A DNA stretch of 64,000 bases from NCBI RefSeq assembly GCF_000527155.1, contig NZ_AZUQ01000001.1, positions 2,415,615 through 2,479,614 of the forward strand, written 5' to 3'. This DNA is from Haloglycomyces albus DSM 45210. GTDB lineage: Bacteria; Actinomycetota; Actinomycetes; Mycobacteriales; Micromonosporaceae. Position 1 is the stretch's first letter; the number at the start of each line of letters is the position of its first letter. Shown here in pieces: positions 1 to 64,000 of this stretch. The notes under the pieces were generated by a model that did not search any database, was not told the DNA's origin, and saw only the letters and a program-made list of their open reading frames with translations. The position numbers and the translations under genes are program-made.

Positions 1-177
1 TATCATTCACTAGGTGTTGGGGTTTGGTCGGTTCACTCATTTGGGGGAGTCATACTGAAACACCCCGCTCCGGGAGGAAAACCGCACCATGATCTCAACC
101 GGGCACTGCCCCGGGAGGGACGGGAACGGTGTTCCGGAGCGGCCGTCCAGACCAATCGCCGCAGAGGAGGGACTTCC
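1..177 (+). other. upstream region of nrdR
   Basis: I see no convincing gene here. It should hold the promoter of nrdR. A purine-rich ribosome binding site (gaggaggg, about 165-172) sits just before the GTG start. A short inverted repeat GGAAC-ggt-GTTCC lies at 123-135; its 3-nt spacer does not fit the LexA box spacing and I assign no function. No riboswitch was recognised. Confidence 0.4.
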
Positions 178-642
178 GTGAGATGTCCATACTGTCGTCA
201 TCCCGATAACCGAGTGGTGGACTCGCGGGATGTTGAAGACGGCAAACAGATCCGCCGCCGTCGTATCTGTTTGAGCTGTGACAAGCGTTTCAACACCTTT
301 GAGGAGTTCATCCTGGAGGTCGTCAAACGTTCGGGCACCACTGAGCCCTTCGATCGCGGACGGATCGCCCAAGGCGTACTGAAGGCATGTCAGGGCCGTC
401 CTGTGGACAGCGACGACGTAGCCAAGCTCGCTCAGGCGGTGGAGGACGAAATCCGTTCCCGTGGTGTGGCGGTGGTGTCCAGTCACGATGTGGGTTTGGC
501 GATCCTGAACCCGCTACGGGACTTGGACGAGGTCGCCTACCTGCGCTTCGCGAGTGTGTATCGTTCGTTCGAGTCGATCGAGGACTTCGAAACCGAGATA
601 GCCCACCTGCGCGAACACAATCGGCCGTCCCACGCCGGATGA
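178..642 (+). CDS. nrdR: transcriptional repressor NrdR
   Basis: NrdR is a zinc-ribbon/ATP-cone repressor of ribonucleotide reductase genes that responds to the ATP/dATP state. The 154-residue protein is the usual size. Four zinc-binding cysteines are at C3, C6, C31 and C34, with the arginine-rich stretch RRRR (26-29) just before the second pair. The ATP-cone follows at about residues 49-139. The GTG start is chosen because the CPYC motif must lie at the very N-terminus and a strong Shine-Dalgarno sequence precedes it. The next gene on the same strand is nrdJ, about 120 bases away, the arrangement known from Streptomyces, so nrdR probably regulates its neighbour. Confidence 0.97.
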
Positions 643-763
643 CCGTCGATCCGCCTATGCCGTATCGCTGGGCGCTCCGACACACAACCGAATAGAACCG
701 AAACACATTAAGCACAATCCCGCGATTGTTCTGCCACGTTTGAGAGGACCGAGGCTAAGTCTC

Positions 764-3559
764 ATGGCGAAAACAGCGAAAGCTACCACTGGTAAGAACA
801 CCGAAAACGCCGGAAAAGGACTTCGAGTTCACCGCGTTTTCACCACCGAGGGTGTTCACCCTTATGACGAGGTCGACTGGGAGAAGCGCGATGTCGTCAT
901 GACCAATTGGCGCGACGGCTCGGTCAACTTCCAGCAGAACGGGGTGGAATTCCCCGTGACCTGGTCGCAGAACGCCACTCAAATCGTCGCCTCGAAATAT
1001 TTCCGCGGCGCCGTCGGCACGCCCGAACGCGAATCCAGCCTCAAACAGCTCATTGATCGAGTGGTGAACGCGTATTACGTCGCCGGGAAGAAGAACGGTT
1101 ATTTCGCCGGAGCGAAGGACGCGCGGATCTTCGCCGACGAATTGACCTGGTTGCTGCTCCACCAGTACTTCAGCTTTAACTCCCCCGTCTGGTTCAATGT
1201 CGGTACGAATGCCCCGCAACAGGTGTCGGCCTGCTTTATTCTCAGCGTGGACGATTCCATGGAGGACATCCTGGATTGGTACAAAGAAGAGGGATTGATC
1301 TTCAAAGGCGGCTCGGGTTCCGGCGTCAACCTCTCCAAGATCCGTGGATCGACCGAACTGTTGTCCTCCGGCGGCAACGCCTCGGGACCCGTCAGCTTCA
1401 TGCGCGGAGCCGACGCCTCGGCCGGAACGATCAAGTCCGGCGGTGCCACGCGGCGGGCCGCCAAAATGGTCGTCCTCGACGTCGATCACCCTGACGTGGA
1501 GGAGTTCATCGACACCAAGTCCCGCGAGGAGGACAAGATCCGCGCACTGCGCGACGCCGGCTTCGACGTGGACTTGGGCGGTTCCGACGTGGTGTCCGTG
1601 CAGTATCAGAACGCGAACAACTCGGTACGCGTCTCCGACGAGTTCATGACCGCTGTGGAGAACGGTACCGAATTCGACCTGCGCAATCGTATCGATCGCA
1701 GTTCGGCCGACAAGCGCGACGCCCGCGACCTGTTCCACCGCATGGCCAAAGCCGCGTGGGAATGCGCCGATCCGGGTATTCAGTACGACGACACCATCAA
1801 CGGTTGGCACACCAACCCCAACACCGATCGCATCAACGCGTCCAACCCGTGTTCCGAGTACATGTCGCTGGACAATTCCTCGTGCAACCTGGCCAGCCTC
1901 AACCTGATGAAGTTCCTGGCCGAGGACGGCTCCTTCGACGTCGACCACTTCGTCTCCGCGGTGGAAACGGTCATCACGGCCATGGAAATCTCGATCTCCT
2001 TCGCCGACTTCCCCACCGAGAAGATCGCCGAGACGACGCGAAACTTCCGTCAGCTGGGAATCGGCTACTCCAACCTGGGCGCCCTCCTCATGGCGAGTGG
2101 CTTCGCCTACGACTCTCCGGAAGGTCGCACACTCGCCGCCTCCATTACCGCGCTGATGACCGGGGTGTCCTATCGGCGCAGCGCTGAAATCGCCGGAGCG
2201 GTGGGACCGTACGTCGGATACGAGGTCAATGCCGAACCACATGCTCGCGTCATGCACAAGCATGCCAAGGCGGTGGAGGACATCAATACCTTCGGTGACA
2301 TCGACGCCACCATCGTGCAGGCGGCACGCGGCGAATGGGGTAACGGCAACAAGATCGGCGCCCAGAACGGGTGGCGCAATGCTCAGGCCAGCGTGCTCGC
2401 ACCCACGGGAACGATTTCGTTCATGATGGACAGCGACACCACCGGAATCGAACCCGATCTCGCCCTGGTCAAGCACAAGAAGCTGGTCGGCGGCGGCTCG
2501 ATGGAGATCGTCAATCAGAGCATCCCGCGCGCCCTGGCTCGCCTTGGCTACAGCAGCGAGCAGGCCGATGAAATCATCGCTTTCATTGCCGACAAGGGGC
2601 ACGTTATCGGTGCTCCGCACCTGTCCGAAGACCACTACTCGGTCTTCGACTGCGCGATGGGGGAGCGTTCCATCTCTCCGATGGGGCACGTCAACATGAT
2701 GGCGGCGGTTCAGCCGTTCCTCTCCGGTGCGATCTCCAAGACCGTAAACGTTCCCGAATCGGCCACGGTCGAAGACATCGAAGAAATCTACTTCGAGGCC
2801 TGGAAACTCGGCCTGAAGGCCTTGGCGGTGTATCGCGACAACTGCAAGGTCGGTCAGCCTCTGTCGGCCAAGAAGGAGAAGAAGGAAGAGACGCCTGAAG
2901 TGGTCGTCTCCGAGGAGCCGGTGCGCAAGAAGCTGCCACAGCGCCGTTCCTCCCAGGTCACATCGTTCAACGTGGCGGGCGCGGACGGTTATATGACCGC
3001 CTCGACGTACCCCGATACCGGTAAGATCGGCGAAGTCTTCCTCAAGATGTCGAAGCAGGGGTCGACTCTGGCCGGGGTCATGGACGCGTTCTCCATCGCG
3101 ATCTCCGTGGCCCTGCAGTACGGTGTTCCGCTGGAAGAATACGTTCGTAAGTTCACCAACATGCGATTCGAACCGGCCGGGATGACCGACGACCAAGACA
3201 TTCGCATGGCGACGTCGTTGGTGGATTACATCTTCCGTCGTCTGGCGCTGGACTACCTTCCGTACGAAGAGCGTGCGGCACTGGGAATCCTCACGACCGC
3301 GGAGCGGACGGCGGAACTCAACGGGGAGGACCCGGCCGGCGTGTCGGAGAGCGACGCGGTCTCCGCCGAGACATCGGAGCCGAGCGGCAATGCGGCGACG
3401 TCCACCGCGAAGGGTAAGGACACCGGATCGAGCCTTCTGTACGCCGCACAGGCACGGGAGGCCGACGCGCCCCTATGCGTCAACTGCGGTAGCCGGATGC
3501 GGCCCTCCGGCGCCTGCTACGCCTGCGAAGGCTGCGGCGCCACCAGTGGTTGCAGCTAA
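764..3559 (+). CDS. nrdJ: vitamin B12-dependent (class II) ribonucleotide reductase
   Basis: This enzyme reduces ribonucleotides to deoxyribonucleotides using adenosylcobalamin and so needs no oxygen-dependent radical subunit. The protein is about 931 residues, typical of actinobacterial NrdJ. Family landmarks visible are NSPVWFNVG, the cysteine-bearing SACFILS segment, the active-site loop NPCSEYM followed by SSCNLASLNL, and PTGTISFMM. The C-terminal tail carries cysteine pairs (CVNCG, CYACEGCG, SGCS), as expected for the redox-active tail that re-reduces the active site. An in-frame TTG exists at 740, but ATG 764 has GAGG at 751-754 with 9-base spacing and gives the normal N-terminus. No B12 riboswitch was recognised in the 120 bases upstream. 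Confidence 0.96.
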   Translation: MAKTAKATTGKNTENAGKGLRVHRVFTTEGVHPYDEVDWEKRDVVMTNWRDGSVNFQQNGVEFPVTWSQNATQIVASKYFRGAVGTPERESSLKQLIDRVVNAYYVAGKKNGYFAGAKDARIFADELTWLLLHQYFSFNSPVWFNVGTNAPQQVSACFILSVDDSMEDILDWYKEEGLIFKGGSGSGVNLSKIRGSTELLSSGGNASGPVSFMRGADASAGTIKSGGATRRAAKMVVLDVDHPDVEEFIDTKSREEDKIRALRDAGFDVDLGGSDVVSVQYQNANNSVRVSDEFMTAVENGTEFDLRNRIDRSSADKRDARDLFHRMAKAAWECADPGIQYDDTINGWHTNPNTDRINASNPCSEYMSLDNSSCNLASLNLMKFLAEDGSFDVDHFVSAVETVITAMEISISFADFPTEKIAETTRNFRQLGIGYSNLGALLMASGFAYDSPEGRTLAASITALMTGVSYRRSAEIAGAVGPYVGYEVNAEPHARVMHKHAKAVEDINTFGDIDATIVQAARGEWGNGNKIGAQNGWRNAQASVLAPTGTISFMMDSDTTGIEPDLALVKHKKLVGGGSMEIVNQSIPRALARLGYSSEQADEIIAFIADKGHVIGAPHLSEDHYSVFDCAMGERSISPMGHVNMMAAVQPFLSGAISKTVNVPESATVEDIEEIYFEAWKLGLKALAVYRDNCKVGQPLSAKKEKKEETPEVVVSEEPVRKKLPQRRSSQVTSFNVAGADGYMTASTYPDTGKIGEVFLKMSKQGSTLAGVMDAFSIAISVALQYGVPLEEYVRKFTNMRFEPAGMTDDQDIRMATSLVDYIFRRLALDYLPYEERAALGILTTAERTAELNGEDPAGVSESDAVSAETSEPSGNAATSTAKGKDTGSSLLYAAQAREADAPLCVNCGSRMRPSGACYACEGCGATSGCS

Positions 3560-3590
3560 GGCATGGTGACGGGGACACGAGTAGTGTCCC

Positions 3591-3638
3591 CATGCAGAAG
3601 GGGCCGCCCGAGACAACTCGGGCGGCCCCTTCTGCATG
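3591..3638. terminator. strong bidirectional hairpin terminator
   Basis: A perfect 22-bp inverted repeat (3591-3612 with 3617-3638) is closed by the loop acaa. It lies between the convergent genes nrdJ (+) and the FHA gene (-), so it can end both transcripts. It lacks a long T tract, as is common in high-GC actinobacteria. Confidence 0.9.
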
Positions 3639-3653
3639 CTCTGCTACGGCTCA

Positions 3654-4955
3654 TCAGCCTTCATAGTTGACCACAATGCGCGTCCAGGCACCCAGATTGA
3701 TGGTGGCTCCATCGCTGACCGGAATTTCGGCGTGAGGAGCAAGTGGTTCGTCCGAACCGTTGAGGAAGGTTCCGTTCGACGAACCCACGTCGACCAGCAC
3801 CCAGCTATTGTCCGGCTTGGCCATCAATTTCGCGTGCCGCGCGCTCACCCCGGGATCGGCGGTGTCGCTGGACAGGTCCACGTCCGGAGTCACTCCCCGC
3901 TTGGCGGAGTAACGTCCGATCGACACTTCCGGCTTGTCCAAGGGGAAACGTTTGGGTCCTCGGAACGAGGGGAACTGCAGTTGACCGGAGTCGTCTCCGG
4001 CGGTCACCTTGTTGAAGTAGCTCTGATCGGTGTTGATCGTCACCGCCCATCGCGAGGCAGACGGTTGTCCACCACCGGGATCACCCGCAGGTGGGGCATA
4101 GGCGGCGGCCACGTCGTTCGGTTGCTGGTTCGGCATGGAGAAGCCGCCTTCGGCTCCGCCCATGGGGGGAGCGGAGGAGGGAGGTGCACCGAATCCGGCT
4201 TGCGGTGGCTGTCCGCCGTACGGGTCGGCCTGCGGTTGGCCCGTATCGACCGGGGACGGAGGCGCGCCGAAGCCGCCTTGCGGTGCTCCGCCGTATGGAT
4301 CGCCTTGGGGTTGACCGCCGTAGGGGTCGCCTTGGGGTTGGCTGGGCTGCGGTGGCGCACCGTAGGGATCGCCCATGGGAGGCTGCTGGCCGTACGGGTC
4401 CTGTCCCATACCCTGCCCGCCGTAGGGGTCACCCTGTGGCTGTCCGCCGTACGGGTCGGGCTGTTGGCCGTATCCGGGTTGTTGTCCGTAGGGGTCGGGT
4501 TGTCCACCCCAAGCACCACCGGGCGGTTGACCGCCGTACGGGTCGCCTTGGGGTTGACCGCCGTAGGGGTCGCCTTGGGGTTGGCTGGGCTGCGGTGGCG
4601 CACCGTAGGGATCGCCCATGGGAGGCTGCTGGCCGTACGGGTCCTGTCCCATACCCTGCCCGCCGTAGGGGTCACCCTGTGGCTGTCCGCCGTACGGGTC
4701 GGGCTGTTGGCCGTATCCGGGTTGTTGTCCGTAGGGGTCGGGTTGTCCACCCCAAGCACCACCGGGCGGTTGACCGCCGTAGGGGTCGCCTTGCGGCTGT
4801 CCACCGTATGGATCACCTTGCGGCTGGGAACCGGCCCATGCGGGATTCGGAGTCCCACACTGCTCACAGTTGGGTCCCTGCGGAAATGCGCCACACGTGC
4901 ACTGGTATCCACCAGGCTGCGGGGCACCACCGGGATGATTCGGCTGGTATGTCAC
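3654..4955 (-). CDS. FHA-domain protein with zinc ribbon and Pro/Gly-rich repeats
   Basis: The 433-residue protein has three parts. The N-terminus holds a zinc-ribbon-like CXC...CEQC segment (about residues 19-33). The middle (about 38-300) is low-complexity, built from PQGDPYGGQ-like repeats and probably disordered. The C-terminus is a forkhead-associated domain, which binds phosphothreonine: IGR at about 345-347, SARH at 371-374 and SSNGT at 392-396 are the conserved binding residues. Its GTG start overlaps the PP2C stop codon by one base (TAGTG), implying translational coupling. With PP2C and the PknG-like kinase upstream it probably acts as a reader or substrate in one Ser/Thr phosphorylation circuit. 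The repeat region contains a 243-bp tandem duplication. It is not a close match to GarA/OdhI, which are much shorter. Confidence 0.9.
   Translation of the reverse strand: MTYQPNHPGGAPQPGGYQCTCGAFPQGPNCEQCGTPNPAWAGSQPQGDPYGGQPQGDPYGGQPPGGAWGGQPDPYGQQPGYGQQPDPYGGQPQGDPYGGQGMGQDPYGQQPPMGDPYGAPPQPSQPQGDPYGGQPQGDPYGGQPPGGAWGGQPDPYGQQPGYGQQPDPYGGQPQGDPYGGQGMGQDPYGQQPPMGDPYGAPPQPSQPQGDPYGGQPQGDPYGGAPQGGFGAPPSPVDTGQPQADPYGGQPPQAGFGAPPSSAPPMGGAEGGFSMPNQQPNDVAAAYAPPAGDPGGGQPSASRWAVTINTDQSYFNKVTAGDDSGQLQFPSFRGPKRFPLDKPEVSIGRYSAKRGVTPDVDLSSDTADPGVSARHAKLMAKPDNSWVLVDVGSSNGTFLNGSDEPLAPHAEIPVSDGATINLGAWTRIVVNYEG
4300..4785. repeat. 243-bp tandem direct duplication inside the FHA gene
   Basis: Copies are 4300-4542 and 4543-4785. 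At least 239 consecutive bases are identical by eye (4300-4538 against 4543-4781). The unit is 81 codons, so the reading frame is kept and the Pro/Gly/Gln/Tyr-rich linker is lengthened by one full unit. Near identity suggests a recent duplication, and copy number could vary between strains. Confidence 0.93.
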
Positions 4956-6034
4956 TATCGTCCCCCTCTTAGCAGTGTGGTTCCTTCAGCTTCGCTGTCC
5001 ACACGCAGCTTTGTTGTACCTTCTTGTATGTCAACGACAGGCTCACCTTTCGGTTGCGGTGAAGAAAGCTCGATGACAGCAACGCTAATATTGTCATGCC
5101 CACCGTATTGCAGTGCTTTACCCATCAACGCTACAGTTTTAGCGCTCACATCACCGTTTGGCAACGGCACCAGATCCTGTGCCTGCCCTAGATATCGGGA
5201 CAAACCGTCACTGCAGACGATGACGTGTCCGCCGTCCAGCTCCGTTCGAATGAGATTTGGATTCAATTGCGGTGCGTCGGCTCCCAACCATGCCAGTAGT
5301 GCTTTGGCGTACGGACTCCTATAACGCTCATCATTCGGGTCGGCGCCCTGATAGTCAAGTCGAGCGGCGATGGTGTCGTCCACGGTCAATTCATTGGCCC
5401 GCTGAGCTCCGGCCCAGTACACCCGGGAATCGCCGACCCAGCAGACGATCACCTCGTTTCCCTCGACGACGGCCGACACATAGGTGGACGACGGGGGTGA
5501 ATCGGGGTATTGCTCTCCCACTTCGGCCACTTTTCGGTGCGCGGCCTCCACGGCTCGCTGGGACGCGGTTTCAGCCCGTTCGCCGGCATCGAGTGCGGTG
5601 CTCATTGCCTCGGCGGAAGCCTCCACTCCCGCCAATGCGGCCCGTTCGGAGTCGGTCGCTCCCGATACGCCGTCGCAGACGACGGCGAAGGCATGGCCCA
5701 TGGCACTGTGACCGATGGCGACGGCGTCCTGATTGTAGTGATGCCGTTTGCCCACGTCGGTTCCGGCGGCGACGTTCCTCTGGACGAAGTCGATGTGGTC
5801 GTCGCTTCCTCCGGGGTGTTCGGGATTGTCCACACGTGGAGACGACGACTTCCACCCGGTCGGCGGCGTGGTGGGAAGAGCGGCGGTGGCGTCCGGAGGA
5901 GTGAACGGAGTCGCCTCGTTGACGAGGTCACCGCCGCATGCTTCGCAGTACCGCCCGATTTCAGCGGGAAGGTCGCATTGACTGCATTTCATGGGGGCGA
6001 TGGTCGGCTGTGCTCCTGCTTTCGGTTGCGACAT
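4955..6034 (-). CDS. PP2C-family serine/threonine protein phosphatase
   Basis: This 359-residue metal-dependent phosphatase should reverse Ser/Thr phosphorylation. Residues about 17-35 form a small zinc ribbon (CSQC...CEAC), a feature shared with the downstream FHA protein and the upstream kinase. The PP2C domain follows with its metal-binding motifs: VVCDGVSG, VGDSRVYW, VCSDGLS and GGHDNIS. No transmembrane segment is seen, so it should be cytoplasmic. It lies about 20 bases after the PknG-like kinase gene and overlaps the FHA gene by one base, so kinase, phosphatase and FHA protein are probably co-transcribed and act on shared targets. Confidence 0.95.
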   Translation of the reverse strand: MSQPKAGAQPTIAPMKCSQCDLPAEIGRYCEACGGDLVNEATPFTPPDATAALPTTPPTGWKSSSPRVDNPEHPGGSDDHIDFVQRNVAAGTDVGKRHHYNQDAVAIGHSAMGHAFAVVCDGVSGATDSERAALAGVEASAEAMSTALDAGERAETASQRAVEAAHRKVAEVGEQYPDSPPSSTYVSAVVEGNEVIVCWVGDSRVYWAGAQRANELTVDDTIAARLDYQGADPNDERYRSPYAKALLAWLGADAPQLNPNLIRTELDGGHVIVCSDGLSRYLGQAQDLVPLPNGDVSAKTVALMGKALQYGGHDNISVAVIELSSPQPKGEPVVDIQEGTTKLRVDSEAEGTTLLRGGR

Positions 6035-6055
6035 GTTGGGTTCCTCTGAAGCCGG

Positions 6056-8401
6056 CTACAAAAGGGTGCGGGGTCGGTTGGCGTTGGCGAGGTCGACGTA
6101 GTGGACCTGTTTGGCACGATCGCTCTGTGCGTGGGCGAGTTTGCGATAGGAGTCTTCCAGAGCGAATCGCAATTCCTTCTCATTCGGATTGGTGTTGAGG
6201 ACGGGCGGTCCTTCGGAGTCGCCCATGTTGGTGACGTAATGCAGGGCGTATTGCAGCAGGCGCCCTGCCACGAGTTGATGGCGAGCCGGTTCCAGCTGTA
6301 GATCCACGAGGTTATTGCCCAGGTAGTGCAGCTCGTTAAGCCCTGGCGGCTGCGGGACACGCAGTGCGCCTTGGATGGCGGCCAATTGCGCCGTCTCGTA
6401 CTGCGAGGAGGTGCTGGGTATCTGCTGTAGTACCGTGATGGCCTCGGCGGGATAGTGGGAGGCGGCCAGAAGACGAGCATGGCCGAAGGCCGCCGAAATG
6501 AAGCGGCGGTCGCAACTCCAGATGCGTTGGTAGTGGATGGCGGCGGCCGTGGTGAACCCGGCCAGTTCCGCGCAGGCGGCGACGGCCAGACGGGGTGCCA
6601 ACTCTCCCGGCAGGTGCGAAAAGACGGAGTCGAAGGAGTGATAGGCGCCCTGCAGGTCGCTGTTGGCCAGCTGAAGCAGGCCACCCAACCAATTGGCCTG
6701 CCAGGTGTTGCCGTGTGTCTGGATCAAGTGATTGAGCGCCTGTACGGCGGTGGCGAGGTCCCCCATTTCGATGAGCGCTTCGATGCGACGGAGATTGACC
6801 TCGTGGCTTTGCTCGGGCGCGTTGGCCAATTCGGCGAGCACCAGGGCCGGCTGGGAGGCGGTGATGGTGCTGAGAAAGACGCTGGAAGGGTCGTCGGGAT
6901 CGGGGAGCGGTCGAGGAAGCGCTCCCAACACTTCTTGTGGAGTGGCGACCCGGAAGGCGTCGGCCTCGATGTCGGGAACGCCGAATACGGCCGCCTCACC
7001 CGAAAACAGAGTGGACGGTTCGTACAGGGGACGCCCTTCGGTGACCGAGAGGACCTCTCCCAGAACCCCGCGAACCTGAGCCTTCATTTCGGAGCCGCTC
7101 TGGAAGCGGGCGGCCGGAGCCGGATGACAGGTACGCTCCAGTAGGCGGTGGAAGGAGGGGAACTGCTGAAAGAGCTCGGTCTCTTCCACCGGAGGGAAGG
7201 AATTGCGGAACTTCTTGGTGAAGCCCTTGAAATCGAGCGCCAGCACCGCCATGGAACGTCCGATGGTGTAAAGGTCGGAGGTGATGGACGGCCCGGCGTT
7301 GAGGATCTCCTCGTTGGGAACCGAATAACCCGGCGTCCCGTACACCGCCGACTCCGTGTCGTCGATGCGTCGCACGGCACCGAGGTCGATGAGCTTGAGC
7401 CAGGTTTCGACGTGGATCACGTTGTCCGGCTTGAAATCACAGAACAAGAGATTGTTGTTGTGTAGGTATTCGAAGGCGGGCAGGATCTCAAGCGTGTAGG
7501 TGAGGACATTGGCCACGGCCATGGGAGCCCGTTCCCCGTTTTCGTCGGTTTGCTCTCGTATGTCACGCAAGGATTTTCCGGCCAGGTACTCCATGACCAG
7601 ATAGGACTGGATTTCCCCGGAGCGTTCGTCGACGGCGGTCACGAAGTCGATGATGTTGACGACGTTGGGGTGATCGATGCCGACCAGAAAACGCCGCTCG
7701 TTGATCGCCGATTCGATGGCGTCCTCGTCGTTGGTGGAGATGAGCCCCTTGATGACCACCCAGCGGTCCTGCAGGTCGTCCTGGAAGTTGGTGTCGTTCG
7801 CCAGGTAGATCCAACCGAGACCCCCGTGGGCGATCGTACCGAGCACCTCATAGCGCTCGGCGAGAAGATCGCCCGGGCCGAGCGACGGCGTGAACCAATA
7901 CGGAGTGCGGCAATGTGGACAGTAACCGTCGGTGCGTCCGGGACGTCCGGCCTGCGCTCGTCCGGCCGGTTTTCCGCAGGACGAACAGGTCCTCTTGTTC
8001 TCCGCCACCATGGGTTCGGCCATGAGTGATTCGGCGGGGTTGGCCGGTTCGATCGGGGGCATGTCGGCCATGCCTCCGCGCGCGCCGCTGGAACGGGTGG
8101 AGACCCGAATGCTCCCGCCGGGGCCCGACACCGGGGCGGACATCGGACGTGACATTGGCCCGGTAATCGGCCCCGAGGCCGGACCTGCCAGGGGATTGGC
8201 CTGTGGGGAGGGGACGGGCTGTGCAGCCGCGGCGGGAGGCCCCTGCGACTGTAGGCGCCGTCGAATCGCCATGGTGTCGGACTGTTCCATGGGCGGTGGT
8301 TGCGCGGGCGGTGCGGGAGGAGGGCCGCCGGCGTTGGGTGCGGGAGGAACGGCCGCGCTGTCGGGACGGTACCGCTGCGTATGGTCTTCGTGCTGCGCCA
8401 T
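6056..8401 (-). CDS. pknG: PknG-like serine/threonine protein kinase
   Basis: PknG is a soluble Ser/Thr kinase controlling glutamate/TCA metabolism in mycobacteria and corynebacteria. The roughly 781-residue protein shows the PknG architecture: a Pro-rich disordered N-terminus, a rubredoxin-like module with two CXXC pairs (CSSC, CPHC), a kinase domain and a C-terminal TPR region. Kinase landmarks are the glycine loop IAHGGLGWIYLA, the lysine of WVVIKG, CDFKPDNVI in the catalytic loop and LIDLGAVRR, where DLG replaces DFG as in mycobacterial PknG. ATG 8401 is chosen because the earlier in-frame start (8470) overlaps the preceding gene. The order GlnX, GlnH, PknG matches Rv0412c-Rv0411c-Rv0410c of M. 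tuberculosis. Confidence 0.94.
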   Translation of the reverse strand: MAQHEDHTQRYRPDSAAVPPAPNAGGPPPAPPAQPPPMEQSDTMAIRRRLQSQGPPAAAAQPVPSPQANPLAGPASGPITGPMSRPMSAPVSGPGGSIRVSTRSSGARGGMADMPPIEPANPAESLMAEPMVAENKRTCSSCGKPAGRAQAGRPGRTDGYCPHCRTPYWFTPSLGPGDLLAERYEVLGTIAHGGLGWIYLANDTNFQDDLQDRWVVIKGLISTNDEDAIESAINERRFLVGIDHPNVVNIIDFVTAVDERSGEIQSYLVMEYLAGKSLRDIREQTDENGERAPMAVANVLTYTLEILPAFEYLHNNNLLFCDFKPDNVIHVETWLKLIDLGAVRRIDDTESAVYGTPGYSVPNEEILNAGPSITSDLYTIGRSMAVLALDFKGFTKKFRNSFPPVEETELFQQFPSFHRLLERTCHPAPAARFQSGSEMKAQVRGVLGEVLSVTEGRPLYEPSTLFSGEAAVFGVPDIEADAFRVATPQEVLGALPRPLPDPDDPSSVFLSTITASQPALVLAELANAPEQSHEVNLRRIEALIEMGDLATAVQALNHLIQTHGNTWQANWLGGLLQLANSDLQGAYHSFDSVFSHLPGELAPRLAVAACAELAGFTTAAAIHYQRIWSCDRRFISAAFGHARLLAASHYPAEAITVLQQIPSTSSQYETAQLAAIQGALRVPQPPGLNELHYLGNNLVDLQLEPARHQLVAGRLLQYALHYVTNMGDSEGPPVLNTNPNEKELRFALEDSYRKLAHAQSDRAKQVHYVDLANANRPRTLL

Positions 8402-8412
8402 GTTTCCGTACC

Positions 8413-9372
8413 TTAATCCTGGTAGCGTGCTTTGGGGGGTTGGGAGTCGCCCAAGGTGGACGACAGCCAATCGTCATAGACGTCGTCCCAGCGCCCGTCG
8501 GAACGCATGTTCTCAAGCGTCGCATTGATGAAGCGGACCAAATCCTCATTGCCCTTGGCGACGGCGACTCCATACGGCTCGTCCGCGATGGGGTCGCCGA
8601 CGACTTCCAGGTTCGGGTCCTGGGTCGACAGTCCGGCCAGGATGACGTCGTCGGTCGTGAACGCGTCGACAGTGCCGCGCTGCAGGAGCGAAATGCAGTC
8701 GTTGAAGTCATCGAGCGTCACCGCTTGAGCGGGAGTTTCGGCGATGATTTGGGGGAGGGAGGTGGAACCGGCGGAGGAGCAGACTCGATGGTCTTCGGTC
8801 AGTGCGCTCAAGCCGGAGATTCCGGAGTTGACGTCCACGAGCAACCGTTGTGTCGCCGCGTAGTATTCCGAGGAGAAATCGACGCTCTCCCACCGCTGGC
8901 ACGTCATGGTCATGGTGCGAACGACGAAGTCGACCTCGTTGTTCTCCAGAGCGGGAACACGATCTTGGGAAGTCATGGGGACCCAGCGGATATTGACGTC
9001 GTCGCCACCGATGGCCTTCGCCAATTCCCGGGCGATGTCGACATCGAAGCCGCCCAGTTCGCCGCTGGCGGGATCGCGATAGCCCATGAGGTTGGTCGTC
9101 TGGCTGACTCCGATGCGGATGACGTCGGAATCGTCCAATTCAGAGCGAGCGTCGGCCGCGGTGACGCCCCCGGGATCGAAGGACTCCGTACGGTTGAACC
9201 CGCCACAGTCTTCCTCGGTGGTCGCTTCGGTGAGGTCCGGGCTGAAGTCCGCCCCTTGCGGGAGCGGTTCCGGGATGTCGACCTCGTTTATTTCCAGGCC
9301 TCCGCTCGACGAGCAAGCGGTGGCGGCGAAGAGTAGTGCCAGTGACGTTGCGGTGACTTTAAGCGGTCTCAT
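8413..9372 (-). CDS. glnH: GlnH-like amino-acid-binding lipoprotein
   Basis: This is a 319-residue family-3 solute-binding protein. The signal peptide ends in a lipobox (AATAC, C20), so it should be anchored outside the membrane. The body carries typical SBP_bac_3 features, including IRIGVSQTTNLMGYRD, GGFDVDIAREL and the later YGVAVAKGNEDL. There are no ABC permease or ATPase genes next to it. It overlaps the GlnX-like gene by 4 bases and lies 11 bases before pknG. In mycobacteria GlnH is the aspartate/glutamate sensor that signals through GlnX to PknG, and I infer the same role here rather than transport. Confidence 0.93.
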   Translation of the reverse strand: MRPLKVTATSLALLFAATACSSSGGLEINEVDIPEPLPQGADFSPDLTEATTEEDCGGFNRTESFDPGGVTAADARSELDDSDVIRIGVSQTTNLMGYRDPASGELGGFDVDIARELAKAIGGDDVNIRWVPMTSQDRVPALENNEVDFVVRTMTMTCQRWESVDFSSEYYAATQRLLVDVNSGISGLSALTEDHRVCSSAGSTSLPQIIAETPAQAVTLDDFNDCISLLQRGTVDAFTTDDVILAGLSTQDPNLEVVGDPIADEPYGVAVAKGNEDLVRFINATLENMRSDGRWDDVYDDWLSSTLGDSQPPKARYQD

Positions 9373-10739
9373 GCGTGATACTCCCGAATTCGTTGCTGCA
9401 GTCCTATGGAGACACTGGCGATGGCGAGCGCCGCCAGCACTCCGAGGCCGATAGCGGTACCGGACAGGGCACGTTGCGCATCGTGTAGACCGTTGTCGAA
9501 GCGAGCGCCGGCCGATTCGGACGCTTGAGTGAGGGCCTCATCGACCAGGTCGAAGGAATTGGCGACCGAGCCGTCGGCCGTACCCACCGATTTATCGAGG
9601 GCTTCGGTGTAGTCTCCTTCTCTCATGAGCGAAAGAACCTCATGGTGGCGGTCCTGCCAAGTGCGCGCCGCCAAGGCGGCGTTCTCCAGGTCACTGCGAA
9701 TCGACTCGTTGGGAAACTCTTCCGCCAGTCTTTGGAGCTCGGCGTCGTCACCGGCGAGGACCTCCATGTTGTCGGCGAAGTCCTGTGCGGCCGTGTCGTC
9801 TTCACCTCGGGAGACGAACAACAGTGACTCGGAGGCACGGGCTTCCTGGGCCGAGATCTGAATCGACGATATTCGTTCGTAGGGGTCACCGCCGTTGGTC
9901 TGCGCCCGATCCAGGTGGGAGGCGGTGGCCAAGGACGACAGAATCAACCATCCGGCGAGCGCGATCATGGCGATCGTCGCCCCCGTCAGCCCGAGATTGA
10001 ACACCCGGTTGGTTTTGGACTTGAGCCATACCGAGACGGCGATGAGAAACACGAGCGCTACGATCGCGGCGGCGAAGGCGATCCAGGGCGTCGCGCGCGC
10101 GGTTTCCTGATCATCGTCCAATTGCGATTGAGCACTGGATCGCAGGTCCGCCGCCAAGGGGAGGATGTCGTTGCGCATCATCGTAGAAGCGAGACGGAGG
10201 TGCGCCATGTTGACCGGCTGGTCCATACGGTGGTAGGTCCGGGCGGTTTCCACCAGTCCGGTATAGGTGGTCAGTGCGACGTTCAGTTCGGCGACGGTAT
10301 TGGCGTCGGATTCGCTGGACACTTGGGTCGCCGCGGATGACAGCGCCTGGGAGGCGTCCCGAATCGAAGTCTCATAGGTATCCTGCATCGACGCTGGGAC
10401 ACTGCCCACGATAAGGAACGTGGCGGAGGCGGCCGCGTTGGCCTCTGAGAGTGATTGGTACAGCTCGGAGGAGGTGACGGCCAGCTTCCCTGACCCGAGA
10501 CGGGTGGAGTCGATCGTGTCGCTTTTGGTCAACATGGCGGTCGCCGCGGTCGTACCGGCTGTGGCGATGAGGACGATGGCGATGACCATGGCGGTGACCA
10601 ACTGCCCGGGGGTTTGCGACAACTTCGCGCGTAGGGCGGATGCCCGTACCGGCTCCGGACGGGGTGCCGTCGCGCCACTGTCGTCGGTCGGGGGCGGAGG
10701 AGGGCCGACTGGAGCCTGGGGAGGGCCTTGCACTGTCAA
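9369..10739 (-). CDS. GlnX-like transmembrane signalling protein
   Basis: The 456-residue protein has a Pro-rich cytoplasmic N-terminus (about 1-40) and about four membrane helices: near residues 45-70, a pair around 215-270, and one near 425-450. Two Ala/Gln/Glu-rich extracytoplasmic helical segments lie between them, resembling chemoreceptor-like sensor domains. The size, topology and place just before the glnH-pknG pair match Rv0412c/GlnX, which relays amino-acid sensing by GlnH to PknG. The start is TTG 10739, preceded by GAGG at suitable spacing; a GTG two codons inside is an alternative. Confidence 0.85.
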   Translation of the reverse strand: MTVQGPPQAPVGPPPPPTDDSGATAPRPEPVRASALRAKLSQTPGQLVTAMVIAIVLIATAGTTAATAMLTKSDTIDSTRLGSGKLAVTSSELYQSLSEANAAASATFLIVGSVPASMQDTYETSIRDASQALSSAATQVSSESDANTVAELNVALTTYTGLVETARTYHRMDQPVNMAHLRLASTMMRNDILPLAADLRSSAQSQLDDDQETARATPWIAFAAAIVALVFLIAVSVWLKSKTNRVFNLGLTGATIAMIALAGWLILSSLATASHLDRAQTNGGDPYERISSIQISAQEARASESLLFVSRGEDDTAAQDFADNMEVLAGDDAELQRLAEEFPNESIRSDLENAALAARTWQDRHHEVLSLMREGDYTEALDKSVGTADGSVANSFDLVDEALTQASESAGARFDNGLHDAQRALSGTAIGLGVLAALAIASVSIGLQQRIREYHA

Positions 10740-10923
10740 GATGACCTCACTGCTATTGAATTCGATGATGCGTGAACGACTCTCGTTACATGGTATAAGG
10801 CCCGTACAACCGCGTTCAGTGGAGGGGTTTGTTAGGGGTGGGGCGGAGGCGACCGTCCGGACGGGTCATGAGGTGGCGCGGAAACTCCTTGTAAATCCCT
10901 TGTCTCCCAAGTATATTCAGTGC

Positions 10924-11559
10924 ATGTTGCAGATTATCGGAGCGGGACTTCCGCGCACGGGAACCATGACGTTGAAAACCGCCCTCGAACGCCTACTGGG
11001 ACAGCCCTGTCACCATATGATCGAGGTTTTTGAAAACAGAGATCGTGATCTCCCCCGGTTCAATGCCGTTCTGCGCGGCGAAGAGGCGGACTGGAGCCGA
11101 ATCTTCAGTGACTACGCCGCGGCGGTGGATTGGCCGTCGTCGGCATTCTGGCGGGAACTGCTCGACGCCTTTCCGGAGGCGCCGGTGGTGTTGTCGCAGC
11201 GTGATTCTCCCGCACAGTGGTTGCGGAGCATGCAGGGGACGATACTTCCCGGGCTCATCGAGCCGGATTGGGAAAACATGGATCCGCAGCACGCTGAAAT
11301 GTTGACCGGGCTGTGGGACTTCGCGACCGGAGGCATCGATCCTACCGACGAACAGGCCCTGACCCGTTTCTACGAGCAGCATCTCGACACGGTCCGAAAT
11401 ACCGTGCCCGCTCACCGACTTCTCGAATTTCGCCCCGACGAGGGTTGGGGGCCACTGTGCGAGGTTCTCGGCGTCGCCGAACCCGACGAGCCGTTCCCGC
11501 ACGTCAATACCACGGCGGAATTTCAGGCGCGGGCCGACGAGATACGGCGGGATCGCTAG
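10924..11559 (+). CDS. sulfotransferase-family protein
   Basis: The 211-residue protein begins with GAGLPRTGTMTLK (residues 5-17), the 5'-phosphosulfate (PAPS) binding motif of the P-loop sulfotransferases of the Sulfotransfer_4 type. This is followed by PCHHMIEVF and, later, SQRDSPAQWLRS, the expected second 3'-phosphate-binding region. It should transfer a sulfuryl group from PAPS to an unknown acceptor. The ATG is chosen because the PAPS motif sits at residues 5-17 in relatives. No strong ribosome binding site precedes it, and the longer upstream frame has no supporting similarity. It is divergent from the GlnX-like gene. Confidence 0.85.
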   Translation: MLQIIGAGLPRTGTMTLKTALERLLGQPCHHMIEVFENRDRDLPRFNAVLRGEEADWSRIFSDYAAAVDWPSSAFWRELLDAFPEAPVVLSQRDSPAQWLRSMQGTILPGLIEPDWENMDPQHAEMLTGLWDFATGGIDPTDEQALTRFYEQHLDTVRNTVPAHRLLEFRPDEGWGPLCEVLGVAEPDEPFPHVNTTAEFQARADEIRRDR

Positions 11560-11645
11560 ATTCGAGCGGCAGCGGTCCGTTGTGGATTCCGCACGGGCAC
11601 TCCATCATCGTTACCGGTCCGCTGCCACCGTATACGGCCAACGGG

Positions 11646-12455
11646 TTACTCGTCGCCGCCGATACCGGCGTTGATGCGGGCGGCGAGGTTCGTGGCCGTC
11701 TCGGAGTCAAGCCCGCCGACATCGAACCGGGAGTCGTGGGGCTGGAAGATCACCGGAGCTCCGACAACCACGCCGTCCACGACCGTCGCCAGTTGCAGGC
11801 CCTGGTTGTCGGCGGCGAGTTCCTGCCACTTGAGCGCACCGTCGTCCGAAAAGTGGAAGCGTAGCCTCTCTCCTTCGTTTTCGTCGTCGGCGACGACCTC
11901 GACGTCGACCAGATGATCGGTCGTCAACGGCGCGGCTTTCAGCAGGTATTTCGTCCGAGTATTTTCTTCGGTCGTGTTTCCGCAGGTTGTCAGTGGTTCA
12001 TCGGAATCAGTCGCGGCGCGCCGGTCGTCCCTCAGATGAAAACACGAGATGGTCGGAACCGTGAACTGCATTCGTTCCGGAAGCAGGTCCACCTCCTTCG
12101 GAGTCAGGTCGCAAAAAGAGACCAGCTCCGATACCACCTTGGCATCAAAGGCGTAGCGCTCCAGCTCTTCAGCTTGGTCGGCCGCTTCGCGTCCCACCTT
12201 TTCAAATACTTGATTGATCGAGGACGCGCTCGGATCTCCCTCTGGCGGTCTACAATCGTCGAGGTCCAGGTGGTCGAAATCGTCCACGGTGACGACGTCG
12301 TAATCTTCCAGAGTCACCAGGCGGAATTCGACGGTCGCGGGTTCGACGTCCTCCTCGCCTCCGGAGCCTCCTTCCGCCGATTCGCTCGAGGTGCAGGACG
12401 CCAAGAGGACGGCGACGGTGAGGGCGGGGATGGATTTTCGCAGCGAGCGGGGCAC
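11646..12455 (-). CDS. lipoprotein with SecD P1-like domain
   Basis: This 269-residue protein has a signal peptide and lipobox (LLASC, about C21), followed by an acidic Ser/Gly linker. Near the C-terminus, LATVVDGVVVGAPVI closely resembles the SecD periplasmic segment, which usually reads as a variant of LDGKVISAP. The domain therefore looks like the SecDF P1 head fold outside a SecD protein. Four cysteines in the middle (DDCR, SFCD, ISCF, TTCG) could form disulfides. The function is unknown. It stands alone between convergent or unrelated neighbours. Confidence 0.75.
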   Translation of the reverse strand: MPRSLRKSIPALTVAVLLASCTSSESAEGGSGGEEDVEPATVEFRLVTLEDYDVVTVDDFDHLDLDDCRPPEGDPSASSINQVFEKVGREAADQAEELERYAFDAKVVSELVSFCDLTPKEVDLLPERMQFTVPTISCFHLRDDRRAATDSDEPLTTCGNTTEENTRTKYLLKAAPLTTDHLVDVEVVADDENEGERLRFHFSDDGALKWQELAADNQGLQLATVVDGVVVGAPVIFQPHDSRFDVGGLDSETATNLAARINAGIGGDE

Positions 12456-12598
12456 GATGGTCCTTTCCTGGTCGGGACGGGCAAACTACTTTCAGTGTGC
12501 GTTAACAACGCAACCGTGTTCGCAGCGTATCCCCGGGCCTTCCCAACGCTCGCAGGCGGGTCGGTACCGTAATCGATTCGTGGTTCGCTGTACGAAGG

Positions 12599-14443
12599 CT
12601 AAACCAGGCTGTCCTGCCACTGACGATGCAGCTCGGCGTACTTGCCTTGGCCCGACAACGCCAGAGTCTCCGGGCTACCGTCCTCGACGATCTTTCCGTC
12701 CTCCACAATCACCACTCGATCGGCGATCTGCACCGTGGACAGCCGGTGAGCGATGATAATGGAGGTTCGATCGGCCAGGATCGTCTTCAGGGCCTTTTGA
12801 ACGAGTCGCTCCGACGGGACGTCCAACGAGGAGGTCGCCTCATCCAAGATCAAGACCCTCGGATCTGCCAGCACCGCTCGCGCGAAGACCACCAACTGGC
12901 GCTGCCCGGCGGAGAGCCGGCCACCTCGCTTGCTGACCCGTGTGTCGAATCCGTCGGTCATCTGCGAGATGAACCCGGTGGCACCCACCAGGTCGGCGGC
13001 CGCGACGACTTCGGCGCGTTCCGCTCCGGGACGGCCCAATTCGATGTTTTCGGCGATGGTGCCGTCGAACAGGAAGTTCTCCTGCGTAATGAGTGTGACG
13101 TTTCTGCGCAGGTCGGCGTCGGCGATATGGCGTAGGTCGGTGTCGTCCAAGAGAATCGACCCCTCCACTGGATCGTGGAATCGGGCCACCAGTTTGGCGA
13201 TCGTGGTCTTGCCCGCGCCCGTCGGTCCCAGCACGGCCACCGTCTGACCGGCGGGAATGTGGAGGTCCAGTTGTGGGAGAACCAATTCGCCATCGCGGTA
13301 GCGGAATTCCACCCGGTCGAACGTCAGGCTGCCCCGTACCGGCGCGACGTCACGCGGCCGATCCGGATCCTTGACCGCGTTGGGTTCGTCGAGAACCCCG
13401 GAGAGCTTCTCTAGAGCCGCGCCCCCGGACTGTAGCGAATTGTAGAACATGGCCAGTTCTTGAATCGGATCGAAGAAGCGTCGCAGATAGAGGACGAAGG
13501 CCGCCAGAACCCCTAGTTCGGTGGTTCCCTCCATGACCTGCCGGCCGCCGAACAGAACGATGGCGACGATGGCGGTATTCCCGATCGCCTTGGTTCCGGA
13601 CCCGAAGCGAACGCTTTGCTGCTGCCCCTTGGCCTGTGCAAGTCGATTGCGGGTATTGAGATGAGAAAAGATGTCGCGGTCGCGTTCTTCGCGGCGATTG
13701 GCCTGGACGGCTTTGATGCGGCCCATGGACTCCACAAAGTAGACAATGAGGTCGGCGATCGTTTCGCGCGATCGGCGGTAGGCGATGGCCGAGACCCTGG
13801 AAAACCACCGGGCCAGGAAATACATGGCCGGCAAAGCGGTAAAGCTGACCAGAGCCAACAGGGGATCCATGATCAACATGTACACGGCGATGATGACGAT
13901 GCTGAAGGCCGCGAGTACGAGATCCTCCACTCCGTTGGCGGTCATCTCCCGGATGGAATCCATGTCCGACGTCTGTCGCGACACCACTCGTCCGGAGGTG
14001 AAACGCTCGTGGAAGGAGATGGAGAGACGCTGAAACTTCTGAAAGACCCGACGACGCAGTCGTAGGAGCATCTCCTGACTGATGTGGGCCGAGCGCACGA
14101 TGAACAGGCGGGTGGCCAGATAATCCACCACCGTGATCACCACGAACCCCGCCGCGATCCAGGTCAGATAGTCGTACGAACCGTCGTCCACGATCCGAGG
14201 TATGGCGTGATCGATAGCCAACATGACGAAAAAGGGAGCCGCGAGATTGGCGACCGCACCGGTCAGCAGGATGGCGGTCAGTATGACCAGACCGCGGAGG
14301 TGCGGTCGCAGCATCCAGCCGAGGAGATGGAAACCGCGTCGCCGGATTCGTCGCAGAGAGCGGTCGTCGGTGGACTCCGCCTGGGTCCGTTCGGAGTCGT
14401 CGGTTTCGGCCCGCCCTTTCCAAGCATCGGTATCGGTGGTCAA
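12599..14443 (-). CDS. ABC exporter half-transporter (canonical Walker B)
   Basis: This 614-residue ABCB-type protein has an N-terminal six-helix transmembrane domain (about 45-340) and a C-terminal ATPase domain. The Walker A motif is LGPTGAGKTT, and Walker B with the catalytic glutamate is VLILDEATSSLD. The ABC signature is altered to LSAGQRQ instead of LSGGQ. Its start overlaps the stop of the neighbouring half-transporter gene by 4 bases (ATGA), so the two are translated together and should form a heterodimer. Its altered signature pairs with the degenerate Walker B of the partner, giving the non-catalytic site known from heterodimeric exporters such as TM287/288. The substrate cannot be told. 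Confidence 0.95.
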   Translation of the reverse strand: MTTDTDAWKGRAETDDSERTQAESTDDRSLRRIRRRGFHLLGWMLRPHLRGLVILTAILLTGAVANLAAPFFVMLAIDHAIPRIVDDGSYDYLTWIAAGFVVITVVDYLATRLFIVRSAHISQEMLLRLRRRVFQKFQRLSISFHERFTSGRVVSRQTSDMDSIREMTANGVEDLVLAAFSIVIIAVYMLIMDPLLALVSFTALPAMYFLARWFSRVSAIAYRRSRETIADLIVYFVESMGRIKAVQANRREERDRDIFSHLNTRNRLAQAKGQQQSVRFGSGTKAIGNTAIVAIVLFGGRQVMEGTTELGVLAAFVLYLRRFFDPIQELAMFYNSLQSGGAALEKLSGVLDEPNAVKDPDRPRDVAPVRGSLTFDRVEFRYRDGELVLPQLDLHIPAGQTVAVLGPTGAGKTTIAKLVARFHDPVEGSILLDDTDLRHIADADLRRNVTLITQENFLFDGTIAENIELGRPGAERAEVVAAADLVGATGFISQMTDGFDTRVSKRGGRLSAGQRQLVVFARAVLADPRVLILDEATSSLDVPSERLVQKALKTILADRTSIIIAHRLSTVQIADRVVIVEDGKIVEDGSPETLALSGQGKYAELHRQWQDSLV

Positions 14444-16272
14444 CGTGCCTCCTCGGTGGCCGAAAGGACATCGGCGTACTCGGAATTGTTACGAAGAAGT
14501 TCGGAGTGCGTGCCGACCGCGGTGATGCGGCCGTCGTGCAAGAGAGCCACTCGGTCGGCCAGGGACACCGTCGAGGGGCGATGCACGACGATCAATGCCG
14601 TAGTGGAACCGAGGACACTGTGCAACGCCCGTTCCACCAGCTCTTCGGTATGAACGTCCAGCGCCGAGAGCGGATCGTCCAGCACCAGCACCGTGGGCCG
14701 TACGATGACGGCACGTGCCAATGCCAAGCGTTGTCGTTGTCCGCCTGAGAGAGTCAGCCCCTGTTCGCCGACTCGGGTATCCAGACCGTGTGGAAGGTCC
14801 CGCACGAAGTCCGCCTGGGCCACTCGTAGTGCCTGTTCGATATCGGCCTGGGACGCGTCGGGGCGCCCCAGAGTCAGGTTTTCCCGCACGCTCATGGAAA
14901 ACAGCGTCGGCTCTTCGAACGCGGTGGTGACCACCGAACGCAGGCGCGACAAGCTGAAACGGCGGACGTCGACTCCATCCAAAGTCACCTGTCCACGGGT
15001 GGGATCGGCCAAACGTGACGGCAGCTGCGCCAAGGTGCTCTTCCCACTTCCGGTTTTGCCGGCCAACGCCAGGGTTTCACCGGGCTGGAGAGTCAGGTTG
15101 ACCTCGGTGAGGACCTCCTGTGCCTTCGAAGCCCCCTCGGCCTCGCCGTAGGTGAATCCGACTCCTCGGAAGGACAGTTCTCCGCGTGGCTCGGTCACCG
15201 TGACCGGGTGGACGGGGTCGGTAATGGCCGGGGGAGTGTCCAGGATGTCGTAAATCCGGTCCGAAGCGGTGGCCGCTTCATTGAGGTGCGACAGAACCCA
15301 GCCGAGTGCCTCCATAGGCCATAGAAGCATCATCTGCAGCAGCATGAATGCGGTCAGTTCTCCCACCGACAGCTGCCCGTCGGTCACCAACAGGATCCCG
15401 ATCACCAGAAGAATGCCCAGCATTCCGGTGCCAATGCCGTCAAAAATCGACCATGTCCGAGAGGCGATCCGTTCTTTTGTCAAGGCGATGTCACGAGCCG
15501 TCGTTGCCTCGCCGTCGAAGCGTTGCGCCATGAGTGGACCACGTCCCATCGCCTTAACGGCACGGATTCCGAACGCCGACTCTTCGGCCTTGGAAGCGAT
15601 GTCCCCAAGCTTATTCTGCAGCTTTCTGCTTTGTGGAATGTAGTCTCGGAAGAAGGCGCGACCCACCAAATACAGTGGCACTACCGAAGTCATGCTCAAT
15701 AGCGCCAAACGCCAGTCGATCCAGAGCAATTGCAGAAACACCAGCAATGTGATGAAGATGCCGTGAATCAGGAATGTCATCCCGCCCGAAAAGAACCGGC
15801 GAATCATTCCCAGATCGGAGGTGGCTCGCGCCAGTAGTTGTCCACTCTGGAATCTGTCGTGGAAGCCGGTATGCAATCCCTGCAACTTTTCATAGATACC
15901 TTGGCGCATGTCGGCTTCCACCGCGTACGACGTGGCGATCTGAAAGTGGCGACGCACCCATATGGTGGCGGCTTCCAGCAGGCCCACGGCAAACAACGCC
16001 GCGGCCCATTTCCACAGGCCCACGATGTCGCCGTCGGCGATCGGCCCGTCGATCGCGAACCCGATGAGTCGCGGCAGCGTGGTCGCGAGTATGACGGTGA
16101 CGATCGTCAACAGCCACAAGGTATAGAAGCGATACCGATAGGGGCGGCAATAGCTCTTGATACGCCACAGATTCGCCAGAGGGCCATGGTGAATCCAGGA
16201 GGACTTGACATCGGTCGTCGACTCCTGCCGAGGAATCGACGTTTCACTGGGAGGAGAGGTCGAAGAAGTCAC
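14440..16272 (-). CDS. ABC exporter half-transporter (degenerate Walker B)
   Basis: This is the partner of the previous gene, about 610 residues from GTG 16272. It has an N-terminal membrane domain and a C-terminal ATPase with Walker A LAGKTGSGKST, signature LSGGQRQRLALARA and Walker B VLVLDDPLSALD. The residue after Walker B is Asp rather than the catalytic Glu, so its own ATP site should be weak or inactive. The open frame extends upstream to 16473, but that part overlaps the phosphatase gene and looks non-coding. GTG 16272 lacks a clear ribosome binding site, so the start is uncertain. The pair probably exports a lipid, peptide or drug-like substrate. Confidence 0.92.
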   Translation of the reverse strand: MTSSTSPPSETSIPRQESTTDVKSSWIHHGPLANLWRIKSYCRPYRYRFYTLWLLTIVTVILATTLPRLIGFAIDGPIADGDIVGLWKWAAALFAVGLLEAATIWVRRHFQIATSYAVEADMRQGIYEKLQGLHTGFHDRFQSGQLLARATSDLGMIRRFFSGGMTFLIHGIFITLLVFLQLLWIDWRLALLSMTSVVPLYLVGRAFFRDYIPQSRKLQNKLGDIASKAEESAFGIRAVKAMGRGPLMAQRFDGEATTARDIALTKERIASRTWSIFDGIGTGMLGILLVIGILLVTDGQLSVGELTAFMLLQMMLLWPMEALGWVLSHLNEAATASDRIYDILDTPPAITDPVHPVTVTEPRGELSFRGVGFTYGEAEGASKAQEVLTEVNLTLQPGETLALAGKTGSGKSTLAQLPSRLADPTRGQVTLDGVDVRRFSLSRLRSVVTTAFEEPTLFSMSVRENLTLGRPDASQADIEQALRVAQADFVRDLPHGLDTRVGEQGLTLSGGQRQRLALARAVIVRPTVLVLDDPLSALDVHTEELVERALHSVLGSTTALIVVHRPSTVSLADRVALLHDGRITAVGTHSELLRNNSEYADVLSATEEAR

Positions 16273-16333
16273 CGACCTACGGTAGAGCCGTGCCTCACTT
16301 CGTGCAACCGCATTTCTCTCCTGAGAGTTCCCC

Positions 16334-17080
16334 TTAGTACTCCACCAGTGCCTTTCGCAGGTCCTCACCGCGGTCGAAACCAATGACATCGGCATAGGTC
16401 GCGAGGGAGACGAATCGTTCCCGAATAAGTGCGAAGGTCTGGGGAATGACGTCGGGGAAGCATTCCAGGCCACGTTCCACCTCCGGTGCGCCGTACTTTT
16501 CGTTGCGGAAGCTCTGCCATCTCCGTAGGCCGATATTGCTCAAACAGTAATCGCGGGAAATATCCTCTTCGGACACACCCACGAGGGCCAGAGCCAGAGC
16601 GATCACTATGCCGGTGCGGTCCTTTCCGGCCATGCAATGGATCAGTGTCGTCTCACCGCGAGCGATGATCTCCAGAGCCTGGCGAATGGAGTGGTGACCC
16701 GACTCCAGCATCGAGGCGTAGCGTTGGGCGATAAAGCGCTCGCGTTGCCCGTGCACGAGGGGGTCGGCTGCGGTGTCTTCGAAGTACTGCCACCAGATGT
16801 GATCGAGGCCGAGCTGGTGAACCGTCTGATCGTCAGTGGCGGGGAAGATACCGAATTTGTCCCGTTCGATCGGACCGCGCAGATCGACGATATGGCGTAG
16901 CTTGGTGTCATTGCGGATGACGGCGAGGTCGTCGTCGGTGGCGTGCATCCAATTGTCGGACCGCAGCAGTACACCTTTTCGCAAACGCCCGCCGTCGTCG
17001 GTTTCCACTCCACCGACATCGCGGAAGTTGAATACCTTAGACGTCGGATAGAACTGTTCGGGGAGGGACGAGGACGGCAT
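16334..17080 (-). CDS. tyrosine/serine phosphatase, PtpB-like
   Basis: This 248-residue protein belongs to the Y_phosphatase3 (PtpB) family. The N-terminal NFRDVGGVETDDG segment and the P-loop HCMAGKDRTG (H148-G157, nucleophile C149, arginine R155) match M. tuberculosis PtpB, whose loop reads HCFAGKDRTG. It can be expected to dephosphorylate phosphotyrosine, and in the family also phosphoserine or phosphoinositides. No signal peptide is seen. ATG 17080 is preferred because AAAGG lies 8 bases upstream; GTG 17089 and ATG 17086 are alternatives. It is on the same strand as the ABC exporter genes, about 60 bases before them, and may be co-transcribed. Confidence 0.92.
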   Translation of the reverse strand: MPSSSLPEQFYPTSKVFNFRDVGGVETDDGGRLRKGVLLRSDNWMHATDDDLAVIRNDTKLRHIVDLRGPIERDKFGIFPATDDQTVHQLGLDHIWWQYFEDTAADPLVHGQRERFIAQRYASMLESGHHSIRQALEIIARGETTLIHCMAGKDRTGIVIALALALVGVSEEDISRDYCLSNIGLRRWQSFRNEKYGAPEVERGLECFPDVIPQTFALIRERFVSLATYADVIGFDRGEDLRKALVEY

Positions 17081-17250
17081 GGACATCACCTTTCACCGGC
17101 ACAAGATTGACACCTGGAGATTTGAGCTTATGCTCTCGGAATAGTCGGGTCAACCGCAATATTCGTCCACGCCCATGCCGCACCTCGAAATCGCGAGGAA
17201 TCCGGACGGCGGGATTCGCCGTTTTCTCTCGTCACGTCCTCAAACGCAGT

Positions 17251-17289
17251 CATGGGGTCGAGGGACCTTCTGTGGTCCTCGACCCCATG
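17251..17289 (-). terminator. hairpin terminator after DUF349 gene
   Basis: An inverted repeat of 16-17 bases (17251-17267 with 17274-17289) with one bulged base and a 6-base loop lies 24 bases past the stop of the minus-strand DUF349 gene. There is no T tract. Confidence 0.8.
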
Positions 17290-17312
17290 CGAAGCATGAC
17301 CGGTCTGCCCGG

Positions 17313-18530
17313 TTACTTGGCCGCTTGCGCCAACTCGAGGAACTGGCGCTTTGAGGCTACGTCCTCCTCGGCTTTCTTGATGCGCTTGGCGTCGCCGTCG
17401 GCTTTGGCACGTTCCAGCTTCTCCTCGGCCTCTTCCACCTGTTGCTGCATCTGAATCAACAGTGGGTTTTCCTCAACGGGAACCTTGCGCCACGCCGAAT
17501 CCATGGCCTCGCGGAGTTTGTCGTCGACCTTGCGGAGGCGCCGCTGGATTTTGGCGTGAGCCTTGCGCGGGACGGGGCCGATCTCGTTCCACGTGCCCTG
17601 GATTTCGCGGAACTTCTGCTGGGCCGCTTTGGGGTCTGCGTCGATGTCGAGAGCCTCGGCCTGTTCCAGAAGGATTTCCTTTTCCTTCAGGTTCTTCTCG
17701 TATTCGGCGTCACGGGCGCTGAACACCTCCGACCGGGCGTCGAAGAATTTATCGTTCGCGGCGCGGAAACGCTTCCAGGCCTTCTGCTCGGCTTCGGGAG
17801 CCAGGCGACCGACCTGCTTCCATTCGCTCATCAGACCCTTGAGCTTTTCCGCCGTCGGACCCCAGTCGGTGGAGTCGGCGAGCTCCTCGGCGCGTTTGAT
17901 GAGTTCTTCCTTTTGCGCGGCATAGACCTTGCGTTCGGAATCGAGCTGAGAGAAGTAGGCTCCACGACGACGCGCGAACGCGTCGCGCGCGGCGGAGAAC
18001 TTGCGCCACAGTTTCTGATCGGTCTTGCGGTCCACTCCGTGGATGGATTTCCACTCGGTCACCATGGCGTTGAAACGTTCGCCGGTGGCCTTCCAGTGTC
18101 CTTCCCGGCGTGAGAGCTCTTCCGCCTCGGTAACGAGGGCCTCTTTGGCGGCAGTGGCGGCGGCCTTCTCGGCTTCCTTGGCCTCTTTGAACTCGGCCAC
18201 GCGACTGTCGGCGTGTTTGGCGAGTTCTTCGATGCGTTTGCCGAGGCTGTCCACGTCTCCGATGACGGCGGCCGCGTCGAGGCCGTCGCCGATCTTGCGA
18301 AGCTGCTGGGCGGCTTGCTCGACATCGGCGGATTCGGAATTCAGACGAGCCGCGATCAGGTCCACCTCGGTGACCAGATCGTCGTATTTGCGTGCGAAGT
18401 GGGCAAGTCCTTCCTCAGCCGAACCTGCCTGCCAGGAGCCGATCGCACGCTCTCCGGCAGAGGTTTTCAGGTAGACAGTTCCATCGGCATCGACCCGGCC
18501 GAAGCGGGTGAGGTCTCCAACGTCACTCAT
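17313..18530 (-). CDS. DUF349-repeat coiled-coil protein
   Basis: The protein is about 405 residues, highly charged and mostly helical, with four or more repeats of the DUF349 type (for example KLWRKFSAARDAFARRR, KAWKRFRAANDKFFDAR and AKIQRRLRKVDDKLREAM). The N-terminal part before the repeats holds FGRVDADGTVYLKT and a helical stretch. DUF349 proteins are widespread in actinobacteria and have no firmly assigned role. ATG 18530 gives the usual N-terminus MSDVGDLTRFG; the frame upstream of it has no similarity. It is divergent from miaA, with about 175 bases between the starts. Confidence 0.93.
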   Translation of the reverse strand: MSDVGDLTRFGRVDADGTVYLKTSAGERAIGSWQAGSAEEGLAHFARKYDDLVTEVDLIAARLNSESADVEQAAQQLRKIGDGLDAAAVIGDVDSLGKRIEELAKHADSRVAEFKEAKEAEKAAATAAKEALVTEAEELSRREGHWKATGERFNAMVTEWKSIHGVDRKTDQKLWRKFSAARDAFARRRGAYFSQLDSERKVYAAQKEELIKRAEELADSTDWGPTAEKLKGLMSEWKQVGRLAPEAEQKAWKRFRAANDKFFDARSEVFSARDAEYEKNLKEKEILLEQAEALDIDADPKAAQQKFREIQGTWNEIGPVPRKAHAKIQRRLRKVDDKLREAMDSAWRKVPVEENPLLIQMQQQVEEAEEKLERAKADGDAKRIKKAEEDVASKRQFLELAQAAK

Positions 18531-18705
18531 CGCGCTAATCTCAAATCCTTCACACGTGTTACAAGGGAGTTCAGACCGTACTTTACGGTGGGTAATACAT
18601 AACCGCCGACCGGGGTCCAACGCACCCGGTCAGAAAACCGACAAGTCTCGTCGAACGGGACAACCATCGCGGACCGTCTACTCTTCAGACCGAAAGGGTA
18701 ATGAG

Positions 18706-19641
18706 TTGAATCGATACGGCAGTGTTAATCCTAGCCTACCGGTGCCGATTGTCGTTCTTGTAGGGCCCACCGCCGCGGGTAAGACGGGGCTATCCGTACA
18801 ATTGGCCGAATCCCTGGGCGGGGAAGTGGTGAACGCTGATTCGATGCAGCTCTACCAGGGAATGGACATTGGGACGGCCAAGGTCACCGCATCGGAAAAA
18901 CGCGGTGTGCCGCACCATGTTTTCGACATCTGGGAGGTTTCGGAAACCGCGGACGTGGCGCGCTATCAAGCCGCCGCCCGTCGGGCCGTTGACGACATTC
19001 GGGCGCGCGGTAAGCGTCCCATAGTCGTCGGCGGATCGGGACTGTACGTACAGGCGGTCACCGACGAGATGAATTTCCCGGGTACCGACCCTGCGATCCG
19101 TCGCCGCCTGGAGTCGGAGTTGGCCCATGAGGGTCCGGGGGTGATGTGGCGTCGGCTCCAGGAAAAGGATAAGGCGGCGGCTGAGGCCATCCTTCCCAGT
19201 AACGGACGTCGTATCGTACGCGCGCTCGAAGTAATAGAGATCACGGGTCGTTTTCAGGCGCGACTCCCCGAGCCGGTGGCGCATTACGACGCCATACGCA
19301 TCGGCATCGACATGGACACGCCTGCACTCGACGAACGCGTCGAACGTCGCGTAGAACGCATGTGGCAGCGCGGCCTGATCGACGAAACCCGAACTCTGGA
19401 GGCAGCCGGACTCCGCGACGGCCGAACCGCCTCCCGCGCACTCGGGTATCAACAGGTGTTGCGTTACCTGGCGGGGGAGTGGAGCGAAACCGAGGCCTTC
19501 GAACGTACCGTCTCAGGAACCCGCCGATTCGTACGACGACAGCGTTCCTGGTTTAAACGCGACCGGCGTCTGCACTGGTTGGACGCCGCCGATCCCGACC
19601 TTTTGGCCAGGGCCGAAGCCGAAATCGAACGCGCCTCGTGA
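18706..19641 (+). CDS. miaA: tRNA dimethylallyltransferase
   Basis: MiaA transfers a dimethylallyl group to N6 of A37 in tRNAs reading UNN codons. The 311-residue protein shows the P-loop GPTAAGKTGLS near the N-terminus, then NADSMQLYQGMDIGTAK and PHHVFDI, and the family segment GGSGLYVQAV; SNGRRIVRALE and SRALGYQQVL lie further on. TTG 18706 is chosen as start because GAAAGGG lies about 8 bases upstream and the P-loop falls at the expected position. The reading frame continues upstream without similarity. It is convergent with the aldo/keto reductase gene. Confidence 0.96.
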   Translation: MNRYGSVNPSLPVPIVVLVGPTAAGKTGLSVQLAESLGGEVVNADSMQLYQGMDIGTAKVTASEKRGVPHHVFDIWEVSETADVARYQAAARRAVDDIRARGKRPIVVGGSGLYVQAVTDEMNFPGTDPAIRRRLESELAHEGPGVMWRRLQEKDKAAAEAILPSNGRRIVRALEVIEITGRFQARLPEPVAHYDAIRIGIDMDTPALDERVERRVERMWQRGLIDETRTLEAAGLRDGRTASRALGYQQVLRYLAGEWSETEAFERTVSGTRRFVRRQRSWFKRDRRLHWLDAADPDLLARAEAEIERAS

Positions 19642-19658
19642 GACCGGAGACGCGAAAA

Positions 19659-19689
19659 GGACCGGCCGACCTCATCGGTCGACCGGTCC
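19659..19689. terminator. bidirectional hairpin between miaA and aldo/keto reductase
   Basis: A 13-bp stem with one mismatch (19659-19671 with 19677-19689) and a 5-base loop sits between the two convergent stop codons. Confidence 0.75.
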
Positions 19690-19705
19690 CGTAAACCGTG
19701 CCGTG

Positions 19706-20704
19706 CTATGCGCGCGGCTTCGGCGATTTGGTCTTTCCCGGATCCGTAATGCTGACGGGCTCGAGAATCTCGTTGATCGTGTCGTATACGTCGTCGGTGA
19801 GCGTGACGTCCACGGCCTTCACATTGTCGCGAACCTGCTCGGGACGAGTCGCACCGATGATGGCGGCCGAAACCGCCGGGTTGTGCAGAACCCAGGCCAA
19901 CGACAGCTGCGCCATGGAGATGTCGAGATCCTTGGCAATCGGCTCCAGCTTCTGAACGGCTTCCAGCAGTCCCGGAGTCTCCAGGAACGACTTGACGAAC
20001 CCACCGGTCTTTTCATGACCGCCACGAGAGTCGGCCGGAGGCTCCTGACCCGGCTTGTACTTACCGGTCAGCACTCCCTGAGCCAGCGGCGACCATACGA
20101 TCTGACCAATGCCGAGCTCCTGAGAAGCGGGAACCACTTCCTCCTCGATGACGCGCCACAGAGCCGAGTACTGCGGCTGGCTGGACACCAACTGAATATT
20201 CAGGTCCTCGGCCAAGGCGTGGGCGCGCCGGATCTGGTCGGCGGTCCACTCGCTCACCCCGATGTAGTGCGCCTTACCCGCGTGCACGATGTCGGCGAAA
20301 GCCTGCATGGTCTCTTCCAGCGGAGTTTCGTGGTCGAAACGGTGAGCCTGGTACAGGTCCACGTAATCCATCTGCAGGCGACGCAGCGAATCATCGATCG
20401 ACGCCATGACGTGTTTGCGGGACAGGCCACGGTCGTTCTTACCTTCGCCCATCGGCCAGTAGACCTTGGTGAAGACCTCGAGGCCGTCACGACGCTGCCC
20501 CTTCAAGGCACGCCCCAGCACTTCCTCCGCCGCACCGCGCGCGTATATGTCCGCGGTGTCGAAGGTCGTGATCCCTTCATCGAGGGCGGCGTTCACACAG
20601 GCGATCGCGGCGTCCTCTTCGACCTGAGAACCGTGCGTGAGCCAGTTACCGTATGCGAGTTCTGTTATTACGAGGCCGGATCGGCCTAGGTGACGATACT
20701 CCAT
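19706..20704 (-). CDS. aldo/keto reductase, Kv-beta-like
   Basis: This 332-residue NADPH-dependent oxidoreductase of the AKR superfamily carries the catalytic tetrad contexts TFDTADIYARG (Asp, Tyr), VFTKVYWP (Lys) and LYQAHRFD (His). The C-terminal GATRPEQVRDN binds the cofactor phosphate. The start MEYRHLGRSGL at ATG 20704 is typical of the voltage-gated potassium channel beta-subunit-like branch and has AGG eight bases upstream; GTG 20713 is an in-frame alternative. The physiological carbonyl substrate is unknown. Confidence 0.95.
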   Translation of the reverse strand: MEYRHLGRSGLVITELAYGNWLTHGSQVEEDAAIACVNAALDEGITTFDTADIYARGAAEEVLGRALKGQRRDGLEVFTKVYWPMGEGKNDRGLSRKHVMASIDDSLRRLQMDYVDLYQAHRFDHETPLEETMQAFADIVHAGKAHYIGVSEWTADQIRRAHALAEDLNIQLVSSQPQYSALWRVIEEEVVPASQELGIGQIVWSPLAQGVLTGKYKPGQEPPADSRGGHEKTGGFVKSFLETPGLLEAVQKLEPIAKDLDISMAQLSLAWVLHNPAVSAAIIGATRPEQVRDNVKAVDVTLTDDVYDTINEILEPVSITDPGKTKSPKPRA

Positions 20705-20784
20705 GAACCCCACCTTACCGAGCGGCTAGCGCTCGCGAAAGCGTTATGGCGGGTGCTGTTAATTTCGCACGATCGGGAATAAAT

Positions 20785-21870
20785 TCAGATCGGTCCGTCG
20801 TCAATCACAATGAGCGAATCCAATAGCCGCATCGCTTCATCCTGAGTGGACAACATGGTGGCGATATCCTGACCCTCCAGTGAAAGCGCCGCCCAGGAAA
20901 AGGAATCCACCGTGGCGATGTAACCCATGGCATGGGCGATCACATGCTGATAGTGAAACGGCACGAGCACTCTGCCGGTACGTCCGACGACCCCCAAGCG
21001 GCCGTCCTTGGCCGCCACCGCGGCACCCGCGACGAAACCGGTGATCACATCCCCACCGACCGTCGGGGTGTGCAGAGCGTCGTACATCAAGGGAACCACC
21101 ACGTTGCCGGCCCGGTCGATCGCGCCCCACGCCTCCGTTTTCACCGCCGCGATACCGCCCCGAAACGGCCCTACGGCGGTAAACTGCGCCGCCAGCTTGA
21201 CGGCCGTGCCGTCAGCGGTCAGAAAGCCCCACAGGCCGCTCTGCGGATCCTGAAAAGCCTCCGGAGCCGGAAAACCCGCGCGCTCCGGCCAGCTGCGCGG
21301 CAGCGGACCGAAACCGTCGGTGGGAAGCGCCTTCTCGATCACCTCAATACCGGTCTCGGCGATGTGCAGGATGAAATCGTGCGGATTGTCGTCCACCGCC
21401 TGCTCGAACAACACCAGCGCCTCGGTCATGCGTTTCTGCTGTGCCGAACAGACACCCGCATAAGCCCGCACGCCCCCCACCAAGGTCAGCGGTATCTCGC
21501 CGCGCTCGGCGAGTGCGAAAAGCCTTTCCGCCTCGCTGAATCTCCCCTTGACTCGCAGCACCTGCGCCAGACGAGCGCGTGCCGGGGAAAGCAGAAAGTC
21601 CGTCCCCACCGTCTCGGCCGACGTCAGCGAGGTAATGGCATCGGTTTCGGCCGCATCCAGATTCTCCAGCATCCTCTCGGCCACTGAACGCACCCCGTAC
21701 AGCCGTGACTGCTCGGCCTCCTCGACGAAACGATCCAGCCGTGCGGTCGCTTCGTCGCGAATCTTCTGAACGGTCGAGAGATCGTGGACAGCATGAACGA
21801 AGGTATCGGGATCGAGCGGCCCGGTCTGCTGAGCCAAGCCCGCACGCAAGTCGGAGGCGACATCGGCCAC
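20785..21870 (-). CDS. WG-repeat protein, function unknown
   Basis: The protein is 361 residues. The N-terminal half is helical and Ala/Glu-rich with TPR-like periodicity (about 80-160, including LRVKGRFSEAERLFAL). The C-terminal half holds WG-repeat-like units, for example GLWGFLTADGTAVKL, AWGAIDRAGNVVVPLMYDA and GRLGVVGRTGRVLVPFHY. Such repeats form beta-propeller-like or ligand-binding modules. There is no signal peptide or membrane helix, and no operon partner is evident. Confidence 0.8.
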   Translation of the reverse strand: MADVASDLRAGLAQQTGPLDPDTFVHAVHDLSTVQKIRDEATARLDRFVEEAEQSRLYGVRSVAERMLENLDAAETDAITSLTSAETVGTDFLLSPARARLAQVLRVKGRFSEAERLFALAERGEIPLTLVGGVRAYAGVCSAQQKRMTEALVLFEQAVDDNPHDFILHIAETGIEVIEKALPTDGFGPLPRSWPERAGFPAPEAFQDPQSGLWGFLTADGTAVKLAAQFTAVGPFRGGIAAVKTEAWGAIDRAGNVVVPLMYDALHTPTVGGDVITGFVAGAAVAAKDGRLGVVGRTGRVLVPFHYQHVIAHAMGYIATVDSFSWAALSLEGQDIATMLSTQDEAMRLLDSLIVIDDGPI

Positions 21871-22152
21871 GGCTGCTACTTTCGCTCTTTAGATAGGAAT
21901 CTCCCACGTACAACACAGAGAGTCGACCGTTCACGACCGGCCACGGCGAGGATAATCGTTCCCATGCGCCGAGGCGGCCCACCACCAAGGGCATCGTGTC
22001 CAGCGGAGGTGCCCAGCCCAACCCCTTGTGAGCAATACTACGAGATGCGGCGCGGCCGTGTCCATGCGTACCACCGCTAAACGCGTGCGATGAATGCCGC
22101 GAACCACTGGAAACGGCGGTCTCGATCCGACTGCACCGCAACGGATCGGGGA

Positions 22153-22842
22153 TCAGTCCTGAACGAACTTACCCAAATCGTCTTCTTTGGCCTTGTAGGT
22201 CATGCGAACCCGAGGTTGCCGCATCGAACGGAACATGATGGACCGCGAAATGACATACCAGTACAACGACCGCTTGCGCTCCTGGGTGTTCGGGAACCGC
22301 TTGGTGACCAGTCGCCACGTCTTCTTAGCCAGAACAGTCGAATCGATGACGACGGAGATGAGCAAAACCAGCCAGACCGCATTGACCGCCAGGGATCCAG
22401 CAGCGCCGAACTCGACTTGGAACACGGGCGACAGCACCAGCAAGATAATCGCGACGAAAAACAGATACTGGGCGACGTTACGGCGCGAATCGACGATGTC
22501 TCGCGCCAACAGACGTTCCTTACCTCGGTCACGTGGCAAATGATACTGGTCGTAGAGCGGATCACCGCGCCACTGTCCCTCGGCCACCTTCTGGCGCTCT
22601 TCCCGACGTTTGGCCCGCAGCGCCTTCTTTTCCTCCTTGGACACCGGCTTCGAAGCCTTGCGCTGCTCCCGCATCTCCCGCAAGTTCTTGGGCGGATTGG
22701 CAGGCGGACGCGGTTTATGGTTCTTGGGGCGTTTCGGGGTGGCCTTCCCCTTTTTCTCGGTCGCGCGTCTCTTCGCCGAGTCTCCGTTCGCGTCCGCACT
22801 GTCACGGTCGCGGTGGGTGGCACTATCGGGCTTTTTTGCCAC
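22153..22842 (-). CDS. DUF3043 membrane protein
   Basis: The 229-residue protein has a long basic, Lys/Arg/Pro-rich N-terminus (about 1-100), the DUF3043 core segment GDPLYDQYHLPRDRGKERLL, and two hydrophobic helices near residues 125-165. The C-terminal tail is basic. DUF3043 proteins are conserved single-copy membrane proteins of actinobacteria with no assigned function. GTG 22842 is chosen as start (AAAGGG 10 bases upstream); the open frame extends much further but overlaps murA. It lies downstream of murA on the same strand. Confidence 0.88.
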   Translation of the reverse strand: MAKKPDSATHRDRDSADANGDSAKRRATEKKGKATPKRPKNHKPRPPANPPKNLREMREQRKASKPVSKEEKKALRAKRREERQKVAEGQWRGDPLYDQYHLPRDRGKERLLARDIVDSRRNVAQYLFFVAIILLVLSPVFQVEFGAAGSLAVNAVWLVLLISVVIDSTVLAKKTWRLVTKRFPNTQERKRSLYWYVISRSIMFRSMRQPRVRMTYKAKEDDLGKFVQD

Positions 22843-23059
22843 TGGACCATTGCCCTTTCTGCGTAAATACGGGTAATTTCCGGGTATTCGTCCCGGTACT
22901 GCTGATGTCGCGCTCGCCGCCGGAGTCGGCCATGCCGAGGTTCGGCCGGAGCAGAGGTCTCCAGCATAGCCAAGAGTCGGCGGCGAGCGAAATTCGAGTC
23001 GGCGGGAGCGGAGGCTCACGTGGTTCGCGGCGATTTGAACGGAACCGCCGCGACAAACC

Positions 23060-24421
23060 CTATTCCTCTTCTGTTCCGGGACGCACGATGTGGGCGCCCA
23101 GCCCGCGAAGCTTCGTTTCGAAGTCCTCGTAGCCACGGGTGATGAACTTGTCCACGCCGTAGATGCGCGAGGTTCCCTCGGCGGCCAGCGCGGCGATGAG
23201 ATGGCTGAATCCGGCCCGGAGATCGGGAATCTGTATGTCGGTGCCGTGGAGTTTCGTAGGACCGGCGATGACGGCGGAGTGCAGGAAGTTGCGGCGTCCC
23301 CAGCGGCAGTGTGATCCCCCGAGACACTGCGAGTACAGCTCGATGTTGGCGCCCATCTGACTGAGTTCGCTGGTGTAGCCGAAGCGACTCTCATAGACCG
23401 TTTCGTGCATGATCGAGAGGCCGTTGGCCTGGGTCAGGGCTACCACGATGGGCTGCTGCCAGTCGGTCATGAGGCCGGGGTGCACGTTCGTTTCCAGGGC
23501 GACGGGGCTGAGGTCACCTCCGGGGTGCCAGAAGCGGATTCCACCTTCGATGGGATCGTCGTCGACCTCGTAGGCACCACCGATGGAGCGAAAGACGTTG
23601 AGGAAGGTCATCATGTCGGCCTGGCGGGCACCTTTGACGAATACGTTTCCGCCGGTGGCGAGGGCCGCTGAGGCCCACGAGGCGGCTTCGATGCGGTCGG
23701 GAACGGCGCGGTGCGAATAGCCGTGCAGTTCGTCCACTCCGACGATCTCGATGACTCGGTTGGTGTGAACCTGAATGATGGCGCCCATTTGCTGTAGGAC
23801 ACAGATCAGGTCGATGATCTCGGGTTCGATGGCCGCATTGCGCAGCTCGGTTGTACCTTCGGCGAGCACGGCGGTCAGAAGGATCTGTTCGGTGGCTCCG
23901 ACCGAAGGGTAGTCGAGCTCGTACTGGATTCCCTTGAGGCGCTGTGGTGCGGAGAGGTGCATGCCTTTATCGGTCTTGTCCACGACGGCGCCGAATTTCC
24001 GGAGCGCTTCGATGTGGTAGTCGATCGGACGTCCACCGATGTTGCAACCGCCGAGGTCGGGGATGAACGCTTTGCCGAGTCGGTGCAGGAGTGGGCCGCA
24101 GAACAGGATCGGGATGCGGCTCGAACCGGCGTGTACATTGATCTCTTCGGTTCCGGCGGACTCGACGTGGCTCGGGTCCATGTAGAGCGTGTCGCCGTTC
24201 AGCTCGACCTCGACACCGTGAACACGCAACAGTCCGGTGACGATGTCGACGTCGCTAATGCGTGGAACGCTTTTCAACGTAGAGGACGACGTTCCCAGTA
24301 GGGCGGCGACCATGGCCTTAGAGACGAGATTCTTAGCGCCTCTGACCTGTACTTCGCCTTCCAGTGGGGTGCCGCCGTGCACGACTAGAACATCATCGAG
24401 GTCTGCACCTTTGTTGCTCAA
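23060..24421 (-). CDS. murA: UDP-N-acetylglucosamine 1-carboxyvinyltransferase
   Basis: MurA adds enolpyruvate from PEP to UDP-GlcNAc, the first committed step of peptidoglycan synthesis and the target of fosfomycin. The protein is about 453 residues from TTG 24421, which has GGAG six bases upstream. Family motifs are RGAKNLVSKAMVAALLG near the N-terminus, SSRIPILFCGPLLHRLG, and GGCNIGGRPIDYH, which holds the catalytic cysteine. PDRIEAASWASAALA and TDWQQPIVVALTQ follow. The sequence follows the Streptomyces-type MurA closely. The active-site cysteine is present, so fosfomycin sensitivity is not excluded by that residue. Confidence 0.95.
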   Translation of the reverse strand: MSNKGADLDDVLVVHGGTPLEGEVQVRGAKNLVSKAMVAALLGTSSSTLKSVPRISDVDIVTGLLRVHGVEVELNGDTLYMDPSHVESAGTEEINVHAGSSRIPILFCGPLLHRLGKAFIPDLGGCNIGGRPIDYHIEALRKFGAVVDKTDKGMHLSAPQRLKGIQYELDYPSVGATEQILLTAVLAEGTTELRNAAIEPEIIDLICVLQQMGAIIQVHTNRVIEIVGVDELHGYSHRAVPDRIEAASWASAALATGGNVFVKGARQADMMTFLNVFRSIGGAYEVDDDPIEGGIRFWHPGGDLSPVALETNVHPGLMTDWQQPIVVALTQANGLSIMHETVYESRFGYTSELSQMGANIELYSQCLGGSHCRWGRRNFLHSAVIAGPTKLHGTDIQIPDLRAGFSHLIAALAAEGTSRIYGVDKFITRGYEDFETKLRGLGAHIVRPGTEEE

Positions 24422-24742
24422 GAGATCTCCTTGACGCCAGTGAAATGATAGAGAAGCGTTTTCACGATAACCGATACGGAAATTGGGAAACGCCCCACCC
24501 GGCATAAAACGGACAGTGATTGTCGATACCGATAATTGTATGGAACAAATATTCGAAATATCATTGCATCGGTCTTCCAGCAGGGAAAAGTCCGATGATT
24601 AAACGGAACGGCAACCGTTTAATACAGTTTTGGAATTCAATGTATCTATAGTGGCGATACGGTCGACAGAACAATGTCGGCAATACGATCGCAACGTCGA
24701 GACCACCCGAAGGATGGCCTCGACGCCAAGTCATGATTGAAT
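24422..24742. other. intergenic region between murA and nadA
   Basis: There is no gene in this 321-base, AT-rich stretch. It should hold the murA promoter (reading leftward) on its left part and the nadA terminator hairpin on its right part. Confidence 0.5.
24695..24725 (-). terminator. hairpin after nadA
   Basis: Outer stem cgtcgag (24695-24701) pairs with ctcgacg (24719-24725) and continues inward with partial pairing around gaag. It begins 18 bases past the nadA stop. There is no T tract. Confidence 0.6.
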
Positions 24743-25909
24743 TCACGGTAGGGTCAGCATACGATCCAGTGCGCTACGAGCGGCCTTTGCTTCGTCCGCT
24801 TCCACCACGATCTGATTGGGAACTCGTCCTGCGACGAGCTCTTCCAAAGCCCAAACGAGGTGTGGAAGATCGATGCGATTCATCGTGGAACAATAGCACA
24901 CCGTTCGGTCCAGGAACGATACGTCTTTGTCCGGATGCTGATGGGCCAAACGGCGGACCAGGTTCAATTCGGTGCCCACCGCCCAGGAACTTCCCGGTTC
25001 GGCGGCGTCGAGAGCCTTGATGATGTATTCGGTGGATCCGACGTAGTCGGCCGCCTCCACAACTTCGTGCGTGCATTCGGGGTGGACCAGGACGTTGACG
25101 TCCGGCTTGCGTTCCCGGATTTCGTTCACGCAGTCGACGGTGAAACGCCCGTGGACCGAACAGTGCCCCTTCCAGAGGATGATCTTGGCGTTCCGCAATT
25201 CCTGTGCGGTTACGCCTCCGTTGGGGCGCAAAGGATTGTATACGACGCAGTCGTCGAGATCGAATCCCATTTCACGTACGACGGTATTGCGTCCGAGGTG
25301 TTGATCCGGGAGGAAGAGTACCTTTTCACCTCGTTCGTAGGCCCAGTCCAGCGCGCGCTTGGCATTGGAGGACGTGCATACGACTCCGTCATGGCGTCCT
25401 ACGAAGGCCTTGATGGCGGCCGACGAGTTCATGTAGGTCATCGGCACCACCTGCTCGGCAACGCCCGCTTCCGTCAGATCGGTCCAGCACTGCTCCACCT
25501 GCGGACCGGTGGCCATATCGGCCATGGAACATCCCGCCGCCAGGTCGGGCAGGATTACTCGCTGAGATTCGGAGGTGAGGATATCGGCGGATTCGGCCAT
25601 GAAGTGGACTCCGCAGAAGACGATGAATTCGGCTTCGGGGCGGGCGGCCGCTTGTTGGGCCAGCTTGAAGGAGTCTCCGGTTACATCGGCGAACTGAATG
25701 ACTTCATCGCGCTGATAGTGGTGTCCGAGAACGAAGAGACGATCGCCGAGGGACTCCTTGGCGACACGCGCCCGTTCCAGGAGGCTGGGGTCGGACGCCG
25801 GAGGAAGGTCACCTGGACAGTCAACGCCCCGTTCGCTACCGGAATCCGATCCACGTCCCAGGAGCAACAGAGCGGTCTGTGTAGGTGAAGGTTCATCAAA
25901 ACCAGTCAT
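24743..25909 (-). CDS. nadA: quinolinate synthase
   Basis: NadA condenses iminoaspartate with dihydroxyacetone phosphate to quinolinate in de novo NAD synthesis, using a [4Fe-4S] cluster. The protein is about 388 residues from ATG 25909. Recognisable parts are VLGHHYQRDEVIQFAD, FCGVHFMAE and GCSMADM. WKGHCSVHGRF and HPECTHEV follow, with CYCSTMNR near the end; the cysteines in FCG, GHC and YCS-type contexts are the cluster ligand candidates. The frame upstream of the ATG has no similarity. No nadB or nadC lies in the window. nadE lies 12 kb away. Confidence 0.95.
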   Translation of the reverse strand: MTGFDEPSPTQTALLLLGRGSDSGSERGVDCPGDLPPASDPSLLERARVAKESLGDRLFVLGHHYQRDEVIQFADVTGDSFKLAQQAAARPEAEFIVFCGVHFMAESADILTSESQRVILPDLAAGCSMADMATGPQVEQCWTDLTEAGVAEQVVPMTYMNSSAAIKAFVGRHDGVVCTSSNAKRALDWAYERGEKVLFLPDQHLGRNTVVREMGFDLDDCVVYNPLRPNGGVTAQELRNAKIILWKGHCSVHGRFTVDCVNEIRERKPDVNVLVHPECTHEVVEAADYVGSTEYIIKALDAAEPGSSWAVGTELNLVRRLAHQHPDKDVSFLDRTVCYCSTMNRIDLPHLVWALEELVAGRVPNQIVVEADEAKAARSALDRMLTLP

Positions 25910-26084
25910 GCGCCAAGTCTGCCACACCCCGCTGAGAATCAGCCCGGCGAAGTTCCCTTCGCCACTGTTTTCGGGCGCGGGTGGAGAATCGGGACGGTGT
26001 GAGCCTACGAATGTGGGCACTGTCGCTAGACGCGGAATACCGTGCCCACACACAAAACCGCACCGGGGACAGTACTCTAGAGTG

Positions 26085-27221
26085 ATGCGAATTCTGGTCG
26101 CCAATGACAAATGGGCACACAGTCTCACCGCACCTCAAGCCACCAAAGCCGTTCTCGCAGGTTGGCAACAGGTGCGCCCGAACGATTCGATCGACTGTCT
26201 TCCGTTGTCCGACGGGGGTCCGGGGTTTCTGACCGCGATCGGGTCCACGCGTCCCGACCTGCACATCATCGACCATCGGGCGCCGGACGCACTCGGTCGC
26301 GAGTCGACGACCTACTACCTGTCGGACGGGACCACCGCCTATATCGAATCCGCGCATACGACCGCCGTCGGCGATCTCAATGAGCTCGACCCTTTTCAGA
26401 CCGATTCGGCGGGATTGGGACACAGTATCCGTCATGCGGTGGATCGTGGTCACACCGAAATCGTCGTGGGTCTAGGAGGCACGGCCACCAACGACGCGGG
26501 GATGGGCATGCTGTCGGCGCTGGGGTGGCAGCTCCAGGACGCCAATGGAGAACTATTGCCCCCGTCTCCACGCCATTTCACGGCGGCGGCGGACCTCAAA
26601 CGTCCGGCGGAGGCGACGCTGCGGACTCCGGAAGGGAAGGCGGTCGCCATCACGGCCGCGTGCGACGTCAACACCTCGCTGCTGGGCGACAACGGCACCA
26701 CCTATATCTACGGCCCGCGTAAGGGCGCGGCCGCGGACGATCTACCTCGTTTGGAAGGGGCGATGACCTATATAACCAACCTGGTGGAGAGTATTCTCGG
26801 CTGCCATAATCTGCATAAACGCAGTAGCACCGGTGCCGCGGGTGGAATCGGATTCGCCCTGGCGACGCTCGGTGCCGAGTTGGTGCCCGGAGCGAAATAC
26901 ATCGCGGATCGAGTGGATCTGGACGCGCATATTCGTGACGCCGATCTGGTCATTACGGGTGAAGGATCGTTTGATCAGCGCAGCCTACAGGGAAAACTAC
27001 CTGTTCATCTGCTGAACCAGTCCGCCAAACATGATAAGCCCGCTCTCGTGGTGGCAGGGCAGACACCGTTGACACAGCACCCCGAAGCTGAAGCTGTTCA
27101 TTCACTCACCGCTTTCCTGGGCTCTCGCGAGGCGGCCCTGGACGACGCGGCGATTGGCCTGGAAAAACTGGCCGCCGCCATAGCCGATGAATGGAGTGGG
27201 AAGACAGGTGGCGAGGAATAG
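26085..27221 (+). CDS. glycerate kinase
   Basis: This 378-residue protein is of the GlxK/GckA-type glycerate kinase family (glycerate + ATP to phosphoglycerate). It starts MRILVANDKWAHSLTA, the family's N-terminal signature, and carries LPLSDGGPGF, GLGGTATNDAGMGML and TGAAGGIGFAL. LVITGEGSFDQRSLQGK is near the end. ATG 26085 is chosen on this N-terminus. The frame extends far upstream over the nadA gene without support. It is divergent from nadA. Confidence 0.93.
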   Translation: MRILVANDKWAHSLTAPQATKAVLAGWQQVRPNDSIDCLPLSDGGPGFLTAIGSTRPDLHIIDHRAPDALGRESTTYYLSDGTTAYIESAHTTAVGDLNELDPFQTDSAGLGHSIRHAVDRGHTEIVVGLGGTATNDAGMGMLSALGWQLQDANGELLPPSPRHFTAAADLKRPAEATLRTPEGKAVAITAACDVNTSLLGDNGTTYIYGPRKGAAADDLPRLEGAMTYITNLVESILGCHNLHKRSSTGAAGGIGFALATLGAELVPGAKYIADRVDLDAHIRDADLVITGEGSFDQRSLQGKLPVHLLNQSAKHDKPALVVAGQTPLTQHPEAEAVHSLTAFLGSREAALDDAAIGLEKLAAAIADEWSGKTGGEE

Positions 27222-27286
27222 TGCAGAACCTGGACGTGTTAGATAATGTTGAAGAGTCATATTACTGAACTGACGAGGAGCCAGAC

Positions 27287-27637
27287 GTGAGCCAACAGAC
27301 TGCCGAAGCTGCTACCGGCGTAGTTTTGACCGACGAAGCAGCCGAGAAAGTGAAAGCCCTGATCGAGAAGGATGGCGAAGAGGGCCTGCACCTCCGGGTG
27401 GAAGTGTCCCCTGGCGGTTGTTCCGGTCTGCGTTATGGTCTGTTCTTTGACACCGATCGTCGTGAAGACGACAAGGTGTTCTCGTATGACGGCTTTGACG
27501 TGGTGGTCGACAAGATGAGCCATCCGTACCTGATCGGCGCGTCCATCGACTACGCCGACACGATTCAGCAGCAGGGTTTCACCATTGACAACCCGAACGC
27601 ACAGGGTTCCTGCGCCTGTGGCGACTCCTTCCACTAG
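27287..27637 (+). CDS. erpA: A-type iron-sulfur carrier (HesB/IscA family)
   Basis: The 116-residue protein carries or inserts Fe-S clusters into target enzymes. The three conserved cysteines are in PGGCSGLRYG and in the C-terminal GSCACGDSF (CXC). The GTG start has GACGAGGAG upstream. Its position near nadA, a cysteine desulfurase and cytochrome oxidase genes fits a general cluster-delivery role, NadA being one obvious client. The symbol is by family similarity; iscA-type naming is equally possible. Confidence 0.92.
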   Translation: MSQQTAEAATGVVLTDEAAEKVKALIEKDGEEGLHLRVEVSPGGCSGLRYGLFFDTDRREDDKVFSYDGFDVVVDKMSHPYLIGASIDYADTIQQQGFTIDNPNAQGSCACGDSFH

Positions 27638-27651
27638 GAGCTATACGACTT

Positions 27652-27694
27652 GCCGTGGTTGAGCGCGCGTCAGCGCGCCGACCACGGCTTTTTT
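27652..27694 (+). terminator. Rho-independent terminator after erpA
   Basis: Stem gccgtggt (27652-27659) pairs with accacggc (27681-27688), with an inner gcgcgc/gcgcgc helix, followed by six T residues. It is one of the few terminators in the window with a clear T tract. Confidence 0.93.
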
Positions 27695-27857
27695 AGGTCT
27701 GCGACCTCATGGCATCCCGCTTTGGCGCGATCCCGTACCATAGGAATATACAAAGCTCGATATGTGATTCCTGCGATGAGGGCCCGGCTTGGAACCGTGA
27801 ATTGATACGTCGGTTAGGGAAGTATCGCTTGGATCCCGGCATGGTGGAGAGGTGTTC

Positions 27858-28307
27858 GTGAGTATTGTCGCGCGGGGCGGAAGATACGGCCGACACACCG
27901 GTGGAACCACCCACTGGTCGATCGTGGCACTGTGTATCGGTGTCGTTCTTATGGTCGCCGTCGTGATGACGGCCGATCGAGCACCGGCGGCGGAGGCGAC
28001 TCCGGACGTTGTCGACGACGGGGCGGTGACTCTTTCCGGCTGTGGGGAATCGAAAACGGTGACATTGGGGTATTGGCCCCGAACGGCCGGCAAGGCATCG
28101 TGGTACGTCAGCTGTTCCAACGGGCGGGTGCGAATATCCGGTTGGCACAAGGATCTGCGCTCGGACGGGAAATGCGTGCAAGTGTACGGTTCGGTGTCCG
28201 GCTCGTGGTTTTCCACCCCTAAAGCCTGTCCCGAAGGGGAAAGGGAGTCGTGGAGCCGTTATCGATACGGGACCGGCACCATCAAGGTCTATGCGCGTCT
28301 GGTGTGA
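27858..28307 (+). CDS. small secreted or anchored protein, unknown
   Basis: About 149 residues. A single hydrophobic helix (about 22-40, SIVALCIGVVLMVAVVM) ends in APAAEA and acts as signal peptide or anchor. The remaining 100 residues hold four cysteines (SGCGES, VSCSNG, GKCVQV, KACPEG) and many aromatic residues, so it is likely a small disulfide-stabilised beta protein outside the cell. GTG 27858 is preferred because GGAGAGG lies just upstream; GTG 27852 is in the same frame. I do not recognise the family. Confidence 0.65.
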   Translation: MSIVARGGRYGRHTGGTTHWSIVALCIGVVLMVAVVMTADRAPAAEATPDVVDDGAVTLSGCGESKTVTLGYWPRTAGKASWYVSCSNGRVRISGWHKDLRSDGKCVQVYGSVSGSWFSTPKACPEGERESWSRYRYGTGTIKVYARLV

Positions 28308-28338
28308 TTCGGCTTGGAAAACGAGGGTAAACAGAAAC

Positions 28339-28375
28339 GGTTGTGGACCGGCGACGTCATCGCCGGTCCACAACC
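28339..28375. terminator. bidirectional hairpin terminator
   Basis: A perfect 16-bp inverted repeat (28339-28354 with 28360-28375) with a 5-base loop sits between the convergent small secreted gene (+) and the peptide permease gene (-). Confidence 0.88.
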
Positions 28376-28408
28376 GATCAATACGAAATCGGGTCCTTGT
28401 CCCGCCAC

Positions 28409-29374
28409 TTAGGATTGGCGCGGAATCGCAGGTGCCTTTCGTTTCTTTTTCTTCTTTTTGGACGTCATCTTTTGATTGGGATCAAAAGCGTCGCGTAGTC
28501 CGTCACCGATGTAGTTGAAGGTGACACAGAGAAGTACCAAGGTCAGACCCGGGATATAGAACATCCAAGGCTTGGGGCGCATGAAGTCCACTCCGCGGTC
28601 GACCAAATAGCCGAGCGACACGTTGGGGAACGTCAGACCCAGACCCAGGAACGACAGCGTCGCCTCCACCAGGATCGCGATGACGATGGCCAGGGTGGCG
28701 GACACGAGGACGATACCGGTGACGTTGGGGAGAAGGTGGCGCAGAATGATGCGGGTATTCGATGCTCCCATGGCACGGGCCGCCTCGATGTACTCCCGTT
28801 CCCGGAGCGACAGAACCTCCGCGCGAACCAGACGCGCGGTCGTGCCCCAACCGGCCAGTCCGATGACGAGAGCGATCTGCCACCACTCCGGGCTACCGAA
28901 GGCGGTGACCACCGTTGCCGCGATGACGAGGAACGGAACGATGAAGACCACGTCGACGACGCGCATCATCATCGCGTCGATGAGACCGCCGGTGAGGCCG
29001 GCGGTAGCACCCCATAGGGATCCGATGAGGATGTCGAAGAAGGCGACGACGATCGCGATCTTCAGCGAAACGGCGACACCGGCCATGAGCATGGCCATCA
29101 GATCGCTACTACCGGTCAGAGTGCCGAAAGGATGTTCGGCGCTGGGGGGAGCGCCGTTCGGAATCGTTCCGGCCTGGACGGTCGGTTCCCACCAATAGAC
29201 CAGTGGGCCGACGAAAGCAAAGATGATGAACAAGACGAGGACGATGAGGGAGGCCATGGCCATCTTGTGGCGTACGAACCGAGTCAAGACCATACGGGTC
29301 ATCGAAACGCCTTCGCCGCCGATGGCCTCGTCTTCGTAATTCTTGTCTTGAGGTTGAAGCGAAATAGAACTCAT
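28409..29374 (-). CDS. peptide ABC transporter permease, OppC/DppC family
   Basis: This 321-residue inner-membrane subunit has about six helices. It shows the OppC N-terminal helix followed by a large extracytoplasmic loop (HPFGTLTGSSDL) and the EAA loop region EYIEAARAMGASNTRIILRH, which contacts the ATPase. The C-terminus is very basic (KKKKKKRK). The start overlaps the upstream OppB gene stop by 4 bases. No oppD/oppF ATPase gene follows; the next gene on this side is on the other strand. Confidence 0.95.
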   Translation of the reverse strand: MSSISLQPQDKNYEDEAIGGEGVSMTRMVLTRFVRHKMAMASLIVLVLFIIFAFVGPLVYWWEPTVQAGTIPNGAPPSAEHPFGTLTGSSDLMAMLMAGVAVSLKIAIVVAFFDILIGSLWGATAGLTGGLIDAMMMRVVDVVFIVPFLVIAATVVTAFGSPEWWQIALVIGLAGWGTTARLVRAEVLSLREREYIEAARAMGASNTRIILRHLLPNVTGIVLVSATLAIVIAILVEATLSFLGLGLTFPNVSLGYLVDRGVDFMRPKPWMFYIPGLTLVLLCVTFNYIGDGLRDAFDPNQKMTSKKKKKKRKAPAIPRQS

Positions 29375-30414
29375 AGTCGAATCCTTGGGTCCAGAACGGC
29401 GTAAAGAATATCGGAGATGAGGATTCCCACCACCGTCAAGACACCGGTGAAGATGACGAATGCCTGTATTGCGAAGGTGTCCTTCTGCAACAGCGCGGTG
29501 GAAAAGAAGCGTCCCATACCGTCCCAGTTGAAGATGACCTCAACCAGAATCGAGCCGGTCAAGGCGAGAATGATCGTGGTGGGAGCCAACGTAGCCATCG
29601 GCATCAACGCCGTACGTAGGGCATGGCGTCGGATGACGGTCCGGTGCCGCAATCCCTTGGAACGTGCGAGGCGAACGTAGTCCGAATGCATGACTTCCAG
29701 CATCGCGGCTCGCTGATAACGGCTGGCGGCCGCAAAACCGGTCAGTGCCAACACGATGGTCGGCAGAATCAAGTGTCCGAACTGGTCTATGACATGGTCG
29801 AACGCCGTGAAGTCCGACGTCCCGGAAGTGCTGGAATCTCCAACGGTCCCAAAGAAGCTGGTTTCGGTGGAGCGGTTGAACGACACGCCCATTCCCTTAA
29901 CCAGGGCCGCGAACCAGAAGGTGGGCATGGCCAAACAAATAAAACCAATTGTGGTCAAGACGTAATCGATGAGCTTATATTGGCGTACTGCGGAGACGAC
30001 GCCGGTGACGATCGCCAAACCTAGGGAGAAGATGACGCCGGCCATGACCAGTTTAAGTGTCGGGAGTATCCGCTTGGCGATCTCTTCGTCGATGTCAAAG
30101 TTGTCGCTACGAGTGGAAGGGCCGAAGTTTCCCTGCAGCACTCCCATGTCGCCGTTTTGTTCACCGATCCCGGTGAGCCAGAGCCAGTACCGTTCTACGA
30201 AGCTCCGGTCGTAGTAATAACGTTCCTCGAACCGATCGACCATCACCTCGATGTCTTCCGGCTCGTAGTCATTGGTTGCCGCGGTCTGCTGCAAATTGAA
30301 TTCGTAGTTCTGTACAGGATTACTGGACAGACTTACCAAGGTGAAGGTCAAAAAGGAAGCTACCAGCAAAACCGGAACCATCACCATCATACGCCGTAGG
30401 CTGTATTTGATCAT
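29371..30414 (-). CDS. peptide ABC transporter permease, OppB/DppB family
   Basis: The 347-residue permease has an N-terminal helix, a long extracytoplasmic insert (about 30-120) and five further helices. The EAA loop reads DYVRLARSKGLRHRTVIRRH. It should pair with the OppC-type subunit to form the channel for oligopeptides or related solutes. It lies 75 bases after the binding-protein gene and overlaps the next permease by 4 bases, so the three form one operon. Confidence 0.95.
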   Translation of the reverse strand: MIKYSLRRMMVMVPVLLVASFLTFTLVSLSSNPVQNYEFNLQQTAATNDYEPEDIEVMVDRFEERYYYDRSFVERYWLWLTGIGEQNGDMGVLQGNFGPSTRSDNFDIDEEIAKRILPTLKLVMAGVIFSLGLAIVTGVVSAVRQYKLIDYVLTTIGFICLAMPTFWFAALVKGMGVSFNRSTETSFFGTVGDSSTSGTSDFTAFDHVIDQFGHLILPTIVLALTGFAAASRYQRAAMLEVMHSDYVRLARSKGLRHRTVIRRHALRTALMPMATLAPTTIILALTGSILVEVIFNWDGMGRFFSTALLQKDTFAIQAFVIFTGVLTVVGILISDILYAVLDPRIRL

Positions 30415-30489
30415 AAGCGAGGTACTTTCTGCAATAGTGGTGGGGCCGACGGATCGACCCCACCGCTAAGATCGGACGGTTAAACGGGA

Positions 30490-32271
30490 TTACTCCGCTG
30501 CCCAACCCCACTCGGCAATGTTGTAGAGCGAGTTCAGCGAGTTGCTTCCGTTCGGACGAACGTTCACCAGGTCCTCATTGAAGACCACGATGCCCGGCTG
30601 AGTCAGAACGGGGAGCACCGCGTACTCGTCAACGGCCAGCTTGTAAGCTTCGTTCTCAAGCGCGGCAGCCTCGTCGATATCGAACGTGGTTGCTGAGTTC
30701 TCAGCCGCCTCATCGATTTCCGGGTTGTCGATTCCGGCGTAGTTACCGCCACTGTCGCTGTGCCAGTAGAACTCGGCCGATCCGACGAACGACGGCGTTC
30801 CGCTCCAGCCGAAGTACGTGATGTCGAACTTGCCTTCCGCCAGGTTGGAACCGAAGGCGTCGGGGGCGTCGGCGATCACTTCGGCACCGATACCCATTTC
30901 CTCCAGCGTGGACTGGACGGTGCTCTGGGTAATGGCACGCAGCTCGGCATTGGCGCCGTGCGTCAGGCGGAGGCCCTCGACCGGGTCACCGTCGGGCGTC
31001 ATGAGCTGGTCACCGAAGCCGGTGTAGCCGGCGTCCTTCAGGATCTCCTCGGCCGCGTCCAGGTCACCGGTGCCGGAGCCGGTCTCGGTCAGGTAGTCCT
31101 CGTGGTACTCACTCTTCTCGGAGAAGATGTGGTTGGTACGGGGCTCCATGTCATCGACGTAGGGACCGAAGGTCGCGTCGATGATGTCCTGGGTGTTGAT
31201 GGCGTTGAAGATCGCCCGACGTAGCTCCTTGTCGGCAAGGAACTCGTTGCTGGTGTTGAAGTTCAAGTGCTCCCACACGCTGGCCTCGTAGATGGTGGAG
31301 ACGGCGTTCGGAATGTCGCCGACCTTTTCCACGAAGGCGCTGTCGAAACGCGGCAGGATGGCGTCGACCTCGCCGTTCTCCAGGGCCGTCAGTGCGGCGC
31401 CCTCTTCACCGATCACTTCGATGTGGAGCTTGTCCAAGGTCGGTTCGACTTCGCCGTACCAGTTCTCGTTCGGAACCATGGTTACCGTACCGGCGTCGCC
31501 CATCTCGACCGAGTCCGGCTCGATCTTGTAGGGGCCACCCGACCAGGTGGGAATGGTCTCGTCCATCCACACGACCGCGTCGGACATTTCCTCAGGGTCG
31601 TTCTTCCAGTCGAAGCCCGCCTCGGTGGCCGCATGGCCGGGAACGCTGAACGGGGCACCGATGTGCCATTCGGCGTCGGCATAGCCCTCTATGTAGGTGA
31701 TTTCGATTCCACCGTCGACCTCTTCGATGGATTCGACCTTGTCACCGTACGAGGTTCCACGCGGGTCACACTTCTCCTGGTCCGCGCACAGGTCGGTGTC
31801 GGTGGTGCTGGAGTACCAGTAGAACAGGAAGTCGTCCAGGCTACCGATCTGTTCACCGGTGTCCCAAACGGCGGTTTCCTTGAACTCGTAGCGAACCTTG
31901 AGGGGCTCGTCGTCCTCGTTCAAACGTTCGGGCTCTTCAGCAAACACGTCCTGGTTGTACTCGTACGTCTGGTCGGGCTGATACCCGCCATCCTGTACCT
32001 GGGGAATAATCCCGGACGTGGCGTACATGTTGTACACCGAACCGGACCCGGCACGACGCTCGTACCAGCCTTCCCACGCCTGCGGGATGGCTACGACGGC
32101 TTCACCGCCGTCCTTGCGGTCGCCGGAGTTGCATTCGTTCGGGTGTTCTTTGCAGTCTTCGAGGCCACCGACGTTCGCGGCGCCGTTTTCTCCGTCGTCA
32201 CTGCCGCAGGCGGCGAGCAGCATCATGCCCACCGCACCGACAGCTACAGCGGATTTCGCTGAAGTTTTCAC
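30490..32271 (-). CDS. peptide-binding lipoprotein, SBP family 5
   Basis: The protein is 593 residues from GTG 32271, which has GAGGG upstream. The signal peptide ends in lipobox LLAAC (C22), so it is a surface lipoprotein. The family-5 binding fold is supported by length, by the VWEHLNFNTSN region and by LADKELRRAIFNAINTQDI. The sequence is strikingly acidic (many DDGE, EDDE and EGEE stretches), as often seen in salt-adapted organisms. The extended frame upstream of the GTG has no similarity. It should deliver oligopeptides to the two downstream permeases. Confidence 0.94.
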   Translation of the reverse strand: MKTSAKSAVAVGAVGMMLLAACGSDDGENGAANVGGLEDCKEHPNECNSGDRKDGGEAVVAIPQAWEGWYERRAGSGSVYNMYATSGIIPQVQDGGYQPDQTYEYNQDVFAEEPERLNEDDEPLKVRYEFKETAVWDTGEQIGSLDDFLFYWYSSTTDTDLCADQEKCDPRGTSYGDKVESIEEVDGGIEITYIEGYADAEWHIGAPFSVPGHAATEAGFDWKNDPEEMSDAVVWMDETIPTWSGGPYKIEPDSVEMGDAGTVTMVPNENWYGEVEPTLDKLHIEVIGEEGAALTALENGEVDAILPRFDSAFVEKVGDIPNAVSTIYEASVWEHLNFNTSNEFLADKELRRAIFNAINTQDIIDATFGPYVDDMEPRTNHIFSEKSEYHEDYLTETGSGTGDLDAAEEILKDAGYTGFGDQLMTPDGDPVEGLRLTHGANAELRAITQSTVQSTLEEMGIGAEVIADAPDAFGSNLAEGKFDITYFGWSGTPSFVGSAEFYWHSDSGGNYAGIDNPEIDEAAENSATTFDIDEAAALENEAYKLAVDEYAVLPVLTQPGIVVFNEDLVNVRPNGSNSLNSLYNIAEWGWAAE

Positions 32272-32781
32272 TTTACCCTCCGTGGGACAGTGTTTTTCGT
32301 GTCTGATGTGTAAACATTGCAGCAGTGTGATGGAAAACAGAAGACGGTTTGTCAAATCGTTATTCTGCAGTTGGTAATTAGATACAGAGAGATCACAATT
32401 ATGAGAAACGAGTGTATTTCCCATTCAGGTGAGCTAAATGTTTCTGATGTTACTGATGTTTCTAGAGTGATTACAGTGACTGTCGTAGTGAAATCCCTTG
32501 CGGCAACACGGTCCCCATACGCTGTTTGACGAGCGCTTGCGCTCTTCCCCTCTCGAGGGGAAGGGTCGTGAAGCGGCGGCGGCGATAATGGGAATTCACG
32601 ATATCGGCCCAAAGAAAAAGCGGTATAGAATTGCCTGTAGATGTGAGTACAAATAATTCGAGTTCCATTTAATGTGAATCTACAGATACCGTTATGGATA
32701 GATGATTCGAATTATTCTGAATTCTGCGGAATGAGAATGCGGTGCATTCAAGTGACCGACACACCGGCAGAATCCGCGATT
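32272..32781. other. AT-rich intergenic region with inverted repeats
   Basis: I see no gene here. The left part is the probable promoter region of the peptide transporter operon. A compact palindrome cttcccctctcgaggggaag lies near 32541-32560. An interrupted inverted repeat pairs cggtat (32621-32626) and ctgtagat (32635-32642) with atctacag (32678-32685) and ataccg (32686-32691). Either could act as a terminator for the cysteine desulfurase gene or mark remnants of a small mobile element. Confidence 0.45.
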
Positions 32782-33936
32782 TTAATCCCGCCCCAGAGCC
32801 CGGAGCCGGTTCACTACCTTCGGGAGCGTGTTGAGAAATTGGTCGATTTCGGCTTCGGTCGTGTCGTAGTGGAGTGAAAGACGGACGTTACCGTGGCTGA
32901 GTACCCCCATGGCGGAAAGGACATGTGAGGGCCGGAACCGGTTTGACGCACACGCCGATCCCGAGGAGACGGAGAAGCCCTCTCGATTCAATTCGGTCAG
33001 CAACACCTCCCCGTCAACGCCGAGACAGGAGAACGTCACAATATTCGGTAGGCAGTCGTCAGGGTCACCTGGCATTTCGACCTCGGTAACCGTCTCGGAT
33101 ATCTCGTTTCGCAATTGCTCGGCCAGCGCTCTCACTCGATCGGCCTGTGCGCGACGTTGTTCCACCGCGTGACGCAAGCCCGCCGCGGCGGCCACCGCAG
33201 CGGGTACATTGACCTCCCCGACCGCTTCCTGTGGCGAGGCGTCGTCGCCGGGGAACGGCAGTCGCCAGCGTGAACCGGTGCGCACCACCATAATCCCGCA
33301 TCCCGCCAGGCCACCCCACTTACGGGCCGAGCCGGTCAGTACGGACCAGCCGTCTTCTACCGGCTCCCACGGTAGGCTCGCCGCCGCGTCACAGACCCAG
33401 GGGCGACCGTCGAGTCGGTGTCGCAGGGTGGACAGCGGTTGCCGGGTTCCCACTTCGTGGTTGGCGCTTTGGACGGCGACGACGGACGGATCGTCACCTA
33501 GAGGGGGAAGGACTCCAAGGTCGATGCGTCCCAGTCGGTCGACCGGGATCGAGTCTGTGGTGCCCCCGCGATCGGCGTACCAGGCGGCGGCGTGCAGAAC
33601 GGCGGAGTGTTCCACTTGACTGGAGAGGATTTCGGCATCGCGACCCAGGCCATGGGCCATTCCCAATAGGCCGTAATGCACGGCCTGCGATCCGGAAGAT
33701 GTGAAAGTGACCTCATCGGCGCGGACGTTCAGCGATTCGGCCACGGATTGACGCGCCGCGTCCAGTAGCATCCGCGAGCGCCGACCCAATGTGTACAGTC
33801 GCCCGGGGCCCGCCCAGCCTTCGTTCAAAGCCGCAGCGTAAGCTTCGCGTGCGGCCCGGCTCGGCGGCATGGCGGTGGCCGCGTCAAAGTAGAATTCGTC
33901 CACGGCTCCAATGTATAGGACATGGCCACATTTCAC
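32782..33936 (-). CDS. cysteine desulfurase (NifS/IscS-like)
   Basis: This PLP enzyme, about 384 residues, should remove sulfur from cysteine for Fe-S cluster or other sulfur-cofactor assembly. Visible motifs are YFDAATAMPP at the N-terminus, FTSSGSQAVHYG, EHSAVLHA, and SARKWGG with the PLP lysine. The active-site cysteine loop is SSGSACAS. The start is uncertain: GTG 33936 has AAGGGG nearby, while GTG 33903 gives the most typical N-terminus. It is divergent from ctaC. The closeness of an Fe-S carrier gene (erpA) suggests joint function, although a peptide transporter operon lies between them. Confidence 0.92.
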   Translation of the reverse strand: MKCGHVLYIGAVDEFYFDAATAMPPSRAAREAYAAALNEGWAGPGRLYTLGRRSRMLLDAARQSVAESLNVRADEVTFTSSGSQAVHYGLLGMAHGLGRDAEILSSQVEHSAVLHAAAWYADRGGTTDSIPVDRLGRIDLGVLPPLGDDPSVVAVQSANHEVGTRQPLSTLRHRLDGRPWVCDAAASLPWEPVEDGWSVLTGSARKWGGLAGCGIMVVRTGSRWRLPFPGDDASPQEAVGEVNVPAAVAAAAGLRHAVEQRRAQADRVRALAEQLRNEISETVTEVEMPGDPDDCLPNIVTFSCLGVDGEVLLTELNREGFSVSSGSACASNRFRPSHVLSAMGVLSHGNVRLSLHYDTTEAEIDQFLNTLPKVVNRLRALGRD

Positions 33937-34102
33937 CCAACCCCTTTGCACCGTGATCTAGACTTAACCGATAGGCTCTAACGCGACACAACCGTCGGCC
34001 CGATGTCGTGACGCCGACTCGCCAGATCGATTCGCCCGGGAGAGATCGGCACGCCGATGGCACGACGGTCCCAAACCCAAACGCCCAGAAAGGCTTGAGC
34101 AG

Positions 34103-34996
34103 GTGGTCGGAAAACCGTTCCGCATAGCTCGCGGCCGTACCCGCCGCACTGTCGGTCTCGTCGCCATTGCGGCGACGCTGCCCGTGGTGCTCTCCGGATG
34201 CAGCCTCGTAGACATGTTTCATTTGGGTTGGCCCACTTCACAGCCAACAGATCAATCAGAGATGATGATGGACCTGTGGATCGGAGCGGTCATAGCCTCG
34301 CTCGCCGTGGGTGTCATCGTATGGGGATTGACCTTCTGGTGTTGTGTCGCTTATAAGAAGAAGAGCGATGACATTCCCCCGCAGACGAAGTACAACATGC
34401 CCTCGGAGATCCTCTTTACGGGTCTTCCGGTCGTCATCATCGCCGTGCTCTTCTACTTCACGGCCGTCATTCAAACCGACGTCACCGAGGTCTCCGAGGA
34501 CCCCGAATACGTCGTGGAAGTGACGGCGTTGAAGTGGAACTGGCAGTTCTCCTATCAGGATGACAATGGAGAACCGGTGACCGGACCGGACGGACAACCT
34601 TACGTGGAGAAGGGCGACAGCGACTACATTCCGATTCTGGTCGTTCCCAAATCCGAGAAGGTCCAGTTCCAGAGCCATTCTGAGGACGTCATCCACTCCT
34701 TCTGGGTTCCCGACACCTTGTTCAAGCGGGACGTGATTCCCGGAGAGGACAGCGCGTGGGAGTACGACTTCAAGAGCACCGGTAGCTTTGTCGGTCGCTG
34801 CGCCGAACTGTGCGGTGCCTACCACGCGTTTATGAACTTCGAAATGCGCGTGGTCGAGGAAGACGACTACGCGACGTTCATTTCCGCCATCGAGTCCGGT
34901 GCGTCGACGCCGGAGGCCTTGGAAGAGATCGGCCAAGACCCGTACGCTGAGACGACGGATGTCTTCGAGACTTCGCGCGATGGCGCGGAAGGTTAG
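34103..34996 (+). CDS. ctaC: cytochrome c oxidase subunit II
   Basis: CtaC carries the binuclear CuA centre of aa3-type cytochrome oxidase and accepts electrons from cytochrome c. The 297-residue protein has a signal sequence ending in a lipobox-like LSGC (C33), two membrane helices (about 52-75 and 95-120) and a C-terminal cupredoxin domain. CuA ligands are in DVIHSFWVP (His) and GRCAELCGAYHAFM (two Cys, His, Met). GTG start with AGAAAGG upstream. ctaF follows after 14 bases, the usual actinobacterial order. Confidence 0.96.
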   Translation: MVGKPFRIARGRTRRTVGLVAIAATLPVVLSGCSLVDMFHLGWPTSQPTDQSEMMMDLWIGAVIASLAVGVIVWGLTFWCCVAYKKKSDDIPPQTKYNMPSEILFTGLPVVIIAVLFYFTAVIQTDVTEVSEDPEYVVEVTALKWNWQFSYQDDNGEPVTGPDGQPYVEKGDSDYIPILVVPKSEKVQFQSHSEDVIHSFWVPDTLFKRDVIPGEDSAWEYDFKSTGSFVGRCAELCGAYHAFMNFEMRVVEEDDYATFISAIESGASTPEALEEIGQDPYAETTDVFETSRDGAEG

Positions 34997-35010
34997 GAAG
35001 GCGGCAGGCA

Positions 35011-35457
35011 ATGAAAACCGAGAACAAGATCTTCCTGTCGGTCACAGTGTCGATGTTCCTGTTCGCGGGAATCTACGGGTACTGGACCCACACCAATACC
35101 AATCCCGCCTACGGCAGCGCCGACGGCATCGAATGGGTGGGAACGGTCGCGCTGGTGATGTCGGGGCTTTTGACCGGAATGATCTGGCTGGCCTTCCTCA
35201 TCATCGCCAACCGCATCGATCCTCGTCCGGAAGACCGCGAGGACGGCGAGATCTCCGACGTATCGGGCAATGTGGGGTTCTTCAGCCCCGGATCGTATTG
35301 GCCGCTGGGTCTGGCCCTGGCCTCGACCTTGGCCGGTCTGGGTTTGGTTTACATGGTCACCTGGGTGATCGTGGCCGGGGGAATCGCCTTGCTGTTCACC
35401 ATTGGCGGACTGTTGTTCGAGTACTACACGGGCACACGACGGACCGGTGTCGAGTAA
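35011..35457 (+). CDS. ctaF: cytochrome c oxidase subunit IV (actinobacterial)
   Basis: This 148-residue membrane protein with four predicted helices is the small actinobacterial oxidase subunit that follows ctaC. The N-terminal MKTENKIFLSVTVSMFLFAG and the soluble loop RIDPRPEDREDGEISD, followed by GFFSPGSYWPL, are characteristic of the family. It is 14 bases downstream of ctaC and ends in a terminator. Other oxidase genes (ctaD, ctaE, qcr) are not in the window. Confidence 0.95.
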   Translation: MKTENKIFLSVTVSMFLFAGIYGYWTHTNTNPAYGSADGIEWVGTVALVMSGLLTGMIWLAFLIIANRIDPRPEDREDGEISDVSGNVGFFSPGSYWPLGLALASTLAGLGLVYMVTWVIVAGGIALLFTIGGLLFEYYTGTRRTGVE

Positions 35458-35483
35458 ACCCGGCAACGTAACGACATGATGTC

Positions 35484-35520
35484 AGCGGCGGTGAGTCAGA
35501 CGGGCTCACCGCCGCTTTTT
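35484..35520. terminator. Rho-independent terminator, ctaF side
   Basis: Stem agcggcggtgag (35484-35495) pairs with ctcaccgccgct (35505-35516), followed by T residues in the plus direction. It lies between convergent ctaF (+) and the NUDIX gene (-). Confidence 0.93.
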
Positions 35521-35536
35521 GCTGAAACGACGTCGT

Positions 35537-36067
35537 TCAGTGTCGCGTCCGAAACGAACGGTCGGAATCCAGGAAACAGCGCAGCAGCTTAGCCGTGGGT
35601 CGGGTCATGACGGGAAGGTCGTCGATCGGATGCCAGGCCGCGTCCCACACTTCGGCGCCGTCGACGGTCAGCTGAGTATCGCGTGGCTCGCGCACCAGCC
35701 AGTAGACGTTGTCCACCCAACGCCCGTCGGTATGTACGACCGCACACGGGTCGGCCGGCCGCAGTTCGTCGGTGTCGGCGTTGATGCCGGTCTCCTCCCA
35801 CAGCTCTCTCTGCGCGGCGTTGACCGGTTGTTCGCGTCGATCCAGAAGCCCCGCCGGAAGACTCCATTTGCGTCCGGGAGGTTGCCGCAGCATGAGCAAT
35901 TGCCGCTTTTGCGGGTCGGTGACCAGAACGACCGATCCCAGAGTGTAGGTCGGAGTGGCAATACGGACGATTCGCCGTCGCAGTGGATGCGGGAGCTGAT
36001 AGAAAACCCATCCGACAGTGCGGCGCCAGAACGGCGCTCGGCGTCGTTGTACCGAAGGTTGATTCAC
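35537..36067 (-). CDS. NUDIX hydrolase
   Basis: The 176-residue protein hydrolyses a nucleoside-diphosphate-linked compound. The Nudix box is complete: G-x5-E-x7-REL-WEETG within LLDRREQPVNAAQRELWEET. The basic N-terminus with a short hydrophobic stretch precedes it. Substrate unknown. It lies between ctaF and rnpB, on the same strand as rnpB. Confidence 0.93.
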   Translation of the reverse strand: MNQPSVQRRRAPFWRRTVGWVFYQLPHPLRRRIVRIATPTYTLGSVVLVTDPQKRQLLMLRQPPGRKWSLPAGLLDRREQPVNAAQRELWEETGINADTDELRPADPCAVVHTDGRWVDNVYWLVREPRDTQLTVDGAEVWDAAWHPIDDLPVMTRPTAKLLRCFLDSDRSFRTRH

Positions 36068-36138
36068 GCCGACACCTTAACTCTTGCCGGACAACGTCTG
36101 TCAGAGTCCCGAACGCTCTTACGTCAGGAAATCGACTC

Positions 36139-36161
36139 CCGACCTTCTGCCTCAAGGTCGG
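36139..36161 (-). terminator. hairpin after rnpB
   Basis: An 8-bp stem (36139-36146 with 36154-36161) with a 7-base loop lies just past the 3' end of the minus-strand RNase P RNA. Confidence 0.6.
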
Positions 36162-36168
36162 AGAGGAT

Positions 36169-36586
36169 GAGTCGGCCGATACGCCGGATCCTGTCGTGGA
36201 CGGTCATCTATCTAGGTCCGCCATTGCTGACGGACTCAAGCGGCCTACCCGCGAAGGTAGCCACGAATCGTGACAATCAGCGGGCAACTGTCCTTCGCAC
36301 AGAACCGCGACTGCTTGAGCCGCCGCCCCTCTTGGCCTTGCTCCGGGTGGGGTTTACCGAGCCGCCACCGTCACCGATGGCGCTGGTGAGCTCTTACCTC
36401 ACCTTTTCACCCTTACCTGCGCGGGGAATGACTCCTCGCCAGGCGGTTTGTTTTCTGTGGCACTTTCCCGCAGGTCGCCCCGGGTCGCTGTTAACGACCA
36501 CCCTGCCCTATGGAGTCCGGACGTTCCTCGGCGGAGTGGGTCGCAAAAAGCGAGCCTTTTCACCGCCGCGACCGTCTAGCCGACTC
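36169..36586 (-). ncRNA. rnpB: RNase P RNA
   Basis: This is the catalytic RNA of RNase P, which matures tRNA 5' ends. On the minus strand the conserved blocks appear in order: GAGGAACGTCCGGACTCCA near the 5' part, a GGTAAGGGTGAAA block and GAGGTAAGAGCTCACC in the middle, ACAGAAAACAAACCGCC, and a G/C-rich 3' part. The 5' end gagtcggc (from 36586) pairs with gccgactc at the 3' end (to 36169), forming helix P1 and defining about 418 nt. The long stretch without a credible gene is thus explained. Ends are approximate. Confidence 0.95.
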
Positions 36587-36618
36587 ATCCTGCAATACAA
36601 GCGTACGCTAATTCTACT

Positions 36619-37377
36619 GTGAGTGTTCTCGAGGTTGTCGCGTTGTTGTTCGCCGGACTTGGCGCTGGAGTGCTGAACTCCATCGCCGGTGGCGGCTCCC
36701 TCATTACCTATCCGACGCTGATCGCGGTCGGTGTCCCACCGTTGTGGGCCAATACCTCGAACTCGGTTGCGGTGGCTCCCGCATATTTCGCGGCCACGGC
36801 GGGAGCACGCGGACAGCTGGTCGGGCAAGGCAATCGGGTACGGCAACTGATCCCCACCGCCGCCGTATTCTCGGCGTTGGGAACGATCATCCTGCTCAAC
36901 ACCTCGCACGAAGTGTTCGAAAACATCGTTCCACTCCTGGTGTTGATATCGGCGATCCTCATGGCGCTCGGACCCTTGATCCAACGCTTTGTGCAGTCGC
37001 ATGCCCAGGGCGAACCGCATATCGTCTGGCTGCATCTACTGGTAGGTATCGGCTGTCTCTACGGTTCGTACTTCAACGCCGGACTCGGGCTGGTCCTGCT
37101 GGCGGTCTTGGGAGCGACGCTACCGGAATCGCTGGCTCGCATCGGGGCGTTGAAGAACGCCATGACCGCCGTCGTCGGGGTGGTAACGACGGTCATTTAC
37201 TCGATCTGGACACCCGTATCCTGGTGGGCGATCGCCGTCATCGTGCCGACCGCGCTGCTGGGAGGCTGGTTGGGAAGTCATTACCTTCAGAAACTGCCCG
37301 ACCGGCCGGTGCGAGTCGGAGTGGTGGTCTACGGATTCGTGCTCAGCGCCATTCTCTGGCTCGAACCGGCGTGGTAG
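36619..37377 (+). CDS. TauE/SafE-family anion exporter
   Basis: This 252-residue membrane protein with about eight helices has the TauE/SafE (DUF81) repeats: LFAGLGAGVLNSIAGGGSL in the first half and VGIGCLYGSYFNAGLGLVLL in the second. Such proteins are proposed to export sulfite or sulfonates. It starts at GTG 36619 only 33 bases from the divergent rnpB 5' end and lacks a clear ribosome binding site, so the message may be leaderless and the two promoters must overlap. Confidence 0.9.
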   Translation: MSVLEVVALLFAGLGAGVLNSIAGGGSLITYPTLIAVGVPPLWANTSNSVAVAPAYFAATAGARGQLVGQGNRVRQLIPTAAVFSALGTIILLNTSHEVFENIVPLLVLISAILMALGPLIQRFVQSHAQGEPHIVWLHLLVGIGCLYGSYFNAGLGLVLLAVLGATLPESLARIGALKNAMTAVVGVVTTVIYSIWTPVSWWAIAVIVPTALLGGWLGSHYLQKLPDRPVRVGVVVYGFVLSAILWLEPAW

Positions 37378-37464
37378 TCCGCCAGGTTCCCATTGGGCGA
37401 GACGATGTCCTCGGCTTCGGCGACACTCGACGTAATGACGCCCCACACAGTACAAAATAGGACC

Positions 37465-39225
37465 ATGCCGACTCTACGTATCGCATTGGCCCAAGACAAT
37501 CCCACCGTCGGGGACCTCGACGGCAACGCCGAACTCATTCGCTCGTCCGCCGCGACCGCTCACAAAGCCGGTGTCGACCTGCTCGTGACCGGGGAACTTT
37601 CGCTCTGTGGCTATCCGGTGGAAGATCTGGCCCTTCGGCACACCTTCATTCAACAAAGTCGTGAACTACTCATGCGACTGGCCGGTGACCTCCAAGCGGA
37701 CGGGTACGGAGATCTTCCGGTAACGGTAGGTTATCTGGACGCCGATGGACCGATCGGGGAAGTGGATAACCCGACGGAGGGGTCGCGGGGGATTCGTAAC
37801 GCCCTTGCCCTGCTATATCACGGTAAAGTTGTTTTTCAGTACTTCAAACATCATCTTCCCAACTACGGAGTCTTTGACGAGGACCGCTACTTTGTCGCCG
37901 GAAACAACCTGCACATTGCCCGCATAAGTGGGGTAGACATCGCCTTCACCATCTGTGAGGACCTCTGGCAGGAAGGTGTCCCCTTCCAAACCGCACAACA
38001 GGCCCACGCCGGGCTCGTCATCAGCTCCAACGCCTCACCCTACGAAAAGGGAAAGATGGAGCAACGCTTCGACCTCCTGCGTCGACGCGCCGTTTCCACC
38101 GACTGCCCGATCGCTTACCTCAACATCGTCGGCGGGCAGGACGAGCTGGTCTTCGATGGTGGCAGCATGATCGTCGACCAGCACGGCGAACTGGTGGCCA
38201 ACGCGACACGGTTCGACACCGATATGATTATCACCGACCTGGACCTGCCACCAGCCGACGACACCGAAGACGTCTCCAACCAAAGCACCAATGTGCCGAT
38301 GAGCGTCACACGTCATTACCTCAGCACCGAACCGCGCGACGACAAACCCGCCAATACAGCGTCCAACCTCCGCCCCAGCATGCTGGCCCACCACGAAATC
38401 TGGGAAGCACTACGACTGGGACTCGGCGACTATGTACGGAAGAACGGCTTCGAAAGTGTCCTGCTCGGTCTGTCCGGCGGAATCGATTCGGCCGTCACGG
38501 CGGCACTCGCCCGTGACGCCCTCGGCCCGGACAATGTGTGGGCCATAGCCATGCCCAGCCAAAACTCGTCTCAGCACTCCCTCGACGATGCCGCCGACCT
38601 GGCCGATCGCACCGGTATCAACTACACCGTCGAACCGATACAGGCGACCGTGGACGCGGTCCTATCCCAGTTGGCCCTCTCAGGGCTGGCGTTGGAAAAC
38701 CTACAGGCGCGTATACGCGGCGTCCTCCTGATGTCGCTGTCCAACCAGCACGGACATCTGGTCCTCGCGCCCGGTAACAAGAGCGAATACGCCGTCGGCT
38801 ACTCGACGCTGTACGGCGATTCCGTCGGCGGATTCGCCCCCATCAAGGACGTGCCCAAGACACTGATCTACGACCTGGCCACCTGGCGCAACGAACACGC
38901 CCGCAACCACCGCCAGACCGAACCCGTCCCCGACAACATCATCACCAAGGCCCCCTCGGCGGAACTGCGCCCCGACCAGGTCGACCAGGACTCCCTGCCG
39001 AACTACGATGTGCTGGATGCCGTGCTGGACCTTTACGTCGATCAGGACGTGGGGCGCTCCGAACTGGTCGACAAAGGCTACGACGCCGAACTGGTCACCA
39101 AAATAACCAAGCTGGTGGACGGGTCCGAGTACAAAAGAAGGCAGACGCCACCCGGTACCAAGATCTCCGCCAAATCCTTCGGCAAAGACCGGAGGTTGCC
39201 CATCACCAACCGTTTTAGGGGGTAG
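37465..39225 (+). CDS. nadE: glutamine-dependent NAD+ synthetase
   Basis: NadE amidates deamido-NAD to NAD. The 586-residue protein is the two-domain, glutamine-using type. The N-terminal nitrilase-like amidase has its Glu-Lys-Cys triad in VTGELSLCGYP, KHHLPNYGVFDE and ICEDLWQEG, and the C-terminal synthetase domain carries the ATP loop LGLSGGIDSAVTAA. ATG 37465 is chosen for the MPTLRIALAQ start, with AGGA upstream. Together with nadA, two NAD-synthesis genes lie within this window. Confidence 0.96.
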   Translation: MPTLRIALAQDNPTVGDLDGNAELIRSSAATAHKAGVDLLVTGELSLCGYPVEDLALRHTFIQQSRELLMRLAGDLQADGYGDLPVTVGYLDADGPIGEVDNPTEGSRGIRNALALLYHGKVVFQYFKHHLPNYGVFDEDRYFVAGNNLHIARISGVDIAFTICEDLWQEGVPFQTAQQAHAGLVISSNASPYEKGKMEQRFDLLRRRAVSTDCPIAYLNIVGGQDELVFDGGSMIVDQHGELVANATRFDTDMIITDLDLPPADDTEDVSNQSTNVPMSVTRHYLSTEPRDDKPANTASNLRPSMLAHHEIWEALRLGLGDYVRKNGFESVLLGLSGGIDSAVTAALARDALGPDNVWAIAMPSQNSSQHSLDDAADLADRTGINYTVEPIQATVDAVLSQLALSGLALENLQARIRGVLLMSLSNQHGHLVLAPGNKSEYAVGYSTLYGDSVGGFAPIKDVPKTLIYDLATWRNEHARNHRQTEPVPDNIITKAPSAELRPDQVDQDSLPNYDVLDAVLDLYVDQDVGRSELVDKGYDAELVTKITKLVDGSEYKRRQTPPGTKISAKSFGKDRRLPITNRFRG

Positions 39226-39236
39226 GTAGGTGACCG

Positions 39237-39344
39237 CTGGGATTGGCTGAGGCACTACGCCTTCGCGCTGCGGGGGCCTCTTGCGGCCATGAGGCCGCTA
39301 CGAGTCCTCCTCGCGCGAATTCGCAGCACCTCAGCCAATCCCAG
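39237..39344. repeat. 16-bp inverted repeat enclosing a structured segment
   Basis: Left arm 39237-39252 (ctgggattggctgagg) is perfectly complementary to right arm 39329-39344, with 76 bases between. The inner part has smaller dyads such as gcggcc/ggccgc. It may be the nadE terminator or an end of a non-coding repeat element. Confidence 0.8.
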
Positions 39345-39354
39345 CTCCTTTCCA

Positions 39355-39552
39355 GCTCTACCGCTTCTGCGCTTCGCTGGAAGCTCGCCAGTCCAGTAAG
39401 GAATTTACGTGGTGGTCGAGTTCCTCGTGAAGGTACGGCCAGCTCTACCATCCCCGTACTTTCTGCCGCCGATTACGTCAGGGGTTTGAGCGGTGGTCTA
39501 GCATTCCTGAAGGTATCTGCTGCTCTACCGCTTCTGCGCTTCGCTGGAAGCT
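39355..39552. repeat. 31-bp direct repeats, 167 bases apart
   Basis: Copies at 39355-39385 and 39522-39552 are identical over 31 bases; each contains the inner dyad cttctgcgcttcgctggaag-like sequence. A degenerate third unit near 39410-39447 shares the ggtggtc...gaaggta...gctctacc pattern with the segment before the second copy. Spacing and number do not fit a CRISPR. Confidence 0.8.
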
Positions 39553-39927
39553 TGTCGGTTGGATAAACCAGAGGGGATGCAGTCGTTGCCTTCGTCTTGG
39601 CTACGCGGCTAGCCGTTTGTGCAGTGCCATGTCAGTGGCTTTTGTTTGAGGTTTTGGCTGGGTCAATAGTCAGGTCGGTTCCGGGGTTCGGTTGTGCGCA
39701 TGGAGAAACTCCCTTGCGTCAATGTGAAATACTCCTCAGGCGATGCGAGTCGGCTTGCTTGGGCGCAAACGACATAGAGGTAATCTATTGAGGCGAGCCA
39801 ACGCTATCGGAGGTGGGGTTGCCCCCGATTCGTGTGGCTAGGCGTTACAGTTCAAACTCGCTGGAACGCACGGTTGTTCCGGCACCGGGGACCGATCTGA
39901 TCGGCCACGAGTTCTGAAGGAGAACAT

Positions 39928-40767
39928 ATGTCAGACAGTGATATTGGCAGCGTTTACGGTTCACAGTCGCGTATTAAGCGCGTTCGCGTTCGGCATCTGC
40001 AGGAAGCCAAGGAACGTGGTGAGAAGTGGCCGATGTTGACCGCCTATGACACCGTGACCGCTCGTATCTTCGATGCGGAAGGCATTCCAGCGTTGTTGGT
40101 CGGCGACTCCGCCGCCAACGTGGTCTACGGTTACGAGTCCTCCCTGCGGGTCGAGGTAGACGAACTACTTCCGCTGGTCAAAGCGGTAGTACGGTCCGCT
40201 CAGCGTGCTCTGGTGGTGGCGGATCTGCCGTTCGGCTCCTATGAGGCGAGTCCCTCTCAGGCCGTGGAGACGGCATCGCGATTCATGAAGGCCGGAGCTC
40301 AAGCGGTGAAGCTTGAGGGCGGGCGTCGCATGGCGGACACGATCCGGGCACTGACCAACGCCGGAATCCCGGTTATGGCACACGTCGGGTTCACTCCGCA
40401 GGCCGAACATGCCCTGGGCGGTTTTCGAGTTCAGGGGCGTGACGCCAAAGCCGCAGAAGTGCTTGCCGATGCGCAGGCGGTCGTCGATGCCGGGGCGTTC
40501 TCGGTGGTGCTGGAAATGGTCACTTCTTCGATCGCCGAGGAGATCACTAAACAGATTCCGGTCCCGACGATCGGTATCGGTGCCGGGAACTCCACGGATG
40601 CACAGGTGTTGGTCTGGCAGGACATGGCCGGCTTTACCGACGGACGCACTCCTAAATTCGTCAAGCGTTTCGCTGAGCTGGGCGATGGTTTGGCGCAGGC
40701 GGCAAGGGATTACGCCGCCGAGGTTCGTAGTGGGGAATTCCCCGCCAAGGAACACGGCTTCGAATAG
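39928..40767 (+). CDS. panB: 3-methyl-2-oxobutanoate hydroxymethyltransferase
   Basis: PanB makes ketopantoate from 2-ketoisovalerate and methylenetetrahydrofolate, the first step of pantothenate (coenzyme A) synthesis. The 279-residue protein shows [49 protein letters not shown], and [22 protein letters not shown] with GAAGGAGA upstream. No other pan genes adjoin it. Confidence 0.97.
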
Positions 40768-40778
40768 AACCTTTGTTG

Positions 40779-40804
40779 CTGGGGGCGGAATGTCGCGCCC
40801 CCAG
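40779..40804 (+). terminator. hairpin after panB
   Basis: A 9-bp stem ctgggggcg (40779-40787) pairs with cgcccccag (40796-40804), with an 8-base loop, starting 11 bases after the panB stop. Confidence 0.75.
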
Positions 40805-40901
40805 GGTCCGGCACGGCGGTGAAAACGTAATGGAATTGTGAACGTGTCGTTCGTCGCCTCTCCCTTAAATGCCAGTGTGAAAACGGGTACTGTCGCCACT
40901 T

Positions 40902-41591
40902 GTGACTACTACAGCAACTCTCGTTCTAGATTTTGACGGTACCTTGTGCCTGGGTAATGAACCGGTATTGGACTATGCTCGCCAACTGACCGCTCGTTTG
41001 GACAATGAAGCGGCCGCGGAGTTCATGCGGGAACTGACTGCCTTCTTGAATGGAAAACCCACGTCAGCGTCGACTTTTGACGCCCTCGACCCGTACCATG
41101 TGGTGAAAATTCTGTCGCGTGAGGCCGGAATCGCAGATGCGGAGCGTGACGAGGCCTTTGAACAGGTCAGGGAGAACCTGGGATACGGAAAATACAACAT
41201 GTCCGTCCCCGCCAAATTCGACCAGTTGATCTTCTCGCTGCCGCGTGAGGTCGAGGTCGTTTTGATGACCAACGCCCCCGAGACCGGTATGGCCGGGATC
41301 TTGGATCACCTGCGTCTCGATGGATTGTTCGACGAAGTGATCACCGGCGCTCGCAAACCGACCGGCTTGGAGGAAGTGCTCGACACCCGCTTGGAGAGCC
41401 GGCAGCCGTCGTCGATTCTTTCCATTGGTGACATTCCGAAAAACGACCTGGCTCCGGCGGCCGAGCGTGGGTGCGTGACCGGGTACATCGACCACTTCAG
41501 CCGTCCGTGGTCCAAGGCGACCGTTTCCGCCAACGACTTGACCGAGCTGTACCGGTTCATTGACGAATGGGCGATCAAAGCCACGTCGTAA
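40902..41591 (+). CDS. HAD-superfamily hydrolase
   Basis: This 229-residue phosphatase-like protein carries HAD motif I LDFDGTLCLG (nucleophile Asp), motif II VLMTNAPETG and the late motif SIGDIPKNDLAPA. The substrate cannot be told. GTG 40902 has no ribosome binding site; TACTGT, a good -10 element, lies about 9 bases upstream, so the message may be leaderless. It is followed after about 105 bases by the glutamine synthetase gene. Confidence 0.9.
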   Translation: MTTTATLVLDFDGTLCLGNEPVLDYARQLTARLDNEAAAEFMRELTAFLNGKPTSASTFDALDPYHVVKILSREAGIADAERDEAFEQVRENLGYGKYNMSVPAKFDQLIFSLPREVEVVLMTNAPETGMAGILDHLRLDGLFDEVITGARKPTGLEEVLDTRLESRQPSSILSIGDIPKNDLAPAAERGCVTGYIDHFSRPWSKATVSANDLTELYRFIDEWAIKATS

Positions 41592-41696
41592 ACGCCCGTT
41601 TTCTCCCGGATACACCGCTCACCCTCGGATTAATATCTCGGTAACATGAGCGTGCCAGACTAGCCCAAGGACAACCACGGTCAGCGAGGAGTTGCC

Positions 41697-43055
41697 ATGA
41701 GCCAAACCGAGCGTCAGCAGGAATTCGTTCTTCGTACTTTGGAAGAACGCGATATTCGATTCGTGCGGTTGTGGTTCACCGATGTCTTGGGGACCTTGAA
41801 GTCGGTTTCGGTCGCCCCGGCGGAACTGGAACAGGCCTTCGAAGGCGGTATCGGTTTTGACGGGTCGGCCATTGAAGGCTTCGCTCGAGTACACGAGTCC
41901 GACATGGTCGCGATGCCCGACCCCAATACCTTCCAGATCTTTCCGTTCGAAGGGCGGGGCATCGGGGAGTCCGCTCGCATGTTCTGTGACATTCTGACTC
42001 CCGACGGAACTCCGTCCTGGGCTGATCCTCGGCACGTCCTGCGGCGTACTTTGGCGCGTGCCGCGGATTCGGGATTCACTTTTTATGTACACCCCGAAAT
42101 CGAGTTCTTCCTCTTCAAGGACTCGATCGCGGACGGTGCCGATCCGGTCCCGGTGGACGATGGCGGCTACTTCGACCACACCACCCACTCGCTGGCCCGC
42201 GACTTCCGGCGACAGGCGATTCTGGCCTTGGAACGTTCCGGTATCAGCGTGGAGTTCAGCCACCACGAGGTCGCTCCCGGGCAGCAGGAGATCGATCTGC
42301 GTTATGCCGACGCCCTGACGACCTCGGACAACATCATGACGTTCCGGCACATCATCAAGGAAGTGGCTACCTCCAACGGTGTTGTCGCGTCGTTCATGCC
42401 CAAACCGTTCGCCGACCAACCGGGTTCGGGGATGCACTCCCACATGTCGTTGTTCGAGGGTGAAGACAACGCCTTCCACGATCCCACCGATGAAGCACGA
42501 CTGTCGGCGAACGCCAAGTCGTTTTTGGCGGGCCTGCTGCACCACGCTCCGGAGTTCACCGCCATCACCTGCCAGTGGGTGAACTCCTACAAGCGCCTGT
42601 ACGCCCGTCATACGCCGGGAAAGATTTCCGAAGCGCCCGCGTACGTGTCGTGGGGCCGCTCGAACCGTTCGGCTCTGGTGCGGGTTCCCGCATACGGTAA
42701 ACCGAACTCCGCGCGGGTGGAGATCCGTTCGCTGGACTCGGCGACGAACCCTTACTTGACATATGCCGTGCTTCTGGGGGCCGGTCTGAAAGGCATTGAA
42801 AACGGCTATGAATTGCCTGCGGGGTCCGAGGACGACCTCTGGGCGCTCACGGGAGCCGAACGGACCGCGGCCGGTTATCGACCGCTCCCGGCTTCCTTGG
42901 CCGAGGCTCTCGACGAGATGGAAAAGAGCGAACTGATTCCCGAAGTTCTCGGAGAACACGTATTCGACTACTTCCTCATGAACAAGCGTGCCGAGTGGGA
43001 GGACTACCGTACTCAGGTGTCGGCGTACGAACGCGAGCGCTACGGCAACCTCTAA
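41697..43055 (+). CDS. glnA2: glutamine synthetase, GlnA2-like
   Basis: This 452-residue type-I glutamine synthetase converts glutamate and ammonia to glutamine. Motifs include GFDGSAIEGF, HPEIEFFLF, GQQEIDLRYADAL, KPFADQPGSGMHSH and NSYKRLYA. At the place of the usual adenylylation tyrosine loop (NLYDLPPE) this protein has NGYELPAGSEDD, so control by GlnE adenylylation is doubtful for it. The length and the nearby glnE match mycobacterial glnA2 (Rv2222c). GAGGAG precedes the ATG. It may serve a glutamate-poor or special amide-forming role. Confidence 0.92.
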   Translation: MSQTERQQEFVLRTLEERDIRFVRLWFTDVLGTLKSVSVAPAELEQAFEGGIGFDGSAIEGFARVHESDMVAMPDPNTFQIFPFEGRGIGESARMFCDILTPDGTPSWADPRHVLRRTLARAADSGFTFYVHPEIEFFLFKDSIADGADPVPVDDGGYFDHTTHSLARDFRRQAILALERSGISVEFSHHEVAPGQQEIDLRYADALTTSDNIMTFRHIIKEVATSNGVVASFMPKPFADQPGSGMHSHMSLFEGEDNAFHDPTDEARLSANAKSFLAGLLHHAPEFTAITCQWVNSYKRLYARHTPGKISEAPAYVSWGRSNRSALVRVPAYGKPNSARVEIRSLDSATNPYLTYAVLLGAGLKGIENGYELPAGSEDDLWALTGAERTAAGYRPLPASLAEALDEMEKSELIPEVLGEHVFDYFLMNKRAEWEDYRTQVSAYERERYGNL

Positions 43056-43142
43056 ACGCATCGGACCGGTAGGCTTCGAGAGCGCCGTTGCCATGTCGTA
43101 TTTCGGCTAGCGATGGCGTTCCACGTCGGTCATGCTGGAATC

Positions 43143-44615
43143 ATGCGATTGGATCGGAACTATTGTCTGCGGGCCGTGCGTAGCAAGGACGCGCGCTTCG
43201 ACGGATGGTTCTGCCTGGCCGTCTCGACCACAGGAATCTACTGTCGTCCTTCCTGTCCGGCACGTACCCCGAAACCCGCCAATATCACGTTCTATCCCAC
43301 GGCGGCGGCCGCGCAGCAGGCCGGATATCGGGCCTGCAAACGATGCCGACCCGACGCGACCCCCGGGTCTCCCGACTGGGACTACCGCACCGACATCGCC
43401 GCTCGCGCGCTCCGGCTGATTCGTGAAGGGGTGGTCGATCGGCATGGAATCACCGGCTTGGCGCGAGAAGTGGGATACAGCGTCCGTCAATTGGAACGTC
43501 ATTTCCTGGAGGAATTCGGTGCCGGGCCGCAGGCGATGGCGCGCACGCAACGTGCTCAGACAGCACGACTGCTCATTGAGAACACGACCTTGACCATTGG
43601 CGACATAGCGTTCGCCGCCGGATTTTCCAGCATTCGAGCGTTCAATAAGACGGTGTCGGACGTATTCAATTCGACCCCGAGCGAACTGCGCGAAAAGTCG
43701 TCAAGCGCGTCGGTGAGCCATCCGTTGGCATTGCGTCTGCCGTTCAGACGGCCCCTGTGCCCGGATAATCTCTTCGGCCATCTGGTCGCCACGGCGATCG
43801 ACGGCGTCGAAGAGTGGCGTGGCGGATACTATCGGCGCACCGTCCGCCTGCCGTATGGAGTCGGAACGGTGGCGGTGGCGCCGGGGACGGATTATATCGA
43901 CTGCGTCCTACGGCTGAACGATCTCCGCGACATCTCCACCGCCATTAACCGACTGCGCTGGATGTTGGATCTTGACGCCGATCCGGTGGCCATCGACGAG
44001 TCGTTGTCAATCGATGAGCGTCTGGCCCCATTGGTGGCGACAGCGCCTGGTCGACGCGTCCCGCGTAGCTTTGACAGCGTCGAAATGCTGATGCGAGCCG
44101 TTATCGGCCAACAGGTTTCCACTCGAGCGGCTCGAACACACGCGCAGCGTCTGGTCAGCGAGCTAGGGGAGAAGACCGACGATCGTGACGGTGAACTGAG
44201 CCGAATCTTTCCCAACCCAGAGGCCATCGCCGAATCCTCACTCGATTTCCTGGCGATGCCGGAAGCGAGGAAGAATACGATTCGTCAAGCCGCACAGGCC
44301 ATCGTGGCGGGAGATCTCGATCTGTCTCCCGGGTGCGACTGGCGCGACACCCGCCGACGGCTCCTGCGGATACGTGGAATAGGCCCCTGGACGGCGGATG
44401 TCGTCTCCATGCGTGCGCTTGGAGATCCCGACGTGTCCATGGCCGGTGATCTGGGGGCACGGAAGGGGGCACGGCGTGTGGGCCTGCCTGACACGGCGGA
44501 GGGTCTGGCCCGGTATGGCAAAGCCTGGTCTCCATGGCGATCCTATGCCGTCCAGTACCTCTGGGCCGCCACCGATCACGACATCAACCGACTACCGGAA
44601 AGCAGCGAGAGATAA
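43143..44615 (+). CDS. Ada-AlkA fusion: adaptive response regulator and DNA glycosylase
   Basis: About 490 residues. The N-terminal Ada zinc domain holds the methyl-accepting cysteine context IYCRPSCPAR and CKRCRPD (about 28-65). An AraC-type DNA-binding domain follows (about 75-185), then an AlkA-type 3-methyladenine glycosylase with a helix-hairpin-helix LLRIRGIGPWTADVV and the catalytic Asp in GDPDVSMAGD. It should sense methylphosphotriesters, activate repair genes and excise alkylated bases. The ATG at 43143 gives the usual N-terminus; 43113 is an upstream alternative. The stop overlaps the ogt start (TAATG). Confidence 0.94.
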   Translation: MRLDRNYCLRAVRSKDARFDGWFCLAVSTTGIYCRPSCPARTPKPANITFYPTAAAAQQAGYRACKRCRPDATPGSPDWDYRTDIAARALRLIREGVVDRHGITGLAREVGYSVRQLERHFLEEFGAGPQAMARTQRAQTARLLIENTTLTIGDIAFAAGFSSIRAFNKTVSDVFNSTPSELREKSSSASVSHPLALRLPFRRPLCPDNLFGHLVATAIDGVEEWRGGYYRRTVRLPYGVGTVAVAPGTDYIDCVLRLNDLRDISTAINRLRWMLDLDADPVAIDESLSIDERLAPLVATAPGRRVPRSFDSVEMLMRAVIGQQVSTRAARTHAQRLVSELGEKTDDRDGELSRIFPNPEAIAESSLDFLAMPEARKNTIRQAAQAIVAGDLDLSPGCDWRDTRRRLLRIRGIGPWTADVVSMRALGDPDVSMAGDLGARKGARRVGLPDTAEGLARYGKAWSPWRSYAVQYLWAATDHDINRLPESSER

Positions 44616-45088
44616 TGTACTACACCTATATGGACAGCCCCATTGGAATCGTCAATCTCACCGCAAACGATCAGGGCGTGACCCGACTGCACCTCAACGA
44701 GGAACCCACCGTTCCCAAGGAAGCCGGTAATACAGTCCTGGCTCAAACGATGGAACAACTGAAGGCGTACTTCGCCGGTGAACTCCAGGAGTTCACCGTG
44801 CCGCTCGACCCCGATGGAACCGAGTTTCAAAGACAAGTCTGGAGCGGCCTGCAAGACATTCCCTACGGCCACACCTGGTCATACGGGGAATTGGCGCAGC
44901 ATATAGGCCGGCCGAGTGCGGTTCGGGCCGTAGGGCTGGCCAATGGACGCAACCCCGTATCCCTCATCGTCCCGTGCCACCGAGTGATTGGAGCCGACGG
45001 AAGCCTCACCGGTTACGCCGGTGGAATCGAGCGGAAGAAATTCCTTCTTGACCACGAAAAACACATCCTCAATCCAGCATTGTTCTAA
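44615..45088 (+). CDS. ogt: methylated-DNA-protein cysteine methyltransferase
   Basis: This 157-residue suicide enzyme takes alkyl groups from O6-alkylguanine. The acceptor is C121 in the motif PCHRVIG, preceded by FQRQVWSGL and IPYGHTWSYGELA. The ATG overlaps the stop of the Ada-AlkA gene by one base, so both alkylation-repair genes are translationally coupled and probably induced together by alkylation damage. Confidence 0.96.
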   Translation: MYYTYMDSPIGIVNLTANDQGVTRLHLNEEPTVPKEAGNTVLAQTMEQLKAYFAGELQEFTVPLDPDGTEFQRQVWSGLQDIPYGHTWSYGELAQHIGRPSAVRAVGLANGRNPVSLIVPCHRVIGADGSLTGYAGGIERKKFLLDHEKHILNPALF

Positions 45089-45131
45089 AGCAAGCACAAC
45101 ACCTTCCCCTTCACGGGAACAAGCCGTTACC

Positions 45132-45824
45132 ATGTACCACGTGGCAGCAACCGCTCTAGTAATCGAGAACAATCCGAAGCAGGGAATCGGACGCGCCGGA
45201 GACTGGCTTACCGAGGTGGGCCTGGATCTTGAGACGCTCCGACCGCACGCAGGAGACCTCATCCCTCGCACCGTCGGAGGATACGACTCCCTCATCGCCC
45301 TTGGCGGCGGGCGAGGCGTCGAATGGTCCGAGGAACTCGGGGCTCTCATGGAAACGGCGGTTGCCGACGGCACGCCCCTGTTCGCCATCTGCTCCTCCGC
45401 CCGACAACTAGGCGAAAACCTTGGGGGAGAACTCGAAGACACGAAGGTCGCGGAAGCCCGTATGCTGGGCAAACGCGATGCCGCAGGTCGTGACCCCGTA
45501 TTCGGACCCGCCCCGCTCACCATCGACGTCGTCGCTTGGAGAAGACAGGAACTGGTGCGGCTTCCCGAAGACGCGACCCTACTGGCCGCCTCGCCCCACG
45601 GCAGCCAGGACGTGTTCCGCATCGGCGACCACGCCTGGGCCAGCCAGTCCCACTTCGAACTCGACCCCGACCAACTCGCCGAACTCGGCGGCTTCGAACC
45701 CGATGCCCTGGACAAGGCCGCAAGTGTCGACACCCACATCGTCGAAACCTGGAAACCCATCATTCAACGCTTCGGACGACTGGTCACCGGACGACGCAAA
45801 CCCCTCGACCTCATCGATGGCTGA
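45132..45824 (+). CDS. class I glutamine amidotransferase-like protein
   Basis: This 230-residue protein resembles the GMP-synthase-type GATase domain. The nucleophile cysteine is in LFAICSSARQLGENLGG, and the catalytic His in ASPHGSQDVF. The oxyanion-hole glycines are in ALGGGRGVEW. Stand-alone relatives act on small amines or are uncharacterised. The end overlaps the glnE start by 8 bases (ATGGCTGA), which ties it to nitrogen metabolism. ATG 45132 is chosen from the compact start MYHVAATALVIENN; the longer upstream frame overlaps ogt. Confidence 0.82.
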   Translation: MYHVAATALVIENNPKQGIGRAGDWLTEVGLDLETLRPHAGDLIPRTVGGYDSLIALGGGRGVEWSEELGALMETAVADGTPLFAICSSARQLGENLGGELEDTKVAEARMLGKRDAAGRDPVFGPAPLTIDVVAWRRQELVRLPEDATLLAASPHGSQDVFRIGDHAWASQSHFELDPDQLAELGGFEPDALDKAASVDTHIVETWKPIIQRFGRLVTGRRKPLDLIDG

Positions 45825-48429
45825 CACCGACCTCACGGCTCTGAACGCCGTATCCGACACCCTCAGCGACTTCATCGAACGCCACCCCTCGTACCGCGAC
45901 GCGCTCGATGACGCCGATCCCACCACCCACATCCGCACCGCCAACGCGGACAACCTCGGCGAAGCATGGAAAATCAACCTCTCCCGCATCGCCATCGACG
46001 ACTTTCGCGGGACCAGTGACCTCAAAACCACCGTGTCCGCGCTGAGCCGACTCGCCGACACCGTGCTACAGCGCGCCTACGAACTCGCCGTCGACGAGCA
46101 CCCAGGCGACGCCGAACTGGCCATCGTGGCCATGGGAAAAACCGGAGCGAAAGAACTCAACTACATCTCCGACGTCGACGTCGTATTCGTCGCGACCGGA
46201 GACATCGACATCGCCACCCGCCGCGCCGAATACGTCTGTCGCGTCGTCTCCGCCCAAACCTGGCAGGTGGACCCCAATCTCCGCCCCGAAGGACGCAACG
46301 GGCCGCTCGTGCGCTCGCTGGAATCCTACCTTCACTACCTACGCGAATGGGCGCACCCATGGGAATTCCAAGCGCTGATCAAAGCCCGCCCGGCCGCCGG
46401 AAACCTCGCGCTCGGAGACGAATGGCGGCGCACCGTCGAACCCATGATCTGGGAAACCATCGACCAACCCAGCCTGGTCAACGACGTCCGAGACATGCGG
46501 CGACGAGTCGAACGATCCGTACCACCGGCCAAACGCAAACGCGAATTGAAACTCGGTCCCGGAGGCCTGCGGGACATCGAATTCGCGGTACAGCTCCTGC
46601 AACTCGTACACGGCCGCGCCGACGCCGCCCTGCGGGTATCCTCAACCTTCACCGCCCTGGAATCCCTCGTCGACGGCGGATACCTGGCCCGAAAAGACGG
46701 AGCCGACCTGACCGACACCTACGCCTTTCTCCGCTCCACCGAACACCGCTTGCAACTGCGACGGCTCAAACGCACCCATCAAATTCCCGAGCCCGGCCCG
46801 GCCCTGACACAACTGCGACAGAGCCTCGGCTACGTCGCCGACGAAGACTTCGAGCGCGACTGGCGCTTCCACGCCGCCACCGCGCGCCGACTACACGAAA
46901 AACTACTGTACAAACCCCTATTGGACGCGGTCGCCTCCATTCCCACCGAGAACCTGCGACTCACCACGGCAGCGGCCTCCGATCGATTGGCGGCACTCGG
47001 ATTCACCGACCCCGCGACCGCTCTGACACATATACGCCGCCTCACCAGCGGACTCAACCGTACGGCCGTATTGCAACGCAACCTCCTCCCCGTGGTCCTC
47101 GACGAACTCGCCGACGTACCGGAACCCGATCACGGACTACTGGCCTATCGCAAAGTCTCCGAATCCCTGGGATCGACCCCGTGGTACCTGCGTTTCCTGC
47201 GCGACGCCGGTTCAGTCGACGGACCCAACTCGGTACCGCCGGCCGTGACCCGATTGGCGCGGTTGCTGGGAACCTCCCGATACTTCACCGGACTCCTACA
47301 ACGCAGCCCACAGGCCCTGCGATACCTCGCCGACGACGCCGACCTGCGACCGCGGGAACGGCAAACCCTCGAAGCAGGTATGCGGGCCGCAGCGTCACGC
47401 CACCGTAAACCCGCCGCGGCCATGGCCGCCGTACGCGCGATCCGACGTCAAGAACTACTACGCATCGCCGCCGGCGACCTTCTCGAAGTCATCGACATGA
47501 CGCAGGTCGCCACCGCGTTGACCGAATTGACCGAGGCCGTCATCGCCACGGCGATGTCCATAGTCAAACGCGATCTGGAAGAGCCGTTGCCCCTAGCGAT
47601 CATCGCCATGGGCCGGTTCGGCGGAATGGAAATGTCATACGGATCGGACGCCGACATCGTAGCCATACACAATGGAAACCCCCGGCGAGCCATCGAAGTC
47701 GTCTCCCAAATGCGGGACCTACTCAGCGCACCCTCCAACGAACCACCACTGGAACTCGACTTCGGGCTTCGTCCCGAAGGCAAGGGCGGAGCCCTGGCGG
47801 CCTCCTGGGAATCCTATCGACGATACTTTGATCGGGGACGTGCTCAGCTGTGGGAACGCCAAGCACTGCTGCGCTCGCGAGTCGTGATAGGCGAAGCGCA
47901 GCTCCAGGAGGATTTGCGTAAATTCGTCGATTCAGTGCGCTATCGGCCTGGAGGACTGAGCACCGAGGAGTTGACCGAATTCCGTCGGCTTAAAGCCCGA
48001 GTCGATACCGAACGGCTGCCCCGGGGCGCCGATCGCTCCACGCACACCAAACTGGGTCGCGGTGGTCTGGTCGATATCGAGTGGGCCGTCCAGCTCCTTC
48101 AAATGCGATATGCGACGGTCGCAGAGTTGCACACACCGTCGACGCTGCGAGCCTTGCGTGCGGCTTGGGACGCGGAGATTGTCGACGAAGAGCAGTATTC
48201 CACCTTGGCGGACGCGTGGATTCTGGTGTCGCGCGTAAGAAACGCCATGATGCTGACCCAAGGCGCCCCACGCGATCAGATTCCGCCACTCGGGAAACAG
48301 CTCAATACCCTCTCGCAGTATCTGGGATACGGGTCCGACTCCGAGGAATTCCTGAACGACTATCGTGCTCTGACCAGGCGAGCCCATAATGTCGCGGTCG
48401 ATGTCATCAACCGCGAGGCGGAACTGTAA
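45817..48429 (+). CDS. glnE: glutamine synthetase adenylyltransferase
   Basis: GlnE adenylylates and deadenylylates glutamine synthetase according to nitrogen state. The protein is about 870 residues, somewhat shorter than the roughly 950-1000 of relatives, mostly at the N-terminus. Both nucleotidyltransferase domains keep the DxD metal site: NYISDVDVVFVATG (removal half) and MSYGSDADIVAIHNG (transfer half). GlnD-UR/UTase-like helical domains follow each (GPGGLRDIEFAVQLLQL and GRGGLVDIEWAVQLLQM). ATG 45817 overlaps the GATase stop by 8 bases; the frame is open upstream but there overlaps the coding GATase gene. Confidence 0.95.
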   Translation: MADTDLTALNAVSDTLSDFIERHPSYRDALDDADPTTHIRTANADNLGEAWKINLSRIAIDDFRGTSDLKTTVSALSRLADTVLQRAYELAVDEHPGDAELAIVAMGKTGAKELNYISDVDVVFVATGDIDIATRRAEYVCRVVSAQTWQVDPNLRPEGRNGPLVRSLESYLHYLREWAHPWEFQALIKARPAAGNLALGDEWRRTVEPMIWETIDQPSLVNDVRDMRRRVERSVPPAKRKRELKLGPGGLRDIEFAVQLLQLVHGRADAALRVSSTFTALESLVDGGYLARKDGADLTDTYAFLRSTEHRLQLRRLKRTHQIPEPGPALTQLRQSLGYVADEDFERDWRFHAATARRLHEKLLYKPLLDAVASIPTENLRLTTAAASDRLAALGFTDPATALTHIRRLTSGLNRTAVLQRNLLPVVLDELADVPEPDHGLLAYRKVSESLGSTPWYLRFLRDAGSVDGPNSVPPAVTRLARLLGTSRYFTGLLQRSPQALRYLADDADLRPRERQTLEAGMRAAASRHRKPAAAMAAVRAIRRQELLRIAAGDLLEVIDMTQVATALTELTEAVIATAMSIVKRDLEEPLPLAIIAMGRFGGMEMSYGSDADIVAIHNGNPRRAIEVVSQMRDLLSAPSNEPPLELDFGLRPEGKGGALAASWESYRRYFDRGRAQLWERQALLRSRVVIGEAQLQEDLRKFVDSVRYRPGGLSTEELTEFRRLKARVDTERLPRGADRSTHTKLGRGGLVDIEWAVQLLQMRYATVAELHTPSTLRALRAAWDAEIVDEEQYSTLADAWILVSRVRNAMMLTQGAPRDQIPPLGKQLNTLSQYLGYGSDSEEFLNDYRALTRRAHNVAVDVINREAEL

Positions 48430-48482
48430 GGTATGTGAGGTATTATCTCATATCGCGTTCCATTTTCTGGGAGAGATGCACA

Positions 48483-49610
48483 ATGAACACCAATCCCCAG
48501 CTACCGATCTATGCGTACTTCCCCGAGTGGGGAGCCGCGAACGGATTCTTCGCCAAAAACCTCGATGAATCAGGCGCCGCAGCGCAGATCACCCACATCC
48601 TTTACGGTTTCGGCAATGTGGTTGACGGAGAGGCCGTCATGCACGATCCGTTCGAGACCTACCAACGCCCGTACACGGAGAGCGAGGCAGTCGACGGAAA
48701 GGCGGACGGCGACGGTGACGACCTGAAAGGGCACCTGGGGCAGCTCCGTAAACTCAAAGCTCGCTACCCACATGTGAAAGTGTTGTACTCCTTTGGAGGG
48801 TGGGTACTGTCGCCCGGGTTTTCCGACGCGGCAAGTGATCCGGAAAAGTTCGCCGAGAGCGCCTACCGGCTTCTGCACGACTCACGCTGGGCGGACGTAT
48901 TCGACGGAATCGACATCGACTGGGAATACCCCAATGCCACGGGGATCGCAGCCGATACGTCGGGGCCGCACGCCTATCCCGACCTCATCAAGACATTGCG
49001 CCGCCGCTTCGGGGGCGAACTGGTCACCAGCGCTATCGGTGCCGACGCTTCGTCGGGAGGTATCCTCGACGTCGGCGGCTACGACGAAGCGGCCCCCTAT
49101 ATCGACGCCTACCTGTTGATGACCTACGACTATATGAACGGAAACGACACGGCCGTGGCACCGCATTCGGCCTTGTACGACTTTGACGGCAATCCCAAAT
49201 CTCCGGCTTGCACCGAGACCTCGGTCGACAAGCTCATCGCACTAGGTGTTCCGCCGGAAAAGATCTACCTCGGGGTTGGGCTGTACGGGCGCGGCTGGAA
49301 GGGTGTGCCGACTGGTACTCCCGGTAGTGTCGCCACCGGGCCCGCGGACAGCGACGGTGAACCGGGAGCCGCGACGTACCGGTGGCTGCGGGAAGCGGCC
49401 CCCGCCACCAATATCGTCGGAGGTACGGCGTACGCCTATGACGGCGACGCCTGGTGGGGCTACGACACTCCGGAGACGGTGAAGGCCAAAATGGCGTACG
49501 CTCGCGAAAAAGGGCTTGGTGGGGCGTTTTACTGGGAATCCAGCGGCGACACCGATAATGCGGACATGGCTCGCGCGATGCGCAGTGGGATCGACGGTGC
49601 CCCCGAATAG
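48483..49610 (+). CDS. GH18 chitinase-like glycosidase without signal peptide
   Basis: The 375-residue protein is a complete GH18 catalytic domain. SFGGW (103-107) and DGIDIDWEYP (141-150, acid/base E148) are the two hallmark motifs; YLLMTYDYMNG and the C-terminal AFYWESSGDT complete the barrel. No signal peptide or carbohydrate-binding module is visible: the chain begins MNTNPQLPIYAYFPEW. It may act in the cytoplasm or leave by a non-classical route. It should hydrolyse beta-1,4-GlcNAc linkages. It stands alone between glnE and the tRNA gene. Confidence 0.92.
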   Translation: MNTNPQLPIYAYFPEWGAANGFFAKNLDESGAAAQITHILYGFGNVVDGEAVMHDPFETYQRPYTESEAVDGKADGDGDDLKGHLGQLRKLKARYPHVKVLYSFGGWVLSPGFSDAASDPEKFAESAYRLLHDSRWADVFDGIDIDWEYPNATGIAADTSGPHAYPDLIKTLRRRFGGELVTSAIGADASSGGILDVGGYDEAAPYIDAYLLMTYDYMNGNDTAVAPHSALYDFDGNPKSPACTETSVDKLIALGVPPEKIYLGVGLYGRGWKGVPTGTPGSVATGPADSDGEPGAATYRWLREAAPATNIVGGTAYAYDGDAWWGYDTPETVKAKMAYAREKGLGGAFYWESSGDTDNADMARAMRSGIDGAPE

Positions 49611-49756
49611 CCTCTTACCGTTTGCCGGTTCGGAACAGTCGGCCGGGTCACCACCTCCCGGCTCGAGGTCGAAGCAGGTGGTAAGGTACCATGGTTTCTG
49701 GTTCGCCGCAATGCACTCGCAACGGCGACTTCGATACGGATATCAGTCGATATCCA

Positions 49757-49830
49757 CGGGAAGTGGCGCAGCTTGGTAGCGCACCCGCTTTGGGAGCGGG
49801 GGGTCGCAGGTTCAAATCCTGTCTTCCCGA
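49757..49830 (+). tRNA. tRNA-Pro (UGG)
   Basis: The 74-nt cloverleaf has acceptor CGGGAAG (49757-49763) paired with CTTCCCG (49823-49829), then discriminator A. The anticodon loop TTTGGGA gives anticodon UGG, which reads proline CCN codons. The T-arm has GGTTCAAATCC. CCA is not encoded. Accessory DNA begins directly after it, so its 3' end may be an integration site. Confidence 0.97.
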
Positions 49831-50314
49831 CCGCAAATGCCGAGTTCAGGAGATAATCCTGGCCTCGGCTCCAAAATTTGGACGGTTCCACGGTTAGCAT
49901 TTGGTTAGTTGGATTCTACGGCATCTGTCAACGCGATCCAATACGGTCCGGCACGATTCTGGGGCCATCAATCCCATGTTCTTGACATTCTGAAACCTGT
50001 TTAGGTGCGTTTGATTAGAGTGATGATGAGGTTGTTTCTCATACAGCTGTAGTCACCCACATAGCTATGGAAACCAGGATTATCGTTGAAACGCTCGTCA
50101 TTGTCGCCCCCGCAGAGGTAAACAGAGGCACCGCGTCGCCCTTAAATTCAGCTGAATATGACTTGGGCATCGACACTTTGGCCTATCAGGTGTTGATTAT
50201 ACCTGGAAGATAGGTGTTTCCATAGGATCAAAAATGTCATATTATGAACCTCATTCGAGAATCTTTGCGCCCCAATACACTCCAAATCCCGGTGAACATT
50301 AATCAGGAGAGTCT
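49831..50314. other. intergenic, left edge of accessory region
   Basis: There is no credible gene in these 484 bases. Base composition becomes visibly more AT-rich than in the core genes. It may include a tRNA-borne attachment site and the promoter of the toxin gene. AGGAGA just before 50315 is the toxin's ribosome binding site. Confidence 0.5.
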
Positions 50315-53008
50315 ATGAGGTCGGACATATCGTATCCCCCTTCCGCGACACCACGCTCGAATAAGGTTCCATTGTTGTGGATTGCAGCTGGTTGCACAGT
50401 ACTGGTGCTCGCATCTCTGGTAATCGTGGTCTTGGATAATGGGTTTGAGGGTAGCACCGGAGTGATCGAGGATGACCCGGCTGCCGTTTTCGTCGACGCT
50501 CCGGCCGTCTCCTTCGCCTACACCTACCGCGCTCCCGACGGGGTAGAGTCCACCGGTTGGTTCATCGTCACCGACGACGGCCACGCTATCGGTTCCGTCT
50601 CCGACTCCCATTCCGGCTCAGCAGATCTCCAGATAACTCCTGACGGCACCGTTGCCTGGGGCGACGAGTCATGGTGGGGTCGACGCTCGCCCGGCGAAGC
50701 CACTGCCCTAGCCGACAAGTGGGTTCGCCCAGACGACGGTGCCGCTTTCCCCATCGACGTCACCGAAGACCTCAGCCCAGGCGCCATCGCCACCCTAATC
50801 TCGACGATCGTGCAACATGGTGAGGACCTTCCAAATATCACGTCGGTCGGCGGGATTCCAGCCCGCGCCCTCACCTATCAGGATTGGACGCTTGTCCTGT
50901 CTGACACGATGCCTACAGAGGTTCTTCGGCTCGAGGGGCCACTAGCCAATAGCCTTTTTCAGACCGTCGGAAGCAACGAACCTGCGGCGAGGTCCGTCCC
51001 CGCAGGTGGCGGCGTAGACGGCTACAGTACCCAACCCGCCTTCAGAGCCCCCGGTAGTGGAGAAGGCCATGCGACCTTGGAAAAGCCCAGCCGGGCCCCA
51101 TCCTCCACCGCTGACCACGTCAGCCGGATGTCGAACGACACGTACTCGGGAAAGAACACGTCCCGAAACCCCGACCCCAACACCAACCCTTCCGCAGAAA
51201 CCGATGAACCGACCCCACCTCCAGCCCAGGCTGAAATGATGGTGGACAAGCCTAAGTTGACGCCCTCCCTCAATATCTCCACCACCTGTAGTTCGCCGAC
51301 CTGTTCTTGGTCAGTCACCGTCACCAATTCTGGTCAAGGCCCGGGCAAAGCCGTGGTGTATGCCAGCGCCACCCCAGGGATGGGGTCTCGTACACACGAC
51401 CTTGGCACAATTCAGCCAGGAGACAGCAAAACGACCCCGACGATGAATTTCTCCAATCCGGCACCGACTCCGCGTCCCGGGGAGACGACCAGGGTAACAA
51501 TCAATTACTCGGCTTTTATATATTCGCCGACGGTCCACGGCGCTAGCGAAGAAAAGTATCGGAAACTAGCCAAACGGCTCGATAACCCCATTGACCGAGC
51601 GAAGCTCGATACGGCACTCGAAAACGTATCCGACGGTTTCAAGTCCACTGTGATCGGCTCCGTCTCACATATGCTTGACGAAAACGTTGATCCTACCGGA
51701 GCTGTGAGAGCAACGGATTCGGCTGTGGATATCGACGTCGGCGACAACGATTTCAGTCCTCTTCCACAGCAGCAACGGTTGGCCGAGGCAGGCGACCGGT
51801 TCAACGGATGGTCGACCATAGCTTCACACCAGAACAACACTTTTGCCGATGACTACCCGATTTATCAAGAAGCCCTCGACACCGTTCTGACCGAACTGGC
51901 GAACCCCGCTCAACCGACCGTCACTCTTACCACTACCACCGACTCCGACAGGCAGATCACTGCGGCCCGGGTTCTCAGCGACCGGGAAAACCCGAAGGAT
52001 TCCAAGTGCTACCTGATTGTTGGTGACGGTGGAAAAGACCTGAACACCGTCGTGGACGATGCCATGACGGTGCTGTCAGCCAAACCTGACAGCCGGTTCG
52101 GCAAGTCACTCAACAACGACTGCCGGTCGGTCGTCACAATCGTTGCGGGCAAGAACGACACGGCTCTACAACCGGAGAGGATTGCTCCGGATGCTCAATC
52201 CGATCGCAAGACGCTAACTCAGAGATTGCGGAAAAACCGCGACAAATCCACAGCCTGTAGGGGCACTGGCCCGAAACCCTCCCGGCTTCGGATCCAAAAC
52301 CGCACCGGTGATTTCGAATGGACCAGCGAGGAGCTGTGCGCAGCCACCGTGCCTACCACACCACAGCAGGATCTGGACCAGCTAAATTCTGCCGACATTG
52401 ACCAATCTGTGTGGGAAGACCTGAAAAAGGAAAACATTGTCGTGGTCAATGACGCCGGGAAAGTTGAGGAAATTAAGTTCTCTAAAGAGGGAAACTGCAA
52501 GACTGTCCGATCATACGGGAATACTGATAGGAGAAGGGAGGGCAGTGACGACAGCCGCAAAGGCGGGACAATAGCGTCGGGGGCCGCCGCACATCTGTGC
52601 GCCCCTGTGCCTGAGGGTGAACCAGCGAAGCGCTACAAACCGTGGGATTGGCCCAAAAACAACGAGGTGACGGAAAAAGGCCAATATACGTACGCTCGGT
52701 GTCATCTGCTTGGCAAACAGCTCAGTGGGTATGGAAAATTGGATAACCTGGTGACGTGTCTGCATGAACCCACTAATAACACGGCGATGAGGCCGTTTGA
52801 AACTGACGTGAAACGGCTCATCAACGAAGGCGCTGAAGCACTATATGTGTCCGTCCCTGTCTTCCGTGGCGAGACACAGGACGACTCTCGACATCCGCCG
52901 CTCTATGGCATCCGAGTTCTCGTCATCTATAAAGGAGGCGGAATGCAGGATTATTGTTTCCGTAACATTTACGAAGCTTACAGCGGTTTTCCCGGAAGCT
53001 ACTGTTGA
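50315..53008 (+). CDS. membrane-anchored polymorphic toxin with C-terminal DNA/RNA nuclease
   Basis: The protein is 897 residues. A single N-terminal helix (about 22-44) anchors it. A lipoprotein-like extracytoplasmic domain follows (about 55-215, resembling LppX/LprG, with ALADKWVRPDD). Next come a Pro/Thr linker, a CARDB-like beta domain (about 312-395, ending near TRVTINYSA) and a long helical part. The last 110 residues match the Endonuclea_NS_2 non-specific nuclease type: ARCHLLGKQLSGYG (putative catalytic H797), DNLVTCLHEPTNN (N821/N822) and RPFETDVKRL, with a C-terminal cysteine pair. The order anchor, adhesive domain, nuclease fits a surface or secreted polymorphic toxin. ATG 50315 has AGGAGA upstream. 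The downstream SUKH gene supports the call. Confidence 0.83.
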   Translation: MRSDISYPPSATPRSNKVPLLWIAAGCTVLVLASLVIVVLDNGFEGSTGVIEDDPAAVFVDAPAVSFAYTYRAPDGVESTGWFIVTDDGHAIGSVSDSHSGSADLQITPDGTVAWGDESWWGRRSPGEATALADKWVRPDDGAAFPIDVTEDLSPGAIATLISTIVQHGEDLPNITSVGGIPARALTYQDWTLVLSDTMPTEVLRLEGPLANSLFQTVGSNEPAARSVPAGGGVDGYSTQPAFRAPGSGEGHATLEKPSRAPSSTADHVSRMSNDTYSGKNTSRNPDPNTNPSAETDEPTPPPAQAEMMVDKPKLTPSLNISTTCSSPTCSWSVTVTNSGQGPGKAVVYASATPGMGSRTHDLGTIQPGDSKTTPTMNFSNPAPTPRPGETTRVTINYSAFIYSPTVHGASEEKYRKLAKRLDNPIDRAKLDTALENVSDGFKSTVIGSVSHMLDENVDPTGAVRATDSAVDIDVGDNDFSPLPQQQRLAEAGDRFNGWSTIASHQNNTFADDYPIYQEALDTVLTELANPAQPTVTLTTTTDSDRQITAARVLSDRENPKDSKCYLIVGDGGKDLNTVVDDAMTVLSAKPDSRFGKSLNNDCRSVVTIVAGKNDTALQPERIAPDAQSDRKTLTQRLRKNRDKSTACRGTGPKPSRLRIQNRTGDFEWTSEELCAATVPTTPQQDLDQLNSADIDQSVWEDLKKENIVVVNDAGKVEEIKFSKEGNCKTVRSYGNTDRRREGSDDSRKGGTIASGAAAHLCAPVPEGEPAKRYKPWDWPKNNEVTEKGQYTYARCHLLGKQLSGYGKLDNLVTCLHEPTNNTAMRPFETDVKRLINEGAEALYVSVPVFRGETQDDSRHPPLYGIRVLVIYKGGGMQDYCFRNIYEAYSGFPGSYC

Positions 53009-53375
53009 ACAGGAACTTTGAGGATATACGAATCGTGGTGCAGCCTTGAAAATGTGACTGTCAGATGGCGGTCCTCTTGATTAGAGAACTTAAGCCCGGG
53101 GACAGAGTTAGAGGTAGGAACGAGATGATATTTCGGTTTTCGGTGAAGATACGTCTCGAATTCACTCGCGTGGCAATCGATGGAGTCACAGAGAATGGTC
53201 GAGCGGTCAAATGAGTGCTAAGAACATGAAACTGCTGCCCCTCCTCCACCGTCGATTGGTGAAGGACCGTACGTAGCTCAATTGGGCGTCTTCCTGGGTA
53301 AAAGCCCGAACAAAGGACTGTGGCTCTCTTCGATGGACCTGGCGACAATATCTACTACACTTTGAGGACAAACCC
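53009..53375. other. gap between toxin and immunity gene
   Basis: I see no supportable gene. Small minus-strand frames (53061-53467) have no recognisable features. The gap is long for a toxin-immunity pair and may hold decayed sequence or a separate promoter for the immunity gene. Confidence 0.4.
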
Positions 53376-54065
53376 ATGCTGCGAGACTTCGTCACCCTTG
53401 TGGGTGAACCCGAGATTGATCCGGGTCCTCCCCAATACGAAAAATTCAGCAATGAGACCGGTATCAATTTGCCCGATGACTATTGCGCGTGGGCGGCTCA
53501 CTATTCAGCCCTGGAAGTCTGTAATGAACTTTTGGTGGCCAACTTTCTCTCCCACCGGGAGCGATGGACTACACGTAACAACCATATGTCCGTTCTGAGG
53601 GGGCTACGGGCCGCACGGGACGCGACTCCTGAAGCCCGCGTCTGCGTATTCGACGCCGCCAACAGGCCGATTGGGCCACAACCTTGGCCACCGCTCTACC
53701 CGGAAAAAGGTGGGCTCTTTTACTGGGGTGGCGATCAAAACGGTGCCATGTATCTCTGGGATACCCGCAATCAAGACCCGAACCGGTGGACGGTGGTGGT
53801 GTACGACGGCACGTGGCAAGAGTTCGAATGTGGATTCCTTTCGTTTCTGGTGAAGCTCCTGCAGGGAGAATTTCGTGAATCGCCCATGTTTATAGAAGGT
53901 TGGCCATGGATTCCGGCAATCAAAGAGGCCAGGCCTCTTCCTCATGGCGAAATCGACTGGCACGTGCCTGCCCGGTGGGCTTCCTATTTCGAGGAGTATG
54001 AAGAACGCCAAAACGACGTATTCGACGACTGGGAAGACTTGTCGTGGGTCGACCGCTATCGGTAG
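53376..54065 (+). CDS. SUKH-type (SMI1/KNR4) immunity protein candidate
   Basis: This 229-residue soluble acidic protein has the SUKH pattern: an N-terminal INLPDDYCAWAAHYSAL segment (the family's LP.dy..f motif) and a later strand-rich GLFYWGGDQNGAMYLWDT (family G...w..t.nG..lcW). It ends with VYDGTWQEF and CGFLSFLVKLLQG. SUKH proteins are known immunity partners of nuclease toxins. As the first gene after the nuclease toxin it is the likely antidote. GAGGA precedes the ATG. Confidence 0.78.
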   Translation: MLRDFVTLVGEPEIDPGPPQYEKFSNETGINLPDDYCAWAAHYSALEVCNELLVANFLSHRERWTTRNNHMSVLRGLRAARDATPEARVCVFDAANRPIGPQPWPPLYPEKGGLFYWGGDQNGAMYLWDTRNQDPNRWTVVVYDGTWQEFECGFLSFLVKLLQGEFRESPMFIEGWPWIPAIKEARPLPHGEIDWHVPARWASYFEEYEERQNDVFDDWEDLSWVDRYR

Positions 54066-54372
54066 ATCCGAGACGCTTGATCGGGCTGTCTAAAGGGATA
54101 CGCAGCGGTGTCATCCACGTCCTGCGCGGAAGTGCTTTCCAACTCTTGCGGAAGGAAGCGGATACAACGGAAGATCAGGCCCAGAGCCATTGAGTCTGAT
54201 TTGCTACTAACCGGCAGACTTTCGAATGGAGTCGATGACGATGAGCCTATCATTCGCATTTTTCCAAGAGTCCAGTCATCATTGCGGGAACGGATATTGG
54301 GCTCTCAGTATATTCGATCGAACCCTGTGTCGCTTAGTTTCTCCAGTTCCAGCACTTTTTTGGGGGTGTCTC
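54066..54372. other. intergenic, left flank of the ISAs1-type element
   Basis: I see no gene in these roughly 300 bases. The sequence just left of the insertion sequence end (ggtgtctc) is not repeated on its right side. Confidence 0.4.
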
Positions 54373-54452
54373 CAGGGCGTGTTGGAGTTCCGGGATCGTC
54401 CTGAAGTGACAGAGCGTGATCGGTTGGGGTGCCAATAAAAGCAGGCACGGTC
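54373..54452. repeat. left terminal inverted repeat of the ISAs1-type element
   Basis: 80 bases, the complement of 55753-55832 with a single mismatch at the base that is G on the left copy and A in the matching orientation of the right. Confidence 0.93.
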
Positions 54453-54478
54453 CCCTGCTAGGGCGGTTGGAGTTTCGG

Positions 54479-55704
54479 TTATGGGGTGATTCCGAGTGCG
54501 GGGAGGGCTCGTTCGGGGTTCTTGGCGTTGTGGCGGCAGGCTTTGGCGATGTTGATAGCTCCGTTGAGTCGGAGGGCGCCGATGGCGAGGTTGCGGAGTC
54601 CGGCCATGGCGCGTGGGGCGTTTCCGGTTGAGACGGTGGAAGCGTCTTCCCGGAAGGTGCGGTCGCGGACGTGGTGGGAGCGGTTTTCAATGGTCCAGTG
54701 TCGTCTCATGTAGTGGTTGATGTGTTCGGGTATGGCCAGGTGGGCGGGGAGGTTGGAGACGGTTTCGCGGGTTTCTTTTGTTCGGCCTGCTGTGCGGCGT
54801 CGGTGTAGCTGAATGGCGAGGTTGGCTCCGGGTAGGCGTAGCGCTTTGATGGTCTCGTCGACGCAGGTGACTTTGACCGACCGGGTTTCTTTCCGGCCGT
54901 GTTGGTTGTCTGAGGTGGTGTGGCCGATGGGGGTCGTGTTCCATGGCAGGGCCTTGAGCGCTTGGTATTGCAGCTTCTGATTGTTTTTACGACGGCGATA
55001 TAGTAGGTGTTCTTTTCTTCGTGGACCCACCGCAGTAGCTTTTTGACGGTGTGGAGGGCGTCGAAGGTGAGAACGGAGCCGGTCAGATCAAAGGACTCGA
55101 GGAGTGGTATAAATCCGGTCGTTTCGTTGGTTTTTGTCCCGACATCGTGTTGGGCGTAGGTGATCCCGTCGTCGTGGGTGACCAGGGACAAAAGGTGGCG
55201 GCGTTGGTTGCCTCGGGCGGTGGAACCTCTGAGGCTTTTGCCATCCAGGGCCTTCGCGGCCAGGAGGTGTCGTGTGCCGAAAGGCGGAGGGGAGTTGTCC
55301 TGGTCGACGTTTTGGTTCAGGGAGATCTGGTGGCGGTCGATCAGCCACTGGCCTATGGCCTGATCCAGGGCGTCGGCGTCGATGCGGGTGAGGATGGTGG
55401 TGATGCAAGCGCGCGAGGGTGACGTGCGCAGTTGGAACGGATGATACCGGAATCCCAGCTGTTGAAGGAGGTCGTCACCCAACTCGTCGGCTCATTCGGC
55501 GATCTCTGCGATGGTCGCGGCCCCGCAGGAGACAGCGACGGCGGTGACGGCCAGGACCGAAGCTAGCGGATACTACCGGCCTCGTCGCGAACGGGGATCA
55601 GGCACAAACTCGAGATAATCGCGCAAGTCGGGGAGATCGTCACGCTAGAGGTCACCCGCATGCGACAAGACAGCAGAAACTTGGGACGATGAGAATGAGG
55701 GCAC
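54479..55704 (-). pseudogene. ISAs1-family transposase, broken
   Basis: From GTG 55704 the frame reads the family N-terminus (DLPDLRDYLEFVPDPRSRRG, then YPLASVLAV) but is cut by three in-frame stops (two TAG, one TGA) before QLGFRYHPF. The central DDE part follows with ALDGKSLRGS and FDALHT. At about 54985-54995, in GTAAAAACAAT, the frame is lost: TYYIAVVK is continued as NNQKLQYQALKALPW one base back. The C-terminal part is well kept (HWTIENRSHHVRDRTF, GNAPRAMAGLRNLAI). The multiple lesions make it inactive. Confidence 0.9.
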
Positions 55705-55752
55705 GGTTTCTCCTTGAGCATCATACGATTTCGACACTCATATGATGAGGGA

Positions 55753-55832
55753 GACCGTGCCTGCTTTTATTGGCACCCCAACCGATCACGTTCTGTCACT
55801 TCAGGACGATCCCGGAACTCCAACACGCCCTG
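55753..55832. repeat. right terminal inverted repeat of the ISAs1-type element
   Basis: Partner of the left repeat; 79 of 80 bases complementary. Confidence 0.93.
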
Positions 55833-55919
55833 CCGGCCCAGCCCGATCAGGTGTCCCCACCAAAGGGGGAAGCTCCCATACTTTTAGAGAAAGCATGTCC
55901 GATACACACTAAGAACCAT

Positions 55920-56228
55920 CTAGTTCCGGTTCAATAACTCGTTAACTACAGTTTCATCACTTTCATAGAAGGTCTCTTCTGCGCCCGGCCAACCAAATGT
56001 AAACCGAACAAAAATACAAACTTGTACAACGAAAATTATTCCAGCAATCCAATAGAGAACTCGTACGACCTTTGGCCGGTTTTCAAGCCCATTCTTAGAC
56101 AGAATATAAGCAGCTATAAATCCACCCATTGGCAACATATATGCAAGAAAAACTACCGCTACAATTCCAAGTAGAGAGATAAATGCCTTCGATTCACTAC
56201 TACGTTCACTAAATTGGTCGTTAGCCAT
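55920..56228 (-). CDS. small membrane protein, orphan
   Basis: About 102 residues from ATG 56228 (GAGGGAAG upstream; TTG 56231 is one codon earlier). Two hydrophobic helices lie at about 16-43 and 58-80, joined by the polar loop SKNGLENRPKVVR; the C-terminal tail is acidic. AT-rich codon choice, unlike the core genes, points to horizontal acquisition. I do not recognise a family. It follows a secreted orphan gene on the same strand, but a hairpin lies between them. Confidence 0.7.
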   Translation of the reverse strand: MANDQFSERSSESKAFISLLGIVAVVFLAYMLPMGGFIAAYILSKNGLENRPKVVRVLYWIAGIIFVVQVCIFVRFTFGWPGAEETFYESDETVVNELLNRN

Positions 56229-56252
56229 CAACTTCCCTCTCTAATATATATG

Positions 56253-56291
56253 AGCATGATGGGGCCACACGGGCGGCAGCCCCATCATGCT
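56253..56291 (-). terminator. hairpin between the two orphan genes
   Basis: A 13-bp stem (56253-56265 with 56279-56291) lies between the stop of the secreted orphan gene and the start of the small membrane protein gene. It probably terminates or attenuates the upstream transcript. Confidence 0.75.
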
Positions 56292-56318
56292 GCCATACAT
56301 TGACTCTTAAGGCATCAG

Positions 56319-57023
56319 TCAGCACAAGCTGCATGTATGCCGATATATCTCCCCATTATGGTAGATATTCACATGGATGCTGAGGCCCCAAGATCCTTTC
56401 CAATCGCCGACCCCTGATGAAACGGTGAACCTGTACCACTCTGAAATAGCTGTGTCCGGGAGATCGTATCTCTTTTGCGTGTAGCAACCATCACCAGAAA
56501 TACTCACAAGATATGTATGCTTTACGTAGCATGTATGGTACCCTGTTTTGTTGAACTTTTCACTAGTGGACCAAACGTTTCCGTTGTTGTCGTAAAATGC
56601 AGTGCCCTTGTGCCTAACCGAAAACCAGTTAAGCGTGTCGTCGAGAGTTTGCGACCAGGACTTCGTGTAAATCGTGCGTGCCGCTGCGACATCTTGGAGC
56701 TCTTCCCCATTATCAGAGGTCAAGCCGCTAGCCGCTTCAATTTGCTCTGATGTGGCGACTTTTTCTTCCGACACAGTGACTTCAGATACGACATCACAAT
56801 TGCCGCCACGCTGATTGGCAACCTCGATAGGGCAGTCGGTTGAGATGGTTTCGCGGACTGATTCCGCGTCGACATTTTCTTTTTGAACTTGCTCTGCTGA
56901 TGCTGCACCAGCAGGGACAATCACTGCCAAAAGCGCCGTGGCGACAACGATCATCAATCGCGTCGAAACCATCTTAGAGGATTTTACTGCTTTCGCGAGA
57001 AGAGACACACTGGTTGGTGTCAT
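56319..57023 (-). CDS. secreted cysteine-containing orphan protein
   Basis: The protein is 234 residues. A basic start and hydrophobic core (about 22-42, LMIVVATALLAVIVPAGAA) end in a signal-peptidase site after ASA. A Glu/Val-rich propeptide-like region (about 45-110) precedes a C-terminal domain rich in Trp, Tyr, Gly and His, with cysteines in HTCYVK, DGCYTQ and the last residues HTCSLC. The region is AT-rich. The layout (signal peptide, acidic pro-region, compact aromatic domain) resembles secreted bacteriocin-like or surface proteins, but I cannot name a family. Confidence 0.7.
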   Translation of the reverse strand: MTPTSVSLLAKAVKSSKMVSTRLMIVVATALLAVIVPAGAASAEQVQKENVDAESVRETISTDCPIEVANQRGGNCDVVSEVTVSEEKVATSEQIEAASGLTSDNGEELQDVAAARTIYTKSWSQTLDDTLNWFSVRHKGTAFYDNNGNVWSTSEKFNKTGYHTCYVKHTYLVSISGDGCYTQKRYDLPDTAISEWYRFTVSSGVGDWKGSWGLSIHVNIYHNGEIYRHTCSLC

Positions 57024-57355
57024 TGCATTCCTATTCTAGTTGGGGGGTATAGAAGATCTTTTAGCATCATGTATCTATAACTAGACACATTCGCTATAGA
57101 TGACTTCTATATGTCGCTATGCAACGTAACATGACAATATTACACATCATGTAGGCGGACAGTGATAATGGAGATACATACCACTACTACTGAATGGATT
57201 ATCATCAATACTGTTGTCAGAATAGGTGTCTATGAAGGCGATTTCCAAGGTAGTTTTGAAGGAGTGCTTGTTCATAGCGTCGTTTGCGTGGACGGGATGC
57301 GGTACCTAAGCAGGGCGTTGCCAAAGTGTTAATTGACGAATCAGCTATCGACGAG
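57024..57355. other. AT-rich intergenic region
   Basis: I see no supportable gene. It should contain the promoter of the secreted orphan gene near 57040-57120 and, further right, the end of the IS630-type element. I could not find clear terminal inverted repeats for that element. Confidence 0.4.
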
Positions 57356-58403
57356 TCAGTTAATGGTTTCTACGGTGTATTGGACGTGTGGGCCGCGAAA
57401 GTTCCCTTGGATGATCCTCGGCAGCTTCGGAACCTGTCTGAAGAAGCCGGTCACCTCGGCTCGCATCTCGTTGATGGTCCGGTCTCCCAGATTTCGTTTC
57501 AGGTCGGCGTTGACCAGCTCGTCGGGGTTCAAGTGCGGGGCGTATGAGGGTAGGAAGTGCACCTCGATCTCGTCGGTGTTGGCGGCGGCCCGGTCTCGGA
57601 CGGTTCTGGAGCGGTGGACGGAGTGCCCGTCGAGGATGAGGTGGACTTTCCGGTCGGTTTGGCGGATCACACGCTTGAGGAACTCGATGCACGAGGCGAC
57701 TGTGAAAGTGCTGGCGCAGACGGTGAAATACTTCTTCCCTCTGGGGCTGATGATGCTGATGGCGTTGACGCCAAATCGATTGCCTGTGTCGTCACGGACG
57801 GGAGTCGTGCCCCCGCTCTGCCCAGGTCCGTCCGCCGAGGTGGTCGTTGCGGACACCGACCTGGTTGCCGAAGTACACGTCAGCGCCTTCGGCCTTCGCT
57901 CTTTTTCTGATGGCGGGGTAGTCCTCGCGCCTCCACTTCTCCGTCGTCTCTGGGGCGGCTTTCCTAGCGCGACGGTCGGGGCGCTGGAGTGACAGGCCCA
58001 AGCGCCTCATCACGTTGGTCAACCCGCCCGAGGAGAACGTGACTCCGTAATGGTGCTTGATGACCAGGCCGATCTTAGGCTTGGTCCAGAGGACACCGTC
58101 GAGTTCGAGGGCATCGGGATTGTAGTTGATGATCGCCTGGCGGATCGCGGCTTCCTCTGAGTCGGTCAGGTACCGGCGGGCCCCGACCGGGCGAGCTGGC
58201 TTCCCGGAATCGAGACCGTCCAGGTCGCTGTCCTCGATCTTGGCTCGCCAGTTGCCGATCGACTTTGTGGAGACGCCGAACAGCTCGGCGGCCTCGTCAT
58301 TGGGCATCCCGTCGAATACTGCCGCCATGCAGTGTTTACACAGGTCCTCCTGAGCGACAGGAGACAGCTTTCTCATGCCTTGCTTCAGAGCTCCGGCGTC
58401 CAT
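57356..58403 (-). pseudogene. IS630-family transposase, frameshifted and catalytically altered
   Basis: The first part (58403 to 57792) holds the helix-turn-helix N-terminus (NDEAAELFGVSTKSIGNWRA) and ends just after RTWAERG. The second part (in frame from about 57817 to 57356) continues with TTPVRDDTGNRFGVNAISI and keeps LILDGHSVHRS and LPSYAPHLNPDEL. The frame changes within a G5 run near 57810-57816. The first catalytic acid is also lost: where relatives read DE before (S/A)G, this protein has GNQVGV. It is therefore probably dead even if frameshifting occurs. Some IS630 members use programmed frameshifting, so the frame break alone would not settle it. Confidence 0.87.
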
Positions 58404-58602
58404 GACATAGATAACGAACCAGAAACCTTAAAGTGATGGGTCGATATATTTAGTATATGGAACTATTATTCATTGTTAGATCAATTGTGTTCATTTGCCA
58501 TTGCCCAGGGCCGCGCCTTGACTGTTGCAATTGATTTTGCGGTGATGGGGGGCTTGTGGCGTGGCCACGTGCATTTAGGCGCTCGCCGGGGGCTGGGCAT
58601 TG
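58404..58602. other. intergenic between IS630-type remnant and glycosyltransferase gene
   Basis: AT-rich left part, no supportable gene; it may contain the right end of the IS630-type element. Confidence 0.35.
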
Positions 58603-59691
58603 TCATGTCCGTGCTTGCTCGACCGCACGTTCATACAGATCTACATGGTTATGGAGTAGGCCTTGGTGTTCGACTTCCCGATACTCAAGGAATTGTGGGT
58701 TTGGTAGGAAGTTGCGGTCGAGCAAGACGTCCTGTGCCCTGAGCAGAGCTTCGAGAAATTGTTCTCCTTGCAGGTACGGGTTGCCTCCGTCCCAGTCGAT
58801 CCACACCGGGTCGGGTACCAAATTGCCGTGTCGGGCATGTTGCTCTGTCAGATAGCCGACGGGTGGGACGAGCGGTAGGAGCCCAAGATCGAAGGCGAAT
58901 TCGAGCTGTCCGGAATGACTGCCCCAGCGATAGGGGAGTACTAGGCAGTCTGACTCCAGCGCCATTTCAACTAGGTTCTCGTCGCTTGGATACGGTTTCA
59001 TCACGGTATTAATGCGTTGATCCGATTGGAGAAGCGCTATGAGGTCGGAAGGCCGGTATTCTTGCCTGGCGAAATCAATCGCGCTGAGCGCGCGCAGGAG
59101 CACATTGAACGTTGCGTGTGTGTGAGTCAACCCGAGTGACCAGTTGGCGAGAGTGGATAGGTGGTCTCGATTTGGTCGCATGGCCCCATACATGAAGTAT
59201 CTTGGGGCAGTGCTGTGGGTCCGGCTTCGACCGGCCACCAGAGCAGGCGGTATCGCGTATCCGAGTGGTAGGGAGCAGACTTCTTCAGATGGCGAATATT
59301 GGCTCTGTAGATCGCGAGCGGCACCATCGGATGTCGTCGTCCAGAAGACGCCGTCTTGGGACAGTAGTGCGTAGCGTTCAGCGAGAGCTTGATCGGTGGT
59401 GAACATGGCATGGAGGTCGTGGACTGTAAGGACGATCCCCGTTCCTGATGTTCGGCAGACGTCGATGAGATGTTCCAGGTCGTCAAGTAGCTCGAATTCG
59501 ATGTGGTGCAAGTGGATGACGTCTACCCAGTCCAATGGTTGATGGTTGAGAATCCACTTGGCAGTGAGGGCTGTCGGAACAGTGGTCGCGTGTATGTTCT
59601 GACCATTGACGATAGTAAAGTCGGTTGATTGTAGTTTCCACACGTAGGCGGTGCGTGCTGGAATATGGGCGATGCGGAGTGGGTTTGTCAT
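58603..59691 (-). CDS. GT4-type glycosyltransferase
   Basis: The 362-residue protein has a GT-B fold pattern. The N-terminal half carries RIAHIPARTAYVWK, then DVIHLHHIEFELL and LTVHDLHAMF, typical of GT4 acceptor domains. The C-terminal half has VLPYRWGSHSGQLEFAFDLG with the family's Ser/Gly...Glu nucleotide-sugar contact, followed by LLPLVPPVGYL. Donor and acceptor are unknown. Its ATG overlaps the end of the radical SAM gene by 4 bases, so the two are coupled and should serve one pathway. Confidence 0.85.
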   Translation of the reverse strand: MTNPLRIAHIPARTAYVWKLQSTDFTIVNGQNIHATTVPTALTAKWILNHQPLDWVDVIHLHHIEFELLDDLEHLIDVCRTSGTGIVLTVHDLHAMFTTDQALAERYALLSQDGVFWTTTSDGAARDLQSQYSPSEEVCSLPLGYAIPPALVAGRSRTHSTAPRYFMYGAMRPNRDHLSTLANWSLGLTHTHATFNVLLRALSAIDFARQEYRPSDLIALLQSDQRINTVMKPYPSDENLVEMALESDCLVLPYRWGSHSGQLEFAFDLGLLPLVPPVGYLTEQHARHGNLVPDPVWIDWDGGNPYLQGEQFLEALLRAQDVLLDRNFLPNPQFLEYREVEHQGLLHNHVDLYERAVEQART

Positions 59692-60588
59692 GTGCGAGCC
59701 CGGATGTTGAATCGTGTGTGTTGGTTCGTGGCTTGCTCATAGAGGTGCTGGAACGGCAAGTTCAATACGTTGCCGATGATTGGGTTTTCGGTCGTTGTGA
59801 CACTGCCGGTCTCGATGCTCAACCGACCGTCGGCGAATAGCCAGAGCCTGAGTGGATAGGGTTCGTCCTCGCTTCGTGTCGGTTGGGCGTAGAAAGCGAT
59901 CTCCTTATTGAGGCGTTGATGAGCCTGTGTGGCAGCTTCGTCAAACGATTGGCGGTCGTAGTTGTAGATCGCGGCTTTGCGCTCATTGGGGCGACCGATC
60001 GGCCTGTACTGTGACACGAGCCAGTATTCGACTCTGATCCGGTCATGGAGACCATTGATCAGTCCGGCAAGTTCTGACAGCTTTGTAACGCTGTTTGGCG
60101 AAGTGAATGTGTTGATTCCGAGCGTGTGGTTACCCTTTTGGAGAAGCTCGATATTGTCCCAGAACCGTTCGAAATAGCCGTCCCCCCCGAAACCAGTCGG
60201 CTGTGGCGGCGTTGGGTCCGTCAAGCGCCAGAGTCACGACGTCGATCCATGGAGCAATGGCGGAATGTTGTTGGCTTAGAAGGAGACCGTTGGTATGGAC
60301 ATTCGTTTCGAAACCAAGGTCTTTAGCGTGTCGTAGCGCAGCGGTGATGTGGTTGTCATATGGCATGAGTGGGTCACCACCGGTGAATACAATACGTCTT
60401 ACTTGGGGGACGGCGGCTACAGCGTCGAGCACACGGCGCACTGTCGCAGGATCGGATGAGATGCGGTTGCGATCCCGGTAGCAGAACTTGCAGACACCCG
60501 GCGAATCCTCAGCGGAATTAAGGTCCCATGCGTTGCAGTCAGTATTCAAAAGAAAATGGACGATCTCCGGTCCATCTACTGTAGACAT
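59688..60588 (-). pseudogene. radical SAM enzyme with CX14CX2C motif, frame broken in a G7 tract
   Basis: From ATG 60588 (AAGG upstream) the frame reads HFLLNTDCNAWD with C18, then GVCKFC with C33 and C36: spacing CX14CX2C, as described for some QueE proteins instead of the classic CX3CX2C. TGGDPLMP (69-76) is the SAM-binding GGE/D-P motif. The frame then fails in a run of seven C (plus strand 60182-60188); with six, DWFRG continues directly into DGYFERFWDNIEL and on to 59688, giving about 299 residues. The second half contains EYWLVSQYRPIGRP. The lesion may be a sequencing error, a phase-variable tract or a real mutation. The downstream coupled GT4 start is intact. Confidence 0.83.
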
Positions 60589-60779
60589 TGCGGCCCTTTC
60601 GATTGGAGTCAACATCAGGGTTGCAACGATCGAGGAGCGGCGGAACGATCTGACTCTGAATCGGTGCTGCACTCCTATGCGGGATTCAGTGCGGTAGCAG
60701 TGCAGTCTCCGATCATTCCGGCCGACGACGGCTTCGACGACGATGAGGACATCACGTTCCCAACGGGAGGAGCCGACGT
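60589..60779. promoter_or_regulatory. divergent promoter region of the biosynthetic gene set
   Basis: These 191 bases separate the radical SAM/GT4 arm (minus) from the three-gene arm (plus). They should carry both promoters. I could not identify operators with confidence. GGGAGGA at the right end is the ribosome binding site of the TrpD-like gene. Confidence 0.5.
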
Positions 60780-61925
60780 ATGCCATCCACCCCAGCACCA
60801 TGGACCGACGAAAGCATCATTCAACAGCACATACCACTGTCTGAAGAATCGTGCCCGACACTGTCCGCTCCACTCAAACGCGTACTCCGGCGGATCGGAG
60901 ATGGCCACAATCCGGCGGCGAACGAGATTGCTAGCGCCGCGCACGAGATCACCGGACTCCCTGGGAGCCCTGCGCGTGACGTTGCAATCGCCTGGTTGGC
61001 GTCCGCAATCATGACAGCCGGGCCCACACCGGAGGAGGTCACCGCGCTTCTTCAGGGAGCGACCCAACGGGACGGATTGCGGGCAACCAGCGTCGATGAA
61101 GTCGATGGCCGCCCTGTCGTCGTCGTTGCCGGAAGCGGGAAGAAAAGCCTCCCGTCATTCAACATCTCTACTCCAGCAGCGCTGATAGCCGCGACGTGCG
61201 GTGCAAACGTGGTCAAAATGGGTTCCCACGCCACGTCATCCCCGACAGGCTCCCGTGATCTGGCCGCCTCCCTATCGATACCTGAATCCGTCAGCGCCTC
61301 TGGGATCTTGGAACAACTTCGCAAGTGTAGTTTCGCGTTCGTTCCGATCGAATCGACTGTTCCAAGCCTCAACCGCGTCTATGGGCGAAGGTTTCACACG
61401 GTGACTCCCTTCAGCTTCGGCCTTGCTGCATTGGCCTGCCCACTGCGCCCCTACGCCACCGTTTTCGGTCTCTCCCACCCTAAGGTCGATGTGGCGACCC
61501 AGGTTCTCACCAACTTCGGTTTCTCTCGCGTCCACGCGACCGCCAGCGTCAACGAATCCACCGGCCAGTGGGCCGACGAATTCGCTATGGGATCGAAAAC
61601 CGTGCTAGCCACCCTGTATGAGCACAACACTGTGAACACCGTCAGTCACAAATCTGCGAATTTCGTTCCTGTCGAACCTGCTCCACCACCTACTGGTGCC
61701 CAATCGCCACATCGCCGCCCTACTGGTGTATTCACTGAGATCATCACAGGCCAGGCGGCGGAAAGCAGAACAAACGTTGTCACTGCCGGAACTGGACTCA
61801 TACTCCATGCAGCCGGAATCGAACCAACTATCCAACAAGGACAGAAACGGGCACACAAAGCCCTTGAAGAAGGACAGCCACATCGTCTTTTGGAACAACT
61901 GACAGGAGTCGGTCATGACCACTGA
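60780..61925 (+). CDS. TrpD-like phosphoribosyltransferase, unknown acceptor
   Basis: This 381-residue protein is of the anthranilate phosphoribosyltransferase / nucleoside phosphorylase type II fold. Aligning by eye to TrpD: the glycine loop is GSGKK (118-122) instead of GTGGD, NIST (128-131) is conserved, and the PRPP loop reads KMGSHATSSPTGSRD (146-160). The Mg-binding DE pair is kept at 266-267. The anthranilate side differs. It probably transfers phosphoribose from PRPP to, or cleaves it from, a non-anthranilate substrate. No other trp genes adjoin it. It overlaps the next gene by 11 bases. GGGAGGA precedes the ATG. Confidence 0.85.
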   Translation: MPSTPAPWTDESIIQQHIPLSEESCPTLSAPLKRVLRRIGDGHNPAANEIASAAHEITGLPGSPARDVAIAWLASAIMTAGPTPEEVTALLQGATQRDGLRATSVDEVDGRPVVVVAGSGKKSLPSFNISTPAALIAATCGANVVKMGSHATSSPTGSRDLAASLSIPESVSASGILEQLRKCSFAFVPIESTVPSLNRVYGRRFHTVTPFSFGLAALACPLRPYATVFGLSHPKVDVATQVLTNFGFSRVHATASVNESTGQWADEFAMGSKTVLATLYEHNTVNTVSHKSANFVPVEPAPPPTGAQSPHRRPTGVFTEIITGQAAESRTNVVTAGTGLILHAAGIEPTIQQGQKRAHKALEEGQPHRLLEQLTGVGHDH

Positions 61926-62925
61926 CGTCTCACTTGGCAGGTGGAAGGTCACTGCCGACGAAATCACCTGGGAGTCCCAGAAAAAACCACCGATTGCTCA
62001 CCCGGGTACACGCACCGTCCGTGTTATCCACTGCGGTATATGCGGAAGTGACCTCGCTAAACTATCAGCCCGCCCCTATCGTGCCCACTCCTCCGGCGCT
62101 TGGACACCCGGCCACGAAATGGTCATTGAAGACCTCAACGGACAGCCTGCCGCCGTCAATCCACTCATCCCATGCCAACGATGTACCCACTGTTCCCACG
62201 GGGACATTCATCTATGCCCCGGACTCAAACGCATCGGCTGGGACTACCCCGGAGGATTCGCCACCCACATCAATATCCCCGACTCTAATATCGTCCCTCT
62301 TCCATACGAGCTGACGGACATCGCAGTACTAGCCGACACCCTCGCCACTGCCATCCACAGTCTCCACTGCGCACGATCGCGAGCCAACACCAAATCAATC
62401 GCCATTATAGGAACCGGACCACTGGCTGTGGCCACCGTCGCCGTTGCTCACCTTCAAGGTTGGAGTACCGTAGCCGTCGTCGGACGACACCGCGAACGCC
62501 TTGACACGATTAACCCACTGGTCGGCGCTGAACTCGCATTGACCGGCATGCTACCCACCGGAGCTTTCGACCTGGTCGTCGACGCCGCGTCAGGAACGTC
62601 AACGCAACCGCTGGAAGAGGCCCTGCGCATTATCCGGCCCGGAGGGGAAATAGTCGTCCTCAACGCCTACCAACCTGGCCTGCAACTCAATACGCCACTG
62701 CGATCCGTCTTCTCCCGATCAATCACTCTCACCGGATCCTACAGCCACTGCCGCAACCACGGAAGCGACTTCCTTCACGCATTGCGCCTGCTCCAGAAGC
62801 ACCCGCAATGGGCGAACAAACTGATGACACACCGCCTGGCCATGTCCGAACTCCCTCGCGCTCTCAGTGGACACGCCAGCAAACCCAGCATCAAAACCGT
62901 TTTGACCAATGAGGGGAACCAATGA
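61915..62925 (+). CDS. zinc-dependent alcohol dehydrogenase (MDR family)
   Basis: The 336-residue protein has a catalytic zinc site with C40 in HCGICGSD and H67-E68 in PGHEMV. The structural zinc is bound by C87, C90, C93 and C101 (CQRCTHCSHGDIHLC). The Rossmann motif is IIGTGPLAVATVAVAH. It resembles sugar/polyol dehydrogenases of the MDR family, including those in aminocyclitol pathways, but the substrate cannot be told. Its ends overlap both neighbours (11 and 4 bases), so the three plus-strand genes are translated as a unit. Confidence 0.93.
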   Translation: MTTDVSLGRWKVTADEITWESQKKPPIAHPGTRTVRVIHCGICGSDLAKLSARPYRAHSSGAWTPGHEMVIEDLNGQPAAVNPLIPCQRCTHCSHGDIHLCPGLKRIGWDYPGGFATHINIPDSNIVPLPYELTDIAVLADTLATAIHSLHCARSRANTKSIAIIGTGPLAVATVAVAHLQGWSTVAVVGRHRERLDTINPLVGAELALTGMLPTGAFDLVVDAASGTSTQPLEEALRIIRPGGEIVVLNAYQPGLQLNTPLRSVFSRSITLTGSYSHCRNHGSDFLHALRLLQKHPQWANKLMTHRLAMSELPRALSGHASKPSIKTVLTNEGNQ

Positions 62926-63962
62926 CCGCCACCGCACCGATCCTGTTCTCCGAGGACTACTACAACACCGTCATCGGCCAATTTGGATACTCGACCTTCG
63001 AGATGAAACAGTTCAACTTCGACTTCGCTGGCCTATCGGATCGTGAACTGAATACCCGCTACCTGTGCCACCACCATGGTGACAAATTCGCTGCAGCCCC
63101 GGCCTCCGAACGCATCATCACCACCGGCTTTGGCATGTCCGGACCACCCCACATGGCAACGGTCTCCCACATCCAAAAGATCATCCGATTCCAACAGAAC
63201 AGAGAAAACTGCCAGATCGTCCTCGGAGACCTCGATGCCTACAACGGTAGACGCCGCGACTTCAACTGGACCCGCGAACTAGCTGAAAAGTTCACCGTCT
63301 TTACCCGACGACTCGGATTCGATACCGCCAGAGGGGTACTACGCGACCAGACCAGCGAAAACTCAGCGCTGCGCAACATGTATCTTGTCGGTCGGTACGC
63401 CACCGACAACGACTTCGACGCCGCCGAAGAAGACAACCACAGCTACTACTGCGAACAAGGAATCGTCGATGCCTCGATGACGTTCCGCCGACGCCTATCG
63501 TTGACTCTGATGGCCTCCGATTTCATCACCCTCGGCCAGAACTACCGGCACGTCGTCGCTCTCCTTGGTATCGATGAGCACAAGTACGTCCGTTTCGCAC
63601 AAACTATCCTCGATCGGTTCAACAAATCTATCCCGCTACACTCACGCTTCAATATAGGCGCAATATACTGCCGAATGACTAGCGGATTCAACGGATACCC
63701 GAAATTTTCTAAGAGCATCCCCGGGTCAGCCATCCATGTGGAATCACCCGATGACGAAATCTACTCACGTATCACCGCAGACTCCACTCGTCAACCAGAG
63801 AAATCCCCTGTATTCCAACTAATGTGTCAAGTTAACTACTGCTCATACGATGATCTCAACCGACTGTACAGCGCATGTACTAACCGGAGCCCCGTTTGGG
63901 CGAGGGAGCGACGAACCTTCGCCGACTACCTGATCGCTCTAAAACATCTGTGGCCCCAGTGA
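62922..63962 (+). CDS. tryptophanyl-tRNA-synthetase-like protein
   Basis: The 346-residue protein has the class I synthetase layout, nearest to TrpRS. A HIGH-type segment reads SGPPHM (73-78, only the first His of HIGH kept), GDLDAYNG (102-109) follows, then GQNYRHVVALLGIDEHKYVR (205-224, the family's vPvG.DQ..h..laR region). The KMSKS-type loop is KFSKSIPGSAI (260-270). It could activate an amino acid, but the altered HIGH motif and the gene context argue against housekeeping TrpRS. By analogy with MshC (a CysRS-derived ligase in mycothiol synthesis) it may form an amide with a small molecule or charge a tRNA for a side pathway. Overlaps the dehydrogenase gene by 4 bases. Confidence 0.82.
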   Translation: MTATAPILFSEDYYNTVIGQFGYSTFEMKQFNFDFAGLSDRELNTRYLCHHHGDKFAAAPASERIITTGFGMSGPPHMATVSHIQKIIRFQQNRENCQIVLGDLDAYNGRRRDFNWTRELAEKFTVFTRRLGFDTARGVLRDQTSENSALRNMYLVGRYATDNDFDAAEEDNHSYYCEQGIVDASMTFRRRLSLTLMASDFITLGQNYRHVVALLGIDEHKYVRFAQTILDRFNKSIPLHSRFNIGAIYCRMTSGFNGYPKFSKSIPGSAIHVESPDDEIYSRITADSTRQPEKSPVFQLMCQVNYCSYDDLNRLYSACTNRSPVWARERRTFADYLIALKHLWPQ

Positions 63963-63980
63963 ACAAATCAAGACAAGACC

Positions 63981-64000
63981 ATGTACACCGATCATCGTTT
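63981..64000 (+). CDS. possible start of a further gene, cut by window end
   Basis: An ATG at 63981, 18 bases after the synthetase-like gene, opens a frame that runs off the window after six codons (MYTDHR). No strong ribosome binding site precedes it. If real it would be the fourth plus-strand gene of the set. Confidence 0.3.

Follow-up and report, generated by a model that had tools for sequence, protein, structure and literature searches.

The window analysed here, a stretch of 64,000 nucleotides from Haloglycomyces albus DSM 45210, ends in two tightly packed gene arms that diverge from a short intergenic region. Past the window edge the gene order continues: an RlmN-like gene comes first, then a divergent second tyrosyl-tRNA synthetase (TyrRS), and after it genes for a regulator and a methyltransferase. 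The features, all in window numbering, are as follows:

58603-59691, minus strand: GT4-like glycosyltransferase, 362 aa, accessory (open reading frame; 11-member alignment)
59688-60224, minus strand: C-terminal half of a broken radical SAM gene, in a different frame from the N-terminal half (44% to the L021 protein)
60130-60588, minus strand: N-terminal half of the radical SAM gene, with CX14CX2C (PF04055, 4.2e-10; 59% to the L021 protein)
60589-60779, no strand: divergent region of 191 bases separating the two arms (ORF map)
60780-61925, plus strand: TrpD-like transferase, 381 aa, with GSGK for GTGGD and the DE pair kept (PF00591, 3.8e-18; Foldseek match to TrpD 4owo)
61915-62925, plus strand: zinc-type medium-chain dehydrogenase, 336 aa (PF08240, 8.8e-11)
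62922-63962, plus strand: TrpRS-like amino-acid activating protein, 346 aa, with GPPHMAT and KFSKS (PF00579, 1.7e-13; model compared with 3a04)
63981-64000, plus strand: start of an RlmN-like radical SAM gene that runs to 64901 (L002:5596-6516)
64994-66391, plus strand, beyond the window end: companion TyrRS (L002:6609-8006)
66441-67736, beyond the window end: HTH/TPR-type regulator (read in L002:5596-10175)
67742-68560, beyond the window end: methyltransferase (read in L002:5596-10175)

The coordinates originally predicted for the GT-like, TrpD-like, dehydrogenase and TrpRS-like genes were confirmed, together with the overlaps of 4, 11 and 4 bases and the 191-base gap. The radical SAM gene, however, is not a single open gene: its halves lie in different frames, the switch from one to the other falling close to seven consecutive G at about 60180, and homologues in loci L021 and L024 are open over 283 aa, spanning both halves without a stop. 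The break may be a sequencing error or real damage. Placement in an accessory region was borne out by transposase-like frames at 57356-58403 and a TraA-like relaxase (by eye), and by Gabija and cas-like genes (the latter by eye). The statement that no translation genes lie nearby was an effect of the window edge, which cuts the cluster: the RlmN-like gene (63981-64901) and the TyrRS (64994-66391) lie just past it. The strongest clue was therefore missed, namely the companion TyrRS, whose place is taken by a TrpRS in a sister class. The window holds one incomplete view of a cluster that runs on past its end.

The TrpRS-like protein was found to be encoded at 46 further loci in titled genome records, which fall into two classes. 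Class A (29 loci, own included) spans Actinomycetota, Firmicutes, CPR bacteria and archaea, while 17 of the 18 class B loci are actinobacterial. Among class A loci, the zinc dehydrogenase is present in 23 of 29 (own included; two are fragments) and the TrpD-like gene in 22, the loci in which the latter was not found being L016, L034, L037, L038, L039, L040 and L059, several of them near contig ends. HAD-type genes recur in 17 class A loci and were not found by five queries in the other 12, including the window's own, for which record L002 begins at window position 58386. Class B loci carry TrpD-like (17/18), epimerase-like (16/18) and DAO-type FAD oxidoreductase genes (12/18). The co-occurrence check proposed with the original prediction, when run, showed that in many class A loci, from different phyla, the TrpRS-like gene keeps the company of the TrpD-like and dehydrogenase genes, and the notion of a small biosynthetic-looking pathway is supported. 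Conversely, GT-like genes are present in 11 class A loci and absent from 18, and a radical SAM gene occurs in few; both are therefore accessory, contrary to their proposed role as pathway parts.

The predicted model of the TrpRS-like protein best matches archaeal TrpRS 3a04 (Z 30.4, rmsd 2.8, 319 aligned residues), consistent with a class I W/Y synthetase fold, and both HIGH-like and KMSKS-like motifs are present. In alignments, PHxxT is found in 26/26 class A and NAPTAG[TS] in 18/18 class B proteins, and PK[FM][SG]KS in all 44 of both classes; a class I synthetase relative that keeps its ATP-binding motifs, as had been proposed, is thus upheld. The phylogeny suggested at that time places the family on one separate branch (SH-aLRT 99). 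A functional tryptophanyl-tRNA synthetase was rejected from this separate branch and from scores of 24.3 bits against 176.75 for TIGR00233 and, for the best TrpRS model, 53 against a cut-off of 451. A cyclodipeptide synthase was likewise rejected, since PF00579 is the sole Pfam match at E up to 1 and the ATP motifs are kept; cyclodipeptide synthases are not known to have any. At the pocket positions that we take to be Tyr125 and Gln147 in TrpRS numbering, the aligned family has Ser/Ala or Asp, and Glu, respectively. This pocket departs from those of both TyrRS and TrpRS, so that the amino acid used cannot be named.

For the TrpD-like protein, the best Foldseek match of the model is TrpD 4owo (TM 0.75/0.82, 9.5e-19) which, with the PF00591 (Glycos_transf_3) match, supports the proposed TrpD-fold transferase. 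The fold, the NxST loop and the DE pair are shared with TrpD, whereas GSGK replaces GTGGD in 22/22 aligned sequences, KHGNR is changed, and the score of 100.2 bits falls below the trpD cut-off of 199.05; identity with anthranilate phosphoribosyltransferase was rejected on the score and the lost loop. Given the changed GTGGD loop, use of PRPP is not certain.

Among the accessory genes, the GT-like family was represented by an 11-member alignment with 28-47% identity to the window's protein. The 'GT4' label is weak: four of the 11 members match Pfam Glyco_transf_4 (best 6.7e-7), but for the window's own protein a Pfam search up to E 0.1 gave nothing beyond one chance-level PKD hit. The N-terminal half of the radical SAM protein does contain the predicted CX14CX2C, counted on the translation. 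A QueE-type (7-carboxy-7-deazaguanine synthase) assignment failed, at 31.7 bits for the N half against a cut-off of 240 for the CX14CX2C queE model TIGR04508 (23.5 for the L021 homologue), as did prokaryotic viperin, at 48.4 against 180 bits for viperin_w_prok (35.6 for the L021 homologue).

Searches of the fetched flanks with one TrpRS and five TyrRS queries (E up to 1e-4) identified a companion TyrRS at 25 of 29 class A loci and a companion TrpRS at 16 of 18 class B loci; with these queries no TrpRS was found at class A loci and no TyrRS at class B loci. Chance would give about 0.72 of 29 and 0.16 of 18, respectively, in an estimate that ignores shared descent and assumes one genome size (L016). 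The class A loci where no companion was found are L018 and L033, as well as L029 and L039 near contig ends; those of class B, L042 and L048, are also near contig ends. At least two TyrRS matches over the family cut-off, some partial, occur in 21 of 27 class A genomes (23 once below-cut-off copies of G405 and G407 are counted), and at least two TrpRS in 17 of 18 class B genomes. The companion is the sole TyrRS found in G403 and G408; the window's genome has another TyrRS, at 27% identity. Phylogenetic reconstruction of TyrRS grouped 16 Actinomycetota/Clostridia companions and one further Clostridium beijerinckii TyrRS in a single branch (SH-aLRT 99). Five second TyrRS sampled from these Actinomycetota fall outside it, and the remaining companions were placed in other lineages. 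The archaeal loci L027 (on a long branch) and L035 have a bacterial-type TyrRS at the cluster, with an archaeal-type TyrRS besides. The window's companion keeps HxGH and KMSKS, as does every one of the 16 companions in its branch; among the other companion TyrRS, simple patterns missed at least one motif in those of L026, L027 and L034, in one of two in L035 and in one of two in L041. Both catalytic motifs were present in 18 of 19 rows of TrpRS companions. An additional synthetase in or beside the cluster, with its catalytic motifs kept, is the arrangement expected of a self-protected cluster for an aaRS inhibitor.

With a probability of roughly 60%, we consider that these are widespread small biosynthetic clusters for inhibitors of TyrRS (class A, including the window's) or TrpRS (class B), in which the spare synthetase confers immunity. 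What is observed is that the genes are linked, that class and companion correspond, that most genomes have more than one synthetase copy, and that folds and catalytic motifs are kept; the substrates, the sequence of steps, the product, its inhibitory action and the resistance are inferred as follows. The TrpD-like enzyme would put a phosphoribosyl (or similar phospho-sugar) unit onto a nucleophile, the zinc dehydrogenase would oxidise a sugar hydroxyl and, where present, the HAD phosphatase would take the phosphate off. The TrpRS-like enzyme would then adenylate an amino acid with ATP and couple it to an amino group on the sugar; the resulting amide would mimic an aminoacyl-adenylate. In some strains the product would be decorated further, by methyl- and glycosyltransferases and by radical SAM enzymes, and the full-length companion TyrRS or TrpRS would replace the inhibited housekeeping enzyme, protecting the producer. 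Passages of PMC9437257 and PMC7916415 describe spare insensitive synthetases in producers of albomycin, mupirocin and indolmycin and in the agrocin 84 strain. There are, on the other hand, second TyrRS genes with a different purpose, TyrZ being one (PMC9437257).

The strongest alternative, though unlikely, is that the companion is a biosynthetic partner which supplies Tyr-tRNA or Trp-tRNA to the TrpRS-like or another enzyme, or transfers the amino acid itself. VlmL in valanimycin biosynthesis is one precedent. Another is SbzA, an additional IleRS and self-resistance protein of the sbz cluster, which installs an isoleucyl group from Ile-tRNA (PMC12945691, section 6). The TrpRS-like model covers nearly the whole archaeal TrpRS fold, so that tRNA contact may be possible. 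However, this protein keeps its own ATP-binding motifs and need not depend on a second synthetase, and charged tRNA could come from a housekeeping synthetase, with no need of a divergent extra copy drawn from several lineages. Rather improbable is a metabolic basis for the linkage, a tyrosine or tryptophan stress pathway in which the spare synthetase guards against misincorporation. In Bacillus subtilis, TyrZ gives protection from D-Tyr (PMC9437257), and of 8 Firmicutes loci, 4 have a T-box leader ahead of a TyrRS. But the distribution is sparse, with 6 genomes among the 397 of the order (counting the window's own and one weak case), and reaches distant phyla, and some copies are broken or remnants (the TrpRS-like gene in L059 and L060, the radical SAM gene in S. 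spinosa). Still less credible is an unusual amino acid charged to tRNA for use in proteins. A tRNA-Tyr gene does lie near the cluster in L025 and L032, but both have a plain GTA anticodon, 31 of 33 loci scanned (L009 and L022 being one locus) have no tRNA-Tyr or tRNA-Trp, and a TrpD-like protein and a dehydrogenase would be odd tools for making an amino acid. We regard as very improbable a modification of tRNA or rRNA, such as a queuosine-like base bearing a sugar and an amino acid, with the additional synthetase reading the modified tRNA. GluQRS adds glutamate to a queuosine-like base, and in the window's cluster a GT and an RlmN-like protein accompany the CX14CX2C radical SAM protein; yet most class A loci lack the radical SAM and RlmN-like genes and 18 of 29 the GT, the queE score is far under its cut-off, the RlmN-like protein aligns to its profile only from position 69 onward, and class B does not fit, as tRNA-Trp is not known to be a queuosine tRNA. 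A chemical or nucleotide-based anti-phage system, for which the Gabija and cas-like genes beside the window's cluster, the patchy distribution and a pVip match of the intact radical SAM homologue (1.8e-11) might speak, is equally hard to credit given that this match is weak (42 bits), the viperin score is far under its cut-off, and the TrpRS-like and TrpD-like proteins match no PADLOC model at 1e-4.

Returning to inhibitor biosynthesis with an immunity synthetase, full-text searches of open-access papers found no described cluster with this combination, as originally stated, and the nearest systems were compared. SB-219383 consists of Tyr amide-linked to a sugar-like bicyclic amino acid, a structure that fits an amino-acid ligase acting with sugar enzymes. 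Passages of PMC9054317 describe it as a dipeptide from a Micromonospora that selectively blocks bacterial TyrRS, and passages from three papers naming the compound mention no gene cluster for it; it is a candidate product type, and its identity with any locus here would be a guess. The sbz cluster (SB-203207/altemicidin, an IleRS inhibitor), as described in PMC12945691, similarly has a spare synthetase and a class I synthetase-type enzyme joining an amino acid to the warhead, but there one IleRS does both jobs, whereas here a TrpRS-like protein is separate from a full TyrRS or TrpRS, and a TrpD-like enzyme is present. Indolmycin is a TrpRS inhibitor to which a spare TrpRS gives resistance (PMC6804068, where no resistance gene is reported as detectable in the indolmycin cluster); class B likewise carries a spare TrpRS and would differ in having TrpRS-like, TrpD-like, epimerase-like and DAO-type genes. 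MshC, the mycothiol ligase, likewise derives from the synthetases and links an amino acid with an amino sugar (PMC9437257); it is CysRS-like, whereas for the window's protein the W/Y synthetase family is the sole Pfam match at E up to 1, and the 'mycothiol-like' product originally suggested survives as an analogy only.

At somewhat less than even odds, the loci would represent one undescribed natural-product family, its assembly relying on a ligase derived from TrpRS and a transferase derived from TrpD, in matched versions aimed at TyrRS and TrpRS, each with its immunity synthetase, and spread among Actinomycetota, Firmicutes, CPR bacteria and small-genome archaea, the class A product perhaps being of the SB-219383 type. 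If so, even ultra-small prokaryotes carry an antibiotic pathway, and one may ask what makes CPR bacteria and small-genome archaea keep it. Few natural inhibitors exist for TyrRS and TrpRS, both of them antibacterial targets, and the pairing of class and companion points to the likely target ahead of the compound, with Saccharopolyspora spinosa, Streptomyces, Micromonospora, Salinispora and Clostridium beijerinckii as organisms to work with. Some unexplained duplicate synthetases would thereby gain a use, and enzymology would gain a synthetase-derived ligase family.

The original prediction of five genes in two overlapping arms, made for the window (bases 2415615-2479614) of this single-contig genome of 3.54 Mb, stood for four genes, each an intact open reading frame:

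58603-59691, minus strand, GT-like gene, intact
60780-61925, plus strand, TrpD-like gene, intact
61915-62925, plus strand, zinc dehydrogenase gene, intact
62922-63962, plus strand, TrpRS-like gene, intact

The fifth, the radical SAM gene, was instead found to read in two frames meeting near a run of seven G at about position 60180. Gene overlaps are 4, 11 and 4 bases, the first being that of the GT-like gene with the C-terminal half of the radical SAM gene, and the divergent gap spans 191 bases. Radical SAM homologues are unbroken and in one frame in Saccharopolyspora shandongensis (L021) and Actinospica (L024), only remnants are left in Saccharopolyspora spinosa, and the frame split may be a sequencing error. 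An archaeal cluster contains a stretch resembling the C-terminal half only (L027:15834-16340), with scant space upstream for an N-terminal half. Searching a profile of the GT-like protein against solved structures gave no match below E 0.09. Near the cluster, a transposase in two overlapping frames (window 57356-58403) appeared by eye to be of the IS630 kind.

Beyond the window edge, in L002 (a stretch of the same genome starting at window position 58386), the TrpRS-like gene is followed by genes for an RlmN-like protein, a TyrRS, an HTH-type regulator that weakly matches NsdA/TPR, a methyltransferase, Gabija proteins and, judged by eye, a TraA-like relaxase. The RlmN-like radical SAM protein (L002:5596-6516; 306 aa) scored 242.5 bits to TIGR00048 against a cut-off of 290, aligning only from profile position 69; its counterpart in Kutzneria (L040:714-1541) is 61% identical, and in both genomes the gene lies between those for the TrpRS-like protein and TyrRS. 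The TyrRS (465 aa) exceeded the TIGR00234 cut-off of 113.8 with 265 bits, and the genome encodes a further TyrRS with 27% identity to it. The Gabija pair just downstream of the cluster (L002:10811-14427, equivalent to 69196-72812 in window numbering) scored 792 bits for GajA (PDLC00097) and 629 bits for GajB (PDLC00103). In another stretch (L003:9491-19159), proteins that by eye resemble a type I-E cas set precede a repeat array.

Scanning genome contigs with a single protein as query returned no match, as did a plasmid search with a protein query; a five-sequence TrpRS-like profile recovered 46 loci from genome contigs, a lower bound given the pattern-based scan. Within the order, matches to the TrpRS-like protein were present in 6 of 397 genomes, including H. 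albus itself, one of the six being weak. Of the 46 loci, 28 encode a window-like protein and are termed class A (L015-L041, L059); the other 18 (L042-L058, L060) make up a sister class, class B. Adding the locus in the window itself brings class A to 29. Three duplicates stand outside these totals (L009, L010 and L011, identical to L022, L049 and L053, respectively). L016, titled Melainabacteria, was counted as class A; it groups inside Actinomycetota in both the TyrRS and TrpRS-like trees, and the contig may have been misbinned. Amycolatopsis rhizosphaerae has two class A clusters (L017 and L020), which lie on separate contigs and each have their own TyrRS.

The two classes also differ in the full-length synthetase encoded beside the TrpRS-like protein, hereafter the companion. 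Class A loci carry a companion TyrRS in 25 of 29 cases (chance expectation, approximately 0.72 of 29) and class B loci a companion TrpRS in 16 of 18 (approximately 0.16 of 18); with the queries used, no TrpRS was found in class A and no TyrRS in class B. Companions were not found in L018, L029, L033 and L039 of class A, or in L042 and L048 of class B; of these six loci, L029, L039, L042 and L048 are close to the end of a contig. Because the loci are related, tail probabilities should not be read literally; a stronger argument than the chance figures is that the linkage recurs across distant phyla, with TyrRS that belong to different lineages. TrpD-like genes occur in 22/29 class A and 17/18 class B loci (some of the latter partial, and that of L051 weak). 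Class A loci also possess zinc dehydrogenase (23/29; fragments in L018 and L040) and, with the queries used, HAD-type phosphatase (17/29) and GT-like genes (11/29), and class B loci epimerase-like genes (16/18) and a DAO-type FAD protein (12/18). The order TrpRS-like, TrpD-like, dehydrogenase is conserved in CPR (L025, L026), archaeal (L027, L033, L035) and Firmicutes (L032, L041) clusters; in Clostridia (L028, L031, L036), it reads TrpRS-like, TyrRS, TrpD-like, dehydrogenase. The Dojkabacteria cluster also includes a possible ComF-like phosphoribosyltransferase (L025:14983-15891; PF15610, 28.6 bits against a cut-off of 28.7).

Companions are mostly extra copies within their genomes. At least two matches over the TIGR00234 cut-off, partial matches counted, were identified in 21 of 27 class A genomes, or 23 of 27 with at least two TyrRS if below-cut-off copies in G405 and G407 are included; one match exceeded the cut-off in G399 and none in G413, and G403 and G408 yielded no TyrRS other than the companion. 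At least two matches over the TIGR00233 cut-off occur in 17 of 18 class B genomes. A TyrRS tree of 43 rows, built by a quick method, placed 16 Actinomycetota and Clostridia companions together with one Clostridium beijerinckii TyrRS (L088) in a single branch (SH-aLRT 99). Of six second TyrRS sampled from these Actinomycetota, five lie apart from it, and the sixth, from Frankia (L072), stands alone outside the branch of those five; the remaining companions group with TyrS-type, archaeal-type and further lineages. The nanoarchaeal cluster L035 encodes adjacent bacterial-type and archaeal-type TyrRS, with a third TyrRS elsewhere in the genome. In Streptomyces albiflavescens (L059:10001-11903) the TrpRS-like gene is broken and the TyrRS reads intact, a pattern which looks as if protection outlasted production. 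T-box leaders were located directly 5' of TyrRS near the cluster in four of eight Firmicutes loci:

L032:8875-9063, T-box leader
L037:14329-14515, T-box leader
L038:10131-10323, T-box leader
L041:15264-15445, T-box leader

As T-box control of TyrRS genes is common, these leaders were not taken as evidence. Upstream of companions, no consistent signal of Tyr- or Trp-codon-rich leader peptides was detected; isolated candidates were a short, Trp-rich ORF in L053, seen also in L011 as its duplicate, and, in L036 and L037, small ORFs that contain Tyr.

Class A and class B TrpRS-like proteins share one branch (support 99) that is separate from the rows for TrpRS and TyrRS. The structural model of the TrpRS-like protein (pLDDT 88.2) best matched archaeal TrpRS (3a04; Z 30.4, rmsd 2.8, 319 aligned residues, 20% identity). 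Since it aligns to almost the whole of that enzyme, the idea that a truncated C-terminus points to tRNA independence was abandoned. In the HIGH region, PHxxT is present in 26/26 class A rows (GxPHxxT in 25/26; fragments L039, L040 and L059 excluded) and NAPTAG[TS] in 18/18 class B rows, which exclude the fragment L060 and include L012, a TrpRS-bearing class B locus of the window's own family that is not among the 18 loci; the KMSKS region reads PK[FM][SG]KS in 44/44 rows. The counterparts of the TrpRS residues that bind the amino group (Tyr125 and Gln147) are altered, so that the activated amino acid is not readable from the sequence; pocket residues likewise did not decide between Tyr and Trp specificity. 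The TrpD-like model (pLDDT 84.4) matched TrpD (4owo; TM 0.75/0.82), and 22 such sequences carry GSGK in place of GTGGD, with an invariant DE pair.

The pattern of a divergent spare synthetase, TyrRS or TrpRS according to the class of the biosynthetic-looking genes, looks like self-protection against a synthetase inhibitor. Alternative readings retain the gene linkage and change its meaning: that the genes serve charged-tRNA supply is unlikely, a role in metabolic stress is more doubtful still, and tRNA modification and defence are both very improbable. Searches of open-access PMC papers turned up no published description of this cluster type. Self-protection by a spare synthetase is described in reviews for albomycin, mupirocin, indolmycin and the agrocin 84 strain (PMC7916415, PMC9437257), and in the sbz system the spare IleRS is described as also taking part in biosynthesis (PMC12945691). 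From the class-tracking spare synthetase and these precedents, we propose that in the product an amide bond would link an amino acid, supplied in activated form, to a phosphoribosyl-derived sugar part. SB-219383, described as a dipeptide TyrRS inhibitor from Micromonospora (PMC9054317), is a candidate only, which would fit the amide-product logic of these clusters.
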